From positions 1 through 34,793 of the forward strand of contig CACIPQ010000009.1 of the NCBI GenBank assembly GCA_902588585.1: a stretch of 34,793 nt of DNA. The letters run 5' to 3'. The notes under the pieces are model-generated. The model had not been told where the DNA came from, searched no databases, and worked only from the letters and a program-made list of their open reading frames with translations. The stretch comes from an uncultured Pelagibacteraceae bacterium. GTDB taxonomy: Bacteria; Pseudomonadota; Alphaproteobacteria; Pelagibacterales; Pelagibacteraceae. Made by a program: the position numbers and the translations under genes. Positions 1 through 34,793 of this stretch are shown here, in pieces; positions within the stretch are counted from its first letter, which is position 1; every line of letters begins with the position of its first letter.

Positions 1-1416
1 GATGATTATAGACGGTTAGCATATGATGAAATATTTTCAAACTTACTTTCGCTTCAGTCCACAAGAAAAATTATAAAAATAAAAAAAAAGATTAAAAAAA
101 TTAATAATTCTAAACTTGAGAATATGATTTTAAAAAATTTTTCTTTTAAATTAAATGAAAATCAAAAAAAAATTTTGAATGAATTAGAAACTGACATCCA
201 ATCTGATAATCGTATGTTTAGACTGCTTCAGGGAGACGTTGGTTCTGGTAAAACTATATTGGCTTTGATAACAGCTGCAAAGGTTATTGAATCAAACCAT
301 CAGGTTGCATTTATGGCGCCGACTGAAATTTTAGCAATACAACATTTCAATTTAGCAAAAAAGCTATTTGGCTCTACCTTTGTAAATATAGAAATAATAA
401 CTGGAAAAACTCCCGTTAAAGATAAAAAAATAATTATGTCTAAACTTGAGAAAGGTGAATTACATTTAATATTTGGTACACATTCTTTGTTTCAAAAAAA
501 AATAAATTTTTTTAATCTTGGTTTTATTATTATTGATGAACAACATAAATTTGGTGTTAACCAAAGATTAAAGCTTGCTAAAAAGGGAGGAGATAATTGC
601 GATCTTTTATTAATTTCAGCAACTCCAATACCAAGAACAATGATGTTGTCCTATTATGGTGACATGGATATATCAAGATTAAGAGAGAAACCAAAGAGTC
701 GAAAAAATATTATAACTTTGATTAAACCTGAAAACAAAGTTTCGGAACTATGGCCTCTTTTGGAAAAAGAAATATCTTTAAATAGACAAATATTTTGGGT
801 TTGTCCATTAATAGAAGAGTCAAATAAATTAAACTATTCATCTGTAAAAAAAAAATACGATTTGATAAAAAAAATTTTTCCTGGGCAAGTCGGGTTAATT
901 TACGGGTCTTTAAATAAAGAGGAAAAAGATAAAACCCTCAACAGATTCTTTGAAAAAAAAATAAAGATTTTAGTTAGTACGACTGTTATAGAGGTTGGAA
1001 TTGATTTCCCAAGTGCTAATACAATAATAATTGAAGACTCAAATAAATTTGGATTATCCCAACTACATCAGCTAAGAGGAAGAGTTGGTAGAGGAAAAAA
1101 TGAGTCAATTTGTATACTGCTTTACAAAAAAAATTTGAGTAAAAATGCTAAAGAAAGATTAAAAATTTTAAGATCAACGAATGATGGATTTATAATTGCT
1201 GAAAAAGATTTAGAATTAAGGGGGTATGGAGATCTTTTAGGTTTTCAACAAAGTGGTATTAAAAATTTTAAGTTTGCTGACCCTGTTCAACATAAAGAAC
1301 TTTTTTTAATGGCCGAGCAAAATATAAAAGAGATTGAAAATTTAAATATAAAAAAATTTGAATTTCTTTTAAAACTTCATGATAGAGCTGAAATAATTCA
1401 TGAATTAGGGAACTAA
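1..1416 (+). CDS. recG: ATP-dependent DNA helicase RecG (5' end cut off by window)
   Basis: Superfamily 2 helicase that remodels stalled replication forks and recombination intermediates. The reading frame is open from base 1, so the start lies outside the window and 471 C-terminal residues are visible; the ATG at 124 is internal. The first visible residues (RRLAYDEIFSNLLSLQ) match the RecG segment between the wedge and helicase domains. Helicase motifs follow in order: Walker A GDVGSGKT, DEQH box (DEQHKFGV), motif III SATPIPRT and motif VI QLRGRVGRG. The C-terminal ELRGYGDLLGFQQSG segment is also typical of RecG. The gene ends 2 bases before the convergent DUF502 gene, leaving no room for an intrinsic terminator. 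The family call is very secure. Confidence 0.97.
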   Translation, partial: DDYRRLAYDEIFSNLLSLQSTRKIIKIKKKIKKINNSKLENMILKNFSFKLNENQKKILNELETDIQSDNRMFRLLQGDVGSGKTILALITAAKVIESNHQVAFMAPTEILAIQHFNLAKKLFGSTFVNIEIITGKTPVKDKKIIMSKLEKGELHLIFGTHSLFQKKINFFNLGFIIIDEQHKFGVNQRLKLAKKGGDNCDLLLISATPIPRTMMLSYYGDMDISRLREKPKSRKNIITLIKPENKVSELWPLLEKEISLNRQIFWVCPLIEESNKLNYSSVKKKYDLIKKIFPGQVGLIYGSLNKEEKDKTLNRFFEKKIKILVSTTVIEVGIDFPSANTIIIEDSNKFGLSQLHQLRGRVGRGKNESICILLYKKNLSKNAKERLKILRSTNDGFIIAEKDLELRGYGDLLGFQQSGIKNFKFADPVQHKELFLMAEQNIKEIENLNIKKFEFLLKLHDRAEIIHELGN

Positions 1417-1418
1417 GT

Positions 1419-2030
1419 TTATGGATTTGTGCTACCGGCAGACACAATAAATTTTGAAGCTTGCTCAAAGGAAATATCTAAAAATATAACTTCTTTTTTT
1501 GGAAACATTAACAAAAAACCACTTGTTGGATTAGGAGTGGTTGGCACAAAAACATTTATTAGTTCCTCTCCTACTTTATCTTTAATTATCCCAGTATTTT
1601 CTTTTGTTGCAAATCCAACTGCCCACGTTCCTTTTCTGGGGTATTCAATTAAAACTACACTTTTTTTATCGCCTTTGCTTTTGGTAAAAGTCTCTGTTAA
1701 CTGACCAACTGCAGAATATATAGTTCTAAGTATCGGAATTTTATTAAGAACCGTCTCAAAAAAATCAAAAAGTTTTTTTCCTAAGAAAGACAGAGAAATC
1801 CATCCAATTAAAGTAATCAGAATTAACGAAATTAGAATTTCCAATCCTGGAATATTGTAGGGTAAATAGTAGTTAGGATTTATTTCTTTTGGTAAGATTT
1901 TTGATGAAATTTTTATAAAAAAAAGAGTCAGATATAAAGTAATACCAATTGGTATCAGAACAACTATTCCTGCTATAAAGTTATTCCGAATTGTGGAAAA
2001 CAGTGACCTTTTTGCCTTCTTTTTAGACAT
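1419..2030 (-). CDS. DUF502 family inner-membrane protein
   Basis: A 203-residue protein of the DUF502 family, whose biochemical function is not established. A basic N-terminus (MSKKKAKRS) precedes two hydrophobic membrane segments at about residues 18-40 and 63-85. The soluble C-terminal part carries family-like stretches such as NKIPILRTIYSAVGQ and VFVPTTPNPTSGFLLMFP. Length is normal for the family. The ATG at 2030 gives the N-terminal cytoplasmic segment expected before the first membrane helix. Genes of this family often sit beside recG in alphaproteobacteria, as here, but convergently with a 2-base gap. It is transcribed divergently from the M48 peptidase. No function is assigned. Confidence 0.85.
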   Translation of the reverse strand: MSKKKAKRSLFSTIRNNFIAGIVVLIPIGITLYLTLFFIKISSKILPKEINPNYYLPYNIPGLEILISLILITLIGWISLSFLGKKLFDFFETVLNKIPILRTIYSAVGQLTETFTKSKGDKKSVVLIEYPRKGTWAVGFATKENTGIIKDKVGEELINVFVPTTPNPTSGFLLMFPKKEVIFLDISFEQASKFIVSAGSTNP

Positions 2031-2081
2031 ATTTACTAATGCTTAAATAGAATATTTGTAATTTCTTTGTTATTATCATCT

Positions 2082-2930
2082 ATGGGTAAAAGTCATAACA
2101 TAAATAGAAGAAAATTTCTCGAATTAATTGGATGCTCATGTTGCGGTTATTTTCTATCAGCTTGTGGTACTGTACCAATCACTGAACGTAGACAATTAAC
2201 TTTATACCCTGAAAGTGTCATAAATAGACAGGCTGCTAAAGCTTATGAAAACTTTAAGAAAAAATCTAAATCTAAATTAATTACCTCTGGAAAAGATTTA
2301 GATAGAATAACGGAAATTGGAGGAAGAATAGAAAGTGCAGTTACATCATTCTTTCAAAGCAAAAATGAAACAGATCCAACTCAAAATTTTAATTGGGAAT
2401 ATATATTGGTTAATGATAAAAAAATTACAAATGCCTGGTGTATGCCAGGAGGGAAAATTGCTGTTTTTTCAGGAATTCTTGATGTTGCAAAAAATGATGA
2501 CGGACTAGCAACAATAATGGGTCATGAAATTGCTCACGCAGTAGCAAAACATAGTGTCGAGAGAATGAGCCAGGCTATGGCGGTTAATGTTGGAACACAA
2601 GTTGCAGATATATTTTTAGGTGGAACAATCAACAGGACAAGAAATACTGTGGGAAGAGCAACGGGAATGGATATATTTCAATTAGGAATCATGAATCCTT
2701 TTGGCCGAAAACAAGAAACTGAAGCAGATTATTTAGGATTAATATTTTCATCATTGTCTGGATTTAATATAAAAGAATCTACTAAATTATGGGAAAGAAT
2801 GAAGGAAGCAAATAAAGGAAAAGAACCTCCTCAATTTCTAAGCACTCATCCGTCAAGCAGCAAAAGGATAGAAAATTTAAAAGGATGGATAAACAAAATT
2901 ATAATAGAGTATCCACCAATAAAAACATAA
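2082..2930 (+). CDS. M48 family zinc metalloprotease, predicted Tat-exported lipoprotein
   Basis: An envelope zinc protease of the M48 (BepA/LoiP/Oma1-like) group, probably involved in quality control of envelope proteins. Counting from the ATG at 2082 (282 residues), the N-terminus has a twin-arginine motif NRRKFLEL with R9-R10, a short hydrophobic stretch and a lipobox LSAC with Cys28, suggesting Tat export followed by lipidation. The zinc motif HEIAH is at 148-152 and the third ligand is expected in ETEAD at about 212-216. The open frame extends upstream to a TTG at 2067, but the ATG places the RR motif at the proper distance from the start. No clear Shine-Dalgarno sequence is visible. Sure of the protease family; export route and substrate are inferred. 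Confidence 0.88.
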   Translation: MGKSHNINRRKFLELIGCSCCGYFLSACGTVPITERRQLTLYPESVINRQAAKAYENFKKKSKSKLITSGKDLDRITEIGGRIESAVTSFFQSKNETDPTQNFNWEYILVNDKKITNAWCMPGGKIAVFSGILDVAKNDDGLATIMGHEIAHAVAKHSVERMSQAMAVNVGTQVADIFLGGTINRTRNTVGRATGMDIFQLGIMNPFGRKQETEADYLGLIFSSLSGFNIKESTKLWERMKEANKGKEPPQFLSTHPSSSKRIENLKGWINKIIIEYPPIKT

Positions 2931-2935
2931 ATTAG

Positions 2936-3011
2936 TGGTGAGCCCTGTTGGATTCGAACCAACGACACCTTCCTTAAAAGGGAAGTGCTCTACCAGCTGA
3001 GCTAAGGGCCC
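2936..3011 (-). tRNA. tRNA-Lys (anticodon TTT)
   Basis: On the minus strand the sequence folds as a full cloverleaf. The acceptor 5' GGGCCCT pairs with AGGGCTC, the discriminator base is A, and CCA is encoded. The D arm contains AGCTCAGCTGGTAGAGC. The anticodon stem CTTCC/GGAAG encloses a CTTTTAA loop with anticodon TTT. The T arm contains GGTTCGAATCC. It lies 55 bases downstream of ribBA on the same strand and faces the stop codon of the M48 peptidase gene. Confidence 0.97.
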
Positions 3012-3027
3012 GTTAGAGGAACTACTT

Positions 3028-3054
3028 TCTATATTTAAAAAAGATAAATTTCAA
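3028..3054 (-). promoter_or_regulatory. Possible promoter of tRNA-Lys
   Basis: Reading the minus strand, TTGAAA (3054-3049) is followed by a 15-base spacer and TATAGA (3033-3028). This would place a transcription start about 10 bases before the mature tRNA 5' end. The spacer is shorter than the usual 16-18, and AT-rich DNA gives many chance matches, so this is only a candidate. Read-through from ribBA is the alternative. Confidence 0.3.
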
Positions 3055-3066
3055 TTAAAAAATTAT

Positions 3067-4125
3067 TCATTTTATAATTTCCTGTTTAACTATATTTATA
3101 TCATAACCTTTTAAAGCAATAATACGTTTTTTTGATCTTGAAACTAATATCATGTTTTTAATTTTTAGTTCTTTGATTATTTGGGCTCCAACGCCGTAAT
3201 ATCTCAATACTCTATTATTTTCTGACGAAGTTGTACTAGGGTTTGTCCCTTTGATTAAAATCAGAGCAAAATTACTGAATTTATTCAAATACTTTAAAGA
3301 ATTTTTCAAAATATTTTTGTTAAAATTGGAAAAACTGTTCAAAATATTTATTGATATAACTCTAACTCTTGGAGTTTTTTTTGGAGAAAATTTTCCTTTA
3401 ATTATGGCGTAGTGATCTGCTCCATCCAATTTATTTTTAAAAGTTCTTAGACCAAAATTTCCAAATTTTTTAATATTAATTTTTTTATTAGAAATTAACT
3501 TAATGTGTCTTTCATGTTTAAGTCTATAAGAAATTAAATCTTCAATCTTAGCAATTTTCAATTTGTGTTTCTTTGAAAATGGTATTAAATCTTTATAGCG
3601 GGCCATTGTCCCATCTTCATTCATAACTTCACAAATCACCGCGCTAGAATTTAATTTTGCTAGTTTAGATATATCTACAGAAGCTTCTGTATGACCTGCC
3701 CTTTCTAATACACCACCATTTTTTGCAACCAACGGAAATACGTGACCAGGAGAAACGATATCCTTTTTTGAAGAACTTGGTCTTATAGCTACTTTAATTG
3801 TTTTGGCTCTATCCTGAGCTGATATCCCAGTTGTGATACCTTTTTTTGACTCAATAGATACTGTAAAGGCAGTTTGTGTTCTTGATTTATTAATCAAGGA
3901 CATCAAAGGTAACTTTAATTTTTTAACTTTTTGTTGAGTTAAAGCTAAACATATCAGTCCTCTTCCGTGTTTAGCCATAAAATTTATTTTTTTAGCACTA
4001 ATTTTTGATGCTGGGATAACAAGATCGCCTTCATTTTCTCGATCTTTATTATCTACTAAAATGAACATTTTTCCTTTTTTTGCATCTCTTATAATTTCAT
4101 TAATCGTTGAGGATGATTTTTTCAT
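3067..4125 (-). CDS. ribB: 3,4-dihydroxy-2-butanone 4-phosphate synthase with degenerate GTP cyclohydrolase II-like domain
   Basis: The N-terminal half (about residues 1-205) is RibB, converting ribulose 5-phosphate to formate and the four-carbon unit of riboflavin. It shows the acidic metal/catalytic motif DRENEGD (28-34) and GHTEASVDI. The C-terminal 140 residues resemble GTP cyclohydrolase II only in outline: YYGVGAQIIKELKIKN and SKKRIIALKGYDINIV match its end, but the zinc motif (CxxC-type SECLTGD...RCDCG region) is absent; the matching place reads RVRVISINIL. So the RibB activity is expected and RibA activity is not. Length 352 is a little under that of full RibBA proteins. It is the last protein gene of the rib cluster, 1 base after ribE. 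Confidence 0.9.
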   Translation of the reverse strand: MKKSSSTINEIIRDAKKGKMFILVDNKDRENEGDLVIPASKISAKKINFMAKHGRGLICLALTQQKVKKLKLPLMSLINKSRTQTAFTVSIESKKGITTGISAQDRAKTIKVAIRPSSSKKDIVSPGHVFPLVAKNGGVLERAGHTEASVDISKLAKLNSSAVICEVMNEDGTMARYKDLIPFSKKHKLKIAKIEDLISYRLKHERHIKLISNKKINIKKFGNFGLRTFKNKLDGADHYAIIKGKFSPKKTPRVRVISINILNSFSNFNKNILKNSLKYLNKFSNFALILIKGTNPSTTSSENNRVLRYYGVGAQIIKELKIKNMILVSRSKKRIIALKGYDINIVKQEIIK

Positions 4126-4126
4126 T

Positions 4127-4723
4127 TTAATTATAAATATTATTTAAATATTTTCCTACCATATCAAACTCAACGTTAACCTTATCGCTTTTTTTTAATT
4201 TAATTAAATTTGTAAGTTTTAATGTATGTGGAATAATTGTAATTTGAAAACTATTTGCTTTAACCTTTGATACAGTTAGAGATACACCATTAATTGATAT
4301 AGAACCTTTTTCAATAATAAATTTTTTGTATTTTTTCTCTAATGAAAAAACTACATTCCAAGACTTATCAATAATTCTAATGTTTTTAACAATAGAAGTT
4401 GTGTCCACATGACCCTGTATATAATGTCCAGATATTTTTTTTCCAAAATGTAAAGATTTTTCGATATTTATATATTTGCCCACTTTTACATTTTTAAAAG
4501 TCGATCTTTTTAAAGTTTCCTTTGAAAGGTAAAAAAGAAAAGAATTTTTTTTAATCCTAATAAGTGTTAAGCAGACCCCGTCACAACAAACAGACTCCCC
4601 TATATCAGACTTTTTAAACGATATATTAGAAGTTACCTCAATAACCGAACTGCCTTTAACATATTTAGTTTTTTTTTTAATATTTTTTATTACTGCCTGG
4701 TTATAAACAATTCCATTAAACAT
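4127..4723 (-). CDS. ribE: Riboflavin synthase, alpha subunit type
   Basis: Catalyses the dismutation of two 6,7-dimethyl-8-ribityllumazine molecules to riboflavin. The protein starts with MFNGIV (family consensus MFTGIV) and contains the two tandem lumazine-binding repeats: first GESVCCDGVCLTL, second GSISINGVSLTV. The interdomain motif HFGKKISGHYIQGHVD is also present. Length 198 is typical of a two-domain subunit. Its stop is 1 base from the ribB start, and its ATG overlaps the last base of ribD, so translational coupling in one transcript is likely. The gene name varies between organisms (ribE or ribC). The function is secure. Confidence 0.95.
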   Translation of the reverse strand: MFNGIVYNQAVIKNIKKKTKYVKGSSVIEVTSNISFKKSDIGESVCCDGVCLTLIRIKKNSFLFYLSKETLKRSTFKNVKVGKYINIEKSLHFGKKISGHYIQGHVDTTSIVKNIRIIDKSWNVVFSLEKKYKKFIIEKGSISINGVSLTVSKVKANSFQITIIPHTLKLTNLIKLKKSDKVNVEFDMVGKYLNNIYN

Positions 4724-5814
4724 TATTTTATTCTCAATTTATATAATTCATCACCAAATAGTTTAACATCGATTTTTTTCTTGTCTTTTAATTTAAGCTT
4801 GCTTAACAAATTTTTATAAGAATTTCTTCCATTTTTATTCAATTTTTTGAATGATTTAAAAACATAAAGATTATAAAACAAATTGTTCTTTAAAAATGCA
4901 TTGGTTGTATACAGGCCTGCTTCACAAAGTATTCTCGAATATCCTTTCTGTTTAAGACTAAAAAGTATGTTTTTAAAAGAAAATAATTTTTTCTTATCTT
5001 TGATTTTAATAATTACGATATTTTTAGATTTAAAAAAGTTTTCTTTTTTTTTATTGTTTTTGCTTGTAATTATATACGTTTTAATTTTTTTAGTACTATT
5101 ATATAAATTAAGCGTTTTTTTTAATTTCAAATCTCTATCAATAATTGCACGACTTGGGCTAAGATGTTCTAAACCTTTTATTCGACAATCAAGTTTTGAA
5201 TTGTCTTTATTCACGCTTTTATAGGAGCTTAAAATGCAATCATATTTGGATCTGATTAAATGGACTTTTGATCTAGAAAAATCATTAGTAATCCATTTTC
5301 CTTTTTTATTTATAGAGAAATAGTCTTTAGAAATAGCAATTTTTCCATCGATATAAGGTAAGCTTTTATTTTTTTTCGATAAAAAGTAGCTTTTATAAAA
5401 ATTTTTGCCCTCATTTTTTAATAATCCAATTTTAACTTTTATTTTTTTTTTTTGTAATATTGATTTAGCCTTATTTTCAGTTCTTGAATCTGTATCTAAA
5501 ACAGAGTAACAAACTTTAGCTATACCTTTTTTTATAATAGTGTTTACACAAGGTGGACTTTTTCCATAATGAGAACAGGGTTCTAATGTTACATACATTG
5601 TGGAACCAAAAAAATTCTTTTTTCCTTTTAAAGCATTAATTTCAGCATGAGGTCTTCCATTTACTGAAGTAGACCCTGAAGAAATTACTGAGCCATTTTT
5701 TACCACTACACAACCTACTGAAGGATTTTCTTTTGTTGAACCTAGATGACTGTAAGCCTTTTGGAATGCTAGCTTCATGAACTTATTTTCTGAATTTGGA
5801 TTGTTTGATCTCAT
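4723..5814 (-). CDS. ribD: Bifunctional riboflavin deaminase/reductase RibD
   Basis: Carries out two consecutive steps of riboflavin synthesis, deaminating the pyrimidine ring and then reducing the ribosyl side chain. The N-terminal cytidine-deaminase-like domain has the zinc ligands HAE (56-58) and PCSHYGKSPPC with Cys80 and Cys89. The C-terminal reductase domain begins near SLPYIDGKIAISKD and continues through WITNDFSRSKVHLIRSKYD. That reductase half is unusually rich in Lys and diverges from the family towards its end, but the frame is intact over 363 residues. It follows nrdR after 38 bases. Another in-frame ATG at codon 13 would still leave the deaminase core complete. Confidence 0.94.
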   Translation of the reverse strand: MRSNNPNSENKFMKLAFQKAYSHLGSTKENPSVGCVVVKNGSVISSGSTSVNGRPHAEINALKGKKNFFGSTMYVTLEPCSHYGKSPPCVNTIIKKGIAKVCYSVLDTDSRTENKAKSILQKKKIKVKIGLLKNEGKNFYKSYFLSKKNKSLPYIDGKIAISKDYFSINKKGKWITNDFSRSKVHLIRSKYDCILSSYKSVNKDNSKLDCRIKGLEHLSPSRAIIDRDLKLKKTLNLYNSTKKIKTYIITSKNNKKKENFFKSKNIVIIKIKDKKKLFSFKNILFSLKQKGYSRILCEAGLYTTNAFLKNNLFYNLYVFKSFKKLNKNGRNSYKNLLSKLKLKDKKKIDVKLFGDELYKLRIK

Positions 5815-5852
5815 GAAGTTTTAAAGATTAAATTTTAAGATTAAATTAAAAG

Positions 5853-6317
5853 TTACTTTTTAGATTTACCATCTAATTCTTCAATATATTCACCAAATTC
5901 TCCTACTTCTTTAAAATTTGTGTATACCGAAGCAAATCTAATATATCCAATTTTGTCTATTTCTTTTAGGGCACCCATAACTTTTTTTCCTATGAAGTTT
6001 GACTGTATTTCAGATTGTCCCATTTCTTCTAATTCTCTCGAGATTTTAGAAACAACTTTGTCAATTGTCTCTGGATCAATTGGTCTTTTTTTTAAAGCTG
6101 TAAAAATAGATTTAGCTAATTTTTCTCTGTCAAAAGGAACTCTACGTCCATTTTTTTTTATAACCGACAATTCTCTAAATTGAACTCTTTCAAAAGTTGT
6201 GAACCTCATACCTCCATTACATGTACAAAGTCTTCTTCTCCTAATGGCAGTTCCATCTTCTGTGGGTCTAGAATCAACAACAGAAGTATCTTTTTCTCTA
6301 CAAAAGGGACAAAGCAT
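5853..6317 (-). CDS. nrdR: Transcriptional repressor NrdR of ribonucleotide reductase genes
   Basis: NrdR binds NrdR boxes upstream of ribonucleotide reductase operons, sensing ATP/dATP with its ATP-cone. The protein has the diagnostic opening [20 protein letters not shown], then RRRR and RFTTFERVQ, and the ATP-cone from about residue 49 ([20 protein letters not shown]). Length 154 is normal. The zinc ribbon is odd: the first pair is C3/C6, but the second reads C31-T-C33-N-G-G, whereas the family normally has CxxC at 31/34. The gene lies between glyA and ribD, a common alphaproteobacterial place. No ribonucleotide reductase gene or obvious NrdR box is in this window. Confidence 0.95.
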
Positions 6318-6320
6318 AAT

Positions 6321-7637
6321 TTAATTTTTAGTCAAGTGCTTATATATAGGAAATTTAGAACAAAGTTCAATAACTTCTTTTTTAACTTCAGACTCAGTTT
6401 TACTATTGTTTTCTGGATTTTCAGACAAACCTTTAATGACTTTAGTAATTAACTCTCCAACTTTCTTGAATTCATTTAAGCCAAAGCCTCTGGTTGTGGC
6501 AGCTTGAGAGCCAAGTCTTATTCCTGAAGTAATAGTAGGTTTTTCTGTATCAAAAGGTATTCCATTTTTGTTACAAGTTATGTTGGCTTTACATAAACTA
6601 ATTTCAGCGGCTTTTCCTTTAACTTTAAAGGGTCTTAAATCAACCAACATTAAATGCGTATCAGTCCCCCCCGAAAAAATTTTGAATCCATTATTTTTTA
6701 AGGTTTCAGATAAAATTTTTGCATTAGAAAGAACAGATTTTATATAATCTCTGAATGCTGGTTGTAATGCTTCTTGAAATGCAGCGGCTTTAGCAGCTAT
6801 AACATGCATCAATGGTCCTCCTTGATAACCTGGAAATACAGCAGAATTGATTTTCTTAAATAAATCTTCTCTATTAGTTAAAATAATTCCTCCTCTACCA
6901 CCCCTTAAAACTTTATGTGTTGTTGAAGTTACAACATCAGCATATTCAATTGGATTAGGATAACCTTTCCCAGCTACCAAACCCGAGAAATGTGCCATAT
7001 CTACCATTAAATATGCTTTGATACTATTTGCTATCTCTCTAAATTTTTTAAAATCTATTATTCTTGAATATGCACTTCCACCTGCAATTATAAGTTTAGG
7101 TTTATGTTCATTAGCTAATTTTTGAACTTGATCATAATCAATAAGGCCTGTCTCTTTATTTACGTCATAATGAAAAGCGGTAAGCCATTTTCCAGATAAA
7201 GCAACTTTTGCTCCATGAGTTAAATGTCCTCCAGAATTTAAACTCATACCAAGTATTGGGTCTCCAGGCTGTAAAAGAGCAAGATATACTGCTCCATTAG
7301 CTTGTGCACCAGAGTGAGGTTGAACATTGGCATACTTACAATTAAATAATTTTTTAACTCTATCTAGAGCTAGTTCTTCTGCTTTATCAACGAATTCACA
7401 TCCTCCATAATATCTTTTTCCAGGATAACCCTCAGCATATTTGTTTGTTAAAATAGAACCTTGAGCATCTAAAACAGCTTTTGAAACTATATTTTCAGAA
7501 GCAATAAGTTCGATATGTTGTTGCTGTCTTTCAAGCTCAAGTTTTATTGAATTGTATAAATCTGGGTCTTTAGAAGATAAATCATTATCAAAATAGTCCT
7601 GATAGATACTTGAAACATCTTTCTTAATTTTTGACAT
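6321..7637 (-). CDS. glyA: Serine hydroxymethyltransferase
   Basis: PLP enzyme interconverting serine and glycine with tetrahydrofolate, the main source of one-carbon units. The 438-residue length suits the family. Visible motifs are [10 protein letters not shown] near 43-52, [42 protein letters not shown] and the PLP-lysine segment [13 protein letters not shown] with Lys242. The C-terminal substrate region [15 protein letters not shown] is also present. It starts 18 bases after rpiB and ends 3 bases before nrdR. No glycine riboswitch-like structure is visible in the short upstream spacer. The identification is secure. Confidence 0.97.
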
Positions 7638-7655
7638 AGTTTGTAAAATTTATTT

Positions 7656-8093
7656 TTAAACTTTATTAACTCTACGAAGATGTCTTCCACCTTCGAACTT
7701 AGTATTAAGGAAAACATTAACTAGTTTAATAACGTCAGATTTTTTAGTTAATCTTGCTCCTAATGCCATGATATTAGCATTATTATGCTGTCTAGACAAA
7801 CGCGTAGAAGCCTTATTATAACAAACAGCAGCTCTTACCTTTTTAAATTTGTTAGCTGACATAGCCATTCCAGTACCAGATCCACAAACCAATATTCCTA
7901 TATTGCTTTTTTTAGACAAAACGTTTCTAGCTACTCTTTTTGCATAATCTGGATAGTCGACTGATTTATTGTCTTTAGGACCTAAATCCACAACTTTAAT
8001 TTTCTTTTTTATAAGATATTTTTTTATTATCTCTTTTATTTTGAAACCTGCGTGGTCAGAAGACAGAGATATTTTTTTAAATAAAGACTTCAA
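7656..8093 (-). CDS. rpiB: Ribose 5-phosphate isomerase B
   Basis: Interconverts ribose 5-phosphate and ribulose 5-phosphate in the pentose phosphate pathway; ribulose 5-phosphate is also the substrate of RibB further down the same cluster. The 145-residue protein shows the LacA/RpiB family signature: SSDHAGFKIKE at 11-21, VDYPDYA, the catalytic-loop segment ILVCGSGTGMAMSANK with Cys70, and RQHNNANIMALGAR carrying the conserved His and Asn-Ala-Asn. It sits 1 base after the 2OG oxygenase gene and before glyA. The rpiB-glyA-nrdR-rib order is conserved in alphaproteobacteria. Confidence 0.95.
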   Translation of the reverse strand: MKSLFKKISLSSDHAGFKIKEIIKKYLIKKKIKVVDLGPKDNKSVDYPDYAKRVARNVLSKKSNIGILVCGSGTGMAMSANKFKKVRAAVCYNKASTRLSRQHNNANIMALGARLTKKSDVIKLVNVFLNTKFEGGRHLRRVNKV

Positions 8094-8094
8094 A

Positions 8095-8691
8095 TTAATT
8101 AAATCTATTTTCTAATAAACAGGCTACTATATGAATTCTATTTTGTTCTCCACCATTAAAAAAATTGTGATATCTAGTATTGTTAGTAATCCAAATTTTT
8201 CCATCAGCAGGCATATGTTTTGCTACATCCTCAATAACCATTTTACATCCTGGATTTGTTATAATTGGTATATGAAGTCGTGGCTCGGGATCCTTGTGCC
8301 AACTCAATGTTGATCTTGGTTCTTTAAGTAAAATTCTTACTCTTCCAAGTTTAAATTTAGATTTTAAAACTTTGTAAACTTCTTCAAAATAAGTATTTTG
8401 AAAATCGCTAACCAATTGTGTATATTTTGATTCATCTATTGGCTTGTCTCTCATAACTTCTTTTCCAGTATCGTCCGGTTTAGTCCAGTATACACCTCTA
8501 ACATTATGACCCTCTATTGAACCATCATCTCCAGGTACCTTATTCATTGGAATTGCATGAAAATTTGTAATACCCAGTGTTTGATATTTTGATTTTTTTA
8601 AAATTTTTTCAAGATCAGTTTTTAGTTTAGAAATATCAAACTTTATGTCAGGTACTTGATAGAAATCTTCAAACGTGCTTGAATTTGACAT
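8095..8691 (-). CDS. 2-oxoglutarate/Fe(II)-dependent oxygenase, aspartyl/asparaginyl beta-hydroxylase-like
   Basis: A 198-residue protein whose C-terminal half resembles the Asp/Arg hydroxylase family (double-stranded beta-helix dioxygenases using iron and 2-oxoglutarate). The core reads LSWHKDPEPRLHIPIITNPGC, with His132, Asp134 and His140 as possible iron ligands. A distal TRYHNFFNGGEQNRIHIVA follows, with His175 as ligand and Arg185 as likely 2-oxoglutarate anchor. WHKD would give a classical HxD...H triad; an alignment to the two-His AspH type is the alternative. The N-terminal 100 residues contain no motif I recognise. The substrate is unknown: protein side chain, free amino acid or tRNA are all possible. 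It heads the rpiB-glyA cluster, 1 base upstream of rpiB, and is divergent from hemB. Confidence 0.7.
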   Translation of the reverse strand: MSNSSTFEDFYQVPDIKFDISKLKTDLEKILKKSKYQTLGITNFHAIPMNKVPGDDGSIEGHNVRGVYWTKPDDTGKEVMRDKPIDESKYTQLVSDFQNTYFEEVYKVLKSKFKLGRVRILLKEPRSTLSWHKDPEPRLHIPIITNPGCKMVIEDVAKHMPADGKIWITNNTRYHNFFNGGEQNRIHIVACLLENRFN

Positions 8692-8770
8692 AATTATATT
8701 TAATACACTTTTTAATATTTAAGATAATATTATATTTGTCGCATTATAGAAAGTTTAATAGGTTTAAAAA
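8692..8770. promoter_or_regulatory. Divergent spacer between the 2OG oxygenase cluster and hemB
   Basis: This 79-base spacer must serve both transcription directions by its position. On the minus strand TATAAT occurs at 8748-8743 and again at 8734-8729, both suitable as -10 boxes for the oxygenase-rpiB-glyA cluster, but with only weak -35 partners. No convincing sigma70 pair was found for hemB on the plus strand, and hemB has no clear Shine-Dalgarno sequence. No riboswitch-like structure was recognised. Confidence 0.35.
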
Positions 8771-9763
8771 ATGAAGATTTTGGGTAAATATCCTAATGTA
8801 AGATTGAGAAGGAATCGCAAGTACGATTGGAGCAGAAAATTAGTTGCGGAAAACAACTTGACGGTTAACGATCTTATACTTCCAATTTTTGTTACTGAAG
8901 GAAAGAACAAAATTGAAAGTATCAAAAGTATGCCGGGTGCTTACAGATATTCTATAGATAAAATAAATCACATAGTTAATAAAGCAAGCAAGGTAGGAAT
9001 TCCTCTTGTGGCTATCTTTCCTCATACACCAAATAAGAAAAAAAACTCTTTAGGAACTGAATCTTTAAACGAAAACAATCTTGTGTGCCAAGCAATTAAA
9101 AAAATTAAAAAAAACAATCCAAATATTGGAGTTATGGCTGATGTTGCATTAGATCCTTATACAAATCATGGTCATGATGGAGTTTTAAAAAAAAAAGAAG
9201 TTCTTAATGACGAAACTGTTGAAATTTTAACTAAACAAGCTGTACTTCAAGCTGAAATGGGTTGTGATGTTATAGCGCCGTCTGACATGATGGACGGAAG
9301 AGTTGGTGTAATAAGAAAAGCTCTAGACAAAAACAATTTTAAAAACGTACAAATATTATCTTATGCTGCCAAATATGCTTCAAATTTTTATGGACCTTTT
9401 AGAAACGCAATAGGATCAAAACAAAAATCGAAAATTAACAAAAAAAGTTACCAAATGGATTTTAGAAATTCTGAAGAAGCTTTACGGGAAGTAGCTTTAG
9501 ATATTAAGGAAGGTGCAGATTTTGTTATGATAAAACCAGGGCTTCCATATCTTGATGTTATAAAATCTGTAAAAGAAAACTTCAAAATTCCTGTTTTTGT
9601 TTATCAGGTATCAGGTGAATACAGCATGATAAGAAATGCAATAAAAAATAATATATTTAAAGAAGATGTAATAATCGAAAGTTTAATGTCTTTTAAAAGA
9701 TCTGGTGCTTCAGCAATAGTTAGTTATTTTGCTTTAGATGTTGCTAAAAAAATCACTAATTAA
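8771..9763 (+). CDS. hemB: Delta-aminolevulinic acid dehydratase (porphobilinogen synthase), Mg-type
   Basis: Condenses two 5-aminolevulinate molecules to porphobilinogen, the second committed step of haem synthesis. The 330-residue protein contains the two active-site lysines: Lys201 in SYAAKYAS and Lys255 in FVMIKPGLPYLDVI. The metal-site segment reads MADVALDPYTNHGHDG, with Asp where zinc enzymes have Cys, so it belongs to the magnesium-dependent class usual in alphaproteobacteria. The start ATG is followed by the normal N-terminal arm (RLRRNRKYDWSRKLV). Its last 8 bases overlap the end of recO on the other strand. Very secure. Confidence 0.97.
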   Translation: MKILGKYPNVRLRRNRKYDWSRKLVAENNLTVNDLILPIFVTEGKNKIESIKSMPGAYRYSIDKINHIVNKASKVGIPLVAIFPHTPNKKKNSLGTESLNENNLVCQAIKKIKKNNPNIGVMADVALDPYTNHGHDGVLKKKEVLNDETVEILTKQAVLQAEMGCDVIAPSDMMDGRVGVIRKALDKNNFKNVQILSYAAKYASNFYGPFRNAIGSKQKSKINKKSYQMDFRNSEEALREVALDIKEGADFVMIKPGLPYLDVIKSVKENFKIPVFVYQVSGEYSMIRNAIKNNIFKEDVIIESLMSFKRSGASAIVSYFALDVAKKITN

Positions 9764-10436
9764 CCACTGTAAATTTATTTTCTAATAATCTGCGTGAATA
9801 TGGAAATTTAATATTATTTGGAATAAAAAATTTATTTTCCATCAAAGATCTGCAAAAATTTAAACCTTCGCTAAGTTCTTCTTTGCTTATGTTGTCAAAT
9901 TTTCTTAAAATTAAAAAGGTTGGTATTTTGTAGTCTACATTATCAATGTTTATATTGTGAATTTTTTTTGAGTTTAAATTAGGCACGTCTTTGATATCAA
10001 AACCAAAACCTAAACTAGTTATGAGGCTTGCTTCCCAATCTAAATAATGAGTTAACCAATTTGTTTTGTTAAGTGAATCAAAAAACTTGCCCAGTGAAAT
10101 ATATATATTTTTATATGACTGATTTTCAGGCAACAAAGTTCTTAATAATGAAGATATTGAATTTAGACAAAGAGTCTTCTTTTTATTGTCAAAATATTTA
10201 GGAGCAATTGCTTCTATTAACTCAGTTTTAAAATATCCAATTTTGTTTTCGTTTTTTGAATTATAAACAATAAAAATTTTATTTGTTAACTGAAGGTAAT
10301 TTTTAATTTTTCTTGAAGTACCTCCGTAAACAATACCGTTCACTTTTCCAAATTTATTTGTAAATACTTCAAGAATTAAAGCGTTTTCTTTAAATTTTCT
10401 TTTTGATAAAATAAACCCTTCGTCTTCCCAATTCAT
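9756..10436 (-). CDS. recO: DNA repair protein RecO
   Basis: RecO helps load RecA on SSB-coated single-stranded DNA in the RecFOR pathway. The 226-residue protein begins with an OB-fold domain typical of the family: WEDEGFILSKRKFKENALILEVFT, followed by GKVNGIVYGGTSRK. The C-terminal helical half includes HYLDWEASLITSLGFGFD, matching the alphaproteobacterial RecO pattern around the aligned LLxxLGFGLD motif. The zinc-binding cysteines found in some RecO proteins are absent. It follows rnc after 5 bases; the Era GTPase gene usually found between them is missing. The assignment rests on the N-terminal domain and gene order. Confidence 0.88.
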   Translation of the reverse strand: MNWEDEGFILSKRKFKENALILEVFTNKFGKVNGIVYGGTSRKIKNYLQLTNKIFIVYNSKNENKIGYFKTELIEAIAPKYFDNKKKTLCLNSISSLLRTLLPENQSYKNIYISLGKFFDSLNKTNWLTHYLDWEASLITSLGFGFDIKDVPNLNSKKIHNINIDNVDYKIPTFLILRKFDNISKEELSEGLNFCRSLMENKFFIPNNIKFPYSRRLLENKFTVVN

Positions 10437-10441
10437 AATTG

Positions 10442-11107
10442 TTATATATTTAAATCTTTAATTAATTGGGTAGCAGCTTTTTGTTCTGCAGTTTTTTTTG
10501 AATTACCATAACCAATAAATTTTTTAGAATCTTGTATTTGAACTTGAGCTTTAAAAAGCGGATTATGATTAGGCCCAGTTTTTTTAAAGATTTTATAAAT
10601 TGGTAGTTTTTTAAATTTTTTTAAAGAAAATTCTTGTAGTTTTGTTTTTGAATCTATTTCAGTATTGTGTGAATTTTGAATAAAAAATTTCCAATTATTA
10701 AGTACAAATTTTTCTACGTTTGAAAAACCTTGATCTAAATATATAGACCCAACTAAAGCTTCACATGTATCACTTAATATTTTTTTATGAGAGTTATTTA
10801 AATTTTTATATGAATTTCCTGTCTTAATGAATTTTTTTAGATTTAATTGTGCTCCAATTTTTGCGCATGTTTCTTTATTAACAAGGTTAGCAAATTTTTT
10901 ATCAATAATACCTTCGCTTTCATTTGGAAACATGCTTAAAAGTTTTTTAGAAATTATGAGACCTATAACTCTGTCACCCAAAAATTCTAGTTTTTCATTA
11001 TTTTCTATTTTATCAAAGCTTTTATGAATAAAACTTTTTAATAAAAGATTTTTGTTATTAAATTTAATTTTAATAGTTTTTTCAATTTTATTTATGTAAT
11101 TTTTCAT
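10442..11107 (-). CDS. rnc: Ribonuclease III
   Basis: Double-strand-specific endoribonuclease that processes rRNA precursors and structured mRNAs. The catalytic domain carries the signature NEKLEFLGDRV with Glu38, Glu41 and Asp45, and the second acidic site in DTCEALVGSIYLDQG. A double-stranded RNA-binding domain spans about residues 155-220 (KTKLQEFSLKKFKKLP to KTAEQKAATQLIKDL). Length 221 is normal. Its ATG overlaps the stop region of lepB by 4 bases, indicating coupled translation. The lepB-rnc-(era)-recO order is widespread in proteobacteria, which supports the call. Confidence 0.96.
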   Translation of the reverse strand: MKNYINKIEKTIKIKFNNKNLLLKSFIHKSFDKIENNEKLEFLGDRVIGLIISKKLLSMFPNESEGIIDKKFANLVNKETCAKIGAQLNLKKFIKTGNSYKNLNNSHKKILSDTCEALVGSIYLDQGFSNVEKFVLNNWKFFIQNSHNTEIDSKTKLQEFSLKKFKKLPIYKIFKKTGPNHNPLFKAQVQIQDSKKFIGYGNSKKTAEQKAATQLIKDLNI

Positions 11108-11829
11108 TTTAAAGTTTTAAAAAATCTTCCTATTCTTATTGACTTTTTCCAATTCCAAAATTTAAAAACACTGCCTATTTTTGTGTCATTAGAAAAGAAT
11201 ATTATACGAGCTTTTCCTACTAAATTGTTTTCATGTACATATCCTACATTGCTTAAATATCTGCTGTCACTTGAACAATCTCTATTATCACCTAAAAAAA
11301 AATAATGATTTTCTGGAACCACATATTTGTCGGATTTTATCATGGTACCATTTTTCCTATAAACAGTTTGGTGTATTTTCATATTTGGCAATTCTTCTTC
11401 GTATGAAATTACATCAATATCTTCTCCGGCACATCTAGCTTTTTCAAAAGTATTAATTTCTTTTTTTAAAATCTTTTTTTTGTTAACAAATAATTCTTCA
11501 TCTACAATCTGTATTTCGTCACCTGGTAAACCTATCACTCTTTTTATAAAGTCTGTCCTATTGTCAGATGGTGTCTTAAATACAACAAGATCTCCATAGT
11601 TAGGTTTTGAACTAAATATTCTTTTATTTAAAATTGGAGGACTAAAAGGAAAAGAATGTTTACTATACCCGTAAGTATATTTTGAAACAAAAATTCTATC
11701 ACCAACTAAAAGTGTAGGTTCCATAGATGAAGATGGAATGTAAAAAGGTTGAAATAAAAAAGATCGAATTAAAACTGCAATAACTAATGCTATTATCAAT
11801 GTTTTAAGGTTGTCAAGAAATTTATTCAT
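11104..11829 (-). CDS. lepB: Signal peptidase I
   Basis: Membrane-anchored serine protease that removes signal peptides from exported proteins. A single N-terminal membrane helix (about residues 8-27) is followed by PSSSMEPTLLVGD with the nucleophile Ser35. The general-base Lys96 lies in DFIKRVIGLPGDE. The conserved box GDNRDCSSDSR is present in the C-terminal half. At 241 residues it is shorter than the E. coli enzyme, which has two membrane segments, but normal for alphaproteobacteria. It starts 6 bases after acpS and overlaps rnc by 4 bases. Confidence 0.96.
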   Translation of the reverse strand: MNKFLDNLKTLIIALVIAVLIRSFLFQPFYIPSSSMEPTLLVGDRIFVSKYTYGYSKHSFPFSPPILNKRIFSSKPNYGDLVVFKTPSDNRTDFIKRVIGLPGDEIQIVDEELFVNKKKILKKEINTFEKARCAGEDIDVISYEEELPNMKIHQTVYRKNGTMIKSDKYVVPENHYFFLGDNRDCSSDSRYLSNVGYVHENNLVGKARIIFFSNDTKIGSVFKFWNWKKSIRIGRFFKTLK

Positions 11830-11835
11830 TATTTT

Positions 11836-12225
11836 TTATTTATATATAAATATGATAACTGATGCTACTGCCCAAGGCTTATCGTCAGATAAAGACAAAT
11901 GTATTTTAAATTTTTTATTTTTAAATATTTTTTTTAAATTTTTTAGTGAGAATCCTTTAATTACAAATTTTGGTGCACCTGATCCGGTATTTCTGATTTC
12001 AACATCGTTAAAATGTAATTTATTTCTAATTCCTAATGCTTTGAAAAGAGCCTCTTTTGCTGCAAATCTTTTAGCAAAACATTCCGCTTTATTATTTCTT
12101 TTTTCACATGTTTTAATTTCAAAGTTTGTATAAATTCTTTTTTTAAATGCCTTTTTATTTTTTTTGATTGCATTTTTTATTCTGTTAACATTAACAATGT
12201 CTGTGCCTATACCGTAGATATTCAT
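11836..12225 (-). CDS. acpS: Holo-[acyl-carrier-protein] synthase
   Basis: Transfers the phosphopantetheine arm from coenzyme A to acyl carrier protein. The 129-residue protein opens with the family motif GIGTDIVNVNRI, whose Asp binds magnesium, and has the second signature FAKRFAAKEALFKALG with the metal-binding Glu. The later GAPKF segment and LSLSDDKPWAVASV are also characteristic. The start overlaps the pdxJ stop by 4 bases; pdxJ-acpS linkage is common in proteobacteria. Very secure. Confidence 0.96.
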   Translation of the reverse strand: MNIYGIGTDIVNVNRIKNAIKKNKKAFKKRIYTNFEIKTCEKRNNKAECFAKRFAAKEALFKALGIRNKLHFNDVEIRNTGSGAPKFVIKGFSLKNLKKIFKNKKFKIHLSLSDDKPWAVASVIIFIYK

Positions 12226-12947
12226 TTTTTTAATATATTTTTAAATTTTCTTATAGAGCTTTTTAAGCCTATAAAAACTGATTCTCCAATTAAGAAATGT
12301 CCAATATTAAACTCTTTTATACCTTTAATTTTAGATAAAATCTTTCCTGATGAAAAAGTAATCCCATGACCAGCATGTACTTCTAAACCTAATTTATTTG
12401 CAAAATCTACCGATTTTTTAATTTTGTTATATTCTTTTTTTATATTCTTTTTTTTATTGAATAGATTGCAAAATTTTCCAGTATGAATTTCAATACAATC
12501 AGCTTCGATATTTTTTGAAATTTTGATATCTGCAATATTAGGTTCTATAAATAAACTTGTTCTTATGTCCTTTTTTTTTAATTCTTTAATTATTCTTCTT
12601 ATTAATGATGAATTTTTTTTAAGGTTTAACCCTCCTTCTGTTGTAACTTCACTTCTTTTTTCTGGCACAATGCAAACAAAGTCAGGTTTGTGCTTTAATG
12701 AAATTTTTAACATTTCTTTTGTTGGTGCTATTTCCAAGTTTAAAGGAATTTTTAATTTTTTTTTTATATCTTTTAAATCTTTATCAACTATATGTCTTCT
12801 ATCCTCTCTTAAATGAATTGTAATAGAATCCGCACCAAACTTTTCTGCACATAAGGCAGCTCTTAGTGGTAGAGGATAATTTTCACCTCTTGCATTCCTG
12901 ATAGTAGCAACATGATCAATGTTAACGCCTAGTCTGGGTAGTCTCAT
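12222..12947 (-). CDS. pdxJ: Pyridoxine 5'-phosphate synthase
   Basis: Closes the ring of vitamin B6 from deoxyxylulose phosphate and 3-amino-1-hydroxyacetone phosphate. The TIM-barrel protein of 241 residues has the signature NIDHVATIRNARGENYPLP, then GADSITIHLREDRRHI, and the phosphate-binding end AGHGITF followed by EFNIGHFLIGES. It overlaps pyrE by 1 base upstream and acpS by 4 bases downstream. The presence of this DXP-dependent route is consistent with an alphaproteobacterium. Confidence 0.97.
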   Translation of the reverse strand: MRLPRLGVNIDHVATIRNARGENYPLPLRAALCAEKFGADSITIHLREDRRHIVDKDLKDIKKKLKIPLNLEIAPTKEMLKISLKHKPDFVCIVPEKRSEVTTEGGLNLKKNSSLIRRIIKELKKKDIRTSLFIEPNIADIKISKNIEADCIEIHTGKFCNLFNKKKNIKKEYNKIKKSVDFANKLGLEVHAGHGITFSSGKILSKIKGIKEFNIGHFLIGESVFIGLKSSIRKFKNILKK

Positions 12948-13528
12948 TATAAATTTCTGCTTCCTGGTTTATAGGCTTGTATGTTTTCTAAGTGCTTTGG
13001 CAGGTTTTCTTTTTTATAAGTTGGAATTGATATTTCAACTTGAGATATGATAGTTTTATCAATTTTACTTTTACCATTAGACCTATCTATTAAACATGCA
13101 TAACCAATTATTTCTGCGTTTACTTTTTTAGCTAAATTAGAACATTCCATGCTTGACTTTCCTGTTGTTATAACGTCTTCAACAATCAAAACTCTTTGTC
13201 CTTTTTTTATTTCAAAACCTCTTCTTAAAGTAAATTTTCCATCAACTCTTTCAGCAAAGATTGTTTCTATATTTAAGATTCTTCCAATCTCATAACCTAT
13301 AACAATTCCACCTACGGCGGGTGACATTATTAAATCAATATTTTTATATTTTTCCTTAATTTTTTCAGCAAGCGAAAGACATAACCTTTCTGCTTTTTTT
13401 GGTTGGCTTAAAAGTTTTGCACATTGAACATATTTATCACTATGAAGTCCTGAGGACAAAATAAAATGCCCTTCTAATAAAGCGTTAGTTTCTTTTAAAA
13501 TTTTTAAGGACTCTTTGTATGAAAGCAT
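12947..13528 (-). CDS. pyrE: Orotate phosphoribosyltransferase
   Basis: Adds phosphoribosyl pyrophosphate to orotate in pyrimidine synthesis. The PRPP-binding motif reads VLIVEDVITTGKSS, and the N-terminal FILSSGLHSDKYVQC plus MSPAVGGIVIGYEIGR complete the type I phosphoribosyltransferase pattern. Length 193 is typical. The ATG at 13528 lies inside the end of relA/spoT, giving a 44-base overlap in a different frame. No internal in-frame ATG gives a plausible shorter enzyme, because the region before FILSSGLHSDKY is conserved. The other pyrimidine genes here, pyrB and the pyrC-like gene, are about 13 kb away. Confidence 0.94.
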   Translation of the reverse strand: MLSYKESLKILKETNALLEGHFILSSGLHSDKYVQCAKLLSQPKKAERLCLSLAEKIKEKYKNIDLIMSPAVGGIVIGYEIGRILNIETIFAERVDGKFTLRRGFEIKKGQRVLIVEDVITTGKSSMECSNLAKKVNAEIIGYACLIDRSNGKSKIDKTIISQVEISIPTYKKENLPKHLENIQAYKPGSRNL

Positions 13529-15230
13529 ACTTTTTCTTTTTGTGACGAATTACTTTAAACTTTAAATTTTGTTGTTTTAGTTGACTTATCAAGTTTGTGA
13601 AGTTTTTTAAATCTTTAATTTGTATATCAAATAAAAACTGGAGATATTCGTCACTTCTTTTTGTTAGCTCTATATTGATTATATTGGCATCATTAAGCCC
13701 TATTAAAGTACTTACTCTTCCAAGAATTCCCGGTTTATGTGGAAGATCAATAGACAAAGTTGAAGTATATTGTTTTAATTCTTCCTTTCTTTCCAATAAT
13801 CTGTCTTGCCAATGTTTTCTTATAGAAGCTCGGGCTTTCCCTGTTTTGCTAGAAGATAACCAGTGTAATGATGGTGAAACTTTTTTTGAAGTAACGATCT
13901 TTATCATGTCACCATTTTTAAGAGTGGATTGTAAAGGAGAAACTTTTCCATTAATTTCACAGGATATTGCTGTATCACCAATTTTTGTGTGTACAGCATA
14001 AGCAAAGTCTATGGGGGTCGCGTCTCTTGGCAATTTTATTACTGCTCCATTGGGCGTAAAACAAAAAACATTATCTTGAAACATTTGAAGTTTTGTAAAT
14101 TCAAAATAATGTTCCGGACTACCACCAGTTTCGATTATCTCTACAAGATCGCGTAACCAATCATATTCTTTCCATGATAACTCGGAAAATTTCTCTGACG
14201 ATTTATATTTCCAATGAGAAGCTATTCCTCTTTCTGCAAATTCGTGCATTGGCCGCGTACGTATTTGAATTTCTATTCTTTTTTTCATTGGGCCAATGAC
14301 AGCAGTATGAATAGACTTATATTGATTTATTTTTGGTGTTGATATGTAATCTTTAAATTTTCCTGGTATTGCGGAATACTCATTATGAAATACCCCTAAA
14401 GTTATATAACAATCATTAATATTTTTTACTATAACCCTGAATCCTACAATATCTGTAAGCTGCTCTAAAGAAATTCTTCTACTTTGCATTTTTCTCCAAA
14501 TAGAAAATGGAGTTTTTTCTCTACCAGTTATTTCGGCTTCTATTTTATTTAATTTTAATAATTGATTCAGTTCGTCAGAAACATTTTTAATAATATCCTC
14601 TCTCTTATTTTTAATGAAGGACAATCTGTTTATAATTAAATTTCTAGCCTCAGAATTTAAAATTGAGAAAGATAAATCTTCTAATTCATCCCTTATTGTA
14701 TTCATGCCCATTCTATCTGCTAATGGAGCATAAATTTCCATTGTTTCTTTAGCTTTTCTAATTTTCTTATCTTCATCTTTCAAATAATGAATTGTCCTCA
14801 TGTTGTGCAATCTATCTGCAAGTTTTACTAAAAGAACCCTTATATCTTTAGAGGTAGCGAGTATCAGTTTTCTGAAATTTTCTGCTCTTGAATTTTCAAC
14901 GGCTTTTTCTTCTAGAGCTGATATTTTTGTAACACCATCGACTAAATCAGCAACCTCTTTTCCAAATTCTTTTTTTACATTTTCATAAGTAGCTTTTGTA
15001 TCTTCAACTGTATCATGCAGTAAACCTGTAGTAATAGTAGCGCTGTCTAATTTAAGTTCAGTAAGAATATTGGCAACAGCAACTGGGTGACTAATATAAG
15101 GAATTCCTTCATCTCTTTTTTGATTTTTATGTGCTTCTAAAGCAAAATTATAAGCTTTTGTTAAGGCTCCTGGGTCAAAAAATCTATTATATGATTTAAC
15201 TTTTTTTATTAATTCTTCATTATTTAACAT
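13485..15230 (-). CDS. spoT: RelA/SpoT-family (p)ppGpp synthetase/hydrolase, shortened regulatory region
   Basis: Makes and degrades the alarmone (p)ppGpp. The HD hydrolase domain is intact in its key motifs: LLHDTVEDT with His73-Asp74, DGVTKIS and KLADRLHNMRT at 137-146. The synthetase domain has VGFRVIVKN, KFKDYISTPKINQYKSIHT and EIQIRTRPMHEFAERGIASHW (about 240-345). The TGS domain is at about 387-448 and an ACT domain at about 492-565. Only about 40 residues separate TGS and ACT, so most of the helical and zinc-finger/RRM (CC/RIS) region of long Rel proteins is missing; total length is 581 against about 700-750 usually. It overlaps folK by 11 bases and pyrE by 44. Confidence 0.94.
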   Translation of the reverse strand: MLNNEELIKKVKSYNRFFDPGALTKAYNFALEAHKNQKRDEGIPYISHPVAVANILTELKLDSATITTGLLHDTVEDTKATYENVKKEFGKEVADLVDGVTKISALEEKAVENSRAENFRKLILATSKDIRVLLVKLADRLHNMRTIHYLKDEDKKIRKAKETMEIYAPLADRMGMNTIRDELEDLSFSILNSEARNLIINRLSFIKNKREDIIKNVSDELNQLLKLNKIEAEITGREKTPFSIWRKMQSRRISLEQLTDIVGFRVIVKNINDCYITLGVFHNEYSAIPGKFKDYISTPKINQYKSIHTAVIGPMKKRIEIQIRTRPMHEFAERGIASHWKYKSSEKFSELSWKEYDWLRDLVEIIETGGSPEHYFEFTKLQMFQDNVFCFTPNGAVIKLPRDATPIDFAYAVHTKIGDTAISCEINGKVSPLQSTLKNGDMIKIVTSKKVSPSLHWLSSSKTGKARASIRKHWQDRLLERKEELKQYTSTLSIDLPHKPGILGRVSTLIGLNDANIINIELTKRSDEYLQFLFDIQIKDLKNFTNLISQLKQQNLKFKVIRHKKKKYAFIQRVLKNFKRN

Positions 15231-15750
15231 GTCTACTTATATCATTTTGAGATAATTTTGTAATCTCATTATTAGAATTTTTAAGATTTTTAATCAAAAG
15301 ATCTATATTTTTTTTAGTTACTGGATGTGTCCAATTTGGAGAAATCTCTCTTAGTGGGTATAAAACAAAATTTCTGTTACTTAATTCTTTATGAGGCAAT
15401 GTTAAATTTAGGTTTGAAAATTTAAATTTCATTACTTTTTTATTGTAATCAATGATATCTAAATCGCAGGTTCTTGGAGCATTCTTCTTTGTTCTTTTTC
15501 TTTCTAGTTTTTCCTCAATATCGATCAACGAAGACATAAGTTGATCAGGTAATAAGTTTGATTCTACTGAAATAACTATATTTATAAACTTTGGGTCTTT
15601 TTCGTTTGGATAAGAAAAAGTTTCATAAAAGCTAGATTTTTTTATCAATTTAATTTTTTTCTTTTGTATAAGGGAAATTGCTAACTCAATATTCTTAAAT
15701 CTATCTCCAAAACTTGATGCTAAATTGGAACCAATGCCTATATAAATCAT
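15220..15750 (-). CDS. folK: 2-amino-4-hydroxy-6-hydroxymethyldihydropteridine pyrophosphokinase (HPPK)
   Basis: Pyrophosphorylates hydroxymethyl-dihydropterin before dihydropteroate synthesis in the folate pathway. The 176-residue protein starts with IYIGIGSNLASSFGDR, has the ATP/magnesium motif RTCDLDIIDY and the later LPHKELSNRNFVLYPLREI, all characteristic of HPPK. The start ATG is 1 base from the smpB stop. Its end overlaps the start of relA/spoT by 11 bases, so the omega-subunit gene rpoZ often found before relA/spoT is not present at this spot. Secure. Confidence 0.94.
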   Translation of the reverse strand: MIYIGIGSNLASSFGDRFKNIELAISLIQKKKIKLIKKSSFYETFSYPNEKDPKFINIVISVESNLLPDQLMSSLIDIEEKLERKRTKKNAPRTCDLDIIDYNKKVMKFKFSNLNLTLPHKELSNRNFVLYPLREISPNWTHPVTKKNIDLLIKNLKNSNNEITKLSQNDISRHVK

Positions 15751-15751
15751 C

Positions 15752-16222
15752 TTATTTATTTTTACTTAGTACTCTAGCTTTCTCTCTATCCCAATCTCTT
15801 TTTTTACTAACATGTCTTTTATCATAAAGTTTCTTACCTTTCGCAATAGCTATTTCAACTTTTGCTTTACCTTTTTTAAAATACATTTTAGTGGGTATAA
15901 TGGTTAGTCCTTCTCTATTAATCTTTCCAATTACTTTGTTGATCTCTCTTTTGTTTAGTAAAAGTTTTCTAAAATCTCTGGGATTATGGTTATTATAACT
16001 AGATTCTTTGTACAGAGGTATATATGAATTAATTAAATATATCTCACCATTATTATCAGCCGCGTAAGCATCAGTTATATTAGCTTTCCCATCTCTAAGT
16101 GATTTAACTTCCGATCCTTTTAAAACTATCCCTGCCTCTAATATCTCTTGAAAAAAATAATTAAATCTTGCTTTTCGGTTGTTGCAAACAATTTTTATAC
16201 CGATATTTTTTTTTGCTTTCAT
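15752..16222 (-). CDS. smpB: SsrA-binding protein SmpB
   Basis: Binds tmRNA and delivers it to stalled ribosomes in trans-translation. The 156-residue protein has the OB-fold core with [39 protein letters not shown], and the basic C-terminal tail [20 protein letters not shown], which inserts into the ribosomal mRNA channel. The start overlaps the last base of dapA. No tmRNA gene is visible in this window. The dapA-smpB order is typical of alphaproteobacteria. Confidence 0.97.
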
Positions 16223-17094
16223 TAAAGCAGTTTGGCAATTTTTAGAGCTTTTTCTACTTCCTTTTTCGTTTTCTCAGTTACTTTTACAAGCGGTAGTCTG
16301 ACTTCATCCGAACATAAGTTTAACAAGCTTGCCGCATATTTAACTGGACTTGGATTACTTTCTATAAATAACGATTTATGCAAAGGCATTAATTTTTCAT
16401 TAATTTCTTTTGCTTTAATATTATTTTTACTCAAACAAGCTTCTTGAAATTCAGAACATAATTTTGCTGCAACATTAGCGCTTACTGAAATGCATCCAAC
16501 ACCGCCTCTCATATTAAATTCTAAAGCTGTCCCATCTTCACCGGACAATTGAATAAACTCTGGTCCCATTTTTTTTAATTGCTGATCTACTCTGTTTAAA
16601 TCTGCTGTTGCGTCTTTTACGCCAGCTATATTTTTTAATTCAAAAAGTCTGGCCATAGTATCAACTGTCATATCTATTACTGATCGTGGTGGAATATTAT
16701 AAATAATAATTGGTATACCTATGCTGTCATTAATTTTTTTGTAATGTTGGTAGAGACCTTCTTGAGTCGGTTTGTTGTAGTATGGGGTAACTATTAATAA
16801 TCCATCTGCTCCCGATTTTTCAGCATGCTTTGATAGTTCTACCGCTTCGGAAGTAGAGTTCGAACCAGTGCCAGCAATAACAGGAATTTTTCCAGCACAT
16901 TCCTTAACTGCAATTTCAATTACTTGCTTATGCTCGTCATGATTTAAAGTTGGTGACTCACCCGTAGTACCAGCGGGTACTACCCCTTTTGTTCCATTAG
17001 AAATATGATGCTGTATAAGTGATGCATATTTCTCCTGATCCAGAACATTATTTTTGAATGGTGTTACTAAAGCTACAATTGAACCTTTAAACAT
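16222..17094 (-). CDS. dapA: 4-hydroxy-tetrahydrodipicolinate synthase
   Basis: Condenses pyruvate with aspartate semialdehyde, the first committed step to diaminopimelate and lysine, feeding both protein and peptidoglycan synthesis. The TIM-barrel protein of 290 residues contains [21 protein letters not shown] (Tyr105 region), IIYNIPPRS with Tyr132, and the Schiff-base Lys160 in IAGVKDAT. The gene is first in the long minus-strand operon that runs to recO. It is divergent from the lytic transglycosylase gene, whose putative promoter reaches into the dapA start. Confidence 0.97.
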
Positions 17095-17107
17095 AATTCT
17101 TTATATA
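17079..17107 (+). promoter_or_regulatory. Putative sigma70-type promoter of the lytic transglycosylase gene
   Basis: TTGAAC (17079-17084), a 17-base spacer and TATATA (17102-17107) are placed well, giving a transcription start near 17114 and a leader of about 20 bases before the ATG at 17135. The -35 box overlaps the first codons of the divergent dapA gene. Both hexamers match the consensus at 4 of 6 positions, so this is a reasonable candidate, not proof. Confidence 0.4.
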
Positions 17108-17134
17108 GTAATAAATCTAATCTTTCAGAATTTT

Positions 17135-19480
17135 ATGCTTAAACATTTAATTAGTCTAGTTTTTTTATTGATTAGTTTCACATGTATGCCCGTATTCTCC
17201 GATACTGGTTCTTTGATTTTGCCTAAAACAAAACCAGTTGATTTAACGAATACTAATAAAGAAAAAGCATCACAAATATTGCCTGAAAAAAAACCTACTA
17301 TTAAGGTAAAAAAAATAAATAAAAACCAATTTACCTTACCAAAAGATAAGCCAACAAAAGTAAAGTCTAAAAAGAAATTTGCTGAAAAAAAATTAAAAAA
17401 AACTCCAGTAAAAGTTATTGAAAAAGAAAAATTCAAAGAAAAAGCAGAGGTTAAAAATAAAGAAAAAAAAGTTGTTTCTGTTCAGGTTTTTGAAAAAAAT
17501 GGTGATGGGACATATTTATTGCCAGAAAAGAAACCAATAACTTATAAAAAAACTAGTTCAAAAGTTGCTGAGAAATCTCAGATTTTGTCTAAAAAAGACT
17601 ACGCTTATGCAAAAGAAATATTTTCTAATATATCTCAAAAGAAATGGAATACTGCTTTTGCTTTAACAAAAAAAGTGAAGGACAAAGATTTTAAAAATTT
17701 AATATCCTGGATCTATTTAAAGGAAAGAAGAAACAAAGCAACTTTCGATGATTATATAAAGTTTATTGATAGAAATCCTAACTATCCTAGAATAAATAGA
17801 CTAAAATATCTTGCTGAACATAAAATCAACTTAAATACCACAAGTCCTAATACGGTAATTGGTTGGTTTCAATCAAATCCACCATTAAGCGGTTATGGAA
17901 AAATCAAACTTGCTGAATCTTATTTTCTTAAAGGCGAAAATTCTGAAGGTTCAAGACTTTTAAAGGAAGGCTGGATAGATGCTTCTTTAAATTCAAAAGA
18001 TCTTAGATATTTAAACAAAAAATATAAGAAAATTTTAAATTCATCTGATCATATTAAAAGAGCAGAATATATGGCTTGGGAATATAAATATTGGGATCTA
18101 AAAAGAATTTTGAGATACTTGCCCAAAGATTACAGAGCGCTATATAACGCAAGACAAATCGTAATGAGCAGTTCTTACGGTGTTGATAAAGCTATAGCAA
18201 ACGTTCCAACAAAATTTAAAAATGATATGGGATTAAATTATGATAGATTAAAATGGAGAAGAAGAAGAGGAAGATTAGATTCGTCAATTGAAATTATAGA
18301 TAAAGCCCCAAATAATAAAAATGAATTGATAAAACCAGATTTATGGTGGAAAGAAAGATCAATAATATCTAGATCCTTAATATATAAAAAAAAATATCTT
18401 AAAGCTTATGAGATTGCTAAAAATCATTCTTTAACTGAAGGACCTGAATTTGCTGAAGCAGAATGGATGTCAGGATGGATATCTTTAACATTCTTAAATG
18501 ATCCAAACGTAGCATTAAAACATTTTAAAAATTTCTACGCAAACGTAGGTTATCCAATTAGTTTAGCAAGAGGAGCTTATTGGGTAGGTTTAACTTATGA
18601 AAAACTTGGAAACAAACAATTATCAAAAAAATTCTTTGAAGAAGGTTCGGAATACTTAACAACATACTACGGTCAATTATCTTTTCAAAAAATTAAACCT
18701 TTTGAAGAATTTGAATTAAAAGATGATTCTAAATATTCTGATAAATTTCAAAAAGAATTTTATGAAAATCCTTTATCAAAACATGTAATATTTTTAAAAG
18801 AAATAAACAAAACAAAATACAGTAAAGATATAATTAAACACTTGGCAGAATTAGACGTAGAAAAAGGTAGCGAAGTTCTTGCTGCAAAATTAGCTACTGA
18901 AATTGGAAGGTATGATTATGCAATTCAAGTCTCAAAAAAAGCATCTTATGAAAAAAGATTTTATAATAGATTTAATTATCCGATTATAACCACTCCTTCT
19001 ATGATTAATAATAAGGCAATGCCATCTCAAGAATCTATTTTAGCAATTACACGTCAAGAAAGTGAATTTGATCCAAAAGCAAATAGTTATGCGGGTGCCA
19101 AAGGTATGATGCAGCTTATGACTTATACGGCAAAATTGGTATCTAAACAGATGAATGTTCGTTATGTAAAAAGTAAATTAACTTCTGATCCAGAATATAA
19201 TATTAGACTAGGAACATATTATTTTAATTCACTCTTGAACGAATACAATGAAGTCTACCCTTTTGCTATTGCCGCATATAATGCTGGCCCAAAAAGAGTA
19301 AGAACCTGGAGAAAGGTAAATGGTGATCCAACTAAAAAAAATATTGATTATGTCAACTGGATAGAGTTGATAAGGTTTGAAGAAACAAGAAATTATGTTC
19401 AAAGAGTTTTAGAAAATATCAATGTATACAAATACATGCTTAAGCAGAAACCAGTTAAATTAGAAAATTTTTTCAAATAA
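17135..19480 (+). CDS. slt: Soluble lytic murein transglycosylase, GH23 (Slt type), with N-terminal LPxxKP repeats
   Basis: Periplasmic enzyme that cleaves peptidoglycan between MurNAc and GlcNAc with 1,6-anhydro formation. The frame is open from 17054, but the ATG at 17135 opens a proper signal peptide (MLKHLISLVFLLISFTCMPVFS), so 781 residues are assigned. Residues 25-140 are a Lys/Pro-rich low-complexity stretch with four LPxxKP units (29-34, 49-54, 68-73, 129-134). A long helical superhelical region (about 145-610) follows, as in Slt70. The catalytic GH23 domain has Glu642 in RQESEFDP, then AGAKGMMQLM and IAAYNAGPKRV. The family call is very secure; the symbol follows E. coli usage. Confidence 0.93.
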   Translation: MLKHLISLVFLLISFTCMPVFSDTGSLILPKTKPVDLTNTNKEKASQILPEKKPTIKVKKINKNQFTLPKDKPTKVKSKKKFAEKKLKKTPVKVIEKEKFKEKAEVKNKEKKVVSVQVFEKNGDGTYLLPEKKPITYKKTSSKVAEKSQILSKKDYAYAKEIFSNISQKKWNTAFALTKKVKDKDFKNLISWIYLKERRNKATFDDYIKFIDRNPNYPRINRLKYLAEHKINLNTTSPNTVIGWFQSNPPLSGYGKIKLAESYFLKGENSEGSRLLKEGWIDASLNSKDLRYLNKKYKKILNSSDHIKRAEYMAWEYKYWDLKRILRYLPKDYRALYNARQIVMSSSYGVDKAIANVPTKFKNDMGLNYDRLKWRRRRGRLDSSIEIIDKAPNNKNELIKPDLWWKERSIISRSLIYKKKYLKAYEIAKNHSLTEGPEFAEAEWMSGWISLTFLNDPNVALKHFKNFYANVGYPISLARGAYWVGLTYEKLGNKQLSKKFFEEGSEYLTTYYGQLSFQKIKPFEEFELKDDSKYSDKFQKEFYENPLSKHVIFLKEINKTKYSKDIIKHLAELDVEKGSEVLAAKLATEIGRYDYAIQVSKKASYEKRFYNRFNYPIITTPSMINNKAMPSQESILAITRQESEFDPKANSYAGAKGMMQLMTYTAKLVSKQMNVRYVKSKLTSDPEYNIRLGTYYFNSLLNEYNEVYPFAIAAYNAGPKRVRTWRKVNGDPTKKNIDYVNWIELIRFEETRNYVQRVLENINVYKYMLKQKPVKLENFFK

Positions 19481-19493
19481 TATCGATGGAATA

Positions 19494-19586
19494 TGGCGGT
19501 GAGGGTGGGATTCGAACCCACGGTAGATTGTTACACCTACGGAAATTTAGCAAACTTCTGGTTTAAACCAGCTCACCCACCTCACC
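19494..19586 (-). tRNA. tRNA-Ser (anticodon GCT)
   Basis: The minus strand folds as a class II tRNA of 93 bases with CCA encoded. The acceptor GGTGAGG pairs with CCTCACC, with discriminator G. The anticodon stem GAAGT/ATTTC encloses the loop TTGCTAA, giving anticodon GCT (serine AGC/AGT codons). The long variable arm contains GTAGG...CTAC, and the T arm GTGGGTTCGAATCCCAC. It lies 30 bases downstream of the MATE gene on the same strand and converges with the transglycosylase gene 13 bases away. Confidence 0.96.
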
Positions 19587-19616
19587 AAACATTTAACTTT
19601 ATATAGCATCATGTTC

Positions 19617-20990
19617 TTAAAAGATAAAGAAAGCTTTTTTTTGTTCCTTAAAGCTTTTTATCATTAAGCCTCTAGCTATCAGGAACACAATAAATCCTAG
19701 TATCCAATTCATAATGAGTAAGCCATAGAATATATCATTAAAATAACCATTCATAATATTCAAAACTATCCAAAGAATAATAAACGGTAAAATAACCATC
19801 CTAAAAAGGTTCATATAAAATATAAAATAACTTTTTTTAAGAGCTGCAAATAAAGCATGTGAAATAAAAAAAATTGGATAAACTGGGCAAATAAATGCAG
19901 TAATTTTTAAATAAGTAGATCCAAATTTGATTACTTCAAGATCGGTCGAAAAAATACGAATAATAGGTTCAGAAAGTAAATAAATTATAATTCCAGAAAA
20001 ACACATTACCGTCATGCCAATTAATATGCCTTTAAAATAAACCTCGCGTACTCTATCATATCTTCTAGCACCAAAATTTTGACCGGCTATTGATAATACA
20101 GCAGTATTCAATCCTATTATAGGCAAAATAAAAACCTGTTCAAATCTTAATGCCGATCCATAACCGGCTATAGCTTTATCTCCAAAAATAATTAGAAAGT
20201 ATAATAGAATAAAACCTCCTATTGAAACCATAAAAAGACTTACTGTAATGGGCATTGCTTGGTCAAAAATATTTCGAAAAAAATTTCTTCTTATAAGAAA
20301 GTTTTCAATTTTAGGGATTATTTTTATTTCTAACTTGTTAACTTTAAAATATAAATATATACAACCAACTAGTTGAATTAATATTGTTGAAATTGCTAAC
20401 CCAGATATTCCTAAAGCCGGAATAAAAAATAAACCAAAAATAAAAATAGGGTTTAAAATTATATTAGCAATTATCCCAACTAACATAAAATTTCTAAAGC
20501 TTTTTGTATCGCCTTGACAATTTAATATTGAATTAAATGAAAATTGTACTAAAAAAATAATAGTTCCTAAAAATATAATGTCTGTATATTTTTTTATTAA
20601 TATAATGCTTTCATGATTATTACCCATAAATTTGAGAAAATCATAAGAAAAATAAATTCCTATAAAAGTAATAAAGACTGAAAGTAAAATAGCGTACACA
20701 ATTGTATTATGTGCATAAATAGATGCCGCAATTTTATTTCTTTCTCCAATAGAGTTACCCATTAATGAATTACAACCAGATACTATTCCTATACCTGCTG
20801 CAATTATTACAAAATATATTGGAAAAGATTTTGCAAGAGCAGATAATGACTCTGGGGATATTTTACCTGCATAGAAAGTATCGATTATATTAAATAAAGT
20901 TTGAAATAAACTTCCTGTACTAGCTGGAATTGCAATTTGCCTAAGTAATTTTCCAATTGGATTAGAGGTTAAATTTAATTTTTTATTCAA
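19617..20990 (-). CDS. MATE-family efflux transporter
   Basis: Multidrug and toxin extrusion type antiporter of the inner membrane. The 457-residue protein is hydrophobic throughout with about 12 membrane segments. It shows the MATE opening NPIGKLLRQIAIPASTGSLFQTLFNIIDTFYAGKIS and the internal AIAGYGSALRFEQVFILPIIGLN, the paired-domain pattern of two MatE units. Coupling ion and substrate cannot be read from sequence. It is the last protein gene in the gatCAB-methyltransferase-trhO cluster, 8 bases after trhO, and has its own ATG with the expected short cytoplasmic N-terminus. Confidence 0.9.
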   Translation of the reverse strand: MNKKLNLTSNPIGKLLRQIAIPASTGSLFQTLFNIIDTFYAGKISPESLSALAKSFPIYFVIIAAGIGIVSGCNSLMGNSIGERNKIAASIYAHNTIVYAILLSVFITFIGIYFSYDFLKFMGNNHESIILIKKYTDIIFLGTIIFLVQFSFNSILNCQGDTKSFRNFMLVGIIANIILNPIFIFGLFFIPALGISGLAISTILIQLVGCIYLYFKVNKLEIKIIPKIENFLIRRNFFRNIFDQAMPITVSLFMVSIGGFILLYFLIIFGDKAIAGYGSALRFEQVFILPIIGLNTAVLSIAGQNFGARRYDRVREVYFKGILIGMTVMCFSGIIIYLLSEPIIRIFSTDLEVIKFGSTYLKITAFICPVYPIFFISHALFAALKKSYFIFYMNLFRMVILPFIILWIVLNIMNGYFNDIFYGLLIMNWILGFIVFLIARGLMIKSFKEQKKAFFIF

Positions 20991-20998
20991 TTTTTACC

Positions 20999-21904
20999 TC
21001 AACGATATTCTTTTTGAAAAATATGTTTTTTGCCTATTTTTTTTGCAATTAAAATTTGTTTTTGTCTCATAGCAAATCTTTCTTTTTGTGTTTCAGTAAG
21101 ATAATCATGACATTTGGGACAAGAAATACCTTCTACATATTTTTTAGATTTTTTTTCTTTCATTGATACTGGCTTTCTACATCCGCTACACATTGAATGA
21201 GTACCAATTTTTAATTTATGTTTAAGCGAAACTCGATTGTCAAAAACGTAGCACTCCCCTTTCCACAAACTTTGTTTTTTATCAATTTTTTTCAAATAAT
21301 TTAATATTCCTCCTTTTAGTTGAAAAACATTTTTAAATCCTTTTTTTCTTAAATAAACAGAGGCTTTTTCACATCTAATTCCTCCAGTGCAAAACATTGC
21401 AATCTTACTTTTTTTATCAAATTTATTTAAATATTTTGGAAAATCTCTAAAATTATTCACATTAGGGTTTTTCGCTCCCTTAAAAGTTCCTACATTGTGC
21501 TCAAAAGACTTTCTTGTGTCTATTACTTTTATGTCTTTTTTTTTTAACAGTAAATTCCATTCTCTTGGTTCAAGTGAATTATCAATTTTTTGTGATGCTG
21601 AAATTTTAATTCCTATTGGCACTACTTCTTTTTTGATTTTAACTTTTCCTCTATGAAAAGGTTGAAATTTATTTACAGAACTATTTTCAGAGTCAAATTT
21701 TTTAATTTTACAGATTTTTTTTAAAATTTCTTTTATTTTTTTAATATTATTTTTTTTCCCAGAAAGAGTTCCGTTGATACCCTCATTTGAAAAAATTATG
21801 GTACCTCTTATCTGATTTTTTATTAGCTTTTCTTGAAAAGTCTTTTTAAGTTTTTTAAGACTTGACAGTTTTTTAAATTTATAAAACCCATAAATATAGA
21901 ACAT
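20999..21904 (-). CDS. trhO: tRNA uridine-34 5-hydroxylase TrhO (rhodanese-domain protein, YceA type)
   Basis: TrhO uses oxygen to hydroxylate uridine at wobble position 34 of several tRNAs, giving ho5U34. The N-terminal ferredoxin-like domain contains RGTIIFSNEGINGTLSG. The central rhodanese domain has VIDTRKSFEHNVGTFKGA and the catalytic-loop segment MFCTGGIRCEKA. A C-terminal part holds a putative zinc-binding arrangement, CSGCRKPV and CPKCHDYL. Length 301 is at the short end for the family. It starts directly after the O-methyltransferase gene with no gap, which suggests a joint tRNA-modification role. Confidence is high in the family and good in the function. Confidence 0.92.
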   Translation of the reverse strand: MFYIYGFYKFKKLSSLKKLKKTFQEKLIKNQIRGTIIFSNEGINGTLSGKKNNIKKIKEILKKICKIKKFDSENSSVNKFQPFHRGKVKIKKEVVPIGIKISASQKIDNSLEPREWNLLLKKKDIKVIDTRKSFEHNVGTFKGAKNPNVNNFRDFPKYLNKFDKKSKIAMFCTGGIRCEKASVYLRKKGFKNVFQLKGGILNYLKKIDKKQSLWKGECYVFDNRVSLKHKLKIGTHSMCSGCRKPVSMKEKKSKKYVEGISCPKCHDYLTETQKERFAMRQKQILIAKKIGKKHIFQKEYR

Positions 21905-22561
21905 TTAAATTTTCCTACAAATTGTTACCCCGTCTCCTAACGGTAAAATGGTTTTTTCTACCCTATCGTCTTTCTTAATGAAAGAATTAAATTCTCTAAT
22001 TATATTAGTTAATTTATCATTTTTGTTAGGATCAATAACATCTCCTTTCCATAAAACATTGTCTATAAGTATAAATCCATTATTTTTGAGAAGTTCTAGA
22101 GACAAATTGTAATAATTCTTATAATTCTCCTTGTCGGCATCAATAAATATCATATCAAATATTTTTTTATCATTTTTTAACTTCTTAAGACTTTCAATCG
22201 CTGGTGCTAAAATAATTTTTATTTTTTTATCCAAATTTGCTTTTTTAAAAAAACTTTTAGCTGATTCTGAAGTTTTTTTATTAATATCCAAGCAAGTAAT
22301 ATTTCCATTTTTTGGCATAACAAGACCCATGGACAAAGCGCTATAACCTGTAAAAGTTCCAATTTCTAAAATATTTTCTATCTTATTTAACTTAATAAAA
22401 AGTTGGAAAAAATAAGCTTGTGTTACTGAAATTTGCATTCTTTTACTAAGACCTAGACTATTATTATGAATGAGTATTTCTTTTTGAATTGGATGAAGGT
22501 CGTAACTATGATCGGAGATATATTTTTCCAATCTCTCATTAATTTCTAAATTCTTAATCAT
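21905..22561 (-). CDS. SAM-dependent O-methyltransferase, COMT family 3 (candidate TrmR-like tRNA ho5U34 methyltransferase)
   Basis: A 218-residue Rossmann-fold methyltransferase of the cation-dependent O-methyltransferase family (caffeoyl-CoA OMT/COMTD1/YrrM group). Motif I is [15 protein letters not shown], and the metal-binding region is [16 protein letters not shown] followed by [13 protein letters not shown]. The substrate is not visible from sequence. In Bacillus subtilis a family member of nearly the same length (YrrM/TrmR) methylates ho5U34 of tRNA. Here the gene abuts trhO, which makes ho5U34, so the same role is an attractive inference. A small-molecule catechol-type substrate is the alternative. 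It overlaps gatB by 4 bases. Confidence 0.82.
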
Positions 22562-24027
22562 TTTTTTAATTTTTTTTTTAGAATATCGTTAACCAAACCT
22601 GGGTTAGCTTTTCCAGATGAGGCTTTCATGATTTCACCAACAAAGAACCCAAGGAGTTTTTCTTTACCAGACCTAAATTCAGAAACTTTATCTGAATTAT
22701 TTTCTAAAACTTTAATTACAATTTTTTCCAGCTCTTTAGGATCGCTCTGTTGTTTTAATCCCTTTTCTTTTATAATTTTTAATGGTTCGTCTCCAGTTTC
22801 AACCATTATTTCAAATACCTTCTTTGCTATTTTTCCTGAGATTTCTCCTGTAGTAATAGAATTAATTAGCGAAGCAAGGTTTTTTGGTAAAACCGGCGAA
22901 TCTTTTATATCTAAATTTTTTTCATTCAAAACAGCAAAAAGCTCAACAATTATCCAGTTTTTAGCAAGTTTTATATCTGCATTCTTTATTACTTCTTCAA
23001 AGTATTTTGAAATACCAATTTCAGAGACTAAAACATTGGCTTCGTACGGTGAGAGTTTAAATTTTTTGATAAATCTATCTTTTTTTTGATCGGGTAATTC
23101 TGGTAATTTTTTTTTCAAACTATCAACAAAACTTTGCTCAATTTTTAATGGTAATAAATCAGGATCTGGAAAGTATCTGTAGTCGTGTGCTTCCTCTTTT
23201 GATCTCATTGATCTAGTTTCATTCTTTTTTGTATCAAAAAGTCTAGTTTCTTGTTCTATAACTTTTCCTGATTCAAGTAATTCAATTTGTCTTTTTGCCT
23301 CTGAATCAATTGCCATTTCCATAAATTTAATTGAATTTACATTTTTTATTTCACATCTGGTCCCAAATTTTTTTTCCCCTTTTTTTCTGACAGAAACATT
23401 AACGTCAGCTCTTAAAGATCCCTCTTGCATATTTCCATCACAAGTTCCAAGATATCTCATTATTGATCTAAGTTTTTTAACATAAGAATTTACCTCGTCT
23501 GGAGATCGTAAATCAGGTTTACTTACAATTTCCATCAATGCCACTCCTGATCTGTTTAAATCAACAAAAGTATTGTCAGGACTTAAATCATGTATACTTT
23601 TTCCGGCGTCCTGTTCTAAATGCAATCTTTCTATACCGACTTTTTTTGTTCCGTATGGCATATCAAGAGTAACAATGCCCTCTCCAACTATAGGATTTTT
23701 ATATTGAGATATTTGATAGCCTGCTGGTAAATCAGCATAAAAATAATTTTTTCTATCAAAAATAGAATGCAAATTAATTTTGGCATTCAAACCCAAGCCA
23801 GTTTTAATAGCTTGCTCTATACAGTATTGATTTATAACTGGAAGCATTCCTGGAAATGCTGAATCTACTAAACTAACTTGAGTATTTGGTTTTCCACCAA
23901 ACTTTGTTGATGATCCAGAAAATAATTTTGAATTAGAAATAACTTGAGCATGTACCTCTAGACCAATAATTATTTCCCAACTGTTTTTTTCAGTTTTTAT
24001 ATAATAATCAAATTTATCTTTTTCCAT
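22558..24027 (-). CDS. gatB: Asp-tRNA(Asn)/Glu-tRNA(Gln) amidotransferase subunit B
   Basis: The tRNA-binding kinase subunit of the GatCAB complex, which converts mischarged Glu-tRNA(Gln) and/or Asp-tRNA(Asn) to the amide forms. The 489-residue protein has the family opening [13 protein letters not shown], then [34 protein letters not shown] and [18 protein letters not shown], and the C-terminal YqeY-like tail domain ending in [17 protein letters not shown]. It follows gatA after 3 bases. Its presence implies that at least one amide aminoacyl-tRNA is made indirectly. Confidence 0.97.
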
Positions 24028-24030
24028 AAA

Positions 24031-25488
24031 TTATTCCCACCATCTATCGATAGATTGTTTAAATGCAATGCTTTTTTCCATTGCTAAAGCTATATTTAAA
24101 ATTTTTTGTTCGTCCAGTGTATTTGTTATGAGCTGAAGTCCCAAAGGATGTCCTTGCTTATCTTGTCCAGCTGGTATTGAAATTGCAGGAATACCAGCTA
24201 AATTAACTGGTACAGTAAATATGTCATTTAAATACATAGATATTGGATCGTTAGTCTTCTCTCCAATTTTAAAAGCTGAACTTGGAGTAGATGGTGTCAA
24301 AATAGCGTCAACATTTTTAAAACACTTATCAAAATCATTTTTAATTAACTTTCTTACTTTCTGAGCTTTAAGATAGTAAGCGTCGTAATAACCTGACGAT
24401 AAAACATAAGTACCAATTAAGATTCTTCTTTTGACTTCGTCTCCAAATGCTTCTCCACGAGTATTCTCGTACATTTCGATAAGATTTTTTCCTTTTTTAG
24501 ACCTATATCCATATTTAACTCCATCGTAACGTGCTAAGTTTGACGAAGCTTCAGCTGGTGCAACTATATAGTAAGTTGGTAAAGCATACTTTGTGTGAGG
24601 AAGTGAAATATCAACTATCTTTGCACCAGATTTTTTTAAAATATCTATTCCTTTTTTCCAAAGAATATCTATTTCTTTTGGCATATTTTCAACTCTGTAC
24701 TCTTTAGGTATACCAATTTTCAATCCTTTTATTTTTTCACTTAAATTTTTTGAATATTTTTCTTTTTTTTTATTTATAGAGGTAGAATCTTTTTCATCAT
24801 ATCCTGACATCGCTTCTAAGAGCAAAGCACAATCCTTAACATTTTTTGTCATTGGACCTGCTTGGTCAAGTGAAGATGCAAAAGCAACAATTCCCCATCT
24901 AGAGCAGAGACCGTAAGTAGGTTTTAATCCTACGGTTCCAGTAAATGAAGCTGGTTGTCGAATTGAACCACCAGTGTCTGTACCGATTGTTGCTGGAGTA
25001 AGGTTTGCTGCTAAAGCACTTGCGGATCCTCCTGAAGATCCACCAGGAACTAAATCTTTACCTATTGGATTGATTGTGTTGCCAAAAAAACTTGTTTCAT
25101 TAGAAGAGCCCATAGCAAATTCATCACAATTTAGTTTACCAAGTAAAATAGCTCCCTCTGACCACAAATTGTTACTAACTGTGGATTCATAGGTAGGTAT
25201 AAAATTTTCAAGAATTTTACTTCCTGCTGTTGTTTTTACATTCTTTGTACAGAATAAATCTTTTATAGCTAACGGTACTCCAGAAAGCAAACCGTCAAAA
25301 TTTTTTTTTTCATCAAAATCTTTTGCTTTTTTCAGACTTTCCTCAAAACACGTTGTGATAAAACTATTTAATTTTTTACTTTTTTCAATATTTTTAATAA
25401 AATGTTTTGTAATTTCTAAAGAAGATACTTTTTTCGATTTAATTAAATTTACAATTTCTAAGAGTGAACTATTATTTAAATTAGTCAT
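24031..25488 (-). CDS. gatA: Asp-tRNA(Asn)/Glu-tRNA(Gln) amidotransferase subunit A
   Basis: Glutaminase subunit of GatCAB, supplying ammonia through an amidase-signature active site. The Ser-cisSer-Lys machinery is visible as the Lys in PLAIKDLFCT, the Ser-rich PGGSSGGSASALAA and GTDTGGSIRQPASFTG. Length 485 is normal. The gene starts 2 bases after gatC and ends 3 bases before gatB, so all three subunits are made from one transcript. There is no sign of frame damage. Very secure. Confidence 0.97.
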   Translation of the reverse strand: MTNLNNSSLLEIVNLIKSKKVSSLEITKHFIKNIEKSKKLNSFITTCFEESLKKAKDFDEKKNFDGLLSGVPLAIKDLFCTKNVKTTAGSKILENFIPTYESTVSNNLWSEGAILLGKLNCDEFAMGSSNETSFFGNTINPIGKDLVPGGSSGGSASALAANLTPATIGTDTGGSIRQPASFTGTVGLKPTYGLCSRWGIVAFASSLDQAGPMTKNVKDCALLLEAMSGYDEKDSTSINKKKEKYSKNLSEKIKGLKIGIPKEYRVENMPKEIDILWKKGIDILKKSGAKIVDISLPHTKYALPTYYIVAPAEASSNLARYDGVKYGYRSKKGKNLIEMYENTRGEAFGDEVKRRILIGTYVLSSGYYDAYYLKAQKVRKLIKNDFDKCFKNVDAILTPSTPSSAFKIGEKTNDPISMYLNDIFTVPVNLAGIPAISIPAGQDKQGHPLGLQLITNTLDEQKILNIALAMEKSIAFKQSIDRWWE

Positions 25489-25490
25489 AT

Positions 25491-25778
25491 TTATTCTACT
25501 ACTTTCGGAACAATAAAAAAGTCTTCATTTTTTTCAGGAGAATTTTTTAGTATTTCATTTTTAATTTCTCCATCGTTAATTTTATCTTTTCTAGGATCAA
25601 GAGTTTTATTAACTACAGAAGTCAAAGGCTCTATTTTCTTTGTATCTAACTTATTAAGCTGCTCAACAAAATTTAATATTGAAGCTAAATCTTTAGATAA
25701 AGATTCCAGTTTGCTGTCATCTAGAGAAATTCTAGATAATTTTGCAACTTTTTTAACTTGGTTTTTATCTATAGACAT
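25491..25778 (-). CDS. gatC: Asp-tRNA(Asn)/Glu-tRNA(Gln) amidotransferase subunit C
   Basis: Small stabilising subunit of the GatCAB complex, wrapping the GatA-GatB interface. The 95-residue protein shows the family pattern VKKVAKLSRISLDDSKLE, the ILNFVEQLNKLDT helix and a C-terminal ending FFIVPKVVE. It is the first gene of the minus-strand cluster that continues to tRNA-Ser and is divergent from ruvX across a 53-base spacer, an arrangement shared by many alphaproteobacteria. Confidence 0.95.
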   Translation of the reverse strand: MSIDKNQVKKVAKLSRISLDDSKLESLSKDLASILNFVEQLNKLDTKKIEPLTSVVNKTLDPRKDKINDGEIKNEILKNSPEKNEDFFIVPKVVE

Positions 25779-25797
25779 CTATAAACTATGTTTTAGT

Positions 25798-25825
25798 TTG
25801 ATTAGAAAGTGAAGTAAAATATAAC
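25798..25825 (+). promoter_or_regulatory. Putative sigma70-type promoter of ruvX
   Basis: TTGATT (25798-25803), a 16-base spacer and TATAAC (25820-25825) match the consensus at 4 and 5 of 6 positions. The expected transcription start falls within a base or two of the ATG at 25832, which would make the mRNA leaderless or nearly so; this agrees with the absence of a Shine-Dalgarno sequence. This is a candidate only. Confidence 0.42.
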
Positions 25826-25831
25826 ATATTC

Positions 25832-26287
25832 ATGATAGATATTGAAGATTTTAAGAAATCTATAGGAAAAAAATCTAGATTATTAGGCGTTGACCCCGGT
25901 AAAAATCGTGTTGGTTTAGCAATATCAGATGAAGATAAACTTGTTTCTACGCCTTTTAAAACCATTATTAAAAAAAATAATTCTAATTTTGTCAATGAGA
26001 TCAAAGAAATAATTAATGAAAATAATATAAAAGGAATTATTGTTGGGAATCCTATTAATATGGATGGTTCTAGGGGACCTTCCTCACAATCAGCCAATGA
26101 TTTTGCTAAATTCCTATCAAATAATATTTCGATACCTGTCACCATGTGGGATGAAAGATTATCTACTGAGGGAGCGTTCAATTTATCAAGCAATTTGGAC
26201 GTAAATGTATCGAAAAAGGTTAAGAAACTAGATCAAAATGCTGCTTCTTTTATATTACAGGGTGCTATTGATTATATTAGACGATAA
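25832..26287 (+). CDS. ruvX: RuvX/YqgF-family Holliday-junction-resolvase-like RNase H-fold nuclease
   Basis: An RNase H-fold nuclease of the YqgF family, linked to pre-16S rRNA 5'-end maturation and proposed as a Holliday junction resolvase. The 151-residue protein contains LLGVDPGKNRVGLAISDE with the first catalytic Asp, IIVGNPINMDGSRGP, and VTMWDERLSTEGA with the conserved Asp-Glu-Arg. The C-terminal DQNAASFILQGAIDY carries the last acidic residue. The start ATG is preceded by a candidate promoter rather than a ribosome-binding site. The gene is followed by pyrB after 44 bases. Confidence 0.95.
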   Translation: MIDIEDFKKSIGKKSRLLGVDPGKNRVGLAISDEDKLVSTPFKTIIKKNNSNFVNEIKEIINENNIKGIIVGNPINMDGSRGPSSQSANDFAKFLSNNISIPVTMWDERLSTEGAFNLSSNLDVNVSKKVKKLDQNAASFILQGAIDYIRR

Positions 26288-26292
26288 ATAAC

Positions 26293-26321
26293 TTGCTAAG
26301 ATAGTACAAAAGGCCTATAGA
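26293..26321 (+). promoter_or_regulatory. Putative sigma70-type promoter of pyrB
   Basis: TTGCTA (26293-26298), a 17-base spacer and TATAGA (26316-26321) fit a housekeeping promoter at 4 of 6 positions each. The predicted start near 26328 leaves only a few bases before the ATG at 26332. No attenuator-like hairpin or UTP-sensing leader is visible in the 44-base spacer, so classical pyrimidine attenuation is unlikely here. Confidence 0.35.
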
Positions 26322-26331
26322 GTTAATTTTA

Positions 26332-27276
26332 ATGGCGTTAATAAAAAAGTTTTCAGCTGTTAAAAAAGTCCAAGAACACCTTTTAGGAATCCAAAACATA
26401 TCTATTCAAGAAGCAAATCTCATATTAGATGAAGCAAAAAATTTTATAAAATTGAATAGAAGTGCATCTAAAAAACTCGATTTATTAAGAGGAAAAACAC
26501 AAATTAATTTATTTTTTGAACCTTCTACTCGAACTCAAAGTTCATTTGAGTTGGCCGGTAAAAGATTAGGGGCGGATGTAATGACAATGAATGTCGGAAA
26601 CTCTTCCTTAAAGAAAGGAGAAACTATACTTGACACTGCAATGTCACTTAATGCAATGCACCCAGATATTATAGTTGTTAGGCACCAAGATTCAGGTGCG
26701 CCTAACCTTTTGTCTCAAAAAGTTAATTGTGCAGTAATTAATGCTGGTGACGGACTAAGAGAACACCCGACTCAAGCACTTTTGGATGCCTTAACGATAA
26801 TTAACAGAAAAGGAAGAATTGAAGGTTTAAAAATTGCTATATGCGGAGACATACTTCATTCAAGGGTTGCTAGATCAAATATTTATTTATTAAATATGCT
26901 TGGTGCAGAAGTTAATGTTATTGCTCCTAAAACATTAATGCCTAGTTCAGTAAATAAACTCGGTGTTAAAGCTTTTACAAATATGAAAGAAGGTCTTAAG
27001 TCATGTGACATTGTTATGATGCTAAGATTGCAAAATGAAAGAATGAAAGGATCTTTTCTTCCTTCAAAAAGAGAATACTACGAATATTTTGGATTAACAC
27101 CGGACAAATTAAAATTTGCAAAAAAAGACGCTTTAATAATGCATCCTGGACCTATGAATAGAGGCGTTGAAATAGATACAAAACTTGCTGATGATATAAA
27201 TGTTAGTTTAGTTAAAGAACAAGTTGAATTAGGAGTAGCTGTTAGGATGGCATGTTTAAAACTTTACTGTAAATAA
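26332..27276 (+). CDS. pyrB: Aspartate carbamoyltransferase, catalytic subunit
   Basis: Makes carbamoyl-aspartate, the first committed step of pyrimidine synthesis. The 314-residue protein has the carbamoyl-phosphate motif [20 protein letters not shown], then [17 protein letters not shown] and the aspartate-binding side MLRLQNERM, and ends with [11 protein letters not shown]. It overlaps the pyrC-like gene by 1 base, so the two products are probably translated together. No pyrI regulatory subunit gene is present. In several bacteria PyrB forms a complex with an inactive PyrC homologue, which may apply here. Confidence 0.97.
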
Positions 27277-28568
27277 TGAAAGAAAAATATTTTGTAAACG
27301 CTAGAATAATTGATCCCTCACAAAATCTTGATGAGATTGGAGGAATAATAGTTGACACAAAAGGTAAAATTAAAGCTGTAGGAAAAAATGTTAAAAAGGG
27401 AAATATTCCAAGCAAAGCTGAAAAAATCGACTTAAAAGGAAAGGTTTTAATACCAGGAATCGTGGACATGAAAGTTTTTATAGGAGAGCCCGGTTTTGAA
27501 TATAAAGAAAATTTTAGAAGTTTAAGTAGCGCAGCTCTTTCTGGAGGTGTCACTTCTGTAGTATCTATGCCAAATACAAATCCTGTAATAGACAATGTCT
27601 CTATGGTTGATTTTATTCTCAGAAGAGGAAGAGACAAAGCTGGTGTAAATATTTATCCATCAGCAACTCTAACAAGAAATATGGATGGAAAGCTAATGAC
27701 AGAACTTGGGCTATTATCAAAAAAAGGAATAATCGGATTCACTGATGCAACAAAAACAGTTCAGAATCCAGAAATGATGTCGAGAATTATGAATTATGCT
27801 TCTAATCTTGATGTTCTTCTAATGCAACATCCTGAAGATTATGAACTTTCAAAAGGAAGATGTATTAGCGAGGGAGAGGTTTCAACAAGACTAGGTTTGC
27901 AGGGTATACCACACATTGCTGAAAAAATTATTATTGAGAGAGATTTGTCTCTTTTAGAAGAGTATCCTTGCAGATATCATATTTCACAATTGTCATCTGG
28001 AAAATCTGTTGAGGTAATTAAAAAATATAAAAAAAATGGTTTAAAATTTTCTACCGGAGTGTCTATCAATAATCTATCTCTTAATGAAAATGATATAGGA
28101 GATTTTAAAACTTTTATGAAAATTTCCCCTCCATTAAGGAAAGAAGATGATAGAAAAGCTTTAATACAAGGAGTCAAAGAAGGCCTTATAGATGTAATCG
28201 TATCTGATCATAAACCAGAAGATGAGGAGAGCAAAAGACTTCCGTTTGCACAAGCTGCTGAAGGTTCAATAGGTGTTGAGACCCTTCTGTCTCTTGCATT
28301 GGAATTATATCACAATGATTCACTTCCCTTAAAAAAAATAATTGAAACTATTACATGTAACCCTTCAAAAATTTTAAAAATTAACAAAGGCACATTAAAA
28401 AAAGGATCTGATGCTGATTTATGTATTTTTGATCTTGATCAACCATGGAAAGTTGATGTTTCAAAATTAAAATCTAAATCCAAAAACGCAGCAATAGAAA
28501 ATAGAAAGCTTCAAGGAAAAGTTTTAACAACTTATCTAAATGGAGAAAGTGTTTTTAATCTACAGTGA
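27276..28568 (+). CDS. pyrC: Dihydroorotase-like protein (PyrC/PyrX type) lacking the HxH metal ligands
   Basis: Member of the cyclic amidohydrolase family annotated as dihydroorotase in alphaproteobacterial pyrBC operons. At the position of the canonical DxHxH metal motif (normally followed by REPG), the sequence reads DMKVFIGEPG, so both histidines are replaced (Lys66, Phe68). The other metal-site positions still look present: Asp in GFTDATKT, His in MQHPED, His in RYHISQLSS and Asp in VSDHKPED. The 430-residue length is normal and the frame is intact. Either this lineage uses an altered metal site or the protein is a structural partner of PyrB, with the active dihydroorotase encoded elsewhere. 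The gene name describes homology, not proven activity. Confidence 0.88.
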   Translation: MKEKYFVNARIIDPSQNLDEIGGIIVDTKGKIKAVGKNVKKGNIPSKAEKIDLKGKVLIPGIVDMKVFIGEPGFEYKENFRSLSSAALSGGVTSVVSMPNTNPVIDNVSMVDFILRRGRDKAGVNIYPSATLTRNMDGKLMTELGLLSKKGIIGFTDATKTVQNPEMMSRIMNYASNLDVLLMQHPEDYELSKGRCISEGEVSTRLGLQGIPHIAEKIIIERDLSLLEEYPCRYHISQLSSGKSVEVIKKYKKNGLKFSTGVSINNLSLNENDIGDFKTFMKISPPLRKEDDRKALIQGVKEGLIDVIVSDHKPEDEESKRLPFAQAAEGSIGVETLLSLALELYHNDSLPLKKIIETITCNPSKILKINKGTLKKGSDADLCIFDLDQPWKVDVSKLKSKSKNAAIENRKLQGKVLTTYLNGESVFNLQ

Positions 28569-29146
28569 CATTTGAAATTTTTCTAGTTTTCTTCCTTTCA
28601 TACATGTCTGGTTCTATACCATTTGGTTTAGTTCTAACTAAATTGTTTTTAAATCAAGATATAAGAAATATTGGTTCTAAAAATATTGGCGCTACCAATG
28701 TATTGAGAACTGGAAATAAATTTATTGCAGGAATAACTCTTTTTTTAGATATTTTAAAAGGAATTATTCCAATTTTGATTACCAAGTATTTTTTTCCAGA
28801 TTTAATTTTCTTATCAGGTCTTATGGCTTTTCTTGGTCATATATTTCCTATTTGGTTGAAGTTTAAAGGAGGAAAAGGAGTGGCCACATATCTTGGAATA
28901 ATTTTTGCTTTATCATTAAAACTCGGTCTCTTTTTTTGTATCTTTTGGATATTAATAGCTTTGATATCAAAATACTCTTCTTTGTCTTCAATAGTTTCAT
29001 CGCTGGTAATTTTTATAATTTCTTTTTGGGAAAATAACTTTCAATTAAATTCGTATTTATTTATTACATTTGTAATACTTCTATACACTCACAAACAGAA
29101 TATAATTAGAATAAAAAATAAAACTGAAGACAAAATTAAACTTTAA
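28565..29146 (+). CDS. plsY: Glycerol-3-phosphate acyltransferase PlsY
   Basis: Integral membrane enzyme that acylates glycerol 3-phosphate from acyl-phosphate, starting phospholipid synthesis. The 193-residue protein has the three conserved PlsY loops: SGSIPFGLVLTK, the GSKNIGATNVLRTGN box, and FLGHIFPIWLKFKGGKGVAT. Several hydrophobic helices are visible. It overlaps the pyrC-like gene by 4 bases. In many alphaproteobacteria dprA comes next; here topA follows after only 64 bases. Confidence 0.96.
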   Translation: MTFEIFLVFFLSYMSGSIPFGLVLTKLFLNQDIRNIGSKNIGATNVLRTGNKFIAGITLFLDILKGIIPILITKYFFPDLIFLSGLMAFLGHIFPIWLKFKGGKGVATYLGIIFALSLKLGLFFCIFWILIALISKYSSLSSIVSSLVIFIISFWENNFQLNSYLFITFVILLYTHKQNIIRIKNKTEDKIKL

Positions 29147-29210
29147 AATCAACACTTATTGTACTTTAATTTGACAAACAGGATTATTTTTGACAGTAAG
29201 GTCAAGTATA

Positions 29211-31775
29211 ATGAATCTTGTCATAGTAGAAAGTCCAGCAAAAGCAAAAACCATAAATAAATATTTGGGTAAAGACTACAAGGTATTAGCTAGCTATGGT
29301 CATGTTAGAGACCTTCCTTCAAAAAATGGCTCTGTTGATCCTGAAAATAATTTTAAAATGGAATGGGAATTAGATTCTTTTTCTAAAAAATATGTTAAAG
29401 AAATAACTGACGCAGCTGCTGACTCTGAAAGAATTATATTGGCAACTGACCCGGATAGAGAAGGAGAAGCAATTGCTTGGCATGTTAGAGAAATTTTGGA
29501 AAGCAAAAAACTTTTAAAAGGTAAAAAAGTAGAAAGAGTTGTGTTCAATGAAATTACAAAAAAAGCTGTTACAAACGGAATTAATAATCCTAGAGAAATT
29601 GAAAAGCTTTTAGTTAATGCATATATGGCTCGAAGAGCTTTAGATTATCTTGTTGGTTTTAATATATCTCCAATTTTATGGACGAAGCTACCTGGTTCAA
29701 AATCTGCAGGACGGGTTCAATCTGTTGCACTTAGATTAATTACTGAGCGAGAACATGAAATTGAGCTTTTTAAACCAGAAGAATTTTGGACCATTGCCAG
29801 TGATTTTGAAAACAATCAAAAGAAACTTATAAAATCAAAGCTATCAATATTTGACGAGAAAAAGATTGAAAAATTTTCATTTAAGAAAAAAGTTGACTCT
29901 GAAAAAGCATTAAATGAAATCAAAAATCAATCATACAAAATTGCTGATGTGTCTTCTAAAGTGTATAGAAGAAATCCGTTGGCTCCATTTACAACATCAA
30001 CATTACAACAAACGGCTTCTGGAAAATTTGGTTTTGGTGCTTCTAGAACAATGCAAATTGCACAAAGACTTTATCAAGGAATTGATATTGAAGGAGATAC
30101 TGTTGGTCTTATTACTTATATGAGAACAGATGGAACTCAAATTTCTAAAGATGCTATTTCCGATTTTAGAAAATTTATAGATAAAGAACATGGCAAAAAA
30201 TATCTTCCAGAAAATCCAAATAGTTATACAGGTAAAAAAGCAAAAAATGCTCAAGAAGCTCATGAAGCTATCAGACCTACGGATGTTTCAAACAGGCCTG
30301 CTGATATGAAAAAGTATTTGAGCACTGATCAATCTAAGCTTTATGAATTGATATGGAATCGAGCTTTGTCTTCTCAAATGAATCCAGCTGAATTTGATAG
30401 AAAAAGTATAACTATAGAATCTGAAAATAAAAAAATTAACTTTAAAGCTAATGGATCTACCGTTAAGTTTGATGGTTTCTTAAAAGTTTATAAATTTGAA
30501 GAAAAAGATGAAGATCTTAAAAATATTTTACCTGAAGTTAAAATTGGTGAAAAGGTTAATATAAAAGAACTAATAGACGAACAGCATTTTACAGAACCTC
30601 CACCAAGGTATTCGGAAGCTAGTCTTGTCAAAAAAATGGAAGAATTAGGAATAGGACGTCCTTCGACTTACGCAAGTATAATATCTGTTTTGTCTACAAG
30701 AAACTATGTTGATTTACTAAATAAAAGATTTCATCCTACGGATCGAGGTAAATTACTTTCGGCATTTCTTGAAAAATTGTTTACCAAATATGTTGACTAT
30801 AACTTTACTGCAGATTTAGAAAATCAATTAGACGAAATAACTACCGGTAAAATCGATTGGGTCAAAGTTTTGGATGGCTTTTGGAAAGATTTTTATTCAA
30901 ATGTAGGACAAGTTAAAGAAAAAAGAACTAGAGAAGTTTTAGATCTATTAAATGAAAGTTTAGGGGACCTTGTGTTTGAAAGAGATAATAATGATACTAT
31001 TGATAGAAAGTGTAAGCTTTGTGATACAGGTCAATTAAGTCTTAAAAATAGTTTTAGGGGCGGTGCTTTTATAGGCTGTTCCAATTATCCAGAATGTAAA
31101 TTTACAAGGCCTTTGTCAAAATCTAAAGCTTCTCAACAAATTAATCTAGCGGAACCTAAGCTGATTGGAAAAAACGATTTAGGTAAAGATATTTTTCTTA
31201 AAAATGGAAGGTTTGGACCTTATTTACAATTTGAAATTGAACCTAATGAATTAGATAAAAGTAAAAAAAAGAAATCTAAAAAGAAGAAAGAGAATGAAAA
31301 TTTAAAAAATGTATCTATACCTAAAGGTCTTCCGATTGAAAATGTTGATTTAGAAAAAGCTAAATATTTATGTTCTTTGCCAAAAATAATTGGCAAACAT
31401 CCAGAATTAAATGAGGACATTACTGTGAATATTGGAAGGTTTGGTCCCTATTTAAAATGTTCTAATAAGTCTGCTCGAATCGAAAGTGTTGATGAATTAT
31501 TTACAATTGGACTCAACAGAGCAATAACTTTAATAACTGATGCTAAACCAGGAAGAATGTCATCATCAGAAATAAAGAACCTTGGAGAACATCCTGAAGA
31601 TAAAAAACCTGTAAGAATAATGAAAGGACAATACGGTCCCTATATTAAATATAAATCTCTTAATGCGACGATACCTGAAGATAAAGACCCAACCGAAATA
31701 ACAATGGAAGAAGCTTTGATTTTGATTGAAAAAAGAAAAGAATACGATAAAAATAAAAAAAAGAAAAAGAGATGA
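29211..31775 (+). CDS. topA: DNA topoisomerase I
   Basis: Type IA topoisomerase relaxing negative supercoils. The frame extends to a TTG at 29190, but the ATG at 29211 opens directly into the toprim domain (MNLVIVESPAKAKTINKYLG), so 854 residues are assigned; AAGG lies 8-11 bases upstream of it. DPDREGEAIAWH completes the toprim motif. The active-site Tyr303 is in GLITYMRTDGT, and SEASLVKKMEELGIGRPSTYA follows. One four-Cys zinc finger is visible (CKLCDTG...CSNYPEC), then repeated NGRFGPYL / NIGRFGPYLK modules and a Lys-rich tail. It overlaps the RidA gene by 4 bases. Confidence 0.96.
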   Translation: MNLVIVESPAKAKTINKYLGKDYKVLASYGHVRDLPSKNGSVDPENNFKMEWELDSFSKKYVKEITDAAADSERIILATDPDREGEAIAWHVREILESKKLLKGKKVERVVFNEITKKAVTNGINNPREIEKLLVNAYMARRALDYLVGFNISPILWTKLPGSKSAGRVQSVALRLITEREHEIELFKPEEFWTIASDFENNQKKLIKSKLSIFDEKKIEKFSFKKKVDSEKALNEIKNQSYKIADVSSKVYRRNPLAPFTTSTLQQTASGKFGFGASRTMQIAQRLYQGIDIEGDTVGLITYMRTDGTQISKDAISDFRKFIDKEHGKKYLPENPNSYTGKKAKNAQEAHEAIRPTDVSNRPADMKKYLSTDQSKLYELIWNRALSSQMNPAEFDRKSITIESENKKINFKANGSTVKFDGFLKVYKFEEKDEDLKNILPEVKIGEKVNIKELIDEQHFTEPPPRYSEASLVKKMEELGIGRPSTYASIISVLSTRNYVDLLNKRFHPTDRGKLLSAFLEKLFTKYVDYNFTADLENQLDEITTGKIDWVKVLDGFWKDFYSNVGQVKEKRTREVLDLLNESLGDLVFERDNNDTIDRKCKLCDTGQLSLKNSFRGGAFIGCSNYPECKFTRPLSKSKASQQINLAEPKLIGKNDLGKDIFLKNGRFGPYLQFEIEPNELDKSKKKKSKKKKENENLKNVSIPKGLPIENVDLEKAKYLCSLPKIIGKHPELNEDITVNIGRFGPYLKCSNKSARIESVDELFTIGLNRAITLITDAKPGRMSSSEIKNLGEHPEDKKPVRIMKGQYGPYIKYKSLNATIPEDKDPTEITMEEALILIEKRKEYDKNKKKKKR

Positions 31776-32227
31776 GTGCAGAACAAAATTTAAAAAAAAA
31801 AAATATTAATTTACCTAAGGCGCCAGATCCTGTTGGTGCTTATGTGGCTTCCAAAATTGTTGGTAATTTGATTTTTATTTCTGGACAACTTCCATTAGAT
31901 TCCGGAGGAAAATTAATTAAAGGAAAAGTTGGAAAAGAACTTAGTCTTGAACAAGGACAAGATGCTGCAAAGTTTTGTGCTCTAAACCTTTTGGCTCAAC
32001 TTAAAAAAATATGTGGAAGTTTAGATAAAGTAAAAGGCTGCGTTAAAATAACTGGATATGTAAACTCAATAGATTCTTTCGTAGATCAGCCAAAAATCAT
32101 CAATGGTGCATCAGATTTAATTTCACAGATTTTCGAAGATAAAGGTAAACATACACGTGCCGCTGTAAGTGTAAACTCTTTGCCGTTAGGTGCCTCAGTT
32201 GAGATTGAAGGAATATTTGAAATATAA
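31772..32227 (+). CDS. RidA/YjgF-family enamine/imine deaminase-like protein
   Basis: Member of the RidA (YjgF/YER057c/UK114) superfamily; archetypal RidA hydrolyses reactive enamine/imine intermediates such as 2-aminoacrylate. The 151-residue protein has LIFISGQLPLDSGG and HTRAAVSVNSLPLGASVEIEGI, retaining the Arg that binds the substrate carboxylate in active members. It is about 20-25 residues longer than the core RidA type and resembles a larger subgroup, so substrate specificity is open. It overlaps the end of topA by 4 bases (ATGA), a coupling not functionally explained. It ends immediately before the convergent ugd gene. Confidence 0.88.
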   Translation: MSAEQNLKKKNINLPKAPDPVGAYVASKIVGNLIFISGQLPLDSGGKLIKGKVGKELSLEQGQDAAKFCALNLLAQLKKICGSLDKVKGCVKITGYVNSIDSFVDQPKIINGASDLISQIFEDKGKHTRAAVSVNSLPLGASVEIEGIFEI

Positions 32228-33529
32228 TTATTCTCTACCTACAGAGTAATATTTTATATTTCTTTTTTTTAATTCAATTGGATTGTAAAGATTTCTCATA
32301 TCATAAATTTTAAAACTATTTTTTTTAACTATTTTTTTAAAATCTATAGATTTAAATTCATCCCATTCAGTATTAATAATAATTAAATCACATCCTTGAC
32401 AAGCTTTGCTTAAAGTTCTTTCAAATTTAAGTTTTTTACTCTTTTTAAATTCTTTTTTTGGCCCAGATGGATCATGATACTTTACTATTGCTCCTTTTTT
32501 AAGCAGATAAGGTATTAAAACTAGGCTAGATGACTCTCTCATGTCGTCTGTATTAGCCTTAAAAGTCACACCTAAAACAGTAACTTTTTTATTTTTAATT
32601 TTATTATTCATTATTTTAGAAATTCTTTTTGTTAATAAAATTTTTCTGTTTTGATTAGATTTAATTACTGATTTTACAATGGACAGATTTGTTTTAAACT
32701 TTTCAGCAATTGAAACTAAACCTTTGGTATCTTTTGGAAAACAAGATCCACCGTAAGCAGGACCTGCTCTTAAAAATCTACTTCCAATTCTAGCATCAGA
32801 GCCTATTCCAACTGAAATATCCTCGACATTTATTCCTGTTGCTTCGCATAAATTGGCAATTTCATTAATAAATGTAATTTTTGTAGCTAAAAAAGCATTT
32901 GAAGCATATTTAATTAATTCAGCACCTTTTCTCGATGTACAAAAAAATTTAGCTCCTTTTTTTATAAGAGGTTCATATAAAAGTTGCATTTTTCTAAAGA
33001 TTTTTTTGTTATCAGATCCAATAACAATCCTGTCTGGGTATTTAAAGTCTCTTATGGCTTCACCTTCCCTTAAAAATTCTGGATTAGATATAACATCAAA
33101 CAATGATTTCTTAACTTTTTTTCCAATTATTTTTTCTATTTGATCTCCAGTAGTTACGGGTACGGTAGATTTATTAACAATAATTTTATAACTTTTAATG
33201 TGCTTCGATATGGATTTTGCAACACTATATACTTGTGAAAGATCAACCAAGTTTGAACCTTTTTTTGTTGGGGTACCTACACAAATAAAAATAATTTGGG
33301 ATTCTTTTACTGCTTTCTCCAAATCGTCTGTAAAATTTAATCTTTTTGCTCTATAATTATTTCGAATTAAGTCATCTAGGCCTGGTTCATAAATTGGAGA
33401 AACAGTATTTTTTAATTTATTTATTTTTACCTTGTCATTGTCTACACAAAAGACTTTATTACCTAAATCTGCAAAACATGTGCCGCTTACTAAACCAACA
33501 TAACCAGTGCCTATCATGCATATTTTCAT
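32228..33529 (-). CDS. ugd: UDP-glucose 6-dehydrogenase
   Basis: Oxidises UDP-glucose to UDP-glucuronate using two NAD molecules. The 433-residue protein begins with the NAD-binding MKICMIGTGYVGLVSGTCFA, has FICVGTPTKKG and VNKSTVPVTTG, and the catalytic cysteine in GPAYGGSCFPKDTKGL. The C-terminal UDP-binding domain has VTVLGVTFKANTDDMRESSS. It follows galU by 9 bases; together they make UDP-glucuronate from glucose 1-phosphate. No glycosyltransferase or polysaccharide cluster is in view. Its stop abuts that of the RidA gene with no gap. Confidence 0.96.
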   Translation of the reverse strand: MKICMIGTGYVGLVSGTCFADLGNKVFCVDNDKVKINKLKNTVSPIYEPGLDDLIRNNYRAKRLNFTDDLEKAVKESQIIFICVGTPTKKGSNLVDLSQVYSVAKSISKHIKSYKIIVNKSTVPVTTGDQIEKIIGKKVKKSLFDVISNPEFLREGEAIRDFKYPDRIVIGSDNKKIFRKMQLLYEPLIKKGAKFFCTSRKGAELIKYASNAFLATKITFINEIANLCEATGINVEDISVGIGSDARIGSRFLRAGPAYGGSCFPKDTKGLVSIAEKFKTNLSIVKSVIKSNQNRKILLTKRISKIMNNKIKNKKVTVLGVTFKANTDDMRESSSLVLIPYLLKKGAIVKYHDPSGPKKEFKKSKKLKFERTLSKACQGCDLIIINTEWDEFKSIDFKKIVKKNSFKIYDMRNLYNPIELKKRNIKYYSVGRE

Positions 33530-33538
33530 AATAATTCT

Positions 33539-34357
33539 TTATAAATATTTTGAAATTGTAAGACCAGAATTAATAAAACCTTGAAGCGTTCCACAGTCAA
33601 TGTACTTGCCTTTAAATATGTTTCCATAAAATTTTTCATTTTTTTTAACCAAAGTTTTTATTGCATCTGTAATATGAATTTCTCCACCTTTTCCTTTTTT
33701 TTGATTTTTCAAAACAGATAATATTTTTATAGGTAAAATATATCTACCAATTATGGCATAATTTGACGGCGCTTCGCTTAATTTTGGTTTTTCAATAACT
33801 TCATTTATAAGAAAAGAGTTTCTTGATTTATTTTTAAAACCCAAAATTCCCCATCTAGAAACTGTTTTTTTATCAACTTTTTTAGTGGCTATTACTGCAC
33901 TTTTGGTTTTTTTGTGGAGGGAAATCATTTCTTTAGAGCAATTTTTTTTAACTATCAAATCATCTGCCAATAACATTAAAAAATGGGTTCCTTTTAAATA
34001 TTTCTTGCATCTGAGCACGGCATCCCCTGTTCCTTCAGGTTTATTTTGATATACAAATTTAATCATCTTCTGATATTTTTTAATTCTCATAAAAACATCT
34101 TTTAAACGTTTATCGTTTTTTTTCTTTTTTATTATTTTTTTATAAAAAGCATCATTAAAAAAATATTTTTTAATACTGGTTCTATTTTTTGGGACAACAA
34201 AAATAAACTGTCTAACCCCAGCTTGAATACATTCTTCCATTATATATTCTAAATTTGGTTTACCATTTATAGGCAATAATTCTTTTGGAATAACACTTGA
34301 CAGTGGCAATAATCTTGTACCTAATCCTGCTAATGGAATGATTGCTTGTTTGACCAT
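33539..34357 (-). CDS. galU: UTP-glucose-1-phosphate uridylyltransferase
   Basis: Makes UDP-glucose from UTP and glucose 1-phosphate. The 272-residue protein opens with the nucleotide-binding motif IPLAGLGTRLLPLSSVIPKE and continues LLPINGKPNLEYIMEECIQAG. The metal-binding region is LLADDLIV, and QNKPEGTGDAVLRCKKYL and GGEIHITDAI are typical of GalU. It is about 20-30 residues shorter than common GalU proteins but all core motifs are present. AAAAGG lies shortly upstream of the ATG. It is divergent from panC across a 35-base spacer and heads the galU-ugd pair. Confidence 0.95.
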   Translation of the reverse strand: MVKQAIIPLAGLGTRLLPLSSVIPKELLPINGKPNLEYIMEECIQAGVRQFIFVVPKNRTSIKKYFFNDAFYKKIIKKKKNDKRLKDVFMRIKKYQKMIKFVYQNKPEGTGDAVLRCKKYLKGTHFLMLLADDLIVKKNCSKEMISLHKKTKSAVIATKKVDKKTVSRWGILGFKNKSRNSFLINEVIEKPKLSEAPSNYAIIGRYILPIKILSVLKNQKKGKGGEIHITDAIKTLVKKNEKFYGNIFKGKYIDCGTLQGFINSGLTISKYL

Positions 34358-34392
34358 TAAAACCTTTTACTAGCTAAACAAATATTTTACAA

Positions 34393-34793
34393 ATGAAATT
34401 ATTTACGAATAAAATAAAGTTACAAAAGGAAATAAAAAATATCAATAATATCAGTTTTGTGCCAACTATGGGGGCTCTTCATAAAGGTCATGAGGCTCTT
34501 ATAAAAAAATCAGCCAAAAAATCAAAAAAAACCCTTGTGAGTATTTTTATAAATCCTAAACAATTTGAAAATAAAAAAGATTTTCTAAATTATCCTAAAA
34601 ACTTAAAAAATGACCTGAAAATACTTAAAAAGTTGAAAGTTAAATATTTATACAAACCTTCGTTTAATGATTTGTATAAATTTCAAACAAAAAACAAAAT
34701 ATTTCTTGATTCTTTTTCAAAGGAATTATGTGGAAAGTTTAGAAAAGGTCACTTTAAAGGTGTGCTGAATGTTGTTAATCGATTTCTTGAAAT
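34393..34793 (+). CDS. panC: Pantothenate synthetase (3' end cut off by window)
   Basis: Joins pantoate and beta-alanine to pantothenate, the precursor of coenzyme A. From the ATG at 34393 the frame is open to the last base of the window, giving 133 residues. The ATP-binding HIGH-like motif FVPTMGALHKGHEAL is present, followed by VSIFINPKQFENKKDF, the LNYPKNLKNDLKIL segment matching the YPRxxxxDL region, and LCGKFRKGHFKGVLNVVNRF, a hallmark of PanC. No Shine-Dalgarno sequence is visible before the ATG. The C-terminal part, and any panB partner, lie outside the window. Confidence 0.95.
   Translation, partial: MKLFTNKIKLQKEIKNINNISFVPTMGALHKGHEALIKKSAKKSKKTLVSIFINPKQFENKKDFLNYPKNLKNDLKILKKLKVKYLYKPSFNDLYKFQTKNKIFLDSFSKELCGKFRKGHFKGVLNVVNRFLE

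Follow-up and report, generated by a model that had tools for sequence, protein, structure and literature searches.

Can two abutting genes of a SAR11 bacterium make up a complete route to the tRNA wobble modification mo5U34? The window, which is the whole stretch of 34,793 nucleotides of DNA analysed here, comes from a Pelagibacteraceae (SAR11) genome of 992,303 bases that is 86.6% complete. Open reading frames of the window and profile searches with nine of its proteins give the minus-strand order gatC–gatA–gatB–OMT–trhO–MATE (Table 1), where OMT denotes an O-methyltransferase gene whose nearest named relatives come from uncultured Pelagibacteraceae (84% OMT identity). The initial annotation had read OMT and trhO as a possible two-step pathway located inside a gatCAB operon, with TrhO hydroxylating U34 and a TrmR-like enzyme methylating the product. 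Its description of the junction is accurate, the two frames touching on the same strand with zero bases between them. Its placement of the pair needs rewording: the gat genes do adjoin it, but OMT and trhO sit directly downstream of gatC–gatA–gatB rather than within that operon.

Table 1. Coordinates of the genes around the OMT–trhO pair in the window.
Feature	Position	Strand	Remarks
gatC	25491-25778	minus	profile matches
gatA	24031-25488	minus	profile matches
gatB	22558-24027	minus	profile matches; 4-base overlap with OMT start (22558-22561)
O-methyltransferase (OMT), Methyltransf_3 (PF01596), 218 aa, ATG start	21905-22561	minus	
OMT/trhO junction	21896-21913	minus	stop TAA then ATG, zero gap
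trhO, 301 aa, ATG start	20999-21904	minus	
MATE-family efflux transporter	19617-20990	minus	starts 8 bases after trhO

The hydroxylase gene is what it had been taken for. Its product matches NCBIfam NF001133 at 268.7 bits, nearly 100 bits over the curated cut-off of 170, and consists of a UPF0176_N domain, a rhodanese domain and a C-terminal region carrying two CxxC pairs (239, 262); against Pfam Rhodanese_C it scores 24.7 bits, under the cut-off of 26.9. The active-site loop of the rhodanese domain, CxGGxR, is present as CTGGIR at residues 172–177 and recurs in all 95 full-length TrhO ORFs of the family. Four residues of the loop are reported to be essential in E. coli TrhO: the Cys, the Thr, the second Gly and the Arg (PMC6599085).

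The methyltransferase gene is equally intact. OMT matches PF01596 at 211 bits (cut-off 22) and is the sole match to that family at E ≤ 0.001 in the 86.6%-complete genome. Residues D141, K144, D167 and N168 fall where, by comparison with COMT and CCoAOMT, the metal-binding and catalytic residues of such an enzyme would be expected, and the motifs F[IV]D[AG]DK and DNVLW are found in 98 of 98 full-length OMTs of the Pelagibacteraceae. Purifying selection acts on both genes, with dN/dS of 0.09–0.14 for OMT and 0.09–0.21 for trhO (six pairs each; the ratios are rough, some dS values being near or above 1).

Several comparisons bear on which branch of the superfamily OMT belongs to, and here the initial annotation does not hold up. 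The best PDB sequence matches of OMT are 3r3h, 3cbg and 3tr6 (168 to 148 bits), well ahead of the B. subtilis TrmR structure 5zw3 (82 bits) and of 8k1f (87 bits), which is named as a tRNA 5-hydroxyuridine methyltransferase and is nearly identical to a Fusobacterium locus (L275). In a 58-row tree, in which bootstrap was not fully settled and several AT-rich family rows were flagged for composition, five TrmR rows formed a clade of their own (100/96) that held no Pelagibacteraceae rows. A 46-row tree, again with several AT-rich family rows flagged, separated the TrmR clade in the same way (100/99) and joined the family OMTs to those of three other genomes, G182, G360 and G191 (96/90), all three of which are TrhO-positive. 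The five TrmR rows share the motif FIDAAK, in place of which the family OMTs have FIDADK, FVDADK or FIDGDK. This signature was derived here from those five rows. TrmR function is proven for 5zw3 alone; the Fusobacterium row is assigned through the name of 8k1f, Monoglobus through its mltG context, and 2gpy and 3ntv through their grouping. Tree and motif thus both indicate that OMT is not TrmR and place it with the CCoAOMT-like small-molecule OMTs; the annotated ‘TrmR-like’ character is contradicted by the position outside the TrmR clade, the lack of FIDAAK and the better matches to CCoAOMT-like enzymes. In terms of grouping, this is one of the outcomes that the initial annotation had itself named as counting against its reading. 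The reference members of the CCoAOMT-like group, Coxiella 3tr6, Synechocystis 3cbg, SafC (5log) and Legionella 3r3h, resemble the window OMT in their DADK and DN motifs and fall on its side of the tree. Known CCoAOMT-like cation-dependent OMTs act on small catechols.

Structure prediction is less discriminating. When the AlphaFold2 model of OMT (pLDDT 85.6) was compared with known folds, 3tr6, 3cbg and SafC (5log) matched at Z of about 30, human COMTD1 (2avd) at 27.5, TrmR 5zw3 at 26.9 (rmsd 2.7, 203 aligned) and Legionella 3r3h, the best match by sequence, at 25.7. The ranking of this predicted fold tells the OMT groups apart only weakly and cannot settle the substrate. We also considered a basic RNA-binding loop as a mark of TrmR and rejected it as not discriminating, the mean charge being 0.8 in TrmR, 0.07 in the family and −2.3 in the others.

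A link between TrhO and a methyltransferase is already in print, although, in the passages cited here, not for SAR11. In B. subtilis, TrmR acts on ho5U34 supplied by TrhP1/TrhP2 together with TrhO (YbfQ), and the triple deletion abolishes mo5U34 (PMC6599085). The same paper (Sakai et al. 2019, PMC6599085) describes genes in which yceA (trhO) and a homologue of ‘trmR’ are fused, from Phytophthora sojae, P. ramorum and Phaeodactylum tricornutum. These fusions partly led to the discovery of trhO. The paper also counts the alphaproteobacterium Ehrlichia canis as trmR-positive and trhP-negative. The TrhO–methyltransferase link therefore has a precedent in three eukaryotes, in the form of one gene rather than the two abutting genes of SAR11, with ‘trmR’ being the label of PMC6599085. 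Superfamily membership does not by itself fix the substrate. Rv0187 of Mycobacterium tuberculosis, from the same superfamily as the window OMT and distant from it in sequence (61 bits), methylates free ho5U and is stated, with data not shown in the paper, to have no significant activity on ho5U-tRNA; conversely, TrmR is reported to have no significant activity on free ho5U (PMC6543040). These preferences imply that activity of a superfamily member on 5-hydroxyuridine does not entail activity on tRNA. Among the matches listed from a search of open-licence PMC literature, we found no report of mo5U or of a TrhO–OMT pair in SAR11.

How regularly the two genes travel together was surveyed in several sets of loci (genus, SAR11, class and order), which may overlap and are not additive. 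Among 31 genomes of the genus, OMT (E below 1e-20) occurs in 24, TrhO in 24 and both in 23; OMT is alone in G001, TrhO is alone in G023, where a contig end cuts trhO, and six genomes have neither. All 22 genus genomes that allow the test have the two genes next to each other; the remaining one of the 23 (G009) is left out because its genes are split over contig ends. Among 17 loci of named assemblies, 8 are genus genomes already counted and one of the other 9 ends inside OMT; the eight that could be tested, on other SAR11 contigs (L044–L051; 50–55% identity), all keep the pair. So do all four further members of the family that the class survey covered, and all 65 loci examined in an order-wide search, 25 of them new best-scoring and 40 chosen from listed places, read gatB–OMT–trhO. 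The conservation across relatives that the initial annotation had proposed to test is thus borne out in the genus, in the family members of the class survey and in the order. The junction itself is also constant. Across 102 loci, 99 have both genes, and 96 of these place the trhO ATG at 0 (16 loci) or −1 (80 loci) bases relative to the stop codon of OMT; two of the remaining three have a 25-base overlap (L239 and L240) and the third (L299) is cut by a contig end.

The absences are mostly uninformative. Of the six genus members with neither gene (G003, G014, G017, G019, G020 and G025), G003, G019 and G025 also have no gatB, and gatB of G020 lies at a contig end. In G014, gatB runs directly into acpS–lepB–rnc–recO, and in G017 it is followed by a type III pantothenate kinase-like gene, these names having been read from sequence. 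Beyond the family, the order search (397 genomes) listed 43 members of a sister family, f174, with weak OMT matches (best E from 2e-14 to 1.5e-7).

Adjacency of this kind could have another origin. In the order search, all 65 loci have gatB ahead of OMT and 64 have MATE behind trhO, the exception (L299) ending inside trhO; in these relatives, MATE is linked to trhO as tightly as OMT is. Because gatB and MATE are so tightly linked, synteny of the whole block could explain the OMT–trhO pairing. Within the genus, gatB stands upstream of OMT in L002–L012 and not in ten loci, L013–L022, which keep OMT–trhO. We inspected four of these ten and a fifth locus without gatB (L043, on the same contig as L015): OMT–trhO–MATE is intact in all five, preceded by nuoN-like and birA genes in three and by a dgt-like HD-domain gene in two, with the names nuoN and dgt read from sequence.

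Among the loci examined, no separation of OMT from trhO was seen except in G001, a 75% complete and partly contaminated genome. There (L111:16396-17140), all that is left of trhO between an intact OMT and MATE is a start codon plus 11 codons that resemble the C terminus, so OMT is not strictly dependent on trhO in this genome. G001 is also the only one of the 31 genus genomes with a peptidase U32 match. Replacement of TrhO by TrhP in G001 was considered and rejected, since the contig bearing the U32 match looks foreign: its transglycosylase is only 39% identical to that of the window, and its GC content is 0.32 as against 0.29. G001 has three nrdB matches, one on this contig (C21), one on C41 that is 97% like that of C21, and one on C78 that is 71% like it, as in the rest of the genus. 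On the apparently foreign C21 (L110), the U32 peptidase-family gene is followed by a short ferredoxin-like ORF, as read from sequence.

CmoB and TrhP-type enzymes were searched for as well. Across 385 alphaproteobacterial genomes, TrhO exceeds its cut-off in 128, PF01596 in 185 and CmoB in none; one of 14 control genomes exceeds the CmoB cut-off, and this should be E. coli. For CmoB, which stands for the second step usual in Gram-negative bacteria, the best match in the host genome (86.6% complete) scores 34.5 bits where the cut-off is 275, and there are no matches to peptidase U32, the TrhP-type family. Both results agree with the initial annotation, which had called for a check on cmoA/cmoB and had set the pair apart from the Bacillus TrhP–TrmR arrangement. 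Relative to E. coli, where TrhP/TrhO and CmoA/CmoB lead to cmo5U34, the SAR11 locus shares the TrhO step and has no CmoB over cut-off in the host or in the 385 genomes. The tRNA complement is of limited help. At least 20 tRNA genes are present in the host, with G34 and U34 tRNAs in the Val and Leu(CUN) boxes; no C34 tRNA for these boxes is among the tRNAs listed, and a further scan of about 400 kb gave none new. No Ala, Thr or Pro tRNA is among those listed either, so this set has gaps and carries little weight.

Outside the family, the pairing is rare. In class loci with flanks of about 1.5 kb (30 loci) or up to 3 kb (97 loci), OMT lies near trhO in 5 of 127 beyond that of the host: the four family members and G062. 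The last, a divergent arrangement in another alphaproteobacterial family (L171:2881-4408), is the single case among 123 loci outside the family. Taking E ≤ 4.8e-30 as a strong PF01596 match (136 class genomes, transcribed by hand), strong OMTs occur in 36 of 128 TrhO-positive genomes and 100 of 257 others, a weakly negative association (odds ratio 0.61, p = 0.042). Among genomes of up to 2.0 Mb, a strong OMT is found in 23 of 69 TrhO-positive genomes and 7 of 69 others (odds ratio 4.4, p = 0.0017), or in 18 of 64 and 7 of 69 with the host’s own family excluded (odds ratio 3.5, p = 0.013); the size cut was chosen after the first result, kinship was ignored, and the 138 genomes were transcribed by hand from among those listed. 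The TrhO–OMT association is accordingly confined to small genomes and is not class-wide. Further, in 92 of the 128 TrhO-positive genomes no CmoB passes its cut-off and no strong PF01596 match occurs, from which it follows that TrhO does not generally need an OMT partner. The most frequent neighbour of trhO in the class is a GST/glutaredoxin-like cluster, present in 37 of 127 loci (family checked in one, L196:2162-2851); the protein might serve TrhO as a redox partner.

Three other accounts of OMT have to be weighed against a role in tRNA modification. OMT could be an ordinary cation-dependent small-molecule methyltransferase, acting on a catechol, phenylpropanoid or tyrosine-derived compound, that shares a stable SAR11 block with trhO. 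Sequence and tree group it with 3r3h, 3cbg, 3tr6 and CCoAOMT-like enzymes, its top fold matches are 3tr6, 3cbg and SafC, and the linkage of MATE, and across most of the family that of gatB, is no looser than that of trhO. Across the class, 100 of the 136 genomes with a strong PF01596 match have no TrhO over cut-off. The setting of one relative, from Legionella adelaidensis (45.7% identity), favours such a role for that branch: its gene lies on a plasmid (L276:2925-7418) in a tyrosine/homogentisate catabolism cluster, with an amino acid dehydrogenase gene on one side and hppD, a fumarylacetoacetate hydrolase gene and maiA on the other. We nevertheless regard this account as the less likely one for the window OMT, at somewhat more than a quarter, since no phenolic or tyrosine-degradation gene occurs among the nine window proteins scanned, the streamlined genome keeps OMT as its only PF01596 match, and OMT and trhO stay together in the ten genus loci where gatB is not upstream.

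Another possible substrate would be the free 5-hydroxypyrimidine nucleosides, methylated for salvage or damage control, as the activity of Rv0187 on free ho5U and its reported lack of significant activity on ho5U-tRNA would suggest (PMC6543040). G191, whose OMT shares a supported clade with that of the window (96/90), has this gene immediately behind one for pyrimidine nucleoside phosphorylase, and genes for a purine nucleoside phosphorylase and a cytidine deaminase lie upstream (L356:2501-5592). This salvage run is seen in one genome only, the exact place of G191 within the clade is weak (87/35), and the window OMT has no adjoining nucleoside-salvage gene, so we give a free-nucleoside substrate little credence. 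Equally improbable in our estimate is methylation of a protein or some other target, with the trhO neighbourhood being inherited gene order. Structures of Anaplasma OMTs match the model at Z of about 26, and in G182 and G360, which belong to a different family of small genomes, a related OMT gene immediately precedes prfA and yebC (L355:484-3169 and L361:2408-5106; prfA and yebC families checked in L355). Many small-molecule OMTs, however, score above the Anaplasma enzymes when folds are compared, and a junction of 0 or −1 base in nearly all loci is at odds with mere inherited order.

On balance, we favour production of mo5U34 by a non-TrmR methyltransferase beside TrhO, with a probability of roughly 0.54; the reported eukaryotic fusions raised this estimate from 0.48 and made the bare pairing less novel. 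OMT and trhO would form a two-gene unit, probably translationally coupled. TrhO, its function being assigned by family membership, would use O2 to hydroxylate U34 of some tRNAs to ho5U34, and the adjacent SAM- and metal-dependent OMT would methylate the 5-hydroxyl to give mo5U34, in a lineage without CmoB. That OMT acts on tRNA, has ho5U34 as its substrate and produces mo5U is what we infer from this arrangement, and the fold that it shares with TrmR (Z 26.9) is in line with it. The chemistry would be Bacillus-like and the origin of the second enzyme different, a CCoAOMT-like OMT having perhaps been recruited separately.

Compared with B. subtilis, the putative SAR11 route would share the hydroxylation of U34 by TrhO and a subsequent SAM-dependent O-methylation by an enzyme of PF01596 fold. 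It differs in that the SAR11 OMT falls outside the TrmR clade and has no FIDAAK, that the host genome has no U32 match, and that B. subtilis trmR sits with trhP1/P2 (PMC6599085) whereas the SAR11 OMT is coupled to trhO. The contrast with Bacillus drawn in the initial annotation, TrhO in place of TrhP as the partner of the methyltransferase, therefore survives in part: the host lacks a U32 match, but combining TrhO with an ho5U methyltransferase has a precedent, TrmR of B. subtilis being fed by TrhO (YbfQ) too.

A bolder proposal, which we put forward tentatively and at slightly less than even odds, is that mo5U34 synthesis was invented twice, with SAR11, and perhaps other small CmoB-less Alphaproteobacteria, recruiting a CCoAOMT-like OMT outside the TrmR clade for TrhO-made ho5U34. 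If so, some very abundant ocean cells would have a minimal two-gene wobble pathway, and the eukaryotic TrhO–OMT fusions could be what remains of this same pair, perhaps of alphaproteobacterial (mitochondrial) origin. With TrhO in 128 of 385 genomes and CmoB in none, the fate of ho5U34 in the Alphaproteobacteria becomes the question. Should OMT not make mo5U34, ‘TrmR homologues’ counted by broad family, as in Ehrlichia canis, may be something else; should it do so, the SAR11 family would have its answer, and TrmR would be joined by a second, unrelated-clade type of ho5U34 methyltransferase.
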